Part shown: piece by piece, positions 1 to 43,488 of the stretch
Position numbering within the stretch: position 1 is the first letter of the stretch
How the letters are laid out: each line of letters starts with the position of its first letter
DNA from: Phycisphaerales bacterium
GTDB taxonomy: Bacteria; Planctomycetota; Phycisphaerae; Phycisphaerales; UBA1924
Direction of reading: 5' to 3'
Assembly: GCA_029260475.1 (NCBI GenBank)
Contig: JAJDDE010000137.1
Coordinates: 1 to 43,488 of the forward strand
Length of the DNA stretch: 43,488 nt
Program-made: the position numbers and the translations under genes
The notes under the pieces: generated by a model
What the model was told of the DNA's origin: nothing
The model's database searches: none
The model's input: the letters and a program-made list of their open reading frames with translations, nothing else

Positions 1-1
1 C

Positions 2-385
2 CTCTGGTGGGACGAGATGCGGTTCCCGCACGTGTGGTTGGAGTTGGAACTGCTCGACGGCCAGTCAGCAAGCGTTGTCGCTCGCGGTGTGCTTGAACTG
101 CCCGGCTTACAGCCAGCGCCGTGGACACTCGAGGGGGTTGACCAATCGGCACACATCTTCGGTAACGAGGGGGTTGCCCACTGGACGTTGACGGGCTCTG
201 GTACTGACCAAGAGCGAGTCGTGCGTTGTCACCCCGAAATGGTCGACCACAATCTCTTCCTGACCATCAGCGGAGACTCCGGGTCGTGGGAGTTCTTCAC
301 GGATGCGGGCTTAGAGGCACAAGGTGTACTACGAGTCGTGGAGAAATCGTCCACTACGCCCCCGAACTTGCGCTCGTTGCGCTGA
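2..385 (+). CDS. hypothetical protein, 5'-truncated by window edge
   Basis: The reading frame is open from the first bases of the window (codons for LWWDE precede the first ATG at 17), so the gene probably begins upstream and only its last ~127 codons are present. The visible protein has no signal peptide or membrane segment and reads as a small mixed alpha/beta domain (for example 'MRFPHVWLELELLDGQ' and 'DNGLF'-like hydrophobic strands near the end). I do not recognise the family. It ends 150 bases before the end of the convergent lysS gene, with a hairpin between them. If the ATG at 17 is the real start the protein is 122 residues. Confidence 0.5.
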   Translation, partial: LWWDEMRFPHVWLELELLDGQSASVVARGVLELPGLQPAPWTLEGVDQSAHIFGNEGVAHWTLTGSGTDQERVVRCHPEMVDHNLFLTISGDSGSWEFFTDAGLEAQGVLRVVEKSSTTPPNLRSLR

Positions 386-497
386 GCTGGTGGGTGCGCT
401 GCTCAAGCGCAGCTTGGGCAGGATCTGTGCGCCTCTGGTCCTGCCCTACCTTCGGTCGAGCAGGGCACCCGAGGTCCATGTAGATCGGATGAACCGC

Positions 498-517
498 CCC
501 CGGGCTGCCGCCCGGGG
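498..517. terminator. GC-rich hairpin between convergent genes
   Basis: CCCCGGGC at 498-505 pairs perfectly with GCCCGGGG at 510-517 across a four-base loop, and GAAC (491-494) with GTTC (517-520) can extend the stem after a bulge. It sits between the end of the first gene and the end of lysS, so it could end transcription from both sides. There is no clear U-tract, so an intrinsic terminator is only inferred. Confidence 0.45.
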
Positions 518-534
518 TTCGATCGTGTGTGCGC

Positions 535-2202
535 TCAGTCGGCTTCGGGGCGCATCATCGGGAACAGGATCACGTCGCGGATCGACTTCGCGTTGAGCAG
601 GAGCATGCAGATGCGGTCGAGGCCCAGGCCGATGCCGCCTGCTGGGGGCATGCCGACCTTGAGGGCGTGGACGAAGTCGTCGTCGAAGTTGCGGAAGGTC
701 TCTTCGTCGGCGCCCTGGCCCGCGAGCTGCTCGCGGAACTTGGCGGCCTGCACGTCCGGGTCGTTGAGCTCGGTGTAGGCGGGGCCGATCTCCATGTTGC
801 CGATGAAGAGGTCCCATCGCTCGCAGTAGGCGGGGTCGTCGGCCTTGGGCTTGGTGAGCGGGCTGAGCGCGCTGGGGTAGTCGGTCACGAAGGTCGGACG
901 CTGCGGGTCGATGGTCGGCTCGGCGGCCTCCTCGAAGAGGTCGTTGATGATCAGGATCGGCGCGCGCTCGGCGCCCTCCTCGGTGTGCGTCCTCACTTTG
1001 TGCTTCGGCGCGGCCTTCATCGCGCTGTCGTGGTCATCGACGTCGAAGCCCAGGGCGTTCTTGAAGAGGTCGCGGAAGGTGATCTGCATGAAGTTGTCGG
1101 CGTAGTCGATGTTGAGGTCGCCGAAGGGCAGCACGAGGTCCCCAGCGTCGTGGTACTCGTCGCAGACGTAGGCGGCGCAGGCGCGGACGAGGCCCTCTGC
1201 GAGCTCCATCATCGTGTTGTAATCGCCGAAGGCCTCGTAGGCCTCCATGCTCGTGAACTCGGGGTTGTGGCGCGGCGAGAGGCCCTCGTTGCGGAAGTTG
1301 CGGCTGACCTCGTACACGCGCGGCATGCCGCCGACGAGGAGGCGCTTGAGGTAGAGCTCGGGGGCGATGCGCATGAAGAGGTCCATGTGCAGCGCGTTCA
1401 TGTGCGTGACGAAGGGCTTGGCGGCGGCACCGCCCGCCTGCGCCTGCAGCACGGGGGTGTCTACTTCGAGGTAGCCGCGGGCCTCCATGTGGGTGCGGAT
1501 GAGTGACATGAGGCGCGAGCGCATGCGCATGGTCCACATGGTGCGCGGGTTGGTGTGGAGGTCCACGTAGCGGCGCCGGTAGCGCTGGTCGATGTCCGTG
1601 AGGCCCGACCACTTCTCGGGCGGGGGGGTGATGGACTTGCTGGCGATCTCGACGGCGCTGGCCCAGATGGTGGTCTCGCCCTTGCGGGTTTTCATGAGAG
1701 GGCCTTCGACGATGACGGTGTCGCCCAGGTCGAACTGCTGGGCGATCTCGAAGCCGGGGGCCTCGACGTCCTTCTTGGAGATGGCGATCTGGAGGTCCGG
1801 GTCGAGCTTGCGCTTGACGGCGGTCGGGATCTCCGGGTCCTCGAAGAGGGAGGCGGGGCCCGTGGTGTGGTCGCGGAGCTGGAGCCAGATGAGCTTGCCG
1901 CCGTCGCGCTTGAGGACGATGCGCCCGGCGACCTTCACGCGTGGGCGCTGGTCGGCGTCTCTGTTGGGGTCTTCGCCGGCCTCTTTGGCGCGGGCGGTCT
2001 CGGCGTTCCAGGCGTCGTCGGCCTTCTTGGCGTACTTGTCGCGGGCGTCGTTGAGATAGATGAGGTCCGACGTGGCGGAGCCGTAGGGATCGACGCCGAG
2101 ATCGGCGATCGCGTCGCGCTTCTCGCGCCGTTGCTGCTCGAGGCGGTGGGCGTCGTGCTGGTCTTCGGCTGGGGGGGCCTGTGAAGGCGTGTCTTCGCTC
2201 AT
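535..2202 (-). CDS. lysS: lysyl-tRNA synthetase (class II)
   Basis: This cytosolic enzyme charges tRNA-Lys with lysine using ATP. The 555-residue protein has the LysS order: a basic N-terminal part, an OB-fold anticodon-binding domain ('RVKVAGRIVLKRDGGK', 'GDTVIVEGPLMKTRKGE'), then the class II catalytic core with 'RRRYVDLHTNPRT', the motif 2 region 'VYEVSRNFRNEGLSPRHNPE' and motif 3 'PPAGGIGLGLDRICMLL' near the C-terminus. The length is somewhat above the usual ~500 because of an N-terminal charged extension. I chose the ATG at 2202 because the longer frame to 2274 starts in a region without protein-like sequence and because TACCAT lies six bases before 2202, a pattern shared with other genes here. 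It is single-standing and convergent with the first gene. Confidence 0.97.
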   Translation of the reverse strand: MSEDTPSQAPPAEDQHDAHRLEQQRREKRDAIADLGVDPYGSATSDLIYLNDARDKYAKKADDAWNAETARAKEAGEDPNRDADQRPRVKVAGRIVLKRDGGKLIWLQLRDHTTGPASLFEDPEIPTAVKRKLDPDLQIAISKKDVEAPGFEIAQQFDLGDTVIVEGPLMKTRKGETTIWASAVEIASKSITPPPEKWSGLTDIDQRYRRRYVDLHTNPRTMWTMRMRSRLMSLIRTHMEARGYLEVDTPVLQAQAGGAAAKPFVTHMNALHMDLFMRIAPELYLKRLLVGGMPRVYEVSRNFRNEGLSPRHNPEFTSMEAYEAFGDYNTMMELAEGLVRACAAYVCDEYHDAGDLVLPFGDLNIDYADNFMQITFRDLFKNALGFDVDDHDSAMKAAPKHKVRTHTEEGAERAPILIINDLFEEAAEPTIDPQRPTFVTDYPSALSPLTKPKADDPAYCERWDLFIGNMEIGPAYTELNDPDVQAAKFREQLAGQGADEETFRNFDDDFVHALKVGMPPAGGIGLGLDRICMLLLNAKSIRDVILFPMMRPEAD

Positions 2203-2208
2203 GGGCCC

Positions 2209-2214
2209 ATGGTA
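2209..2214 (-). promoter_or_regulatory. -10-like hexamer for leaderless lysS
   Basis: TACCAT (minus strand) ends six bases before the lysS ATG, which would place the transcription start at or next to the start codon. No Shine-Dalgarno sequence is visible. Inferred from position and from the same arrangement in seven other genes. Confidence 0.45.
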
Positions 2215-2663
2215 GTGGGCGACACCCGCCGGCTCTCGCCCGATGGTCATGAGATCGCGTGAAGCCGAGCCCATACGTAAGTGGGGCGCATGGGCTCAGC
2301 ACAGGAGTGAGATGATCCGTTGACCCTGTGCGTGGCGGCTCCGCCGCCGGATCGTGAGAGAAGTGAGATTCATCTCGGAGCGCAGAGACCGCGCCCACTG
2401 CGTGAGAAAAGTGAGAAACCGTGGTGACGTGAGCCCCTCCGCCCTGGTGCACGGAGTGCTGCGCGTGACGCGAGAGGTCTCACGACGCGCACAGACGAAC
2501 CATGCCACCGTTTCCGATGAGGGCACGGCGGGCGCGGGCTCCGCGGAGGTTCTGGGGTCCGGTTGTGCGGGCTGTGCGGGATGCGCGAGCGGTCGCCCGG
2601 GTATGCGGACGGATCTGCCTCGCGATCCGGGACCGGGTGCAGTTGCGGGTCGCCTGCCGCGAA
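2215..2663. other. intergenic region without a convincing gene; short direct repeat
   Basis: About 450 bases between the divergently placed lysS start and the end of the next lipoprotein gene. Open frames exist on both strands but their translations are rich in Arg/Pro/Ala and look like GC-driven shadows. CGTGAGAGAAGTGAGA at 2353-2368 recurs as CGTGAGAAAAGTGAGA at 2401-2416 (15 of 16 identical, 48 bases apart), possibly a protein-binding site. No RNA gene was recognised. Confidence 0.4.
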
Positions 2664-3332
2664 TCAGCGGTTGGGGTACCCAATGAACGGATCCGACCAC
2701 TCAGGAACTTCCTCCAACTCGGCCGAGTCGTTGGAGTCGTCCACCGGCGCGGTGTCCATCTCGAGCTCGGGGGCGGGGTCGTCGCCCATGTCCTCTACGG
2801 GTGGCATGCTCTCGCCGGGCCGGGACTCTTCGATGATCATGGGATCGGCGGTCTGGGGCTCGAAGCGGAAGCCAACAGGCCAGGAGCGGACGCCTTCGAC
2901 GCGCCAGCCGCGGATGTCGGAACGGAGGCGGACGGTGAGGAGCTGGCGGGCGCCGGCGGCGGGGACGGGGCGTTCGACCTCGACGGTCGCGGTGTCACCC
3001 AGGATCCAAACGCGGGCGATGCGGAGCACCGGGCGGTCGCTCTTGAGCTGGCGTGTGACGTAGACGTCCTCCCCGAGGGCGACGGCGATGTCCGTCGCGG
3101 TCTCGTCGTTGACCTCCGCGGGGAGCATGATGTCGTAGGCGGTGACGCCAGACATGTGCCGGGTCGCGACGCGGTGGAGGGCCAGCCGCATCACCAGGGG
3201 CGATGGGAGCATGTTGAGGGTCTCGGTCGCAACATCGCCCTGGATCGCGGGATATCGGGCCTGCGGCGTGCAGGCGACGGTGCCCAGCAGCAGGGGGGTG
3301 AGGGCCAGGGCGAGGGTCTTGGTGCGGGGCAT
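2664..3332 (-). CDS. putative lipoprotein of unknown function
   Basis: The 222-residue protein starts with a lipoprotein signal: basic 'MPRTK', a hydrophobic stretch and the lipobox 'LGTVAC' with the acylated Cys near residue 21. The mature part has two regions: an N-terminal alpha/beta segment and a strand-rich middle ('VWILGDTATVEVERPVPAAG', 'TVRLRSDIRGWRVEGV') that reads like a small NTF2/cystatin-type fold, followed by an acidic Pro/Glu/Asp-rich tail. The start is supported by AGGAGA seven bases before the ATG. It faces away from ubiX. The envelope location is inferred from the lipobox; the role is unknown. Confidence 0.8.
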   Translation of the reverse strand: MPRTKTLALALTPLLLGTVACTPQARYPAIQGDVATETLNMLPSPLVMRLALHRVATRHMSGVTAYDIMLPAEVNDETATDIAVALGEDVYVTRQLKSDRPVLRIARVWILGDTATVEVERPVPAAGARQLLTVRLRSDIRGWRVEGVRSWPVGFRFEPQTADPMIIEESRPGESMPPVEDMGDDPAPELEMDTAPVDDSNDSAELEEVPEWSDPFIGYPNR

Positions 3333-3385
3333 AGGGCGTCTCCTGCGCTTCGGTGAGCGCGTGGGGCGGGGGTCACGACCGAGTC

Positions 3386-3391
3386 TACCCT
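3386..3391 (+). promoter_or_regulatory. -10-like hexamer for leaderless ubiX
   Basis: TACCCT ends six bases before the ATG at 3398; no ribosome binding site is visible between them, suggesting a leaderless transcript. Confidence 0.45.
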
Positions 3392-3397
3392 TGTTCG

Positions 3398-4078
3398 ATG
3401 ACCACCGACCGTACGTTTGCGCTGGACAACGCTGACGGGCCCAAGGCTCCGACGGGGCGGCGGTTCGTCGTCGCGATCACCGGCGCCTCCGGCGCCTGGT
3501 ACGCGCAGCGCCTGATCTCGGCGCTCGTTGGCAGCGGTCACGAGCTGCACCTGGCGGTCACGGACTACGGCAAGCGCCTGCTGCACGACGAGCTGGGCAT
3601 GACGGGCCTGGATGTCCACGCGCTGGCGGGGTTGCCCGAGGGTGCCGACCTGCGCGAGCACCGGGTCTTCGTCCACCCCTCCAAGGACGTGGGCGCGACG
3701 ATCGCCTCCGGATCGTTCCGTCACGACGGGATGATCGTGATGCCCTGCTCGAGCAACACGCTGGGGGCCGCGGCGTCGGGCGTGGGGGACAAGCTGGTGT
3801 ACCGCGCGATGGCGGTGGCGCTGAAGGAGCGTTTGCCGCTGATCCTGTGCCATCGCGAGAGCCCGCTGAGCCTGATCGACATCGAGAACATGCGCCGGCT
3901 GACGATGGCGGGCGCGATCATCGCGCCGACGAACCCCGCGTTCTATCTCGGGCCCACGAGCCTGACGGACGTGGTGGACTTCGTGGTGTCGCGCGTGCTG
4001 GACCTCGTGCACGTGAAGCACGGCTTGTCCATGCGATGGGAAGACCACCCGCTTGCGAGCGGGAAGGCCTCCGACTGA
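3398..4078 (+). CDS. ubiX: flavin prenyltransferase UbiX
   Basis: UbiX joins a dimethylallyl group to FMN to make prenylated FMN, the cofactor of UbiD-type decarboxylases, for example in ubiquinone or menaquinone-related pathways. The 226-residue protein has the flavoprotein Rossmann-like start 'VVAITGASGAWYAQRL' (about 24-39), the 'MIVMPCSSNTLGAAASGVGD' segment and the C-terminal 'HRESPLSLIDIENMRRL' and 'PTNPAFYLGP' motifs characteristic of UbiX. It has ~20 extra N-terminal residues compared with typical UbiX. Upstream in-frame codons to 3353 exist, but the ATG at 3398 fits the family length and the -10-like element. No ubiD gene is in the window. Confidence 0.95.
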   Translation: MTTDRTFALDNADGPKAPTGRRFVVAITGASGAWYAQRLISALVGSGHELHLAVTDYGKRLLHDELGMTGLDVHALAGLPEGADLREHRVFVHPSKDVGATIASGSFRHDGMIVMPCSSNTLGAAASGVGDKLVYRAMAVALKERLPLILCHRESPLSLIDIENMRRLTMAGAIIAPTNPAFYLGPTSLTDVVDFVVSRVLDLVHVKHGLSMRWEDHPLASGKASD

Positions 4079-4108
4079 GCGTGCGTACACTCCGGCAGGA
4101 GGTACGCG

Positions 4109-5155
4109 ATGTTCAAGACGTTGATATGCACCGGTGCGATGCTCGTGTGCGGCTGCGCGTTCGCCGCTGATAACGAGGTCGCGATCGAGACCGATACCCC
4201 CGGGGTCACGCTCGCGGGGACCGTGTCGATGCCCGAGGGCGAGGGGCCCTTCCCGGGCGTGGTGCTCATCTCCGGATCGGGGCCGCAAGACCGGGACTCG
4301 GCGATCTTCGGCAAGACGCCTTTCAAGTCACTCGCCGAGGTCTTCGTGGAACGCGGGTACGCGGTGCTGCGGTACGACGATCGGGGCGTGGGCGAATCCA
4401 CGGGCGAATTCGCTGGCGCGACGATCGATGACTTCGTGACCGACGGGGGCGCGGCGGTGAAGGCGCTGAGCACGACGGAGGGCGTGGACTGGAAGCGCGT
4501 GTTCGTGCTGGGTCACTCCGAGGGCGCGGGGGTGGCCGCGGAGCTCGCGGCGAGCGGGAACGTGCGCGCGGGCGTGGTCTTTCTGGGCGGCACCGCGGCG
4601 CCCGGGCACGAGGTGCTGACGGACCAGAGCGTGCGCCTCATGCGGGCCGCGGGTATTGCAGAAGAGCAGCTCGAGCGGGTGCGCGTGGCGCACCAAGCGC
4701 TGATGCGCGCGCTGCTGGATGGTGCTGATGATGAGACGGTGCTCGAGCTCACGACCGAGCTCGTCATGACACAGACGGGCGGGGCGATGCCGTCGAACTT
4801 CGCGGAGCTGCAGGCGCAGCAGTCGATGCCCCAGTTTCAGAGCGCGTGGTTCAAGCGGTTTCTCGAGCACGACCCGACGGGCGCGATCGGGCGCATGCCG
4901 GTGCCGGGGCTCGCGCTGTACGGCAGCCTCGACCAGCAGGTGTCCGACGAGCTCAACGCGCCGCGCATGGCCGACGCGCTGGCGGGCGGGCGACGCCCCG
5001 AGTCGCGGGTGATCGTGATGCCCGGGAAGAACCATCTGTTCCAGACCGCGCGCACGGGCGGCGTAGACGAGTACGCGCTGCTGGATGATCTGGATCCGAA
5101 GGTCGCGCACGAGATCGCGGACTGGATGGACGGCGTGCTGGCGGGTCGTGATTGA
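4109..5155 (+). CDS. exported alpha/beta hydrolase
   Basis: A 348-residue serine hydrolase with an N-terminal signal peptide ('MFKTLICTGAMLVCGCAFAA'; the Cys residues would also allow lipidation). The fold is shown by the oxyanion-side 'GVVLISGSGPQDRDS', the strand 'VLRYDDRGVGES', the nucleophile elbow 'GHSEGA' (Ser near 133), and late acid and base candidates in 'LYGSLDQQV' and 'GKNHLF'. This pattern is close to the dienelactone-hydrolase/peptidase S9-like esterases often annotated only as alpha/beta hydrolase; the substrate cannot be told. AGGAGG lies eight bases before the ATG, and the gene follows ubiX by 30 bases, so read-through from ubiX is possible. Confidence 0.9.
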   Translation: MFKTLICTGAMLVCGCAFAADNEVAIETDTPGVTLAGTVSMPEGEGPFPGVVLISGSGPQDRDSAIFGKTPFKSLAEVFVERGYAVLRYDDRGVGESTGEFAGATIDDFVTDGGAAVKALSTTEGVDWKRVFVLGHSEGAGVAAELAASGNVRAGVVFLGGTAAPGHEVLTDQSVRLMRAAGIAEEQLERVRVAHQALMRALLDGADDETVLELTTELVMTQTGGAMPSNFAELQAQQSMPQFQSAWFKRFLEHDPTGAIGRMPVPGLALYGSLDQQVSDELNAPRMADALAGGRRPESRVIVMPGKNHLFQTARTGGVDEYALLDDLDPKVAHEIADWMDGVLAGRD

Positions 5156-5272
5156 TAACGATGGGACGTGACGCTGTTTCGTTGCAAAGGTGCGCGCAAA
5201 CGCGTTGACGCCTGCGCGCCGGCGGGTGATGCTTCGTGCGGTGGCTGAACACAACCGGCGGTGGAGCGACGC

Positions 5273-5605
5273 ATGACGAACGACAAGAGCGCTGTGGCCT
5301 TGGGCCTTTGGGTACGCGAGCGCGCCTCGCGCGCTGAGCTGAGCGAGGCGACGCGCGCCTGGCTCGCGACGAACCCGGGCGGCGGCGAACGGCCCCCCGC
5401 GGCGGTGCTGGGCGATCTGGTGATCGCGCTCGCGTCACCCGACGCGGTGCGCACGATCGACTCGGGGGGTCTCGATGAGATGGCGGAGGGCGTCGATGAC
5501 GCGATGCTGCGCGCGCTGGGGCGCGTCTCGGACGGGATCAGCGGGCGTTTCTTCGGGTCGGACCGGATCGACAGAGACGTGCTCGACAGTGACCGGGGGG
5601 ACTGA
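5273..5605 (+). CDS. small hypothetical protein
   Basis: A 110-residue soluble, Ala/Arg/Asp-rich protein, predicted mostly helical ('VRERASRAELSEATRAWL', 'AVLGDLVIALASPDAVRTI'), ending in an acidic tail. I do not recognise it. GGAG at 5262-5265 is seven bases before the ATG at 5273; a GTG at 5261 in the same frame is less likely because it would overlap this site. The stop lies five bases from that of the convergent lipoprotein gene. It is a lone gene 117 bases behind the hydrolase. Confidence 0.65.
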   Translation: MTNDKSAVALGLWVRERASRAELSEATRAWLATNPGGGERPPAAVLGDLVIALASPDAVRTIDSGGLDEMAEGVDDAMLRALGRVSDGISGRFFGSDRIDRDVLDSDRGD

Positions 5606-5610
5606 TCCGA

Positions 5611-6015
5611 TCAGGGGCGGATGTCGTAGGGCACGCGCACGGGCTCGGTCAGGATCTGGGCGGCCTGGTAGACACCCGATGACTCGGCGGCTTTCGTGTC
5701 CGCGGCGACGGCGCCGGTGACGTTGATGAGCTTGAGGCCCACGGTGTCCTTCTTGGGGTCCACGATGATTTGGGCGCGTTCGGCGAAGTAGTACTTGCCG
5801 TAGCCGTCGTCGAGGCGGACCGCGAGGAGCACGCCCTCTTCTTCGTCGAAGGCGTCGGCGTTGATCGTCCACGCGATGCCGACATCGGCGCCGCGGACGA
5901 TGGAGTTGGCGTAGCGGACCTTGGTCTCCCAGACGCTGAGCTGCTCACGCCTCTCGCAGCCGCTGAGGGCCGTGAGGGCACAGAGCCCGATGAGGATGGT
6001 CGCGTGCTTGATCAT
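5611..6015 (-). CDS. putative lipoprotein of unknown function
   Basis: A 134-residue protein with a lipoprotein signal: 'MIKHATILIGLCALTALSGC', lipobox LSGC with the acylated Cys at residue 20. The mature domain is strand-rich ('VLLAVRLDDGYGKYYFAER', 'DTVGLKLINVTGAVAADT'), consistent with a small beta-sandwich exposed in the periplasm, but no family is recognised. The open frame continues upstream past 6015 into nadE antisense, yet the signal peptide fixes this start. It is transcribed divergently from nadE with only 73 bases between start codons. Confidence 0.78.
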   Translation of the reverse strand: MIKHATILIGLCALTALSGCERREQLSVWETKVRYANSIVRGADVGIAWTINADAFDEEEGVLLAVRLDDGYGKYYFAERAQIIVDPKKDTVGLKLINVTGAVAADTKAAESSGVYQAAQILTEPVRVPYDIRP

Positions 6016-6074
6016 GGTGTAGATATCGGCCCTTGGGCCCTCTGACTGAAGCGGTTGTCCCCGGGGGCGTGCCC

Positions 6075-6080
6075 TACGAT
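6075..6080 (+). promoter_or_regulatory. -10-like hexamer for leaderless nadE
   Basis: TACGAT ends eight bases before the ATG at 6089 and no Shine-Dalgarno sequence is present. Confidence 0.42.
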
Positions 6081-6088
6081 CGCCCCCT

Positions 6089-7774
6089 ATGCGACTGGCG
6101 CTACTGCAATGCAACACGACGGTGGGGGCCCTGGGGGCCAACGCGGCGCTCCTGCTCGAACGGGGGGGGGCGGCGGTCGCGGAGGGTGCCCGCTTGGTGG
6201 TGGGGCCCGAGTTGGCGTTGTCGGGGTACCCGCCCAGAGACCTGCTGGTGCAGGAGGGGTTCCTCGAAGCGTGCCGGGACGCGTGTGAACGGTTGGCGGC
6301 GTCGTGGACGAGCGAGGTGCCCTTGCTCGTCGGCACGCCCTGGCCCGCGCCGTCGGGTCGGGTGTGGAACGCGCTGGTGGTGTGCCGGGCCGGCGTTGTG
6401 GAAACGGTGTACGCCAAGAGGCTGCTCCCGACGTACGACGTGTTCGATGAGGAGCGGTACTTCGAGGCGGGCGTGGTGCCGACGGTGATCGATGTGGACG
6501 GCGTCGGTGTGGGGCTCGCGATCTGCGAGGACCTGTGGCGGGGTGACGACATCGTGGACGCCTCGGATGGCGGAGGGCGGTACGCGGGGCGGCCCGAGCC
6601 GATCGCGGAGCTGGTGCGCGCGGGCGCACAGATCGTGGCGTGCGCGAGCGCGAGCCCGTTCACGCACGACAAGCTGCGTGCCCAACGCGCCATCGTCGCG
6701 AAGAACGCGAAGGCGCACGGCGTGATCGTCGCGAGCGCGAACCTCGTGGGCGCGAGCGACGACCTGGTCTTTCCCGGCGGCAGCGAGGTGTGCAACACGG
6801 AGGGTGAACCCATCGCGTGCGCGCCGCTCTTCGCAGAAGACACCCTGCACGTCGAGACGGAGGGTGCGCCACGGGCGGCGGACCCGCTGGCGGGCACGCC
6901 TCGCGAGGAGCTGATCTATCGCGCCCTCGTGCTGGGCGTGCGGGACTACTTCGGCAAGACCGGCGTGCGGCGCTGCGTGCTGGGGGTGAGCGGGGGGATC
7001 GACTCGGCGGTGGTCTGCGCCATCGCGGCGCGTGCGCTCGGCGCCTCGAACGTGATCGGGCTCGCGATGCCCAGCCGCCACTCGTCGGGCCACTCGGTGG
7101 AGGATGCCCGCGAACTGTGCGCGCGCCTGGGCGTGGCGTATCGGCTGGTGCCGATCGGATCCATGCACGGCGCGGTGGAAGCGGACGTCGCGGGACTGTT
7201 CACGTCGCTGGACCTGCCCGCTGCGAGCGGCGTCGCGGAGGAGAACGTGCAGAGCCGCCTGCGCGGGCTCGTGGTGATGGCGGTCGCGAACAAGGCCGGG
7301 GCTATCGCGCTGGCGACGGGGAACAAGAGCGAGCTGTCGGTCGGGTACTGCACGCTCTACGGCGACATGAACGGCGGGCTCGCGGTGATCTCCGACGTGC
7401 TGAAGCAGGACGTGTACGCCCTGTCGCGGTGGATCAACGACCATCACGAGGAGGCGGGCTTCGACGGGCCTCCCATCCCGGAGAACACGATCACCAAACC
7501 TCCCAGCGCGGAGTTGGCTCCTGGACAGCTCGATTCGGATTCGTTGCCGCCCTATGAGGTGCTCGACGAGATCCTGCACCGGTACGTGGAGCAGCGCCAG
7601 CACCCGGACCGGATCCTGGAGGAGACGGGGTTCGACGAGGCGGTGGTCCGGCGGATCACGCGCCTGACGGACCTCAACGAGCACAAGCGGCATCAGATGC
7701 CGCTGGGGCTGAAGGTGTCGTCGATCGCGTTTGGGCGGGGGAGGCGCAGGCCGTTGGTGCAGGGTTCGTGGTGA
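6089..7774 (+). CDS. nadE: glutamine-dependent NAD+ synthetase
   Basis: This two-domain cytosolic enzyme makes NAD+ from deamido-NAD+, ATP and glutamine. The N-terminal nitrilase-type glutaminase (about 1-260) shows its catalytic triad: Glu41 in 'GPELALSGYPPRDL', Lys110 in 'YAKRLLPTYDVFDE' and Cys146 in 'ICEDLW'. The C-terminal ATP-pyrophosphatase domain has the P-loop 'SGGIDSA' at 301-307 and the 'ATGNKSELSVGYCTLYGD' segment. The 561-residue length is normal for bacterial glutamine-dependent NadE. The ATG at 6089 starts right at the first strand 'MRLALLQCNTTVG'. It is single-standing, with a lipoprotein gene divergent on its left. Confidence 0.97.
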   Translation: MRLALLQCNTTVGALGANAALLLERGGAAVAEGARLVVGPELALSGYPPRDLLVQEGFLEACRDACERLAASWTSEVPLLVGTPWPAPSGRVWNALVVCRAGVVETVYAKRLLPTYDVFDEERYFEAGVVPTVIDVDGVGVGLAICEDLWRGDDIVDASDGGGRYAGRPEPIAELVRAGAQIVACASASPFTHDKLRAQRAIVAKNAKAHGVIVASANLVGASDDLVFPGGSEVCNTEGEPIACAPLFAEDTLHVETEGAPRAADPLAGTPREELIYRALVLGVRDYFGKTGVRRCVLGVSGGIDSAVVCAIAARALGASNVIGLAMPSRHSSGHSVEDARELCARLGVAYRLVPIGSMHGAVEADVAGLFTSLDLPAASGVAEENVQSRLRGLVVMAVANKAGAIALATGNKSELSVGYCTLYGDMNGGLAVISDVLKQDVYALSRWINDHHEEAGFDGPPIPENTITKPPSAELAPGQLDSDSLPPYEVLDEILHRYVEQRQHPDRILEETGFDEAVVRRITRLTDLNEHKRHQMPLGLKVSSIAFGRGRRRPLVQGSW

Positions 7775-7827
7775 CCGACTGAACCCGGTGGTGGGCGTTG
7801 GCGCTGCATCCACGAAGGAGGTGGCCC

Positions 7828-8676
7828 ATGCTCGGGACGCTGTTGACGGTGGGGATGCTGGCGGGGTGCCCGCTGTGCGAGGCGAAGCCCGTGGTGCCGG
7901 AGGTGCCCGCGCCGGTCGTGCTCATCGGCGCGACGGAGGCGGGGGAGGTGGTCACGCTGGAGGTGTTCGAGGACGGGTCGGTGGTGACGGGGGACCCGAC
8001 GCCGATCGTGTGGCCCGAGGGGTGGGAGGGGCGGCACATCTCGAACCTCTCGACGGTCCGACAGGAGCTCTTTGGTTCGCGGGTGGAGTGGATCGTCGGC
8101 TACGACCACCATTCGGAGTCGATCATGGTGTTCGAGGAGGGTGTGCCACAGGTGAGTTCGGCGCGCTCGATCGAGGCGGAGGGCACAAACACGCATCGGG
8201 GCTTCGCGGTCTCGGCATTGCTCACGATGTATGTGCTCGACACGGATTTCGACTCGGTCGACGTGATCGGCCAAGACGGGAAGACCGTGCCGATCGTCAG
8301 GCTTGAGGGGCTGAGCGTGATCGAGGCCATCGAGTTCGGCCCGGACGGCGCGCTCTACGCGCTGGGCGACAGCGATGGTCATCACTCTCGCGGGCTGTAC
8401 ACGATCAGTCTGCACACCGGCGAGGCATCGCTGGTCGCTCGGTTGCCGGTCACGGACCTCGACGCGCTGACGATGGCCTCCGACGGTTGTCTCTACTCAA
8501 CTGATGCAAACGGCAAAGAATCACATCTCTACCGCATCGATCCTGTGACAGGAGTGTGCAGGGACCTGGGCGGTGTCGGGGTGGTGGGGATCACGGCGTT
8601 GACCGAGCGGCCCCGCGAAACGGAAGTCGTTGCAAGGCCACGACTGCCTGGCACGGTTGTGAAGCCGAGCCGCTGA
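7828..8676 (+). CDS. putative lipoprotein, beta-propeller-like, unknown function
   Basis: A 282-residue protein. AAGGAGG at 7815-7821, six bases before the ATG at 7828, fixes the start. The N-terminus 'MLGTLLTVGMLAGC' is a short lipoprotein signal with lipobox LAGC. The mature part contains repeated strand pairs with Asp/Gly turns ('EAIEFGPDGALYALGDSDGH', 'LTMASDGCLYSTDANGKE', 'LYRIDPVTG'), the look of WD/NHL-type beta-propeller blades, so it may be a propeller exposed at the cell surface. No enzyme motif is visible. It ends one base short of the convergent GspC-like gene's stop. Confidence 0.72.
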   Translation: MLGTLLTVGMLAGCPLCEAKPVVPEVPAPVVLIGATEAGEVVTLEVFEDGSVVTGDPTPIVWPEGWEGRHISNLSTVRQELFGSRVEWIVGYDHHSESIMVFEEGVPQVSSARSIEAEGTNTHRGFAVSALLTMYVLDTDFDSVDVIGQDGKTVPIVRLEGLSVIEAIEFGPDGALYALGDSDGHHSRGLYTISLHTGEASLVARLPVTDLDALTMASDGCLYSTDANGKESHLYRIDPVTGVCRDLGGVGVVGITALTERPRETEVVARPRLPGTVVKPSR

Positions 8677-8677
8677 T

Positions 8678-9727
8678 CTAGCCGTCGGCTTTGGGCTTGC
8701 GCCGGGCCTCGGCCTCGTCCTGCATCGCCTTGAGTTGGCGCATGATGTCGCTGAAGCCCTCGGGCGCGTCGCCGGTGGCTTCTTTGACCAGATCATCGTC
8801 GATCGCGGGTACCCGCTCGGGCGTCGCGTTGATGACGGTCACCGGGACCTCGACACTCTCGGTCGGCAGCTCCATTAATTCGAGGGCCAGAAGGATGTCC
8901 GCCTCGGGGATGCCCGCCTCGCGGAAGTCCGTGGCGATCTGCTCGGGCGTGCGACCCTGTACGCCCGGTGTGCCGGGGGCGGGCGTGAAGGGAGTGCGGT
9001 CCGCGTTCGATTGCGGCTCGCGCGGCGCCTTGGCGATGGTCACGCCCTTGGGAAACAGGTCGATCGCGATCGTCGCGCCGGAGCGGACGAGCACGACGCG
9101 ATTTCGCTGCGTGTCCACACGCGCGACGATCCAGGGCGTCTTGTCGTGCTTGGGGTCTTTGAAGAGTTCTCCCGGGCGGCGGGGCATCGTGGTGCCGCGG
9201 CTGGTGGACTGCACGAAGCCGATCCTCGCGATGGGTGTTCCGGCGAGGTCTCGGTGGATGCCCTTGAGCTCGAGGTTGTTCCGGGCGGCCTTCACGTCGT
9301 CGGGCAGGTCTTCCTCGGCGGTGAGTTGCACCTCGCCGTCGGGGGTTACCCGTGGTGTGTTGGCCTGTGTCGTGAGGTTGATCGGCAGGGGCGGGACATC
9401 GCCGGTCGATTCGGGGTTCACTGCGCCGCCCGTGTCGGCGGCGCGGCGGGTCCAGAACCAGCCCTCGTCGTCGAAGGGGTTGCTGGTGTTGAGCCGCGCG
9501 ATGCGTTCGGAGCGTTCCTCCATGCCGGGACGGTCGAGGCGCAGCACGACGGCGGACGGGAGTTCTTCATCGCCCGTGTAGGAGATGCTCGCACGCCCGG
9601 TGGTCCACGCGAGCGCGCACCAGCCGCCGGCGAGGAGGAGCAGCGCGAGGGCCGCAGGACCGGCGTAGGCCCCGGGTGTGGCGCTGGGCGGGCCGGGCGG
9701 CGCGAGTCGGGCGCGGGTGAGCTTCAC
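8678..9727 (-). CDS. GspC-like protein of a type II secretion/type IV pilus platform
   Basis: The last gene of a three-gene coupled operon. The 349-residue protein has one membrane segment near residues 23-43 ('PAALALLLLAGGWCALAW') and a periplasmic region with a homology-region-like domain around 'NNLELKGIHRD...PIARIGF...RPGELFKD...VVLVRSGATIAIDLFPKG', the pattern of the GspC/PilP HR domain that contacts the secretin. A long Pro/Thr/Glu-rich linker and a charged tail ('RQLKAMQDEAEARRKPKADG') follow. It starts with GTG, overlapping the stop of the preceding gene by four bases. No secretin gene is in view, so assignment rests on order and the HR-like segment. Confidence 0.62.
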   Translation of the reverse strand: MKLTRARLAPPGPPSATPGAYAGPAALALLLLAGGWCALAWTTGRASISYTGDEELPSAVVLRLDRPGMEERSERIARLNTSNPFDDEGWFWTRRAADTGGAVNPESTGDVPPLPINLTTQANTPRVTPDGEVQLTAEEDLPDDVKAARNNLELKGIHRDLAGTPIARIGFVQSTSRGTTMPRRPGELFKDPKHDKTPWIVARVDTQRNRVVLVRSGATIAIDLFPKGVTIAKAPREPQSNADRTPFTPAPGTPGVQGRTPEQIATDFREAGIPEADILLALELMELPTESVEVPVTVINATPERVPAIDDDLVKEATGDAPEGFSDIMRQLKAMQDEAEARRKPKADG

Positions 9728-10338
9728 GCGTTGCCTCCCGTGTCAGAGGCGGTGTCCGGCGCGGGTGTGATGCCCAGGGCTCGGATGGTGAGCGTGACGC
9801 TTGCGCTCTCGCGTGCCTGGGCGAGGCCGGGGCCCTGGAGCGTGAGTTCGGAGATGTGCGTCTTCACATCGCGGAGGTGCTCCACGCTGTCCACGAAGCG
9901 GTGCAGCGCGCGGAGGTCGTGCGAGGAGAGCGTGAGGCGGACCTCCAGCTCGTGTACGCGTGCCGACGACGGGGGCAGGCCCTCCAGCGGGCGGCTCGTC
10001 GAGCGATCGGTGCGGTCCACCTTCAGGTCGAAGGTGCTCGCGGCGTCCACGAGCATCGAGCGGAAGTCCGCGACCGCCAGTTCGGGCGTCGCGGCCTCGA
10101 TGGAGGCAGCCCGAATGTCCGTCCACTGGCGCTCGCGTTCCTGCAGGGCCTGCGTCCACTCCTGCTCGTGCTCGACGAGGGTGACGCGGTCTTCGAGGCC
10201 CTGCACGCGATCGGTGAGGTCGGTGGCGGGCGCTTCGTCGGCGGGGGCACCCTTGTCGCGGAAGGCATCGACGACGACGACCAGCGCGACGACCGCGAGC
10301 AGCGAGAGGAGCAGGGTGGTGCGGGTGCTGTCCTTCAT
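9724..10338 (-). CDS. GspM/PilO-like protein
   Basis: A 204-residue bitopic membrane protein: N-terminal membrane segment 'TLLLSLLAVVALVVVVDAF', a coiled coil (about 38-75, 'RVQGLEDRVTLVEHEQEW'), then a ferredoxin-like domain ('VHELEVRLTLSSHDLRALHR', 'SASVTLTIRALGITPA'). This is the architecture of PilO and GspM, which pair with PilN/GspL in the inner-membrane ring of type IV pili and type II secretion. Its ATG overlaps the upstream stop codon and its stop overlaps the downstream GTG, so the three genes are translationally coupled. Confidence 0.68.
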   Translation of the reverse strand: MKDSTRTTLLLSLLAVVALVVVVDAFRDKGAPADEAPATDLTDRVQGLEDRVTLVEHEQEWTQALQERERQWTDIRAASIEAATPELAVADFRSMLVDAASTFDLKVDRTDRSTSRPLEGLPPSSARVHELEVRLTLSSHDLRALHRFVDSVEHLRDVKTHISELTLQGPGLAQARESASVTLTIRALGITPAPDTASDTGGNA

Positions 10339-11579
10339 TTGGCGCCTCTCTGTCCCAGGCTGGTGCGCTGGGCGACGAGGCGGAACCGCTCGCCCGCGCG
10401 GTCGGGGACGGGCGCTGGGGGCATGCCGAAGCTGGCGCCGGTGAAGGCGCGGCTGGACTCGATGGCCCGGAGCACCGCGCGGGCGTCGGGGGCGACGCCG
10501 TTGATCTCGATGCCCTGCTGGGTCAGTGAGATGTCGTAGAGCCAGACGCCCTCGGGCATCGCGTCGCGGGCGGCCTGCAGGTCGGGGAGGGCGGGCGTCC
10601 AGGGGTTGATCGTCGGGGCGATCACGCCGTCGAGCAGCGTGTGGAGCGTGCGGGCCTCGTCGCGGAGCGCCGAGACGCGCCGGGCGTCGGGGGCGATCTG
10701 CTGCTCACGTGCATCGATCTCGCGGAGCAGGGCCTGCGTGCGGGCCTCGGGGGCTCGGAGCGCGAACCACATCAACACGCCCGCGACGAGCACGCAGGCG
10801 GCGGGCAGCACCCAGCGCGAGCGCGGCGCGGGCATCGCGCCCTGCACCGGGGCGGTGCGCGCACCGGCGACGGTGGGCGTGAGCGCACCCGCGAGGGCGA
10901 GCTCGGCGAGGGAGATCGCGCCGCTACCCCCCGAGGCGGTGGCCCCGGGCAGCGTGCGTGCGGGGGCCGGGTCGTCGTGGGTGGGTGAGGAAGCGATGTC
11001 TGTCGGCTCGCCGAAGCGGAGGGTGTGCTCGACGGTCTCGTCCGGGCCGATGGCTTCGAGCACGCGGCTGTGCTCGTCGCGCAGCCCCAACGCGGGCAGG
11101 CACTGCGCGGGCGCGAGGACGGCGCCGGGCGTGTGCCCCGTCGCGGCGTGCAGGTGCTCGAGCCACGGTCGCAGGGCGGCGGCGGAAGCCGCAACGAGCA
11201 CGCCCTTCGGGGTGGCGGCCTCGTCCGCATCATCCTTCGCGAGGTCCAGCAGGCCGACTCGCGCATCGTCGGGCGTCAGAGCGAAGAGGGTGGCGACGGA
11301 GGCGAGGACGTCGTCCTTCGCGCCGGGCCAGTTCTTGACGGTCAGGGCGAAGGGGCGCGGGCTCGCCAGCGACGAGGGGCAGACGAAGACGATCCCGTCG
11401 CCCTTCCTGATCGTCGGCAGCTTGGAGGCGAGCTGGCCCGCGGGCATCTCGAGGGCGCCGGGGATGGCCTCGATGAGCGACGCCTTGGCGCCCAGCGGCG
11501 TGTCCGTCACCGAGGCGACCGCCAGACGACCGGCGTCATCGGCGGCGAAACAGTGGATGGTGCGGGTGAGGTGCGGCAT
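10335..11579 (-). CDS. GspL/PilN-like protein
   Basis: First gene of the coupled operon. The protein (414 residues from this start) has an N-terminal cytoplasmic region resembling a degenerate actin-like GspL/PilM domain, a low-complexity linker, one membrane segment near the middle ('WVLPAACVLVAGVLMWFAL'), a coiled coil ('ALLREIDAREQQIAPDARRV') and a C-terminal PilN-type ferredoxin-like domain ('GVWLYDISLTQQGIEINGVA'). GspL bridges the secretion ATPase to the periplasmic ring. I prefer the ATG at 11579 because TATGAT (11590-11595) lies ten bases ahead; ATGs at 11594 and 11624 are in frame but the first lies inside that hexamer. It is divergent from the debranching enzyme gene. Confidence 0.68.
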   Translation of the reverse strand: MPHLTRTIHCFAADDAGRLAVASVTDTPLGAKASLIEAIPGALEMPAGQLASKLPTIRKGDGIVFVCPSSLASPRPFALTVKNWPGAKDDVLASVATLFALTPDDARVGLLDLAKDDADEAATPKGVLVAASAAALRPWLEHLHAATGHTPGAVLAPAQCLPALGLRDEHSRVLEAIGPDETVEHTLRFGEPTDIASSPTHDDPAPARTLPGATASGGSGAISLAELALAGALTPTVAGARTAPVQGAMPAPRSRWVLPAACVLVAGVLMWFALRAPEARTQALLREIDAREQQIAPDARRVSALRDEARTLHTLLDGVIAPTINPWTPALPDLQAARDAMPEGVWLYDISLTQQGIEINGVAPDARAVLRAIESSRAFTGASFGMPPAPVPDRAGERFRLVAQRTSLGQRGAK

Positions 11580-11627
11580 GCCTTGCTCGATCATACCGGC
11601 GCGATCCGCCCTCGCTTCACGCACCGG

Positions 11628-11633
11628 TAGGAT
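11628..11633 (+). promoter_or_regulatory. -10-like hexamer for leaderless debranching-enzyme gene
   Basis: TAGGAT ends eight bases before the ATG at 11642, with no ribosome binding site between. Confidence 0.4.
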
Positions 11634-11641
11634 GGCACGCT

Positions 11642-13603
11642 ATGGGCAACGCACAAGAGGGTGTGGGCGAGGTGTTAGGGGCGCTGCCGGTGGGCGGTTT
11701 CGTGCTGGAGGGGGATCGCCTTCGTGCCGCGGCTCAGGACGAGTGGCTGCTCACCATCGGCAACGGCGGCTTCGCGATGGGCTGCCCCACCGGCGTCCCG
11801 CATCGTCAGTACCACGGTCTCCTGAACGCCGCATGGCGACCACCGACCGGGCGGGTGCAGTGTGTGCACTCGATCGAGGAATGGGTGCAGGGCGCCGGGC
11901 CCTTACGTCTGGTGTCCTTCACGAAGCATCGCTGTGGCGTGGAGTGGGTGTACGAGGAGTGGGGCGTGCGCATCACGAAGTCGGCGCGCGTCGGCTGGCG
12001 GTCGAACACGGGCGCGGTGCGGTACCGCGTGGAGGCCCAGGCCGCGACGACCGTCGAGCTGCGCCCGAACATCACCCTCCGCGATATGCACCACGCGCTT
12101 GGCGAGACGGACCCGTCCCGGTACGACACGGCGAATGCGGACAACGGCGTGCGCGTGAGGGCGCAGGGGCACACGGTGGCCCTGCGCTGGGACCGGGGCA
12201 TCTACACGCCGGCCGAGCGACTGACGGAGCACCGGAGCTACCCGACGGCGCTCGCTCGTTCTGAGGAAGAAGCGTACGGCGAGCGCCTGTGGAGCCCGGG
12301 GACGCTTGCGGTGGGGTGTGACCCCGGCGCGACGGAGTTCACCATCGCGTACGCACTCGCGCCCGACGAACCGGACTTCGGTCTGTTCGATGCCAGTGAA
12401 CGCGAGGGACACCTTGACGCGACGTCGCGAGGCTTCGAGGGCGACGATCGCCTCGAGGTGCTCGTGCGGGCGGCGGACGATTTCCTCGTGGAGCGTACCG
12501 TCGGCGGGCGTTCGCTCAAGACGGTGATCGCGGGGTACCCGTGGTTCGGGGACTGGGGTCGCGACACGATGATCGCGTTGCCCGGGCTGATGATCACGAC
12601 GGGGCGCTACGTCGATGCCCGGGCCTGCCTCGAGACGTTCGCGGCGCACGAGAGCGAGGGCATGATCCCGAACCTGTTCGATGACGATGATCAGCCGCAC
12701 TACAACACGGTCGATGCGTCGCTGTGGTTCCTCAACGCCTCGCGGCAGTTGGTCGAAGCCAGCGGCGAGCCGGCGGGGGAGACGATCCTGAGGGCGTGCC
12801 ACGCGATCATCGATGGGTATCGCGCCGGCACGCGGTTCGGCATCGGGATGGACGCAGACGGCCTTGTCTTTGCGGGGGACCAGGACACGCAGCTCACATG
12901 GATGGACGCGAAGCGGGAGGGCATCGCCTTCTCGCCACGCTTCGGAAAGTGTGTGGAGATCAACGCGCTGTGGGTCAACGGGCTGCGCTGCGTGGCGTCG
13001 ATGATTGGGGACGACGCGCGAGCCGCGGAGTATCGCGAACTCGCCGGACGCGCAAGCCAGGCGTTCAACGCGGCATTCGTGCGCCCCGACGGCCTGGGTC
13101 TCTATGACCGGTTGGAGCCGGATGGGCACGGCGCGTGGATCGGTTCGGAGGAGATCCGCCCGAACCAGCTCTTCGCGGTGAGCCTGGCGCTCGGGCCGTT
13201 GGACGAGCGGCACTGGGCGTCAGTTGTTGACGTCTGCCGCGAGCACCTCTTGACGCCCTCGGGGATGCGCACCCTCTCGCCCGAGGACCCCGGGTACATC
13301 GGGCGCTTCAAGGGCGACATGATGCAGCGCGACGGGGCGTACCACAACGGCACCGTGTGGCCCTGGCCGATCGGTGCGTACTGCGACGCGGTGCTCCGCG
13401 TCGGCGGTCACTCCGAGGCGGCTCGCGACGAAGCGGCGCGCGCGCTGCGGGGGTTGGTCGATGACCTCTCGAGCGGCTGTCTCGGGCAGATCGCGGAGGT
13501 GTACGACGGGGATCCGCCGCGAGACCAGGAGGGGTGCTGCGGACAGGCGTGGTCGGTCGCGGAGGTGCTGCGGGTGCTGGACCGCGTGTCGCGCGCCGTC
13601 TGA
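11642..13603 (+). CDS. glycogen debranching enzyme, amylo-alpha-1,6-glucosidase type
   Basis: A 653-residue cytosolic protein of the bacterial/archaeal amylo-alpha-1,6-glucosidase family, which removes alpha-1,6 branch stubs from glycogen. The N-terminal beta domain contains 'EWLLTIGNGGFAMG' and 'YHGLLNAAW', typical of the family's N-terminal domain. The C-terminal (alpha/alpha)6 catalytic domain has 'GYPWFGDWGRDTMIALPGL' (about 299-317), 'EGMIPNLFDDDDQPHYNTVD' and 'SLWFLNA', with acidic catalytic candidates, and later 'RPNQLFAVSL' and 'YHNGTVWPWPIG'. Length is normal. Other alpha-glucan genes (GH57 at 20.5 kb, glycosyltransferase at 29.4 kb) are in the window but not adjacent. Confidence 0.92.
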   Translation: MGNAQEGVGEVLGALPVGGFVLEGDRLRAAAQDEWLLTIGNGGFAMGCPTGVPHRQYHGLLNAAWRPPTGRVQCVHSIEEWVQGAGPLRLVSFTKHRCGVEWVYEEWGVRITKSARVGWRSNTGAVRYRVEAQAATTVELRPNITLRDMHHALGETDPSRYDTANADNGVRVRAQGHTVALRWDRGIYTPAERLTEHRSYPTALARSEEEAYGERLWSPGTLAVGCDPGATEFTIAYALAPDEPDFGLFDASEREGHLDATSRGFEGDDRLEVLVRAADDFLVERTVGGRSLKTVIAGYPWFGDWGRDTMIALPGLMITTGRYVDARACLETFAAHESEGMIPNLFDDDDQPHYNTVDASLWFLNASRQLVEASGEPAGETILRACHAIIDGYRAGTRFGIGMDADGLVFAGDQDTQLTWMDAKREGIAFSPRFGKCVEINALWVNGLRCVASMIGDDARAAEYRELAGRASQAFNAAFVRPDGLGLYDRLEPDGHGAWIGSEEIRPNQLFAVSLALGPLDERHWASVVDVCREHLLTPSGMRTLSPEDPGYIGRFKGDMMQRDGAYHNGTVWPWPIGAYCDAVLRVGGHSEAARDEAARALRGLVDDLSSGCLGQIAEVYDGDPPRDQEGCCGQAWSVAEVLRVLDRVSRAV

Positions 13604-13625
13604 ATCGCCGCTCCCAAAAACGCAC

Positions 13626-13656
13626 AACGCCGGCGGTCCTGTGCGACGCCGGCGTT
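13626..13656. terminator. bidirectional hairpin between convergent genes
   Basis: AACGCCGGCG at 13626-13635 is the perfect reverse complement of CGCCGGCGTT at 13647-13656, with an 11-base loop. It lies in the 81-base gap between the debranching-enzyme stop and the H1-like protein stop and could serve both. There is no strong U-tract; an A-run at 13616-13620 would be a U-run for the minus-strand transcript, slightly beyond the stem. Confidence 0.5.
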
Positions 13657-13684
13657 GCGATGAGTGTTGCGTTGTCGCGCCTGA

Positions 13685-14755
13685 TCAGGCGGCGCGGCGA
13701 CGGGAGGTCGAGCGCTTGGCGGTGGTCTTGCGACCCGTGTTCGAGCGCTTGGTGCCGCTGAGACGGAGCTTGGGGCTCGAGGTCTTGCGAGCGGTCGTCT
13801 TCCGAGCGGCCGGCTTGCGAGCCGTGGTCTTGCGCTTGGCGGTCGTCTTGCGGGACGCGGGCTTGCGGGCCGTGGTCTTGCGCTTGGCGGTCGTCGAGCG
13901 GGTGCTCTTCTTGACGGCGGGCTTGCGGGCGGTGGTCTTGCGCTTGGTCGCCGACGCCGTCCGCTTGGTGGCGGGCTTGCGAGTGGTTGTCTTCTTAGCG
14001 CCGCCGGACACGGTCTTGCGACCGGACGTCTTCTTGGCGGTGGTGGAGGTGCGACGCTTGGCGGTCGTTTTGCGCCCGGTCGTCTTGGCCTTGGACGCCG
14101 TCGTCCGCTTGGTGGCGGGCTTGCGGGTCGTCGCCTTGCGAGCGGTCGTCTTTTTGGCGGTGCTCTTGCGGGCGGTGGTCTTGGCCTTCGAGGCGGCCGT
14201 GCGCTTGGTGGCGGGCTTGCGAGCGGTCGTCTTGCGGGCGGTGGTCTTGCGACCGGCGGCCTTCTTGGCGGTGCTCTTGCGGGCCGTGGTCTTCTTCGCG
14301 GTGGACTTGCGGGTCGTGGCCTTGGCCTTGGAAGCGGTCGTGCGCTTGGTCGCCGGCTTGCGGGCGGTGGTCTTGCGAGCGGTCGTCTTCTTGGCGCCGG
14401 TCTTCTTGGCGGTCGTCGAGGTGCGACGCTTGGCGGTCGTCTTGCGGACGGTGGCCTTCTTCGCGCTGGCCTTCTTGACGGCGGGCTTGCGGGTGGTCTT
14501 GCGAGCTCCGGTGCTCTTGGCCTTGGAGGCGGTGGTCTTCTTCGCCTTGGGGGTCGTGGTCTTGCGCTTCGCGGTGGTCTTCTTGGGGGAGGCCTTGCGG
14601 GCGGTGGACTTCTTGGTGGTCGCCTTCTTCGCGGTGCGCTTGTGGGACGCGGTGCGTTTGGCGGAGGACGTCTTGCGGGCGCCGGGCTTCGAGGCGGTGC
14701 GCTTGGCGCCCGACTTGGTTCGGGAACGCCCGGTGGTGTTGCGGGGGGTCGGCAT
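13685..14755 (-). CDS. histone H1-like Lys/Thr/Ala/Arg-rich repeat protein
   Basis: The 356-residue protein is made almost only of K, T, A, R, S, P and G, with no hydrophobic core, resembling the eukaryotic histone H1 C-terminal tail and bacterial H1-like (Hc2, AlgP-type) proteins that bind and condense DNA. A core unit beginning 'KPATKRT' occurs four times from about residue 133, spaced 32-48 residues, joined by 'KKTTARK', 'RKTTARK' and 'KSTAKK' pentad-like repeats. A less repetitive Arg/Lys end reads 'KTTAKRSTSRRRAA'. GGAG precedes the ATG by about nine bases. The DNA is itself repetitive, so copy number may vary or be misassembled. DNA binding is inferred from composition only. Confidence 0.85.
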   Translation of the reverse strand: MPTPRNTTGRSRTKSGAKRTASKPGARKTSSAKRTASHKRTAKKATTKKSTARKASPKKTTAKRKTTTPKAKKTTASKAKSTGARKTTRKPAVKKASAKKATVRKTTAKRRTSTTAKKTGAKKTTARKTTARKPATKRTTASKAKATTRKSTAKKTTARKSTAKKAAGRKTTARKTTARKPATKRTAASKAKTTARKSTAKKTTARKATTRKPATKRTTASKAKTTGRKTTAKRRTSTTAKKTSGRKTVSGGAKKTTTRKPATKRTASATKRKTTARKPAVKKSTRSTTAKRKTTARKPASRKTTAKRKTTARKPAARKTTARKTSSPKLRLSGTKRSNTGRKTTAKRSTSRRRAA

Positions 14756-15049
14756 TTGGATGCACTCCGTGGTTCGGCGGGTGGGGAGAGACTCGTCGGA
14801 GCGCCCATGCCGCCGTCTGTGTGGGTGGGGACGACCGCGCCACGATTGGCGGGTGCGTCCGTGTGTTGAAACGAGTTATCGTCGCTGAGGAAGTCCTCAA
14901 TTACTTTTTCTCGCGGACTTTCTTATCACGACGGTCTTTTTTTCTACTCCGGCGCAGTTTCTGCCGAGGGCCAGAGCGTTCGTATACTCCCGCCCGTCCG
15001 ATCAACACCGCCCTCCTGCACCCACGAGACCGAAGTAACGAGCCAGCCC
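14756..15049. promoter_or_regulatory. divergent promoter region of the H1-like and DAHP synthase genes
   Basis: A 294-base gap between two divergent starts. Its centre (about 14886-14956) is clearly AT-rich compared with the surroundings and contains the dyad TGAGGA-AG-TCCTCA at 14886-14899 and several T-tracts. TATACT at 14983-14988 is a good -10 element for the DAHP synthase direction, 61 bases before its GTG, but the matching -35 box is weak. Promoter(s) for the H1-like gene are expected in the AT-rich part; no specific box is assigned. Confidence 0.4.
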
Positions 15050-16444
15050 GTGCCCCACACGACAGACGATCAGAGCGCGCACACACCACCGACCGGGGGT
15101 GCCGCCGGGTGGTCACCCGACAGCTGGATGACCAAGCTCGCGGCCCAGCAGGTCCGGTACACCGACCGTTCCGCCGTCGAGCGGGCCGTGAAAAAGCTCC
15201 GCGACTTCCCGCCATTGGTCACCTCGGGCGAGGTGGAGCACCTGCGCGAGATGGTCGCCAGCGCCCAGCGGGGAGAGCGGTTCTGGCTGCAAGGGGGCGA
15301 TTGCGCGGAGAGCCTGGACGACTGCCGCCCCGAGCCGATCGCCAACAAGCTGAAGATCCTGCTCCAGATGTCCCTCGTGCTCGTTCACGGCATGAAGAAG
15401 CCCGTCATCCGCGTCGGGCGCTTCGCGGGGCAGTACGCCAAGCCGCGCTCGAAGCCGATGGAGACGCGCGACGGCGTGGAACTCCCGAGCTACTTCGGCG
15501 ACCTGGTCAACCGCATGCCCTTCACGCCCGAGGACCGCGAGCCGAACCCCCACCTGATGGTGCGCGGGTACCAGCACGCCGCGGTGACGCTGAACTTCAT
15601 CCGTTCGCTGATCGACGGCGGCTTCGCGGACCTGCACCACCCTGTTCAGTGGGACCTGGGGTTCCTCGACCACGCGGGGCTGCGGCCTGAGATGCGCCAG
15701 CAGTACCGCACGATGGCCACCGAGCTCGCCAACGCGCTGACCTTCATGGAGGCGCTGGGCGACAAGAGCGTGGACGAGATGGGGCGCGTGGACTTCTTCA
15801 CGAGCCACGAGGCGCTAAACCTGCTCTACGAGAGCGCCCAGACCAGGAGCGTGCCGCGGCGTGAGGGGTACTACAACCTCACGACCCACTTCCCGTGGAT
15901 CGGCGAGCGGACGCGGGCCCTGGACGGTGCGCACATCGAATACTGCCGGGGGATCAGGAACCCGGTGGGCGTGAAGATCGGGCCCAAGACCACGCCCGAG
16001 GAGCTGGTCGCGACGATCGACGCGCTGAACCCGAGCAACGAAGCGGGCAAGCTCGTGCTGATCACGCGTCTGGGTGCGGATCACGCGGCGAGCGCGGCGC
16101 CGAGGCTCATCGAGGCGGTGCAGAAGGCCGGCAAGACCGTCCTTTGGACGAGCGACCCCATGCACGGCAACACCCGCAGCACCCGCGACGGCACCAAGAC
16201 GCGCTCATTCGAGCACATCCTCAAAGAACTCGAAGCGGTCATCGACGCCCACGAGCGGGCCGGCACCCACCTGGGCGGCGTCCACTTCGAGCTCACGGGC
16301 GAGGACGTCACCGAGTGCACCGGCGGCGCCACGGGGCTCGCCGACGACGGGCTGGGCGAGAACTACCAGTCGCCCTGCGACCCGCGCCTGAACTATGCGC
16401 AGGCGCTGGAGATGGCCTTCGTGCTCGCGAACCGGATGGGGTGA
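15050..16444 (+). CDS. class II 3-deoxy-7-phosphoheptulonate (DAHP) synthase
   Basis: This enzyme condenses phosphoenolpyruvate and erythrose 4-phosphate, the first step of the shikimate pathway to aromatic amino acids. The 464-residue protein is of the plant/mycobacterial class II type, not the short class I type: 'FWLQGGDCAESLDD', 'RVGRFAGQYAKPRSKPMET', 'SYFGDLVNRMPF', 'DFFTSHEALNLLYE', 'YCRGIRNPVGVKIGPKT', 'DPMHGNT' and the metal-binding 'GVHFELTGEDVTECTGG' all occur in family order. The start is a GTG, with no strong ribosome binding site. No other aro gene is nearby. It is followed by a palindromic repeat element. Confidence 0.96.
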   Translation: MPHTTDDQSAHTPPTGGAAGWSPDSWMTKLAAQQVRYTDRSAVERAVKKLRDFPPLVTSGEVEHLREMVASAQRGERFWLQGGDCAESLDDCRPEPIANKLKILLQMSLVLVHGMKKPVIRVGRFAGQYAKPRSKPMETRDGVELPSYFGDLVNRMPFTPEDREPNPHLMVRGYQHAAVTLNFIRSLIDGGFADLHHPVQWDLGFLDHAGLRPEMRQQYRTMATELANALTFMEALGDKSVDEMGRVDFFTSHEALNLLYESAQTRSVPRREGYYNLTTHFPWIGERTRALDGAHIEYCRGIRNPVGVKIGPKTTPEELVATIDALNPSNEAGKLVLITRLGADHAASAAPRLIEAVQKAGKTVLWTSDPMHGNTRSTRDGTKTRSFEHILKELEAVIDAHERAGTHLGGVHFELTGEDVTECTGGATGLADDGLGENYQSPCDPRLNYAQALEMAFVLANRMG

Positions 16445-16451
16445 GGAGAGA

Positions 16452-16624
16452 GTGAGTAGGGAGTAGAGGAGTAGGGAGTATCGGGGAGGGGGGCGCTGCC
16501 ACTATGCAGTGCTTCGCTGCGTAGTGCGATAGCACAGCGGCATCATGCAGCGAAGCGCTGCATGATGGCACCGGGCTACGACTCTTCACTACTGACTACT
16601 CACTACTCACTAATCCCTAATCAC
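16452..16624. repeat. nested palindromic intergenic element with heptamer-like arms
   Basis: Fills the gap between two convergent genes. The outer arms, at 16452-16480 and 16596-16624, are imperfect reverse complements (about 24 matching positions with one single-base gap) and are built from GAGTAGG/GAGTAGT-like near-heptamers. Inside are two hairpins: an imperfect one (CACTATGCAG 16500-16509 with CTGCGTAGTG 16517-16526, one G-T mismatch) and a perfect one (CATCATGCAGCG 16541-16552 with CGCTGCATGATG 16556-16567, loop AAG). The second hairpin resembles an inverted copy of the first. This looks like a mobile repeat of the REP/BIME or MITE kind, or a strong bidirectional terminator. Confidence 0.75.
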
Positions 16625-16631
16625 CAGCGTC

Positions 16632-17054
16632 TCACGCGGCCTTCTTCGCGTCGTCGTCGTTGTCGTGCGCGTAGGTGCGCACGCGGTGGGGGGTGTCGGG
16701 TTTCTCGGTGAAGTCTTCGCAGTCGAGGTCGGCGACGACGCTCTGTTGCACCTTGCGGTACCCGAGGAGGCGGACGACCTCGAGGACGTCGGTCCATGTG
16801 GGGAAGGTCTTGCCGTTGGCCTTCTTGAAGGCGTCGATCGCCTTGACGAAGAGGAACTGCTCGGCGTTGTGCTCGCCCTCTTCGGCGGACTTGGTGAAGT
16901 CGGTGAGGCGTCGCCCGGGGCCGCGCCTGCGGTCGAGGTCCACCTGGCTCGGGTTGCTGATGGGGTCGTCGCGCCGATCGAGGCCGCAACGCCGGTCCAT
17001 GGAGGCGGCGGGGGCGTCGGGGTTGGTGGGCGTGTTCTTGTCGGCGCGGGGCAT
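16632..17054 (-). CDS. hypothetical protein with basic/acidic segments
   Basis: A 140-residue cytosolic protein of unknown function. The N-terminal ~45 residues are disordered and Arg/Asp-rich ('DRRCGLDRRDDP', 'DRRRGPGRR'). A compact helical region follows ('AEQFLFVKAIDAFKKANG', 'TWTDVLEVVRLLGYRKV') that could be a small DNA- or protein-binding fold, and the end is acidic ('DNDDDAKKAA'). AGGAGG five bases before the ATG at 17054 decides the start against an in-frame ATG at 17078. It is 79 bases behind the Asp-tail protein gene on the same strand, so the two might be co-transcribed. The motif 'TFPTWTDVLEVVRLLGYRKV' would be the best search query. Confidence 0.72.
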   Translation of the reverse strand: MPRADKNTPTNPDAPAASMDRRCGLDRRDDPISNPSQVDLDRRRGPGRRLTDFTKSAEEGEHNAEQFLFVKAIDAFKKANGKTFPTWTDVLEVVRLLGYRKVQQSVVADLDCEDFTEKPDTPHRVRTYAHDNDDDAKKAA

Positions 17055-17133
17055 GGCGTCCTCCTGAGGATGGTCCAAGGGGGACTATCGGCCCGCGGGG
17101 GACGGGTGATGAGCGAGGGCGGTCGGAGGAGGG

Positions 17134-17448
17134 CTAGTCCTCGTCGTCTTCGGCGTCGTCGTCGTCCATGAAATAGGCGTCGTCGTCGTCATCGTCGTCG
17201 TCGAGCTCGAGATCGTCCTCCTCGTCGTCCGAGGCGTCTTCGTCGTCGATGAGGTCGTCGTCATCGTCGTCGTCTTCGTCCCAGATGATGTCGTCATCGT
17301 CATCGTCTTTGGCGAGGTCCGAGAACATGAACGGCGCGAGACGGTCGGCCCAGGCGGGCTGGTCGTCACGCCGGCACGGGAGCGCGGTGCGCTCGGGGGC
17401 CAGCTCGATGAACTCTTCGGTGATGTGGGGTGGTGTTGCGATGCGCAT
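17134..17448 (-). CDS. protein with extreme Asp/Glu-rich C-terminal tail
   Basis: A 104-residue protein. Residues 1-45 look like a short folded region ('MRIATPPHITEEFIELAPER', 'WADRLAPFMFSDLA'), with 'PCRRDD' in the middle. The rest is almost only Asp and Glu in runs of up to eight Asp, interrupted by 'IIW', 'LID', 'LEL' and 'AYFM'. Such tails mimic DNA phosphates or bind basic proteins or metal ions. AAGGAAG lies just before the ATG at 17448, and a consensus-like promoter lies upstream. The tail DNA is a near trinucleotide repeat, so length may vary. The function is unknown. Confidence 0.75.
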   Translation of the reverse strand: MRIATPPHITEEFIELAPERTALPCRRDDQPAWADRLAPFMFSDLAKDDDDDDIIWDEDDDDDDDLIDDEDASDDEEDDLELDDDDDDDDAYFMDDDDAEDDED

Positions 17449-17518
17449 TCGGTCTTCCTTCTGACGCCCCGCGCGACCGGGCCACCGGCCGGCTCCTCTG
17501 TTCCGCGCGTGCGCGGGC

Positions 17519-17546
17519 ACAATACAACTGTCTGCGCTTGTGTCAA
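17519..17546 (-). promoter_or_regulatory. sigma70-type promoter of the Asp-tail protein gene
   Basis: On the minus strand TTGACA (17541-17546) and TATTGT (17519-17524) are separated by 16 bases, a near-consensus housekeeping promoter. The -10 box ends 70 bases before the ATG at 17448, leaving a leader of about 60 bases with a ribosome binding site. It is the best -35/-10 pair I saw in the window. Confidence 0.6.
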
Positions 17547-17666
17547 ACCCCCGTCCGCGGAAACCGTGCGATCGTGTGCCCTGACCACGCCGAGAACTGG
17601 CGGACCCCATCATCGAAGAGGCCCGGCGGGGTGGGTGGGGCGTGGGTATGCTCTGCTCCCTCCCCG

Positions 17667-18083
17667 ATGCCCAACGCCCCCGCCAACCCGAAATCGCCCC
17701 CCCCACACGGATTCGACCCCGGCGCGGGCGTGCTCGCGCTGCTCCTGCCCGGATTGGGCTATTTCGCTCTGGGTGAGCGGAAGCGTGGCGTGCTGCTGGC
17801 GTCGGGCATCCTGTTCATGGTCGCTCTGGGGCTGCTGATCGGCGGACTCGACGCGGTGGACCGGGTTCAGGACCGCTGGTGGTTCCTCCCTCAGGCGGGC
17901 CTGGGGCCCCTGGCGTGGGCGATTGACTGGGCCCGCGTCCAGTGGGGGGGCTCCCAGTCCATCGGGCGTGTGAACGAGATCGGGACGCTCTTCGTGGTCA
18001 TCGCGGGCATGTGCAACGCCGTCGCGATCATCGATTGCCTGCTCCCGAACCTGCGTGACGAGGACGGGGGGGCTGGATCGTGA
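17667..18083 (+). CDS. small multi-pass membrane protein of unknown function
   Basis: A 138-residue protein with a Pro/Asn-rich N-terminus and about three or four membrane segments: 'GVLALLLPGLGYFALGE', 'GVLLASGILFMVALGLLIGG', 'QAGLGPLAWAIDWARVQWGG' and 'TLFVVIAGMCNAVAIIDCLL'. The first segments resemble the 'PGxGxFxxGxxxxG' pattern of TM2/DUF-type membrane proteins. The ATG at 17667 is chosen because upstream in-frame sequence to 17430 is not protein-like. TATGCT at 17647-17652 may be a -10 element. The next gene overlaps it by four bases, so the two are coupled and may form a complex. Confidence 0.75.
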   Translation: MPNAPANPKSPPPHGFDPGAGVLALLLPGLGYFALGERKRGVLLASGILFMVALGLLIGGLDAVDRVQDRWWFLPQAGLGPLAWAIDWARVQWGGSQSIGRVNEIGTLFVVIAGMCNAVAIIDCLLPNLRDEDGGAGS

Positions 18084-18358
18084 TGTGGTCGTCGCCTCTG
18101 AGCACGGTGCTCGCGTACACCCCCTTTGTGGACCCGCTCTCGGAGCTGTCGCAGGGCGTGGTGGACGCGTGGTGGGTGACGCTGCCGCTGCTCGCGCTGG
18201 GGACGGCGATGGCGTACAAGGCGGTCCGCCTGCCGCACTTCCGGGGGTACTGGCGCGCGGTGCTGGTGATGGCGGTGCAGATCACGCTGGCGATGCTGGG
18301 CATCGCGGTGCTGGTGGGCGTCTGCGCGGAGCTGGTCGTGCCCTTCTTCGGCGGCTGA
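18080..18358 (+). CDS. small membrane protein coupled to the preceding gene
   Basis: A 92-residue protein with two or three membrane segments ('WWVTLPLLALGTAMAYKAV', 'AVLVMAVQITLAMLGIAVLV'). Translation can start at GTG 18080, overlapping the previous stop, or at ATG 18083 immediately after; both are in frame. No known motif is recognised. The conserved-looking loop 'RLPHFRGYWRAV' between helices is probably cytoplasmic by the positive-inside rule. It ends three bases from the convergent EamA gene. Confidence 0.72.
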   Translation: MMWSSPLSTVLAYTPFVDPLSELSQGVVDAWWVTLPLLALGTAMAYKAVRLPHFRGYWRAVLVMAVQITLAMLGIAVLVGVCAELVVPFFGG

Positions 18359-18361
18359 GGC

Positions 18362-18817
18362 TCAGGCCTTCTTGGCAGAGAGCAGGACCACGCCCGTGAC
18401 GATGAGCACGAGCGCGATGGCCTTGCGCCAGGACATCGTTTCGTGGAGCACGAGCCAGCCCAGGATGACCGCGAGGGCGGGTGCGAGCGCGAAGGCGATG
18501 GGTTTGACGCGCGAGATCTCGCCCAGCGAGAGGGCCCCGTAGAAGCAGAGCATCGCGAGGGCGCCCGCGACGAGGCCCGAGCCCAGGGTGAGCTTGAGGA
18601 GCGTGGGGGCGCCCGCCTGCATCCAGTCCCGCGGCTCGGTGCCGCGCTGATGCACGAAGAGGAAATAGGCGAGCCAGAGCACGGGGATCGCGACGGTGGA
18701 GCGCACGCAGATCGCGGTGATCGGCCCCACCTTGCCCGTGTGCAGGACCGCTTTGGTGAAGAGCTCGCCGACACCCCAGCAGAGGCCGGCACCGATCGCG
18801 AGGAGGACGGCGTTCAT
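18362..18817 (-). CDS. EamA-family half-size transporter
   Basis: A 151-residue membrane protein with about five membrane helices and a single EamA domain ('LLAIGAGLCWGVGELFTKAV' at the start; 'KPIAFALAPALAVILGWLVL' and 'HETMSWRKAIALVLIVTGVV' at the end). Most EamA exporters have two such domains in ~300 residues; single-domain forms would work as dimers, as in small multidrug resistance proteins. The substrate is not predictable. Its ATG overlaps the stop of the upstream acetyltransferase by four bases, so the two are made together. Confidence 0.85.
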   Translation of the reverse strand: MNAVLLAIGAGLCWGVGELFTKAVLHTGKVGPITAICVRSTVAIPVLWLAYFLFVHQRGTEPRDWMQAGAPTLLKLTLGSGLVAGALAMLCFYGALSLGEISRVKPIAFALAPALAVILGWLVLHETMSWRKAIALVLIVTGVVLLSAKKA

Positions 18818-19272
18818 GAGAAGACCGCCTTGTAGGTGAGGAAGTCGTTGGCGAGGATCCAGCCGCGAGATTCGTAGAGGGCGCGGGCGGCGTCGTTGGT
18901 GACGTGGGTCTTGAGGACGAGGACGGCGGCACCCGAATCACGCGCGAAGTCTTCGGCGCGTTGCATCAGCGCGTGGGCGACGCCGGCACGCCTGTGGTCG
19001 GGGGCGACGAAGAGGTCGTTGAGGATCCAGTAGCGCGAGAGGGTGGTGGAGGCGAACTGTGGGTAGAGGTTGGTGAAGCCGACGGGAGCGCCGTCGATGT
19101 GCGCGAGGAAGGCGACCGATTCGCAGGCGCTCAGGCGGTCGGTGAAGTAGGTGCGGATGGCGTCGTCGGTGTGCGCCGTTTTGTAGTGATCGCAGTAGCC
19201 GTGAAAGAGCCGGACGATGGCGTCGAGGTGGTCGGGGCGTGTGGGGTCCGCCGGGACGATGGTCGTGGTCAT
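18814..19272 (-). CDS. GNAT-family N-acetyltransferase
   Basis: A 152-residue acetyl-CoA-dependent N-acetyltransferase. The GNAT order is visible: N-terminal helix region ('LDAIVRLFHGYCDHYK'), the strand 'VGFTNLYPQFAS', the motif A strand and acetyl-CoA loop 'LNDLFVAPDHRRAGVAHALM' (about 87-106), and motif B 'VLKTHVTNDAARALYESRGW' with the usual Asn/Tyr positions. The target is unknown. The ATG at 19272 is preceded by TACGCT seven bases away. It is the first gene of a two-gene unit with the EamA transporter, which could suggest modification plus export of a small amine, but this is only context. Confidence 0.9.
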   Translation of the reverse strand: MTTTIVPADPTRPDHLDAIVRLFHGYCDHYKTAHTDDAIRTYFTDRLSACESVAFLAHIDGAPVGFTNLYPQFASTTLSRYWILNDLFVAPDHRRAGVAHALMQRAEDFARDSGAAVLVLKTHVTNDAARALYESRGWILANDFLTYKAVFS

Positions 19273-19279
19273 GTGGGTG

Positions 19280-19285
19280 AGCGTA
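19280..19285 (-). promoter_or_regulatory. -10-like hexamer for leaderless GNAT gene
   Basis: TACGCT on the minus strand ends seven bases before the ATG at 19272, with no ribosome binding site. Confidence 0.4.
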
Positions 19286-19302
19286 CCCGCGGTCTGGGTG
19301 GG

Positions 19303-19381
19303 CGTACCCCGCGAAGCGGGTTGCGGCGTGGTGGGCCCTGATGCTCGATCTCCGTTCCCGCAATCCGCTGCGCGGCGTACG
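19303..19381. repeat. inverted pair of a dispersed palindromic repeat
   Basis: A 24-base unit at 19303-19326 (starting CGTACCCCGCGAAGCGG) is the reverse complement of 19358-19381 with 21 of 24 positions matching, leaving a 31-base loop. The right-hand unit plus nine further bases (19358-19390) recurs at 29286-29318 with 31 of 33 identical. Arrangement as an inverted pair between divergent genes is typical of BIME-like elements. Confidence 0.7.
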
Positions 19382-19449
19382 GCCACCCGGGGCACACTCG
19401 TGGATACGTGCGTTGCAACGGGGCTTTGCGGGCGGGGGTACCGTGGGGT

Positions 19450-20526
19450 ATGCACACACGACACCTGCTGGCGCTGGGGCTTGTCTCGCTGGTTTCCGCT
19501 GTGGGGTTCGCCCAGCAGGAGGCGGACGACGAGCCCGTCATCATCCCGGTCATCACGAATCTGGAGCCCGAGGGGGATGGGGACGTGCTCGTGATGCAAC
19601 CCATGGGCATCATGACGCCTCTGGAGTCGATGAACCGGTGGGTGGAGCGCGAGCCGGAGAGCAGCGAGGCGTACTTCAAGCGCGCGGGGCTGCACATGGC
19701 CGAGCTGCGGTACGAGGAGGCGGTCGCCGATTTCTCGGCTGCGATCCGGTACGACCCGGGGTTCAAGGGGGCGTACCTCGGACGGGCCGAGGCCCGGCGG
19801 GACGCGGGTCGGTACCACGAGGCTTTGGAAGATGTCCGCGACGTCCGAGGGACGCGGGCGAGACTCATCGAGGCGTCGATCCTGGTGTGCCAGCGCGACT
19901 GGGAGGGCGCGTTGACGCTGCTGGATCGTCTGCTGGTTGTCGATAGCGAGAGCGAGCGTGGCTACATGATGCGCGCCCGGGTTCGTGCGGCTCTGGGCGA
20001 CAGCGAGGCGGCGAGTGACGACCTGGTGCGCGCGTGGGACTTGGGGTACGAGCCGCCGGTGTGGTCGGTGCGCCCGCCGGTGACGGCGTTGGAGCGGCGC
20101 GTGATGGCGCGCATGGAGTGGGAGATTCCGCGCGAGGATTCCATGGAGGAGACGGCGGACGACTTCCGCGTCCGCGCGTGGGTGGACGCGGGCTCGCCCG
20201 AGGCGATCGGGGCGCTGTACTCGTTCGCGACCGATGTGGACCTCACCGAACAGCTGGCGCCGGGGGCGCGGGGTCTCGTTGTGTGGGCGCAGGGCTGTGC
20301 GCACCGGGGCGACGATGAGGAGGCGGCGCGGGCGGCGTTGCACGTGTACGTGAGTTCGTCGCCGAGCGAAGAGCGGTTGATGGCGCTCATGGTGTACCTG
20401 CGCACCGGGCCCGAGGACCGGGCTGGCCATTGGCTGGGGCTCATCGAATCGGGCGAGCAGGATGCGCGGTTTGCGTGGGCGCTGCCGGAGCTGCGGGCGA
20501 TCTACGCGACGCGGTTGGCTGGGTGA
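19450..20526 (+). CDS. exported TPR-repeat protein
   Basis: A 358-residue protein with a signal peptide ('MHTRHLLALGLVSLVSAVGF', cleavage after AQ likely). From about residue 70 it has tetratricopeptide-type helix pairs: 'AYFKRAGLHMAELRYEEAVA', 'DFSAAIRYDPGFKGAYLGRA' and 'EARRDAGRYHEALEDV', then 'DWEGALTLLDRLLVVDSESE'. The C-terminal half is helical without clear repeats. TPR proteins scaffold protein complexes; this one would do so outside the inner membrane. The ATG at 19450 fits the signal peptide; in-frame codons back to 19408 lie in the repeat region. It ends six bases from the convergent GH57 gene. Confidence 0.8.
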   Translation: MHTRHLLALGLVSLVSAVGFAQQEADDEPVIIPVITNLEPEGDGDVLVMQPMGIMTPLESMNRWVEREPESSEAYFKRAGLHMAELRYEEAVADFSAAIRYDPGFKGAYLGRAEARRDAGRYHEALEDVRDVRGTRARLIEASILVCQRDWEGALTLLDRLLVVDSESERGYMMRARVRAALGDSEAASDDLVRAWDLGYEPPVWSVRPPVTALERRVMARMEWEIPREDSMEETADDFRVRAWVDAGSPEAIGALYSFATDVDLTEQLAPGARGLVVWAQGCAHRGDDEEAARAALHVYVSSSPSEERLMALMVYLRTGPEDRAGHWLGLIESGEQDARFAWALPELRAIYATRLAG

Positions 20527-20532
20527 GGCGCG

Positions 20533-21810
20533 TCAGACCCCCGCGGGCGTCTCGGTGCGGGTGCGGGCGTTGTCGAGCACGTTCATGTAGTTGATGTAGC
20601 TGTCGTAGGGCGAGTCGTAGGGGTTGAAGTACTTGTGGACGTCGCCGTCGGCGAAGTACTTCGTACACATGTAGTAGGCGTGGTCGGAGGTGGTGAGCTT
20701 GCGCCAGTCGTTGAGGACGTGGCCCAGGTGCTCGGCGGCGGTGTGGTCGCCAGCGTCCTTGGCCCTTTGGTACGCCTCCTTGATGGGCTTCTCAAGCTTG
20801 TAGGTCTCGGTGAGCGCGTTGGACTGCATGGCGTTGCCGAGCCATGCGCTGAGGTCGCGCTCGGTGTCGGGCCAGCTCGTCATGTGCGGCGCGTCGTAGA
20901 CGCCCACGGAGTCGAACTGCTCGAAGGCCTCCGAGGGCGTGATGAAGTGGTTCTCGCCCGGGTGGTGGTCGAAGATGGCGCGGGGCAGGTCCGCGAGGAA
21001 CTCGAAGATGCCGGTGTCGGCCCACTGGTGCTCGCCGATGGTCTCGTAGTCCATGAAGAGGTTGCAGAGGTAGCCGTCGCCGTTGATCTGGTGGACCCAG
21101 TGTGCGAACTTCTCGGTGGTGAGGGGCCACTCCTCCCAGGCGCGGTTGCCGAAGCGGAAGGCGATGTCGTCGGAGAGGCGGTAGTTCTTGAGCAGCAGGC
21201 GGAAGGGCTTGCCGTCGATGGCGCTGGGCATGTCCACGGGCGGGCGGTAGACGTAGTTGGGGGAGCGGTAGGCGAGGATGCGGTCCACGCCCTCGCAGAG
21301 CATGCCCTTGAAGCGCGGCGAGCCTTTCGCGTCCTGGATGCCCGCGATGAACTGCGCGACGTCGTTGTTGTAGGTCAGCTCGGTGTTGCGGAAGACGCTG
21401 GGCGTCTGGCCGAAGAGGTCCTGGATGCGCTGCGTGTGCATGTCGATCTGCTCACGGAACTCGGCGCGGGAGTACAGGAAGCTGAGTGAGTGGTGGTAGG
21501 TCTCGGCGACGAACTCGCAGCAGCCGGTGTCGCTGAGGGCCTTGAAGAGGTCCAGCACGTCGGGGGCCCACTGCTCGAGCTGGTCGATGACGGTGCCGGT
21601 GAGGGCGTAGGAGAGGCGGAAGTTGCCGTTGTTCTTCTTCACGAGGTCCAGCATGAGCTGGGTCGCGGGGCGGTAGCACTTGTTGGCGACCTTGAGCAGG
21701 ATCTCCTTGTTGGCCTCGTCGTCGAAGTAGAAGGGGTCGGCATCGAAGACGGAGTAGCGGCGGAGGCGCCATGGCTGGTGGACCTGGAAATAGAAGCAGA
21801 CTGAGGCCAT
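20533..21810 (-). CDS. glycoside hydrolase family 57 (alpha-amylase-like)
   Basis: A 425-residue GH57 enzyme acting on alpha-1,4 glucans such as glycogen. Family motifs appear in order: 'YFQVHQPWRLRRY' (HQP at 11-13), 'SFLYS', the nucleophile segment 'VFRNTELTYNND' with Glu144, and the acid/base segment 'LFMDYETIGEHQW' with Asp254. It is compact compared with 4-alpha-glucanotransferases and close to the ~400-residue alpha-amylase-like subgroup. The ATG at 21810 begins directly at the first strand 'MASVCFYFQVHQP', and GGAG lies about eight bases upstream. There is no signal peptide, so it is cytosolic, fitting glycogen turnover together with the debranching enzyme and glycosyltransferase elsewhere in the window. 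Confidence 0.93.
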   Translation of the reverse strand: MASVCFYFQVHQPWRLRRYSVFDADPFYFDDEANKEILLKVANKCYRPATQLMLDLVKKNNGNFRLSYALTGTVIDQLEQWAPDVLDLFKALSDTGCCEFVAETYHHSLSFLYSRAEFREQIDMHTQRIQDLFGQTPSVFRNTELTYNNDVAQFIAGIQDAKGSPRFKGMLCEGVDRILAYRSPNYVYRPPVDMPSAIDGKPFRLLLKNYRLSDDIAFRFGNRAWEEWPLTTEKFAHWVHQINGDGYLCNLFMDYETIGEHQWADTGIFEFLADLPRAIFDHHPGENHFITPSEAFEQFDSVGVYDAPHMTSWPDTERDLSAWLGNAMQSNALTETYKLEKPIKEAYQRAKDAGDHTAAEHLGHVLNDWRKLTTSDHAYYMCTKYFADGDVHKYFNPYDSPYDSYINYMNVLDNARTRTETPAGV

Positions 21811-21920
21811 CGGGATCGCTCCGTTCCTGCGCACGGTCGGTGCGCCGCCGACTGGGTGGTAGAGGGCATTGTGACGCCTGGGCGTCTCCCCGCAAGTGAT
21901 GGCCCCGATTCGCCCTGGTG

Positions 21921-23348
21921 CTACTCGATGACCGCGGCGCAGCTCGTGATCATCGCGACGGATTGCTGGTCGGCGGTCGCGGTGTGGTTGAGGATGCGGA
22001 CCGCCTGGGCGTCGGTCGCGAGCATCGTGGCGACCATGTTGCCGACCGAGCACCAGCGCGTGGGGTTCTGCTGCCACGCGATGGAGGCGACGAGTTCGGA
22101 GGCCTTGGCCTTGCTGACGAGCTCGAGCATCTCGCGGTCGTGCTGGAGCACCTTCTCGCGCGCCTGGGTCGCGGCCTCGTCCTCGCCCACGAGCGACTGC
22201 TGGTCGCCGAAGGAGCGCCCGACGTGGGAGAGGTCTGCCGACGAGACGATCAGTGTGGTGCCGTCGGACTCGGCGATGGTGTCCTTGAGCGCGTCCACGA
22301 AGGGCTGGAGGTCGAGGCCCTGGCCGTCGTAGGAGGCGCCGTTGGCTTGTGAGGGGTCGTGGATGAGGGCCGCGAAGACTTTGGGGGCGTTGCCGTCGTC
22401 GCCCGTGAAGACGTGCTGGATCCACGGGATGTGCAGCTCGATGGAGTGCTCGCGCTCGTGGTCGTAGCGGTTGGCGAAGAGCTTCTCGGCGCCGTCGTCG
22501 CCCAGCTTGGTCTTGAGGACGCGGGCGAAGTCCTGGTCGTACTCGCAGGTGCCCAGGGGCGATTCGTAGCCCTTGTCGCAGCCGACGACGCCGGTGCCCT
22601 GCCCGAAGTGGTTGGTGCCGAGGATGATGATGCGGGTGGGGCGATCGACGACGCGGAGGCGCCCGTAGGTGTGGGCGTAGTTGGGCCAGCCGCGGAAGTA
22701 GTCGAGGTGGGGTGCGATGATGGCCTTGGGGAGCGTGTTGAAGGCGGGGTCCTCGACGGGCTCGAGGGCCTGGTCGATCCACGAATCGAACTGGGCGCGG
22801 AGGAGTTCGGGGCCCTTCTCTGCCTTCTCCTGGTCGGTCGCCTCCTCGCCCTCGCCCTTGGACTGCTGCACGAGCGCATCGGCGATGGCGGCGGTGGAGC
22901 CGGGGGGGAGGGTGTCTGAGTTGTCGAAGTCGGTGCGTAGCTTGTCCACGAGCGCCTGGAAGATGGGGCCTTCGAGGAGGCCCGCGTTGTCGAGCTGGGC
23001 GACGAGCGCCTGCGCGTTGTCCACGGTGAGCAGGTCCACCGCCTCTTGCGGCACGCCGTCCTGCAGACTCGCGGCGTGCTTCGCGCGGGCGGCGACCTCT
23101 TCGATGGGCAGCTCACCCGACATGTGCGGCAGGTAGAACTGCGCCAGCGGGTTGGTAACCACCTGACGCTCGGCGATCTGGGCGCGGTCGCCCAGGGCGA
23201 GCATCACGACCTGCTGCCCGTTCGGGGCCTGCCCGGGCATGGGGGTGCCCTGCACGGTCTGGCGCAGTCGCGGCTTGGCGTGGTGCGCCTGGGAGGCGTC
23301 GAAGGGGGGGACCGGCTGGCTGGGATTCTGCTCGGGCTGCTCGTTCAC
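21921..23348 (-). CDS. Memo-family protein (AmmeMemoRadiSam system protein B type) with N-terminal extension
   Basis: The 475-residue protein has a C-terminal Memo domain (about 215-475): 'AIIAPHLDYFRGWPNYAHTY', 'RIIILGTNHFGQGTG', 'EREHSIELHIPWIQHVF' and 'LIVSSADLSHVG', where His and Asp residues correspond to the metal-site residues of the Memo/extradiol-dioxygenase-like fold. The ~200-residue N-terminal region ('KPRLRQTVQG', 'LPIEEVAARAKHAASLQDG', 'ALVAQLDNAGLLEGPIFQAL') looks like the winged-helix extension seen in some Memo-like proteins. GTG at 23348 is chosen for the AGGAG six bases ahead. No AMMECR1 or radical SAM partner gene is nearby. The biochemical role is not known. Confidence 0.85.
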   Translation of the reverse strand: MNEQPEQNPSQPVPPFDASQAHHAKPRLRQTVQGTPMPGQAPNGQQVVMLALGDRAQIAERQVVTNPLAQFYLPHMSGELPIEEVAARAKHAASLQDGVPQEAVDLLTVDNAQALVAQLDNAGLLEGPIFQALVDKLRTDFDNSDTLPPGSTAAIADALVQQSKGEGEEATDQEKAEKGPELLRAQFDSWIDQALEPVEDPAFNTLPKAIIAPHLDYFRGWPNYAHTYGRLRVVDRPTRIIILGTNHFGQGTGVVGCDKGYESPLGTCEYDQDFARVLKTKLGDDGAEKLFANRYDHEREHSIELHIPWIQHVFTGDDGNAPKVFAALIHDPSQANGASYDGQGLDLQPFVDALKDTIAESDGTTLIVSSADLSHVGRSFGDQQSLVGEDEAATQAREKVLQHDREMLELVSKAKASELVASIAWQQNPTRWCSVGNMVATMLATDAQAVRILNHTATADQQSVAMITSCAAVIE

Positions 23349-23478
23349 GGGACGCTCCTGCGTGGCTTCGTCTGAAAAGGGGTCGGTTCGGAGTGTAGGG
23401 GCGCGGTGGAGTGATTCGACCATCGCGTTCGCGTACCGGGTGTCTTGCGAGGGGCCTAGATCTCAATCAGCTCGAGAA

Positions 23479-24207
23479 CTAGGCGTGAGACGCGTTGTAA
23501 ACGACGGGTGACCGCCCGGCCCAGCGGGACCAGTACGCGGGTGTCACCATGAGCTCAGCCATGCAATCGGCGGTGTTGATCCGGCTGGTCTTCCCGGAAT
23601 CGAAGATCGCGCTGCGGATGGGGGAGGGGTGCAGCTCGTAGGGCGTGACGGCCTCCTCGTTCACCAGCGCATCCGGGCGGACGATGACCCATTCAACCGC
23701 TCGGTGGCCCTGACCGATCTCTCCGCGGAGGTAGGCCGCGGCCTGCTCGTTGTCCGCGTGAGGCGGGAGAAGGGTGTGGAGCAGCAGAAGTACGGCGCGT
23801 TCCGGCAGCGAGACGCTCTCGGGGATATCTGTGTCCCGACACCCGGAACTGTTCATCAGCACGAACCTGACGGGCTGCGCGGGGGCGCACTGCTCCGCTG
23901 CTCGGCAGAGCCTGCGCAGCGAGTCGGTGACGAGCCGCCTCGGGGAGCCGAACATGCCGTGGAAGTTGAGCGTGTGCCCGAGGCACGAGGCGATGGCGTC
24001 ACAGCCGCGGACGTGCATCGCCAGCTCCGGCTCGCTCAGGTCGAGCACCGTGCCCTTCACCACATGGGCGTTGTCGTGATCACGCACCGACGGCGGCAGC
24101 TTCTCCGGGCTGCGCACGATGACCGTGACGTGGTGACCGCGTTCCAGCAGTTGGAGCACGAGGTGTTGCCCGGTGGTTCCGGTGCCGCCGACGACGAGTG
24201 TTTTCAT
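23479..24207 (-). CDS. NAD(P)-binding atypical SDR (NmrA/SDR5-like)
   Basis: A 242-residue Rossmann-fold protein with the N-terminal dinucleotide motif 'VVGGTGTTGQHLVLQLLERG' (about 5-24) and the second strand 'HVTVIVRSPEKLP', typical of NAD(P)H-binding epimerase-like proteins. There is no YxxxK active site; 'VLMNSSGC' replaces it, as in the atypical SDR-a5 group, so it may bind nucleotide for sensing or reduce a small substrate. It is coupled to lipB: its ATG overlaps the lipB stop by four bases. Link to lipoate metabolism is only positional. Confidence 0.85.
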   Translation of the reverse strand: MKTLVVGGTGTTGQHLVLQLLERGHHVTVIVRSPEKLPPSVRDHDNAHVVKGTVLDLSEPELAMHVRGCDAIASCLGHTLNFHGMFGSPRRLVTDSLRRLCRAAEQCAPAQPVRFVLMNSSGCRDTDIPESVSLPERAVLLLLHTLLPPHADNEQAAAYLRGEIGQGHRAVEWVIVRPDALVNEEAVTPYELHPSPIRSAIFDSGKTSRINTADCMAELMVTPAYWSRWAGRSPVVYNASHA

Positions 24208-24926
24208 GGAGCGGGTGCCTCTCCGGCGTTGCGTGATTCGAGTCGAGCCGTGATCCACGACTGGAAGCGGTGGGCCACATCGGACTTGAGCGCGTCCATG
24301 CTCGGGGCGTTGCCGCCCGTTTCGACGTCGAGGGTGGAGACGGGTCGTCCCGCGAGGCCGCAGGGGACGATGAGGTTGAAGTGGTCGAGGTTGGTGGTGT
24401 TGTTGAGGGCGAGGCCGTGCATGGAGACCCAGCGGCGGACGCGGATGCCCATGGCGCAGAGCTTGGCGCGGGGGTCCGTCGTCGTCCAGACGCCCGTCGC
24501 CTCCGTGTCGCGCTGGGCGGGGACGCTGAGGGCGGCGCAGCAGTCGATGACGATCTGCTCGAGGGCGCGCATGTAGTCGTGCAGGCCCAGGTTGAGGCGG
24601 TTGAGATCGAGGATGGGGTAGGCGACGAGCTGGCCCGGGCCGTGATAGGTGATGTCGCCGCCGCGATCGGTGGTGTGCAGGGCCACGCCCTGCTGGGCGA
24701 GGAGTTCTTCGGAGGCGAGCAGGTGGTCGGCGGCCCCGGCGCGGTTGGAGACGGTGATGACGGCGGGGTGCTCGAGGAGCAGGAGTTCGCCCAGGGGCGT
24801 GCCCGGCGTGTCGCGATCGGCGAGCACGCGGGCGTGGACGCGCTGCTGCTCGGCGAAGGCCCGGGCGTACTCGATGACGCCGAGATCGCGGGCGGGGAGG
24901 AGGGGGTGGTCGGTGAGTAGGGGCAC
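24204..24926 (-). CDS. lipB: lipoyl(octanoyl) transferase
   Basis: LipB moves octanoate from acyl carrier protein to lipoyl domains of 2-oxoacid dehydrogenases and the glycine cleavage system. The 240-residue protein carries the family signature 'RGGDITYHGPGQLVAYPIL' (about 88-106), the catalytic Lys in 'AKLCAMGIRVRRW' (Lys155) and Cys in 'LIVPCGLAGRPV' (Cys189). Start is a GTG at 24926, six bases after a TACGAT hexamer and without a Shine-Dalgarno sequence. No lipA gene is in the window. First gene of a unit with the SDR protein. Confidence 0.96.
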   Translation of the reverse strand: MPLLTDHPLLPARDLGVIEYARAFAEQQRVHARVLADRDTPGTPLGELLLLEHPAVITVSNRAGAADHLLASEELLAQQGVALHTTDRGGDITYHGPGQLVAYPILDLNRLNLGLHDYMRALEQIVIDCCAALSVPAQRDTEATGVWTTTDPRAKLCAMGIRVRRWVSMHGLALNNTTNLDHFNLIVPCGLAGRPVSTLDVETGGNAPSMDALKSDVAHRFQSWITARLESRNAGEAPAP

Positions 24927-24932
24927 GGGGGG

Positions 24933-24938
24933 ATCGTA
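24933..24938 (-). promoter_or_regulatory. -10-like hexamer for leaderless lipB
   Basis: TACGAT on the minus strand, followed by six C and then the GTG start, leaves no room for a leader. Confidence 0.45.
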
Positions 24939-24950
24939 GAGGTGCCGGGT

Positions 24951-25526
24951 TCAGGACGCCGCCGACCACTCCTTGATCGACACTACAAGCACGTACACGG
25001 AGCCGAACACAAACCACAACACCATGATGATGTTAAAGATCGTGCTCACGACGATGATCGCGAGCACCGTGCCGACACCCCGGTCCTCCCCGACCGAGTA
25101 CTCCGCTCCGGGAGGCCCGGATATCCGCAGATCTAAGCTCACGGCGTTCGGCCCCGTGTTTTCGATCCTCGCGATCTTCTGCGCGGTCACCGAGCCGATC
25201 GTGCTGTAACGGCCGGAATCGAAGGAAACGCGAACGTGGGGGTGATGCGCCTCGATCGTGGTGTCGTCGAATACTTCGCGGAGTTTCGTGTCATCAGATG
25301 CGGCCCCGGTGTGAACCCAGTTCACCGCGAGGCCGTCTCCCGGCTCCAGTTGCCGCGGCTCATCGATCACGGCGCTCGCGTCCGTCGCCCGCGATGCCGA
25401 CGTGATGATCAGCGCGAACATCACGCCGAAACCGATGAGGAGCAGGAGAACCGGCGGCAGGATGAACTTGGCGATCCGGAGGATCAGCCGCCTGGCGTGC
25501 GTCGGTCTGGCGGGAGCCGATGACAT
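24951..25526 (-). CDS. membrane protein with two helices and an extracytoplasmic domain
   Basis: A 191-residue protein with a membrane helix at about 20-44 ('FILPPVLLLLIGFGVMFALI'), a strand-rich ectodomain ('HPHVRVSFDSGRYSTIGSVT', 'NAVSLDLRISGPPGAEYS') and a second helix near the C-terminus ('IIVVSTIFNIIMVLWFVFGS'). No family is recognised. It follows the interrupted zinc-ribbon gene by 16 bases on the same strand and shares the helix-ectodomain-helix plan but lacks the zinc ribbon, so the two may act together at the membrane. Confidence 0.7.
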   Translation of the reverse strand: MSSAPARPTHARRLILRIAKFILPPVLLLLIGFGVMFALIITSASRATDASAVIDEPRQLEPGDGLAVNWVHTGAASDDTKLREVFDDTTIEAHHPHVRVSFDSGRYSTIGSVTAQKIARIENTGPNAVSLDLRISGPPGAEYSVGEDRGVGTVLAIIVVSTIFNIIMVLWFVFGSVYVLVVSIKEWSAAS

Positions 25527-25542
25527 CGGTCGGCATCGTACT

Positions 25543-26199
25543 TCACGCGAGTGAGGCGGCGACGGGCGCGAGCACGCGTCTTCGCTTGCGGTGCATCCGA
25601 ACGATCAGGATCACACCGACCGCGATCGGCACGAGCCCGGCGGCGAGTTGCAGCGCCTCGCGCAGCGTGGAGACGCCGCTGATGGGGGAGGCGGACGAGG
25701 TGTAGCTGGTGCCGGTTCCCGCGGGAAACAACCCCTGCCCGCCCTGCACGCCGCTCAGTGAGAGCCCCGACCAGGCGGGACTCAGCGCTGTGGTTGCGAC
25801 GGAACGGGCATCGTCGAGTTCGTCGGCGAAACCCGCCCACGCATTCGCCGCGGTACCGTTTTTCAAGAGCGCTTTGTGGAACATCGCGTCTATCGCGAGC
25901 GTGATGTCTGCACTCGTTCCTGATTGAATGCCCGACCCCGTTTCGGAGCGGTGCTCCCACGTGTCTGTCTTGAAGTCGTACAAGACGGTGTCTGTCGTCA
26001 CCGCTCCCTGCCTGAACTCGAACGTGACGGTGCCGGACCCCGCCAGCATGTGCTGACTCGCGATCGTGGTGGGGCCTTCGTGCGTGACGCGGAGGCTGTG
26101 CGGGCGTGGCACGCCGTTCACGGTGCGTGTCGTGATCGCTCTGTAGTCTTGATACTTCTTGATGTACCCGACACTCGCGGTGCCGTGCGATGCGAGGTT
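25543..26199 (-). pseudogene. C-terminal part of zinc-ribbon membrane protein, separated by in-frame TAG
   Basis: The frame downstream of the TAG at 26200-26202 stays open for 218 codons. It is clearly protein-coding: 'ASVGYIKKYQDYRAITTRT', 'LYDFKTDTWEHRSETGSG' and a final membrane helix 'LREALQLAAGLVPIAVGVIL' followed by 'RMHRKRRR'. The first possible start is a GTG at 26121, which would cut off about 26 coding-looking residues and would lack a leading signal or helix. This segment therefore looks like the ectodomain and last helix of the gene beginning at 26517. If used separately, the open frame from GTG is 192 residues. Confidence 0.65.
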
Positions 26200-26517
26200 C
26201 TACGCGGTGCCGACGGCGCTCGCGACCATCGTGCCGATGATCACGGCGCCGATGAGGATGGACGCCGCGAGCAGCGGGAAGGGCGGGCCCATGCGGAGGG
26301 CGAGGGCGGGGGTGAGCGTGCCGGCGTGCGCGTAGGTTTCGCCGCACTCGGCGCAGCGGTCGGTGGCGCGCGGGTCGGCGGGGTAGCCGCAGGTGCCGCA
26401 GACGGGCGTGCCCTTGTGCATCGCGGCGTAGAGCCTCTTACGGGAGCGCCCCAGTGTGCCGCGGGAGAGCCAGACGGCGGCGATGAGGAAGATCAGGATG
26501 ATCCACTGGATGCCCAT
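26200..26517 (-). CDS. N-terminal part of zinc-ribbon membrane protein ending at an in-frame TAG
   Basis: A 105-residue product: membrane helix at 4-18 ('IQWIILIFLIAAVWL'), zinc ribbon with Cys40, Cys43, Cys55 and Cys58 ('CGTCGYPADPRATDRCAECG'), then a second helix at about 80-102 ('PFPLLAASILIGAVIIGTMV'). It stops with TAG, and coding-like sequence continues in the same frame to 25543. Paralogues at 32.6-36.6 kb have exactly this order followed by an ectodomain and a third helix, so the intact ancestor would be about 324 residues. A nonsense mutation, a sequencing error or stop-codon readthrough are all possible. Confidence 0.68.
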   Translation of the reverse strand: MGIQWIILIFLIAAVWLSRGTLGRSRKRLYAAMHKGTPVCGTCGYPADPRATDRCAECGETYAHAGTLTPALALRMGPPFPLLAASILIGAVIIGTMVASAVGTA

Positions 26518-26608
26518 GCGGGGAGGTTACGCGCGTTCTGTTCGATAGGCCGGGGCGCTCGCGTGTTGGGCGGGTGTCGGTGGGTGAAGCGCTGGGTGGT
26601 GTGTGGGA

Positions 26609-29014
26609 TCAGAGACGCCGACGGCGGGCGAGGCCCGCGAGGCCGATGGTCATCACGGCGAGGGCACCGGGGGCGGGCACCGAAAAGAGCGCGACGTTGC
26701 CCAAGCCGTCGTGGTCGTAGGTGATGAAGAGGTCAACGCTGTTGAAGGTGCCCACGAGGTCGCCCTCCTGTAGGCCGTTGAAGCCGCCGGTGCGCGTGCC
26801 GCCGACGTTGAAGATGTCGAAGACCATGCCCTCTTCGAGGAGGAAGCCGTCGAGGAACGCGATGCCGAGGTCGCCCGCTATGTCGAAGTCACCCGTGATC
26901 GACACGCGATCGAATTCGCCCGGGCCGGTGCCCGCGAGTTCGATGGTGGTGTCCGTGGTCGCGCCGAGGAAGAGCGAGGTGTCGAAGAGGACGTCGGCGG
27001 GGGAGTTGCCGATCTGCACATCACCCAGGAGGAAGAGGTCGCCGCCGCCCGAGACGTCGCCCGCGCCGGAGTAGGTGCCGAAGACGGTGGCGGCGCCGGT
27101 GAGCGAGCCGCCCAGGGCGAGGTGGATCGTGCCGTTGTTGGAGACGTCGCCGAAGAACGTGACGGCGCTGTCGCCGGTGATGGTGATCAGGCCGGTGTTG
27201 GTGACGCCGCCGAAGACGCTCGAGCGTCCGAAGGTGTAGCCGATGGTGCCCTGGTTGTTGATGCCGCCCGTTGTCCGGATCTCGGACTCTTGGGCGAAGA
27301 TCACGCCGCCCGTGTGGTTGAGGATCGTGCCGGGGGAGTCGATGGTGGCGAGCCCGCCCAGCACGTTGCGTCCGAGCAGTTCGATACGCCCGCGGTTCTC
27401 GATCCACGCGGGCGTCACGTCGTCGCCCTCGCCCATGCGGATCTCGCCGATCGCGCTGTTGACGATGCCGACGGTGGTGTTGTTGTTGATGAACGCCGGC
27501 CCGAGCAGGCCGTCGTTCTGCACGGCGTCGAAGGAGAAGTTTACCGGGGTCGTGAACGTCGGTAGCTCGGTCGTGGTCTGGCCCGCGTTGTCCAGGAGGA
27601 TGGTGTCAACGATGAGACTCCCGGCGCCCGAGTTGAATCTGTTGACGCTGGCGGCGGTCATGCTCCCGGCCCGGACGGTGCCGCCGTTGCCGATCGAGAC
27701 GCCGATCTCGGCGGTGAGGAGGCCGCCAACCGTGAGCGTGCGGTTGCTGTTGTAGTTGCGGAGGCCTGCGTCGAGGGTGTTCTTGATGGTGAACCCGCCG
27801 CCGATCTCGAGGTGCCCCGCGTTGAAGTCGATCACCTTCGCGTTGCCGACGATGGTCCCACCGATGCTCAGCGTGCTGCTCGCGTTGCTGATGGTCAGCA
27901 CGGTGGCGCGCGGGTTGTTGGTGGCGGGCTCGAAGGTGAGGTCTCCTGCGATGTCCAGGCTCGACCCGCTGGTGATCTCGACGGTCGCGCGGTCCGCGAT
28001 CTTCAGCGAGCCGAGTTGTAGTGAGGAAGCATCTTGCGCTACGACGTCTGTGCTGTCTCCTTCGATGCGCACATCTCCCGCGATCAGCGTCGACCCGCCG
28101 GACATTTGCAAATTGGTTCTGCCCGTCATGGTAAGTGCGCCGGTCTCGATGCTCGAACCGGTGTTCATCTCGAAATAGCTCACGTCGTTGCCGCCGTCCA
28201 TCACCCCGTCGATGCTGAGTGATGCGGACGTCAGTCTCGATGAAATCATTGAAAAATAGAGCTCCGAGTTGGTGTCGCTGTGGCCCATCGCCATGTGCCC
28301 GCCGACGTGGAACTCGGTCCCGAAGGACATGTAGAGCCCGCTGTTTGAGCCGTTGCCTTGCCCGAGTGTGAACGAGCCGCCGATGGTGGCCTGCGCGCCG
28401 TCTTCCAACTCCACGTAGCCCTGTGACTGGTCGGCGCTCGACAGGTCGAAGGAACCCGCGACATCAAGTGTCACACCCGACTCGTAAATGGAGAATTCCG
28501 CGATTGAACCGAGGGCGGTCGCGGCGCTGAGGTCGCCGCCGAAGGTGGCGCTCGATCCACTGCTTGTGCGGAGCCCGGCGATCGATTGCGCCCCGCTCGC
28601 CATCGTGGCGTGGCCCCCGAAGCTGAGCGACACGTCATCATCGATTTCGAGATAGGCGGTAGAGTTGATCCCCGACGACATATCAACCGCGCCGGTCGTC
28701 GTCCATGACGCGCCAGTGCCGATGTCAAACACCGTGTATGTGTTGGCGCCCGAGCCCAGCATCAGATCGCCCGTGTGCGTGATGATCGCGTCTCTGGACA
28801 CGTCAATTTCGGCGGTGTTCCCGGGCGTGCCAAGGGGCACGTCCAGGCTCGATATTGCGAGCGGGCCCATGAAATCGAACCCGAGCGAGACGACGGGGAC
28901 GCCGCCGAGTTGGATATCGCCCGAGAAGGTGTCGAACTGCGCGTGGGCGGCGTGCGCCGAAACGAGGAGACCAGCGCTCGCGAGGAGCGCTCCGACAGCG
29001 GGTTGACGTGTCAT
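26609..29014 (-). CDS. large secreted PEP-CTERM surface protein, beta-solenoid-like
   Basis: An 801-residue protein with a signal peptide ('MTRQPAVGALLASAGLLVSA', cleavage after AHAQ or close by). The body is made of short strand-turn repeats rich in Gly, Ser, Thr, Asn ('GALTMTGRTNLQMSGGSTLI', 'FNAGHLEIGGGFTIKNTLD'), the pattern of autotransporter-like or haemagglutinin-type right-handed beta-solenoids. It ends in 'SVPAPGALAVMTIGLAGLAR' plus RRRL, a PEP-CTERM-type signal that is cut and processed by an exosortase. It is thus expected in the outer envelope or extracellular matrix. The ATG at 29014 is chosen for the signal peptide; 29032 is in frame. No exosortase gene is in the window. Confidence 0.82.
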   Translation of the reverse strand: MTRQPAVGALLASAGLLVSAHAAHAQFDTFSGDIQLGGVPVVSLGFDFMGPLAISSLDVPLGTPGNTAEIDVSRDAIITHTGDLMLGSGANTYTVFDIGTGASWTTTGAVDMSSGINSTAYLEIDDDVSLSFGGHATMASGAQSIAGLRTSSGSSATFGGDLSAATALGSIAEFSIYESGVTLDVAGSFDLSSADQSQGYVELEDGAQATIGGSFTLGQGNGSNSGLYMSFGTEFHVGGHMAMGHSDTNSELYFSMISSRLTSASLSIDGVMDGGNDVSYFEMNTGSSIETGALTMTGRTNLQMSGGSTLIAGDVRIEGDSTDVVAQDASSLQLGSLKIADRATVEITSGSSLDIAGDLTFEPATNNPRATVLTISNASSTLSIGGTIVGNAKVIDFNAGHLEIGGGFTIKNTLDAGLRNYNSNRTLTVGGLLTAEIGVSIGNGGTVRAGSMTAASVNRFNSGAGSLIVDTILLDNAGQTTTELPTFTTPVNFSFDAVQNDGLLGPAFINNNTTVGIVNSAIGEIRMGEGDDVTPAWIENRGRIELLGRNVLGGLATIDSPGTILNHTGGVIFAQESEIRTTGGINNQGTIGYTFGRSSVFGGVTNTGLITITGDSAVTFFGDVSNNGTIHLALGGSLTGAATVFGTYSGAGDVSGGGDLFLLGDVQIGNSPADVLFDTSLFLGATTDTTIELAGTGPGEFDRVSITGDFDIAGDLGIAFLDGFLLEEGMVFDIFNVGGTRTGGFNGLQEGDLVGTFNSVDLFITYDHDGLGNVALFSVPAPGALAVMTIGLAGLARRRRL

Positions 29015-29354
29015 GGCGTGAACTTCTGGCATGCGCCGCGCGGGGCACGGCTGGGTGACGTGTCTCTCTACGGGCCGCCACTAGCGCGGCCCTCTCAAGA
29101 AATGATTGCGCAGTCCGGAGCCGATCTCCTAGAGATTCCGTGAATTGACGTGTCCGATTGCTGGAATCGCGGCTCTCGGAGACGTGGCCGCGCGAAAATT
29201 TTGCGCAAGTCACAGCTCGGGTGGTCGTCGCCTGCAGCCGCAGGTTGCCGATCGTGGTGCGAGAGTGGTGCGAGAGTGGTCTGTGCCGAAATCCGCTGCG
29301 CGGCTTACGGCCACCCGGCCAGCACACCGGCGGAGACCGCTGCCTGCAGGATCA
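29015..29354. other. 340-base intergenic region with hairpin, tandem and dispersed repeats
   Basis: No gene is seen. On the minus strand, the leader of the PEP-CTERM gene contains a perfect 7-bp hairpin (GGGCCGC 29072-29078 with GCGGCCC 29086-29092). Further along, GTGCGAGAGTG is repeated in tandem at 29257-29267 and 29268-29278, and a copy of the dispersed repeat seen at 19.36 kb lies at 29286-29318. The AT-rich core GCGAAAATTTTGCGC-like dyad near 29199-29215 could be an operator or promoter part. Confidence 0.5.
29286..29318 (+). repeat. single copy of dispersed palindromic repeat
   Basis: 33 bases matching 19358-19390 at 31 positions (core ATCCGCTGCGCGGC, then TTACGGCCACCCGG). It stands alone here, in the gap between the glycosyltransferase end and the PEP-CTERM gene leader. 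Confidence 0.65.
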
Positions 29355-30887
29355 TCAGCTCCAAGCAGGCAGCCCGGGCTGTTTCACCCCGTCCACCGCG
29401 CGGATGGCGCGTTCGTAGCTCTCCAGGCACTTCTTCGCGGCGCCGTCCCATGTCAGCTTGTGCAGTTCGAAGGTGCCGTGCTCGCGGAGGGTTTGGCTCA
29501 GGGGGGGGTGGCGGAGGATGGCGATGATCTTGTTGGCCATCTCGTCGGTGTCCCAGAAGTCCACCTTCAGCGCGTGGGTGAGCACCTCGCTGACGCCGGA
29601 CTGCTTGCTGATGAGCACGGGGGTGTCGTGGCTCATGGCTTCGAGGGGTGCGATGCCGAAGGGTTCGCTCACCGAGGGCATGACGTAGAGGTCGGCCATC
29701 TGGAAGACGCGGGCGACGTCGTCGCCTCGGAGGAAGCCGGTGAAGAGGACCTTGTGCCCGATGCCCAGGTCGGCGGCCTGCTCGATCATGCCGCGGGCCA
29801 TGTCGCCCGAGCCGGCGACGAGGAATTTGACGTTGGGCATCTTCTCCAGCACGCGCTTGGCGGCGGTGATGAAGTACTCGGGGCCTTTTTGCATCGTGAT
29901 GCGCCCGAGAAAGAGGACGATCTTGTCCTTCGGGTTGATGCGGGCGCCGGAGGGGGGGACGGGTCCGCCCTGCTCGACGCCGTTGTAGCAGACGTCGATC
30001 TTCTTGGGGTCTACGCCGTAGCGGGCGCTGACGATCTGGCGCGTGAGCTCGGAGACGGCGATGACGCGGACCGCGGCGTGCATGCCTCGACGCTCGATGT
30101 CGTAGACGGGCTGGTTGACGTTCTCGCCCGAGCGGTCGAACTCGGTGGAGTGGATGTGGGCGACGAGCGGCTTGCCGGTGGCGCGGGCGAGGGCCATGCC
30201 GGCGGGGTAGGTCATCCAGTCGTGGGCGTGGATGATGTCGAAGTCTTCTTTGGCGCAGAGGCGGAGGGCCATGGTCGCGTAGCGCTGTGAGACGGTCATC
30301 ACGTCGCCCGCGTAGTCCTGCCCCGCCGAGGGAGCGGTGTGCATGCCCGCGGTCGCTTCGAACCACTCGTCGGGGACTTCGACGCCGGCGGCCCGGAGGG
30401 CGTCGGCGTGGACGCGGAGGGAGGCCTGGACGTCGGGCGGGAGGTCCTTGAAGCGGGAGGGTTCGAGAGCGGGTGTGTCCTGGTCCGCGGCGGCGGCGCC
30501 GATGTAGGGGGCGAAGATGTCCGAGGGCAGGCCCGTGAAGCGGGTGTGCTCGAAGCCCGGGAGGTTGAAGTCCAGCGGGCTGTCGCCCTGCTTGGGCGGG
30601 CCCGGCTGCTGGCTGGTGGCCGAGCCCTTGCCACCGATGAGGCTGCCGTCCGGGGCGAGGATGGGGGTGTCGCTCGAAGACAGCGCGTCCTCGGGCGCAC
30701 TGTCGGGGGGCGCATCGGGCGCGATGAGGCGCACGTGCTTGGCGGTCTCTTCGCCCACCGCCCTGGGGAGGACGAAGCGGATGTCGTGCCCGAGGGCGTC
30801 CATGGCGCGCGTGAGCCCGTAGCAGGCGGTGCCGAGACCGCCTGAGATGAAGGGGGGAAATTCCCATCCCAGCATGAGGACGCGCAT
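29355..30887 (-). CDS. glycogen/starch-synthase-like glycosyltransferase
   Basis: A 510-residue GT-B enzyme. The N-terminus 'MRVLMLGWEFPPFISGGLGT' has the glycogen-synthase-type 'GGLG' nucleotide-sugar loop; a ~110-residue low-complexity, Pro/Asp-rich insertion follows; then 'DIIHAHDWMTYPAGMALARA', 'IAVSELTRQIVSARYGVDPK' and 'KIVLFLGRITMQKGPEYFI', and the donor site 'SEPFGIAPLEAMSHDTPVL' with the E-x7-E pair. It is expected to extend alpha-1,4-glucan from ADP- or UDP-glucose. The insertion between N-terminal strands is unusual in length. ATG at 30887 is chosen over GTG at 30914 because the fold begins at MRVLML. A role with GH57 and debranching enzyme is inferred. Confidence 0.9.
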   Translation of the reverse strand: MRVLMLGWEFPPFISGGLGTACYGLTRAMDALGHDIRFVLPRAVGEETAKHVRLIAPDAPPDSAPEDALSSSDTPILAPDGSLIGGKGSATSQQPGPPKQGDSPLDFNLPGFEHTRFTGLPSDIFAPYIGAAAADQDTPALEPSRFKDLPPDVQASLRVHADALRAAGVEVPDEWFEATAGMHTAPSAGQDYAGDVMTVSQRYATMALRLCAKEDFDIIHAHDWMTYPAGMALARATGKPLVAHIHSTEFDRSGENVNQPVYDIERRGMHAAVRVIAVSELTRQIVSARYGVDPKKIDVCYNGVEQGGPVPPSGARINPKDKIVLFLGRITMQKGPEYFITAAKRVLEKMPNVKFLVAGSGDMARGMIEQAADLGIGHKVLFTGFLRGDDVARVFQMADLYVMPSVSEPFGIAPLEAMSHDTPVLISKQSGVSEVLTHALKVDFWDTDEMANKIIAILRHPPLSQTLREHGTFELHKLTWDGAAKKCLESYERAIRAVDGVKQPGLPAWS

Positions 30888-31031
30888 GACGGAGGCTTTG
30901 TGTTCGGGGCGCACGGACCGCGCTCGGACACGTCGCCCGGCGCTGCGAAGCCGATGCTAGCCGGGATTTGTACGAGTGGCGCAGTGCCTCGAAGATTCAA
31001 ACGCGCCTGGCGATCCGAGAGAGGGCGTGCC

Positions 31032-31514
31032 TCAGTCGTCCTCGTCCTCGGACATGTCCCCGAGCTCGACGAAGGCCTCGACGACGCCGGCCAGGGCGTT
31101 GGCGAAGTGGGGCGCGTGGTCCTTCGCGTCGATGGCCTTGGGGCCGATGGGTGTCTTCCAGCGGAAGACGAAGCGCATGTCCTCGTCGCGGCAGTGGGTG
31201 TTCGGGACGAGCTTGCCCAGGTTCCAGCCGGTATCGACGATCTCCTCGTCCACCATGTCGTCCAGATCGTCGCCGCTGAACATCAATGAGGCCTCGATGG
31301 ACTGGCTGAGGTAGCGGTTCTCGGTGGCCCAGGTGAACCACACGCCCGCGTCGTCCACCTCCACGCAGAACTGCGCTTCTTCGGGCGTGCCGGTCGCGTG
31401 GGCGGTCACGAGGTGGCCCTTGCGCTCGGCGCTGTCGAAGCGATCATGGGCCTTCAGGCGGGTGGCGAGCTCGTCGAGGAAGGCGCTGGCATTGGCGGGG
31501 ATTGTGGTGGTCAT
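31032..31514 (-). CDS. hypothetical cytosolic protein with acidic tail
   Basis: A 160-residue protein of unknown function: an N-terminal helix ('NASAFLDELATRLKAHDRF'), a small sheet ('GHLVTAHATGTPEEAQFCVE', 'GVWFTWATENRYLSQSIE', 'DMRFVFRWKTPIGP') and a C-terminal helix ending in 'GDMSEDEDD'. The alternation of helix and four strands recalls YbjN or type III chaperone-like folds, but I cannot assign it. GGGAG seven bases before the ATG at 31514 favours this start over ATG at 31520. It is divergent from prmC with about 110 bases between starts. Confidence 0.75.
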   Translation of the reverse strand: MTTTIPANASAFLDELATRLKAHDRFDSAERKGHLVTAHATGTPEEAQFCVEVDDAGVWFTWATENRYLSQSIEASLMFSGDDLDDMVDEEIVDTGWNLGKLVPNTHCRDEDMRFVFRWKTPIGPKAIDAKDHAPHFANALAGVVEAFVELGDMSEDEDD

Positions 31515-31615
31515 GGTCATGCTCCCGGTCTCCGTCGTGGGTGAACCAGAGCGTATACGCCGCGCGGAGGGTGGGCCTGATTGTTGCGGCGTGTACTCCC
31601 TGCCACCCCCGCCCA

Positions 31616-31621
31616 TATGCT
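31616..31621 (+). promoter_or_regulatory. -10-like hexamer for leaderless prmC
   Basis: TATGCT ends six bases before the ATG at 31628; the intervening CAGACG is too short for a ribosome binding site and spacer. Confidence 0.45.
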
Positions 31622-31627
31622 CAGACG

Positions 31628-32626
31628 ATGGCGGCACCTCCCCAGACACAGTGGACCACGCGCTCGCTCCTCAAATGGATGTCCGACGCCTTCGGCGAGC
31701 GGGGCCTCGAGTCGCATCGCGTGCTCGCGGAGCTGCTGATGGCCCACGTCGTGGGCTGCAACCGCATGCGCCTGTACATGGAGGCGGACCGCCCGGCGTC
31801 GGCGGACGAGCGCGAGCGCCTGCGGGCGCTGGTCGTCCGCGCCCTCAAGCACGAGCCGGTGCAGTACCTCGTGGGCGAGGCGGTGTTTTTTACACACAAC
31901 TTCGAGGTGGACCCGCGCGTGCTTATCCCACGCCCGAGCTCCGCGGTGCTCGTGGAGGCGGTCATCGAGCACGCCAAGCGCACCGGGAGGCACGCGGCCA
32001 ACCCTTACGACGACGTGCCGGGGGCGGGGGCGGGGTCCGGGGCTGGTGTACAGACGGACGACGAGGGCGAGCCGGTCGAAGCGCCGGCGCGCGAGGTGGT
32101 GCCGATGACGGTCGCGGACGTCTGCACGGGCTCGGGCTGCTTGGCGATCAGCGTCGCGAAGGCGATCGGCGGTGCGCGTGTGGTCGCGACGGATGTCTCG
32201 AGCGATGCGCTCGAAGTCGCGCGATCGAACGCCGAGCGGCTGGGCGTGTCGGACCGGGTGGCGTTCGTGGAGGGCGATCTCCTCGGCGCCTTGGAGGGGC
32301 ACATCCCCGAGGGCGGTTTCGATGCGCTGGTCGCCAACCCGCCCTACATCCCGGACCACGAGTGGGGTGCGGTGGAGCCGAACGTGAAGGACCACGAGCC
32401 GTCGCTCGCGCTGCGCTCCTCGCCCGACGGGCTGCGCCACGCAGAGCCGATTCTCCGCGGCGTGCTGGAGGTGCTCGCGCCGGGCGGGTTGTTCGCGGTG
32501 GAGGTGGCGTCGAGCTGCGCGCAGGAGGCGCTGGCGATCGCGCACGGAACCGGTCTTCGAGAGGCCCGTATCGTGAATGACTTCGAGGGCCTTCCACGCG
32601 CCGTGGTGGGCACACGACCCGACTGA
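31628..32626 (+). CDS. prmC: peptide chain release factor N5-glutamine methyltransferase
   Basis: PrmC methylates the Gln of the GGQ motif in release factors RF1/RF2. The 332-residue protein has the helical N-terminal release-factor-binding domain ('WTTRSLLKWMSDAFGERGLE'; 'PVQYLVGEAVFFTHNFEVDP'), the SAM-binding motif 'VADVCTGSGCLAISVAKAIG' (about 162-181) and the catalytic 'NPPY' at 237-240. Between the domains (119-160) is a Gly/Ala/acidic insertion not seen in typical PrmC, making it ~40 residues longer than usual. No prfA gene is adjacent. The start is the first ATG of the protein-like frame. Confidence 0.93.
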   Translation: MAAPPQTQWTTRSLLKWMSDAFGERGLESHRVLAELLMAHVVGCNRMRLYMEADRPASADERERLRALVVRALKHEPVQYLVGEAVFFTHNFEVDPRVLIPRPSSAVLVEAVIEHAKRTGRHAANPYDDVPGAGAGSGAGVQTDDEGEPVEAPAREVVPMTVADVCTGSGCLAISVAKAIGGARVVATDVSSDALEVARSNAERLGVSDRVAFVEGDLLGALEGHIPEGGFDALVANPPYIPDHEWGAVEPNVKDHEPSLALRSSPDGLRHAEPILRGVLEVLAPGGLFAVEVASSCAQEALAIAHGTGLREARIVNDFEGLPRAVVGTRPD

Positions 32627-32643
32627 CCGAACGGTGGTTCGTG

Positions 32644-33591
32644 ATGGTGCTCGACGATGGTATGTGGGCGTTCGTCTATGTGTGCGTGCTCTCGTGGTTA
32701 TGGTTCTTCGAATACCGAATGGGAGAGTGGTGGCACGCACGATCGCAGGGCGGTGTGGTGCCGCGTTGCGTTCGATGCGCGTACGACGTAACGGGCCTGC
32801 CCGCTGGAACGACGAGATGCCCGGAATGTGGCGAGACGCTCGATGACACCGGCGTGTTGCTCTCGGGTGAGCGTGTTCCGAAGCGGCTTCTTGCAAATGC
32901 GCATGCATCGCGCACGGTTCTCTTGCTGCTGTTGGTCGTGAGCCTGATCGTGCTCGTGCCGAGTTGCCCGCCTTTCGGGACCAAGCACGTCGCGTCGAGG
33001 GTGGTGCGGATCGACGCACCATCGGCTCCAGGGGCTTTCATCCGCGTTGAACGACGCACTCTTTACCCTGCGTATTATGAGCACGGGTCGATGCCGCTCC
33101 GGGGTACGCCTCATTCGGGCTGGTGGTCACAGCGGACGTACACCGCACGGGTCGATGGCGGGGGTATCGGTCCGCTGCGGCTCGAGCCTTCGATCGATCG
33201 TTCCGCAATCGAAGCGTGGGTCGCTCGAGCATCGCCGTCCTTGAACGCGTCGGACCGAGAGCGTGTCGCGCACGGCATCGGTGTGTACGTACGGGATCTC
33301 GGTGCTGCATGGGGAGACATCGAACCGCCGGAGACGACGTGTGTCACGAATACGCTAAACGGCCTTGATCGAGATGCATCGATGCAGCCGTTGGTCGGTC
33401 TTCTCGCGGCGTTCGGGCGGCCATCGTTGGCGACGACACGGTGGCGACACGGGCTGCACATTGTGTTGTATGTGCTGACGTACACGCCGATGCTCTGGGG
33501 CATCGTGATAGTCGTCCGCCGGGCCAAGAGACGATACGACGCCGGCCTGGAGGCGTTGCAAGCGACAGCACACGCACAAATTACCGTGTGA
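32644..33591 (+). CDS. zinc-ribbon/transmembrane/ectodomain protein, paralogue 1
   Basis: A 315-residue membrane protein: helix 1 at about 7-24 ('MWAFVYVCVLSWLWFFEY'), a cytoplasmic zinc ribbon with Cys42, Cys45, Cys59 and Cys62 ('RCVRCAYDVTGLPAGTTRCP' then ECG), helix 2 at about 88-106 ('TVLLLLLVVSLIVLVPS'), an ectodomain of ~170 residues, and helix 3 near the end ('IVLYVLTYTPMLWGIVIVV') followed by a basic tail. The zinc ribbon pattern is very common in planctomycete hypothetical proteins; the function is unknown. GTG 32641 and ATG 32644 are both possible. First of four tandem paralogues, 17 bases after prmC. Confidence 0.75.
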   Translation: MVLDDGMWAFVYVCVLSWLWFFEYRMGEWWHARSQGGVVPRCVRCAYDVTGLPAGTTRCPECGETLDDTGVLLSGERVPKRLLANAHASRTVLLLLLVVSLIVLVPSCPPFGTKHVASRVVRIDAPSAPGAFIRVERRTLYPAYYEHGSMPLRGTPHSGWWSQRTYTARVDGGGIGPLRLEPSIDRSAIEAWVARASPSLNASDRERVAHGIGVYVRDLGAAWGDIEPPETTCVTNTLNGLDRDASMQPLVGLLAAFGRPSLATTRWRHGLHIVLYVLTYTPMLWGIVIVVRRAKRRYDAGLEALQATAHAQITV

Positions 33592-33626
33592 TCGCACTGG
33601 CGATAATCGGGCGATGCCGTAGATTC

Positions 33627-34610
33627 ATGCGAACGGGGGTGAGGTTCGGGCGTCTCTTGGTCCGAGGGGGTCTGGTGCTCTACGTTGCGGTTCTCTCAGC
33701 CTTGTTCGTTGCCATCGCCTGCTGCGCGTGGTGGGGGGTTCGCCCCGCTTCTCGGCGTGAGGGCGGTGTGCGCTGTGCCGGTTGCCGGTACGACCTCAGT
33801 GGCTGTGTGCCGAGCGAGACGCCGGTGTGTATCGAGTGCGGGCGCGATCTCGCGGCGCACGGCGTTGAGCGACCGGCTCGTTGTAACGCGTGGAGCGTCA
33901 GCACGCGGATGCGTGTTGCGCTCGTCGTGTCGGTGCTGATCGCGCTGGGCATCGGTGTGCTCGTGCTGCTGCGGTACCCGCCGGTGATGCAGAGCGTCAC
34001 CGAGACCACGCGGTGGGAGTTCTATGGCGAGCCCGCGCCCCTCACGACGCTGATCGCGGAGGAGTCGGTCGTGAAGAGTCTCGATCAGGTGACGAGCCCG
34101 CTCGAGTACTTCGCGCCGTCGCTCGGGCCGCCTGAGGAGTTCGAGCGTGTGCTGGTTTTACGGATGCCGACGATCCCGCCGAGTGAGCATGATGTGGGTG
34201 CCGCGGAAGAACCGGGCCCCGCGATGGTCGAGTGGTTCCGAGGCATGATCCCCTCGCTGAGCGACCGGGATATTTCGGATGTGATCGGAGCCCTCTCGTC
34301 GTTGCGGCCCGAACTCGATGCGTTCGCGGAGGCGCTCTCGGCGCACGATGCGCTTCGCAGCAACGTCTGCCTGCTGAACGAGATCGGGAGCTCGGTGACG
34401 TGGGTGCAGCCGCGGAACCGGCTGGCGCGTGCGATGGGTTTCGCGGAGATCGGGGGCGGCAACCTGCAACGGACCACGTGGGTGCAGTTCTCGAACGTCG
34501 CGCTGTGCCTGCTGCCGTTGGGTGTGGTGCTCGCGGGCTTCGTCGTACTCGGGCGGAGGGTGCGCCGGTCGTTACGGCGTAGCGCGATCGCGTGGCGTGC
34601 CGGGGCGTGA
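33627..34610 (+). CDS. zinc-ribbon/transmembrane/ectodomain protein, paralogue 2
   Basis: A 327-residue protein with the same plan: helix 1 ('LVLYVAVLSALFVAIACCAW'), zinc ribbon with Cys50, Cys53, Cys68 and Cys71 ('RCAGCRYDLSGC', 'CIECG'), helix 2 ('MRVALVVSVLIALGIGVLVL') leading into 'RYPPVMQSV', the ectodomain containing 'TSPLEYFAPSL', and 'RTTWVQFS' before helix 3 ('ALCLLPLGVVLAGFVVLG'). The blocks RYPPVMQ, TSPLE and TTWVQ recur in paralogue 3, proving close relationship. The ATG at 33627 is used; a GTG at 33588 overlapping the previous stop is an alternative that would couple translation. Confidence 0.75.
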   Translation: MRTGVRFGRLLVRGGLVLYVAVLSALFVAIACCAWWGVRPASRREGGVRCAGCRYDLSGCVPSETPVCIECGRDLAAHGVERPARCNAWSVSTRMRVALVVSVLIALGIGVLVLLRYPPVMQSVTETTRWEFYGEPAPLTTLIAEESVVKSLDQVTSPLEYFAPSLGPPEEFERVLVLRMPTIPPSEHDVGAAEEPGPAMVEWFRGMIPSLSDRDISDVIGALSSLRPELDAFAEALSAHDALRSNVCLLNEIGSSVTWVQPRNRLARAMGFAEIGGGNLQRTTWVQFSNVALCLLPLGVVLAGFVVLGRRVRRSLRRSAIAWRAGA

Positions 34611-34675
34611 TGGGGATGTATCGACGAGCATGAGGGCTCCGGTGGTAGGTTGCGGGGGAGGATCGGAGGCTCCCC

Positions 34676-35611
34676 GTGCTCTTTCTCGGTGTGATCCTGA
34701 CGCTCGGGATGCTCATCGCGCTGTGCGCGTGGTGGTCGTTGCGGACGGGGCGTGGCAAGGCAATGCGGTGCGCCGGGTGTTCGTACGACCTGGGCGGGTG
34801 CGACGCGAGGACCACCGAGGCGTGCCCGGAGTGCGGAGCAGTCATCGCGGAGCGCGGCGTGGAGTTTCGCGGGCCGGTGGGGGGACGCCGGCGCACGCGT
34901 TGGGGATTCGCGATCGCGCTGTTGTGCGCGCTCGGGATGGGCGGTTTGATGGTGCTGAGGTATCCGCCGGTGATGCAGACAGTGCGGACGACACGGGAAG
35001 GTGCGTTTGTTGGCACGAATCTCGCTCCGCCTATCGAGATGCGCGAGGAAGTCGTGACGCACCCGGGGTACGCGACGAGCCCGCTCGAACACGTGTTCCC
35101 CTCGCTGACGGGACCGGCGACGTACGTCGATTCGTTCATTCTCACCTATGGAAAAGAGACCCCGACCCCCATCGATATCCGTGAATGTGCCGAGCCGAGT
35201 GTCGCAGCGATAAATTGGGCGCGCATGCGAACGCCTCCAATCGAAAATGGCCATCTTCGACTCCTCGTCACCGCACTACGACGCGAGGGATTTTCCATGG
35301 GGCGAGCCCTTGGGATGCTCGAACCCGAATACAGGAACATCCAGTTGCACCGGCATAACACCTCTTTCATCATCACACAGGTCTCCGCCACCCCGACTCC
35401 CCAACAATCAAGCATTTCGATCGCTCTCGGCCTCGCCCCGCGGATCGGCGCGGATTGGGAGCGCACGACGTGGGTGCAGCGCTCGAGCGCGGTGTGGTAT
35501 GTGCTGCCGTCGGTGGTGGTGTTCTTTGTGTTCTGTGTGCTGGGTCGTTCGCGGCGGCTCGCCGCCGTGAACGAAGTTGAACGCTGGAGAGGGCGTGGGG
35601 GTGTGGCGTGA
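34676..35611 (+). CDS. zinc-ribbon/transmembrane/ectodomain protein, paralogue 3
   Basis: A 311-residue protein: helix 1 ('LFLGVILTLGMLIALCAWW'), zinc ribbon with Cys32, Cys35, Cys50 and Cys53 ('RCAGCSYDLGGCDARTTEAC' then PECG), helix 2 ('GFAIALLCALGMGGLMVL') followed by 'RYPPVMQTVRTTREG', an ectodomain with 'TSPLEHVFPSL' and 'ERTTWVQRS', and helix 3 ('VWYVLPSVVVFFVFCVLG'). The start is GTG, fixed by GGAGG six bases ahead (34665-34669). The ectodomain's middle (about residues 170-240) has diverged from paralogue 2. Its stop overlaps the next GTG by four bases. Confidence 0.78.
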   Translation: MLFLGVILTLGMLIALCAWWSLRTGRGKAMRCAGCSYDLGGCDARTTEACPECGAVIAERGVEFRGPVGGRRRTRWGFAIALLCALGMGGLMVLRYPPVMQTVRTTREGAFVGTNLAPPIEMREEVVTHPGYATSPLEHVFPSLTGPATYVDSFILTYGKETPTPIDIRECAEPSVAAINWARMRTPPIENGHLRLLVTALRREGFSMGRALGMLEPEYRNIQLHRHNTSFIITQVSATPTPQQSSISIALGLAPRIGADWERTTWVQRSSAVWYVLPSVVVFFVFCVLGRSRRLAAVNEVERWRGRGGVA

Positions 35612-36597
35612 ACTGGTCTCTCATTCTCGTGGTCTCGTCCGCGCCGGTTCTCGCTTGGGCGCTCTTCATATCGCTCTGCCGCGAGATCAGGGTGTGGCGG
35701 AGCGTGCCGCGTGTGGCGTGGTGTACCGCCTGCGGGTACGACCTGTCCGGGCAGCGGGCGGGGGCGTCGGCCAGATGCTCTGAATGCGGCTGCGATCTCG
35801 CGGACCTGGGCGTGCGCGCGGTGTTCCCGTGGACTCGGATGAAGCAGGGTATGGACGCGCATCGTGTCGCCCGGCTGTCACGATGGACTCTCACCATCGG
35901 CTCGTTGCCCGCGATCATGTTCTTCGTGCTCGCCAAGCCGCCCTATGCGTTCGTGCGCCGGGACGTGATGCTGTTCACGCTCGGGCAAACACCGCCGGGC
36001 CTCGGAGTGCTGACCGTCGAACAAGAGCATGTGTGGGTGGAAACAGACATGCCCTCCGGTGAGGAGGGTGACTACTCACACCTCGGGCCGACGCTTTCTG
36101 ATACCTGCATCGCGCGCAGCTCTGTGGCGGGTCCGCCCGATCTGGATCTTCGGGATCCGGCGGTGACGTTCGAGGAGATCGTCGCGTGGGTATCGGGGGT
36201 GGATCCCGGGACCACGGGGCGCCCGGCGCAGCGGGTGGCGCTCGTACTCATCCTCCGGTCCGCTGCATCACAGAGGTTTTTGGAAAAGCGGGCGGATGAG
36301 TTCGGCTGGTATTGGCCCACACAACCCTTGCAACCCTTTGCGAGCGTGACCCACACGCGCAACGGGGTCACGAGTGTGTTGTTGCCGCCCGCCAGCCCGT
36401 CGTGGCGCGGCCTGTGGTCGCACGTTGGTTCGATCAGCTTTGCGCACGCCGAGGCGAAGCATTGGTGGCGTCTTGCGTTCGTGGTGTTCCTGCTGATCGT
36501 GGTGGTGGTGCTCCACATCGGCTTGCCGCGGTGGTACAGGATGTTGTGCCGGGCGCGGCACCGGCGGTGGCGATGGTGGCTGGAACAGGGCCCGTAG
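35608..36597 (+). CDS. zinc-ribbon/transmembrane/ectodomain protein, paralogue 4
   Basis: A 329-residue protein: helix 1 ('SLILVVSSAPVLAWALFISL'), zinc ribbon with Cys39, Cys42, Cys57 and Cys60 ('WCTACGYDLSGQRAGASARC' then SECG), helix 2 ('TLTIGSLPAIMFFVLA'), a more diverged ectodomain with an 'EIVAWVSG' helix comparable to those of the paralogues, and helix 3 ('LAFVVFLLIVVVVLHIGL') followed by a very basic cytoplasmic end ('RMLCRARHRRWRWWLEQG'). Starts with GTG overlapping the previous stop, so genes 3 and 4 are translationally coupled. Confidence 0.78.
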   Translation: MNWSLILVVSSAPVLAWALFISLCREIRVWRSVPRVAWCTACGYDLSGQRAGASARCSECGCDLADLGVRAVFPWTRMKQGMDAHRVARLSRWTLTIGSLPAIMFFVLAKPPYAFVRRDVMLFTLGQTPPGLGVLTVEQEHVWVETDMPSGEEGDYSHLGPTLSDTCIARSSVAGPPDLDLRDPAVTFEEIVAWVSGVDPGTTGRPAQRVALVLILRSAASQRFLEKRADEFGWYWPTQPLQPFASVTHTRNGVTSVLLPPASPSWRGLWSHVGSISFAHAEAKHWWRLAFVVFLLIVVVVLHIGLPRWYRMLCRARHRRWRWWLEQGP

Positions 36598-36618
36598 CGC
36601 CCGCGTGCGGCGGCCCGC

Positions 36619-36624
36619 TATCCT
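36619..36624 (+). promoter_or_regulatory. -10-like hexamer for leaderless gatC
   Basis: TATCCT ends eight bases before the ATG at 36633; no Shine-Dalgarno sequence is present. Confidence 0.42.
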
Positions 36625-36632
36625 GACGCCCC

Positions 36633-36947
36633 ATGCCCGATACCCCCGACAACACCCTGCACGACGCGTTGGTGAAGGCCGCGCGGCTGGCGCACTTGGA
36701 TCTGCCCGGCGAGCGGTTGGAGGCCTTGGTCGGCGGCGCGGAGCGGATCTTGGCGCACGTGGAGCGGATGGGGGCGATGGACTTGGAAGGCGTGGAGCCC
36801 CTGGTGCATCCGCTGGACGGCGTGGGCACCCTGTCGTCGGACGAGCCGGGCGAATCGCTTGCGGCGGATGACCTGATGGGCATGGCGCCGGTCGCCCACC
36901 CGCCCTTCGTGAAGGTGCCCAAGGTGATCGACGGGGGTTCGTCGTGA
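36633..36947 (+). CDS. gatC: Asp-tRNA(Asn)/Glu-tRNA(Gln) amidotransferase subunit C
   Basis: GatC is the small subunit that holds GatA and GatB together in the complex that converts Glu-tRNA(Gln) and Asp-tRNA(Asn) to the amidated forms. The 104-residue protein has the usual pattern 'VKAARLAHLDLPGERLEAL' at the N-terminus, 'ILAHVERMGAMDLEGVEPLV' in the middle and the C-terminal 'APVAHPPFVKVPKVID' that wraps GatA. Length is normal. It overlaps gatA by four bases, so both are made together. GatB is not in the window. Confidence 0.92.
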   Translation: MPDTPDNTLHDALVKAARLAHLDLPGERLEALVGGAERILAHVERMGAMDLEGVEPLVHPLDGVGTLSSDEPGESLAADDLMGMAPVAHPPFVKVPKVIDGGSS

Positions 36948-38398
36948 CCGGCGGGGGTGCGGACGCTTGGCTGGACCGCCCGGTGCGCGAGATCGCACGC
37001 GCCGTGCGCACGGGCGAGGTGTTGTGCACCACGCTGGTGGAGGCGTCGTTCGCGCGGATCGATGCGCTGGACGAGGAGATCAACGCGGTGGTGTCGCTGG
37101 AGCGCGAGCGCGCGCTGGCGCGGTCGGCGGTGATCGATGACGCTGTGAAACGGGGCGAGGACCCGGGGGCGCTCGCGGGCGTACCGGCGCTCGTGAAGGA
37201 CAACCTGTGCACCGACTGGGGGACCACGACGTGCGCGAGCATGATGCTGGAGGGGTACCGCTCGCCCTTCAGCGCGACGTCTGTGCACAAACTCGAGGAC
37301 GCCGGGGCGGTGGTGCTGGGCAAGGCGAACATGGACGAGTTCGCGATGGGCGGCTCGGGCGAGCACAGCGCGCTGGGTGTCACGCGGAACCCGCTGGACA
37401 CGTCGCGCTCGCCGGGGGGCTCGTCGAGCGGGTCGGCGGCGTCGGTCGCGTCGGGCATGGTGCCGCTGGCGCTGGGCTCGGACACGGGCGGATCGGTGCG
37501 CCAGCCCGCCTCCTTCTGCGGCGTGGTCGGTGTGAAGCCGACGTACGGGCGCGTGTCGCGCTACGGGCTGGTCGCGTTCGCGTCGAGCCTGGATCAGGTG
37601 GGCGTGCTGGCGCGGGATGCGGACTCGGCGGCGCTCGGGCTGAGCGCGATCGAGGGGCACGACCCGCTGGACATGACGAGCGCGCAGCGCGGGCACTCGG
37701 GGTGTCATGAGGCGCGTGATGTGCGGGGCCTGAAGGTGGGTGTGCCGCGGGCGCTGCTGGATGGGGTTGACGCCGGTGTTGCCGCCGGATTCGAAAACGC
37801 GAGCTCGGCGTTGGTGGCGCGTGGTGTTGAACTCGTGGATGTTGAGATGCCCTCGGTGGAAGGGGCGGTGAGCGCGTATTACGTGCTGGCACCCGCCGAG
37901 GCGTCGAGCAACCTGGCGCGGTTCGACGGGGTGCGGTACGGTCGTCGTGCGGCGATGGAGGCGGGGGCTTCGGTGGGCGAGATGATCGCGCGGTCGCGGG
38001 GCGAGGGCTTCGGCGAGGAGGTGCAGCGGCGCATCGTCATCGGTACGTTCGTGCTGAGCGCCGGCTACCACGATGCCTATTACACCACGGCGCAGCGCGT
38101 GCGCCGACTGGTGAAGAACGATTTTCAGCGTGTCTTCGAGAGCGGGTGCGCTGCGGTGCTCACGCCGACGGCGCCGAGCGCCGCGTTCGAACTCGGCTCG
38201 TTCGAGAACGATCCCTTGGCGCTGTACCTGCAGGACGCCTTCACGATCCCCGCGAACCTCGCGGGGCTGCCGAGCGTGAGCGTGCCTTGTCCCGGCGGTG
38301 CATCCATCGGGAGTGGCCTTCCCGTCGGCGCGATGCTGACCGGTCACGCGTTCGACGAGCGCACGGTCATGTCCCTCGCGGGGGCGATCGGCACTTAG
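36944..38398 (+). CDS. gatA: Asp-tRNA(Asn)/Glu-tRNA(Gln) amidotransferase subunit A
   Basis: GatA is the glutaminase/amidase that releases ammonia for tRNA-dependent amidation. The 484-residue amidase-signature protein shows the Ser-cisSer-Lys triad: Lys85 in 'GVPALVKDNLCT', the cis-Ser in 'SPGGSSSGSAASVASG' (about Ser160) and the nucleophile in 'LGSDTGGSVRQPASFCG' (Ser184), then 'GVKPTYGRVSRYGLVAFASS'. Starts with GTG overlapping the gatC stop. Its TAG stop (38396-38398) overlaps the TAA of the convergent metalloprotease gene, leaving no room for a terminator between them. Confidence 0.96.
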   Translation: MTGGGADAWLDRPVREIARAVRTGEVLCTTLVEASFARIDALDEEINAVVSLERERALARSAVIDDAVKRGEDPGALAGVPALVKDNLCTDWGTTTCASMMLEGYRSPFSATSVHKLEDAGAVVLGKANMDEFAMGGSGEHSALGVTRNPLDTSRSPGGSSSGSAASVASGMVPLALGSDTGGSVRQPASFCGVVGVKPTYGRVSRYGLVAFASSLDQVGVLARDADSAALGLSAIEGHDPLDMTSAQRGHSGCHEARDVRGLKVGVPRALLDGVDAGVAAGFENASSALVARGVELVDVEMPSVEGAVSAYYVLAPAEASSNLARFDGVRYGRRAAMEAGASVGEMIARSRGEGFGEEVQRRIVIGTFVLSAGYHDAYYTTAQRVRRLVKNDFQRVFESGCAAVLTPTAPSAAFELGSFENDPLALYLQDAFTIPANLAGLPSVSVPCPGGASIGSGLPVGAMLTGHAFDERTVMSLAGAIGT

Positions 38399-39735
38399 CA
38401 GCCGGTCTGACCGAACTCGGCACCGAAGACGCCGAAATCGCCGAGATCGACATCGCCGTCGTTATCGAAGTCGGCTGCGGGGTCGTAGTTGGCGTCGCCT
38501 GTCATGCTGTTGAACGCGGCGCCGAAGACGCCGAAGTCGCCGAGATCGACATCGCCATCGTTGTCGAAGTCGGCGACGCAGTTGGAGGCGTCGTGGAGGC
38601 AGTCCACGCTGTCGCGCTTGTTGGTGATGCTCGCGATGGCGACGGGGCCGAAGTTGGGGGTGCCCAGGCCGTCACAACCGCCGATGCTCGAGCACATGAT
38701 GCGGCAGTCGCCGTCACCGTTGCAGTGTCTCGCGCTCCAGTTGTGCCCGAGTTCATGAGCGACCAAGCCGGTCTGGGTGAGTGTGTTGGAGAGGTTCTCG
38801 CTGGCGCCGATGCCCGAGGTCTGGCTGCACGTGCGATCCACGTAGGCGACGCCGATGACGTTGTTGTTGTTGATGTCGCGCCCGGTGAGCAGGTGGACGA
38901 GGTCACGCTCGACGGTGTTCAGCGGCGCCGACAGCCACTCGCTGCTGATCTCGGGGAGCAGCACGCTGTCGAGGTTGCTGGTGTACGGGTTTGTCGCGGC
39001 GGAGGTGCGCACCACGATCTCGACGATCTCGTGGCGCACCGACACATCGCGCTCGTAGATAGTGTTCACGTCGAGGATGATTCCCTCGACTTTGGTCGTC
39101 GCGGCACCGACGCTGCCGAGCTCGAGGAAAGCCTCGTAGTCCACGTCCCAGCCGATCTGCGCGACCTTGAGCGTGCCGCCCCGCGCAGCCTTTGGCGTGT
39201 TGCCGACGATGGGGCGGTCGTCCTGCATGAGGATCGCGTTGCAACCGAAGGGCATCGGGAGCAGGTCGGCGCTGCTGTAGACGATGTGCTCGTGTGCCGG
39301 GCGCCCGGCCTCGAAGTCGGAGGCAGGCTGGATCGCCCACGCGTCGTCGTGACCGGCGCGCACGACCCGGGCGGTGAGGCCCGCAGCGGTGCGGAGGGCG
39401 GTGACGCTGGAGCCGGGGAGTTCGAGCACCTGGCCCCGGTAGGTGGAGACCGGCGCGGGCGGGGTCTCTTTGAGCACGCCGGTGCCGTCATCCACCAGCA
39501 CGCGGAAGCCCGGTGCGCGCACGCTGTGCTCTTTAAGCACGAGCGTGTACCGCTCGCCTTCGAACTCGAAGGGCGCGACGAAGGCGCCGCCCGCGGGCTG
39601 GTCCATCTCGATGAGGCAGCGCTCGTGCGCACCGATGTAGGCATCGGTCATCGGATCCGCCGAGGCGGTTGTGATCGGTGCGAAGAGTGTGAGGGCGGTG
39701 ACGATCGCGAGTGGTGTGCGCACAGCGGGCTCCAT
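38395..39735 (-). CDS. secreted reprolysin-like metalloprotease with dockerin-like C-terminus
   Basis: A 446-residue secreted protein with a signal peptide ('LAIVTALTLFAPITTASA'). A prodomain-like N-terminal half is followed by a zinc metallopeptidase domain with 'HELGHNWSARH' at 327-337 (HExxHxxxxxH) and a Cys-rich Met-turn region ('DGDCRIMCSSIGGC'), as in M12-type (reprolysin/metzincin) peptidases. The C-terminus holds two EF-hand/dockerin-like repeats, 'DFDNDGDVDLGDFGVFGAAF' at 389-408 and again at 422-441, separated by 'GDANYDPAA'. The neighbouring secreted protein ends in the same doubled module. Calcium binding and surface attachment are inferred. Confidence 0.88.
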   Translation of the reverse strand: MEPAVRTPLAIVTALTLFAPITTASADPMTDAYIGAHERCLIEMDQPAGGAFVAPFEFEGERYTLVLKEHSVRAPGFRVLVDDGTGVLKETPPAPVSTYRGQVLELPGSSVTALRTAAGLTARVVRAGHDDAWAIQPASDFEAGRPAHEHIVYSSADLLPMPFGCNAILMQDDRPIVGNTPKAARGGTLKVAQIGWDVDYEAFLELGSVGAATTKVEGIILDVNTIYERDVSVRHEIVEIVVRTSAATNPYTSNLDSVLLPEISSEWLSAPLNTVERDLVHLLTGRDINNNNVIGVAYVDRTCSQTSGIGASENLSNTLTQTGLVAHELGHNWSARHCNGDGDCRIMCSSIGGCDGLGTPNFGPVAIASITNKRDSVDCLHDASNCVADFDNDGDVDLGDFGVFGAAFNSMTGDANYDPAADFDNDGDVDLGDFGVFGAEFGQTGC

Positions 39736-39822
39736 GTGTGGGGATTCGGAACAGGGAGCCTACCGCGCAACGGGGCGAGAGCAAATCTGTAATCGATTGT
39801 GGTTACGGCACTTGCAACGGCA

Positions 39823-42396
39823 TCATGGGAGGCAGTCCGTCCGCCCGAACTCGCTGCCGAAGACGCCGAAGTCGCCCAGGTTGACCGAACCGTTGTTGTC
39901 GAAGTCGGCGGCGGCGTTGTAGTTCGCGTCGCCCACCGATGAGCCGAACGCGGCACCGAAGACGCCGAAGTCGCCGAGGTTCACCGCGCCGTTGTGATCG
40001 AAGTCGGCGAGGCAAGCGCTCAGCCCTTCGCAGACATCGAGGATCGCGTTGTCGTTGAGGTCGTTGGTCGCGGGGTCGAGTTCGCACACGTCGTCGATGC
40101 CGTTGCCGTCGCAATCGATCGGGTTGGGGTTGGTGCGATCGGGGCAGGGGTCGTCGGCGTCGGGGATGTCGTCGAGGTCCGCATCCGGCGGGTAGAGGGC
40201 GAAGAGCTCATCGAGCGTGGAGGAGGCGTCTGCCAACGCGGTGTTCGTGGCGTCGATGAGAGCTTGCACCGATTCGGAGGGTGCGGGTGTGCAGAGCGGG
40301 TCGGTGATCGCCCGGTTGCCGGACTGCGCCTCCACGGCGTCGCAGAGCGCCTGCGCACGCTGATCCATTGTGAACCCCTCGAGCATGAGCTCGATAGAGA
40401 CGTTGACCGCACCGATGGGCACGAGCTGACCCGGGCCGACGTTGAAGATCTGGCTCCCGAGGGCTCCGGAGAGGTGGTTAAAACACGCCGCGATCTCCTT
40501 GAGACACTGCGCGGTCGCCTCCGTAATGGTGTTCTCGTCCACGCCGGCGATCTTCATCGCGAACTTGTCCCGCTCCTTCTTGATGACCTTGAAGCTGGCG
40601 CTGGTCGTCGGCTCCTCGGTCGTGTAGCCGCAGATCGTGTAGACGTTGTGGGGGCCGCTGCCTCGAGAGAACGTCCACGTGTTGCCCTGCATCTCGAGCT
40701 TCACGGTGTCCTCATCCGCGGGGTTGGTGTCGGGCTGGCCCTGGCGTCGGTCGTCCGCGACGATCGCGTGGTAGCAGAGCTCGCCGTCCTCGTTCATGAG
40801 CCCGACGATGGACACGAGATTCAGCCAGTGCCCGTTGTCGGTGCCGCTGGTGCCGCCCCACTTGGTGAACACCTCGATGTCCGCGCCGCGTCGGAACGAG
40901 GGCAGCAGGCCGGTGTTGGTCACGAAGTTATCGACTTCCACGCCCTGCCCCGGGTTGGGCGATGTCGCGCCCTGCCCGCCGATGCGCAGCGGCATCTCGT
41001 TGTCGGTGATGAAGTTCTCCTTGCCGTTGAGGAAGCCCTTTTCGCTCCGGGGCAGGCGGGTGCCGTCGCCGTAACAGGTCTCGCCGGTGCTGGTGTCGGA
41101 GCCCATCCGCGCTCGAAGATCGTCAAGAAGTTCGTCGTCGGTGGCGTTGGTGATGTCATCGACCTCGAGGCAGTACTTCTCGTTGAGCCACTTGAGGCTG
41201 TTGGCGCAGGCGTTGGGGCCGCAAGCGAGTCTCTCATTGGCTTCGTCGAGATCAATGATGTCGAAGCCCGGCCGCTTGCTCCAGTCGAGGAGTTCCTGCG
41301 CGGTAACGGTGTCGTCGTCCTCGTCGATGTTGAAGACGACCTCGCTGGTGCGTCCGTCCTGGAAGACCTGATGGCCCAGCGCCGCGGGGGCGACACCGAC
41401 GACCGTTTGCCCCGCGGGGACTGCGCCGCCGAACCGGCGCTCGCTCTGCACGACCGGCACCGTCTGCACGGGCGCGATGCTCGGCACGCCCGGCACCGGG
41501 ACGTCGGTGATGCAGTACCGGATCTCGACATCCGTCAGCGCGACGCCGGGCTGGGTCGGGAGCGGCACGAGGGTGGCGCGCGTCTCGAAAGGGGTGGCGC
41601 TGGGGAAGTCGGTCGTCCACAGCGGCATGTTGGTGATCGCCGGCAGGCCCTCGATCTCGAGCGACAGGTAGGTGAAGTCGTCGCCGCGATTGGGGATCGT
41701 CACGCTGAACCGCCCGTGATCGGAGAGGGGCTGGGTGGATGTCGAGCCATAGAAGAGCGAGAGTTGTTCGATCGTGATGACGGGGAAGGAGGCCTCGGGG
41801 ATCTGGCAGGGGTCGTAGATCGCGGGTGCGATGTCGTCGGCGTCGGGCACCGTGTCCTGATCGCTGTCGATCGCCTCTGCGGTGGTGCAGGGCGCGAGGG
41901 CCAGCAGCTCGATCTCGAAGATCCCCGGCGTGTCGGTGACCACACCGATGAGGTAACGGCCTCCGGCGCGCGCACACCAGGCCGCGCCAGCCTGCGCCGT
42001 GTTCGTGCATGGGAGCTCGCCCGGGTCCGTCCCGACCGCGATCGGCGCGACGTACTGGCAGGGTGCGCAGCCGGCGTCGGCGCACAGGTCTTCGTACACG
42101 AAGACCGACGACGACTTGAACGCGCCGTCGTTGGCGGGAGAGCAGAGCGAGGCGGCGACGCGCTGCGCGTCCGGCCCGTTGGTGAACACGAACCACACCG
42201 CGCTGCCCTCGAGCGGCGTGCCGCAGACGCGGGGCCACGCGTGGTCCGGCGTCGCGCCTTGCGTCGTCCCGAGCACGAGGTCGCCGAGCGCGACGGGCTG
42301 GGCGCCCTCGCACGCGTCGTTCGGCGGCGGCACCACCGGGCCTGCGTGGGCAACGAGATTGAGGGTCACGAGGCCGAGAAGGGCGGAACGAAGCAT
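39823..42396 (-). CDS. large secreted multidomain protein: putative cysteine-peptidase core, dockerin-like end
   Basis: An 857-residue protein with a signal peptide ('MLRSALLGLVTLNLVAHA'). Domains in order: an N-terminal 'PPNDACEGAQPV...GTTQGAT' beta-sandwich with several Cys (20-170); a calcium-type 'DSDQDTVPDADD' motif (178-189); a strand-rich region; a region around 'ERLACGPNACANSLKWLNEK' (388-407) and 'NGHWLNLVSIVG' (521-532) resembling C39/papain-like peptidases with Cys392 and His523 as candidate pair; thrombospondin type 3-like 'DADLDDIPDADDPCPD'; and two dockerin-like repeats ('DFDHNGAVNLGDFGVFGAAF', 'DFDNNGSVNLGDFGVFGSEF'). The ATG at 42396 fits the signal peptide. Peptidase activity is not certain. 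Confidence 0.78.
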   Translation of the reverse strand: MLRSALLGLVTLNLVAHAGPVVPPPNDACEGAQPVALGDLVLGTTQGATPDHAWPRVCGTPLEGSAVWFVFTNGPDAQRVAASLCSPANDGAFKSSSVFVYEDLCADAGCAPCQYVAPIAVGTDPGELPCTNTAQAGAAWCARAGGRYLIGVVTDTPGIFEIELLALAPCTTAEAIDSDQDTVPDADDIAPAIYDPCQIPEASFPVITIEQLSLFYGSTSTQPLSDHGRFSVTIPNRGDDFTYLSLEIEGLPAITNMPLWTTDFPSATPFETRATLVPLPTQPGVALTDVEIRYCITDVPVPGVPSIAPVQTVPVVQSERRFGGAVPAGQTVVGVAPAALGHQVFQDGRTSEVVFNIDEDDDTVTAQELLDWSKRPGFDIIDLDEANERLACGPNACANSLKWLNEKYCLEVDDITNATDDELLDDLRARMGSDTSTGETCYGDGTRLPRSEKGFLNGKENFITDNEMPLRIGGQGATSPNPGQGVEVDNFVTNTGLLPSFRRGADIEVFTKWGGTSGTDNGHWLNLVSIVGLMNEDGELCYHAIVADDRRQGQPDTNPADEDTVKLEMQGNTWTFSRGSGPHNVYTICGYTTEEPTTSASFKVIKKERDKFAMKIAGVDENTITEATAQCLKEIAACFNHLSGALGSQIFNVGPGQLVPIGAVNVSIELMLEGFTMDQRAQALCDAVEAQSGNRAITDPLCTPAPSESVQALIDATNTALADASSTLDELFALYPPDADLDDIPDADDPCPDRTNPNPIDCDGNGIDDVCELDPATNDLNDNAILDVCEGLSACLADFDHNGAVNLGDFGVFGAAFGSSVGDANYNAAADFDNNGSVNLGDFGVFGSEFGRTDCLP

Positions 42397-42485
42397 GCGG
42401 GGCCTCTTTCGAGCGCTGTGTGTCCGCATGAAACGTACATCGCGGCTCGCGGGTCTCCAAGGGGATTCGCCGCCCAAGTCGCATC

Positions 42486-42890
42486 TCAGCCCTGGCGCGG
42501 AGCCCCGCTGTCGGGTAAGCGCCAGGCACCGCCGCATTCGGGGCAGACGGTGCAACCGTCGTCCACTTGTGGGACGCCGCACAAGTTATAGAGGCACCAG
42601 AGGCAGCGTTTGTTCGCCCGAAGTGCGCGATGTTCCATGATCGGGACGAAGTACACAACGTGTACGCCGAGCATCGGGAGGGCGATCACGTAGCAGAAGA
42701 ACATCAGCACGCCGGACTCGTCGATGAGTGTGGCGAGTGCGCCCACGATGACGAGTAGCACTCCCGCGGCGAAGAACGCGATCATCCACGCCGGCGCGTT
42801 TCTCCACATATTCGACGTGGGTTTTCGCGTCGCGACGAACCACCAGCGGGGGCATTTGCGCACCCATGCCCGGTCGTCGTACACCTTCAC
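42486..42890 (-). CDS. zinc-ribbon membrane protein with reversed domain order
   Basis: A 134-residue protein with two membrane helices at about 34-53 ('AWMIAFFAAGVLLVIVGALA') and 62-83 ('LMFFCYVIALPMLGVHVVYF') and then a C-terminal zinc ribbon: Cys96, Cys99, Cys116 and Cys119 ('RCLWCLYNLCGVP', 'CPECGGAW'). It therefore has the same ribbon family as the 32.6-36.6 kb cluster but at the C-terminus and without ectodomain. Start is uncertain: GTG 42890 and GTG 42884 are possible, and an internal ATG gives a shorter form. It is upstream of the large secreted protein gene on the same strand. Confidence 0.62.
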   Translation of the reverse strand: MKVYDDRAWVRKCPRWWFVATRKPTSNMWRNAPAWMIAFFAAGVLLVIVGALATLIDESGVLMFFCYVIALPMLGVHVVYFVPIMEHRALRANKRCLWCLYNLCGVPQVDDGCTVCPECGGAWRLPDSGAPRQG

Positions 42891-42945
42891 CTCGCGCCGC
42901 CGGGTCCCTGCACAGATGTGGGTTGAGGCGTTGATGTTCGCGGCA

Positions 42946-43488
42946 TTACAGCCTCTCGGTGGCCAAACTCGCGAGGTCGGAGCGTTCGGACTTCGCGAGC
43001 GTGATGTGCCCGACGATGCCAGAGCCGCGCATGCGTTCGACGAGGTAGGACAGGCCGTTAGAACTGGAGTCGAGGTAGGGGTTGTCGATCTGGTCGATGT
43101 CGCCGGTGAAGACGAGTTTGGTGCCCTCGCCGACGCGGGAGACGATCGTCTTCACCTCGTGCGGCGACAGGTTCTGGGCCTCGTCGACGATCATGAACTG
43201 GTGCGGGATGGAGCGCCCGCGGATGTACGTGAGCGCCTCCATCACGAGCTTGCCGTCGGCGACCATCTTCCCGATGCGCTGCTCGGCGGTCTGGCTGTCG
43301 GCGTGCTGCGTGCCGGCGCCGCGCGTGCTCAGGAGGTACGTGAGGTTGTCGAAGATCGGCTGCATCCACTGCACGAGCTTCTCGTCCTTGTCGCCCGGCA
43401 GGTAGCCGATGTCGCGCCCCATGGGCATGATCGGGCGCGCGACGAGGAGTTTGTCGTACCGGCTCTCAGCGCCGAAAGTCTTGCTCAT
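42946..43488 (-). CDS. PhoH-family ATPase, C-terminal part (truncated by window edge)
   Basis: These 180 residues match the C-terminal half of PhoH/PhoH2 (PIN-PhoH) proteins: 'YDKLLVARPIMPMGRDIGYL', 'LVQWMQPIFDNLTYLL', the Walker B-like 'HQFMIVDEAQNLSPHEVKTI' and 'VSRVGEGTKLVFTGDIDQID'. The Walker A region and any PIN domain must lie beyond 43488. The ATG at the very edge is probably internal, since 'SRYDKLLVARP' normally follows the P-loop helix. PhoH proteins are RNA helicase-like ATPases induced by phosphate starvation in some bacteria. A complete gene would continue past the window. Confidence 0.9.
   Translation of the reverse strand: MSKTFGAESRYDKLLVARPIMPMGRDIGYLPGDKDEKLVQWMQPIFDNLTYLLSTRGAGTQHADSQTAEQRIGKMVADGKLVMEALTYIRGRSIPHQFMIVDEAQNLSPHEVKTIVSRVGEGTKLVFTGDIDQIDNPYLDSSSNGLSYLVERMRGSGIVGHITLAKSERSDLASLATERL

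Follow-up and report, generated by a model that had tools for sequence, protein, structure and literature searches.

The 43,488-nucleotide stretch of Phycisphaerales DNA analysed here (contig JAJDDE010000137.1, hereafter the window) carries, between prmC and gatCA, a run of four genes for membrane proteins with a zinc ribbon and an outer domain (ectodomain). This raises the question of whether the genes arose as a tandem expansion of one family, and of what such a family might do. An earlier note on this DNA had proposed four consecutive genes with a common plan of helix, ribbon, helix, ectodomain and helix, and the open reading frames and hydropathy profiles confirm both the four plus-strand genes and their plan. 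The features are as follows.

25543..26517, minus strand: member of the same plan, its one reading frame broken by an in-frame TAG near 26200
31502..32626, plus strand: prmC/hemK (release-factor methyltransferase), named from sequence motifs alone
32644..33591, plus strand: gene 1 (P1, 315 aa), with TM1, ribbon CVRCAYDVTGLPAGTTRCPEC, TM2, an ectodomain of about 163 aa and TM3
32974..33459, plus strand: ectodomain of gene 1
33627..34610, plus strand: gene 2 (P2, 327 aa), with ribbon CAGCRYDLSGCVPSETPVCIEC and an ectodomain of about 175 aa
33975..34496, plus strand: ectodomain of gene 2; the gene 3 ectodomain is its homologue
34676..35611, plus strand: gene 3 (P3, 311 aa), with ribbon CAGCSYDLGGCDARTTEACPEC; a true paralogue of gene 2
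34958..35488, plus strand: ectodomain of gene 3
35608..36597, plus strand: gene 4 (P4, 329 aa), with ribbon CTACGYDLSGQRAGASARCSEC and an ectodomain of about 180 aa
35932..36471, plus strand: ectodomain of gene 4
36633..38398, plus strand: gatC (36633-36947) and gatA (36944-38398), downstream of gene 4
42486..42890, minus strand: ribbon protein of another architecture, helix-helix-ribbon, with no ectodomain

Gene 1 has an alternative start at the GTG at 32641. Gene 3 begins with a GTG that has GGAGG ahead of it, and an alternative GTG near 33674 in gene 2 aligns with this start; the start is uncertain for both gene 2 and gene 3. The four-base overlap reported for genes 3 and 4 is present as GTGA at 35608-35611, and the intergenic gaps in the array are 35, 65 and -4 bases. 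Because the distances at its borders are also short, about 17 bases from the end of prmC/hemK to gene 1 and 35 bases from gene 4 to the start of gatC, the whole stretch from prmC through the four genes to gatCA looks like one operon. The four genes have a third-position GC content (GC3) of 0.70-0.81, which is still coding-like, whereas values of 0.87-0.93 are usual in their neighbours.

In all four proteins hydropathy gives a helix, a ribbon loop, a second helix, an ectodomain of 160-180 aa, a third helix and a basic tail, although the TM1 helix of P1 and the TM2 helix of P4 are detected solely at lower thresholds. The tails contain 5-7 lysines and arginines against 0-2 aspartates and glutamates, which suggests that the C-terminus, and with it the ribbon, would lie in the cytoplasm. 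The ribbons follow the pattern CxxCxYD[L/V]xG...C[P/S/I]EC, and both the sequence and the AlphaFold2 prediction (pLDDT about 80) present the two CxxC knuckles as one predicted folded site, as in a zinc ribbon. In these predictions, two models made from an alignment of the four sequences, the helices were also confident and the ectodomains fell below pLDDT 50. Both models have ectodomain strands followed by helices; they share one alignment and hence are not independent. A fold search with the predicted ectodomains (pLDDT below 50) found no match at E <= 0.001.

Two further members of the family had been proposed in the window, and the plan is shared by just one of them. The gene at 25543-26517 has it, with coding-like sequence on either side of the TAG, so that a recent pseudogene, an assembly error and two short genes are the alternatives; the gene at 42.5-42.9 kb has only the ribbon in common with the array.

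For genes 2 and 3 the case for duplication is strong. P2 and P3 are 34% identical over 316 aligned positions (E = 7e-41), the alignment containing the common blocks RYPPVMQ, TSPLE, PSL and TTWVQ just as had been noticed before, and their ectodomains align far above shuffled controls (z = 22.5). The same codon is used at just 44 of the 101 identical residues (8 of 19 in the ribbon, 22 of 51 in the ectodomain) and the divergence must therefore be old; we accordingly read genes 2 and 3 as old tandem duplicates. Identity is 54% in the ribbon, 41% in TM1 and 32% in each of TM2, the ectodomain and the tail. In this pair, then, the ribbon is under constraint and the ectodomain has changed no faster than the membrane helices, and the fast-diverging ectodomain that had been suggested for the family does not hold.

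The tandem expansion does not extend as clearly to genes 1 and 4. Homology of ectodomains is clear between P2 and P3 alone: those of P1 and P4 compare with those of P2 and P3 at the level of shuffles (local z from -0.6 to 0.1), and the similarity between P1 and P4 themselves is marginal (z = 3.0, reached by 8 of 500 shuffles). The N-terminal modules of P2 and P3 resemble each other more than they do those of other ribbon genes. This is false for P1 and for P4, whose modules find equal or better matches among ribbon proteins of other genera than in genes 2 and 3. Given these shuffle controls and module comparisons, we rejected the homology of all four ectodomains as a demonstrated fact. Descent of all four genes by tandem duplication from one ancestor is possible but, for the same two reasons, is not demonstrated, and the P1 and P4 ectodomains have either diverged past recognition or were separately derived.

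Perhaps, instead, genes 1 and 4 are independent recruits and the array is a hotspot that gathers ribbon genes of differing descent. This is a question of origin, which we rated apart from the readings of function, and we give it a chance somewhat short of even. Besides the failure of the P1 and P4 ectodomains to align with those of P2 and P3 and the equally good matches of their N-terminal modules elsewhere, the surroundings of gatCA speak for it, as ribbon genes of differing architecture occupy this site in different genera. On the other hand, all four genes have their parts in one order and are of similar length, and the P1 and P4 ectodomains bear a marginal resemblance to each other.

Ribbon genes recur at the gatCA site. 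Of 41 relatives whose gatA could be read, 8 carry one no more than 1.5 kb upstream of it, where the ribbon density further away would predict about one such case (P about 1.6e-5), and in one more relative a ribbon array begins 2.2 kb from gatA. Loci with a ribbon-membrane gene upstream of gatC/gatA are L065, L070, L075, L078, L214, L229, L230 and L162. Six of the gatCA neighbours, from six genera (L064, L065, L070, L075, L214 and L230), align as one family (alignment A6) at 28-30% identity with the motifs ESMDE and TRVLWxGVAHN. This family resembles the array in the kind of ribbon, in having a domain of comparable size between membrane helices, and in its genomic neighbourhood, but its order is TM-ectodomain-TM-ribbon, with the ribbon C-terminal, and it is usually on the opposite strand. 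Its profile did not match the window ectodomains with hhalign (probability 0.4%), and descent of the array from it consequently finds no support. Since ribbon genes occur there in 8 of 41 relatives and the outer domain of the six aligned neighbours is not detectably related to those in the window, the gatCA site is a recurrent home for ribbon genes of differing architecture, and the array's presence there is probably owed to a resident ribbon gene that was duplicated or replaced. The recurrence may reflect either a link to translation or merely a permissive site.

Within the bacterial family the ectodomains occur in this genome alone. A profile of the ectodomains by themselves, run over 163 of the family's genomes from 74 genera, gave nothing credible beyond the own genome; seven matches in other genomes (E from 0.012 to 0.041) were dismissed as chance because their reading frames have no ribbon. 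A scan of GTDB species genomes with gene 2 found no relative. One-to-one conservation of the genes among related genomes, which would have spoken against an expansion, is thus not what we see, the ectodomains being present in no other of the 163 genomes.

A profile built from 36 ribbons matched 43 times in the 3.4 Mb genome that contains the window and 49 and 37 times in two genomes of the same family, whereas in 86 other Planctomycetota it gave 3 weak matches (E from 3e-5 to 6e-5) in 2 genomes; among these 86, the single genome sampled from the same order (f5) and the single one from the same class had no match, and the two with matches belong to the other 84. A profile of P1-P4 found ribbons in 55 of 61 relatives within the order. 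The planctomycete type of the ribbons, and two Phycisphaerales MAGs (L115 and L162) among 80 named GatA matches, probably place the organism in Phycisphaerales. With a strict DNA pattern, genomes of the same order that had any match had 1-12, and elsewhere the matches did not exceed the reversed control; no ribbon with YDL and the six-residue spacing was found elsewhere in the phylum. Pfam, NCBIfam, PHROGs and PADLOC have no model that matches the array proteins above its cut-off, and when ten other proteins were compared with Pfam-A only one passed the gathering threshold, through HEAT repeats that lie outside its ribbon. No account of the ribbon family turned up in searches of the literature. 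The earlier suggestion that the family had not been described is therefore upheld: it is an undescribed family of about 40 genes per genome, and from the profile counts it seems confined to one planctomycete order.

Across the collected sequences the ribbon consensus is C-x2-C-x-[YF]-D-[LV]-x-G-x(n)-C-P-E-C-G, with four cysteines and a variable spacing of 17-34 residues. Besides the cysteines the Tyr/Phe-Asp-Leu-x-Gly stretch is conserved, and at the CPEC position, where the search pattern did not impose it, glutamate is found in 70 and proline in 66 of 71 distinct ribbons, a set gathered partly by profile similarity. Membrane association is the rule, with a predicted helix in 135 of the 138 ribbon reading frames collected over all loci and at least one in each of the 37 classified ribbon genes of the own genome. 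There the ribbon is N-terminal in multi-helix proteins, flanked by a helix on either side, or C-terminal behind a helix-ectodomain-helix unit, and ribbons are also fused to 12-helix proteins. A recognisable partner domain is rare; one such case is the TM-ribbon-TM protein at 2275-3564 of L097 (G008:C186), with HEAT repeats in its outer part (PF13646, E = 1.5e-11). At 8864-10582 of L099 (G037:C2), an apparent fusion joins a PfkB-like (ribokinase-type) kinase, a ribbon and membrane helices, as read from sequence motifs alone.

Ribbon genes are also clustered. In the own genome 21 of 41 lie no more than 2 kb from a second one, where random placement predicts 1.9 and gave at most 10 in 2000 simulations; the largest array there, L093 (G000:C154:5219-8302), has at least seven short ribbon-multi-helix genes and reaches the contig end. 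Arrays in other genera number 3-8 genes, and their TM-ribbon-TM proteins carry an outer domain of 400 residues, for example L069, with 7 genes on the fetched stretch and one on L080, and L078, with 3 genes. These share with the window the N-terminal module, the tandem arrangement and a ribbon more conserved than the rest, but their ectodomain is about twice as long and unrelated in sequence, and a C-terminal helix is usually missing. Compared with all this the array of the window is an ordinary-looking local cluster, and the interest sits in the ribbon family rather than in the array.

In a few arrays the ribbon DNA itself seems to have moved between neighbours. Three tandem genes of L084 (G039:C59, 4958-7309) are 26-35% identical outside the helices and the ribbon, whereas their ribbons reach 89-97% identity and share about 94% of their codons, within ribbon-centred direct repeats of 110-147 bp. 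We take this ribbon DNA to have been copied locally, by gene conversion or as a cassette. Ribbon-centred similarity between otherwise divergent neighbours was also seen in the own genome, over 85 bp at 93% (L198, G000:C64 near 16461 and 17402), and as near-identical DNA in L099. As a general rule gene conversion of ribbons was rejected, because codon identity within a genome is 0.61 for tandem pairs and 0.57 for distant pairs; for the same reason only these few arrays (G039 C59, G037 C2 and the own C64, not the window) stand out.

Among known proteins the closest match to the ribbon is the archaeal C(P)XCG zinc finger protein HVO_2753. Its family (NF041909) is the nearest in NCBIfam (E = 0.0011), with two C(P)xC(G) knuckles in common, and its structure (PDB 6ydh) is the closest solved one for the full ribbon (E = 0.0033 and 0.0039), the PDB entries that score better covering just the CPECG half. 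P1 scores 18.8 bits against a curated cut-off of 80 bits and so does not belong to NF041909, and HVO_2753 differs in being a free protein of fewer than 70 residues that has four knuckles and lacks a membrane helix. It is reported to bind a single zinc ion, where two sites had been predicted (PMC11241148). The ribbon could conceivably be a rubredoxin-like iron site, and hence a redox module, as CxxCGY...CPxCG resembles rubredoxin-type knuckles and there are weak matches to rubrerythrin-like models (E = 0.049) and to rubredoxins (E from 0.18 to 2.4). However, the full-length match to 6ydh, itself weak, is better, no redox partner is encoded nearby, and we find this quite improbable.

A layout of cytoplasmic ribbon, helix and extracellular domain is that of TcaA. 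This protein of Staphylococcus aureus, a 454-residue zinc ribbon domain-containing membrane protein (PMC10611510), is a precedent for the layout and an analogue in how it might work. The array proteins match no TcaA-like model in Pfam or NCBIfam, and TcaA is a single gene in the tcaRAB operon that has not been expanded.

As to what the proteins do, our tentative preference, held at less than even confidence, is that a cytoplasmic ribbon docks one common partner and that variable envelope domains are coupled to it. The ribbon, which would lie in the cytoplasm and is predicted to bind one zinc ion, would probably dock this common cytoplasmic partner, each variable domain across the membrane would sense or bind a different envelope ligand or protein, and the array would amount to parallel envelope adaptors feeding one intracellular partner. 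A docking surface is favoured over a purely structural knuckle because conservation extends to residues with no part in metal binding, namely the Glu of CPEC and Tyr/Phe-Asp-Leu-x-Gly. Ribbons on multi-spanning proteins fit a structural role equally well, however. The ribbon might then be a small zinc-stabilised cytoplasmic domain that helps many unrelated membrane proteins to fold, oligomerise or become oriented and takes no part in signalling, spread by duplication and fusion and persisting as harmless or stabilising. Its presence at the N-terminus, in the middle or at the C-terminus of very different membrane proteins, the 12-helix ones included, its variable spacing and the lower GC3 of the array, consistent with weak constraint, would all suit such a module; conservation of Tyr/Phe, Asp, Gly and Glu exceeds what metal binding needs, and we rate the structural role somewhat below the docking of a common partner.

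The involvement in conflict that had been mooted for these genes, as a defence system with variable extracellular receptors, has little to recommend it beyond the orphan ectodomains and the tandem arrays of several genera in which the ribbon is conserved and the remainder divergent. No PADLOC or PHROGs match and no other link to defence was found, the neighbours are housekeeping genes (prmC, gatCA), the ectodomain does not outpace the helices in divergence and the ribbon family is scattered over the whole genome, all of which makes a role in conflict very improbable.

Returning to a ribbon that docks a common partner, its widest form would be a signalling or adaptor repertoire specific to the order, in which one ribbon and one partner serve dozens of rapidly replaced envelope domains, arrays are the birthplace of new domains and ribbon DNA is copied locally in a few of them; in this full extent we consider it unlikely. 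Whatever the role, about 40 copies of an unnamed ribbon in a 3.4 Mb genome, near-absent outside one order, are a large unexplained investment for bacteria that have been little studied. As none of the searched libraries recognises the ribbon, its members are likely to have been left as hypothetical proteins, and the family merits a domain model. A ribbon with conserved residues other than its cysteines is also an experimental handle, and a single bait could reveal the partner of the family.
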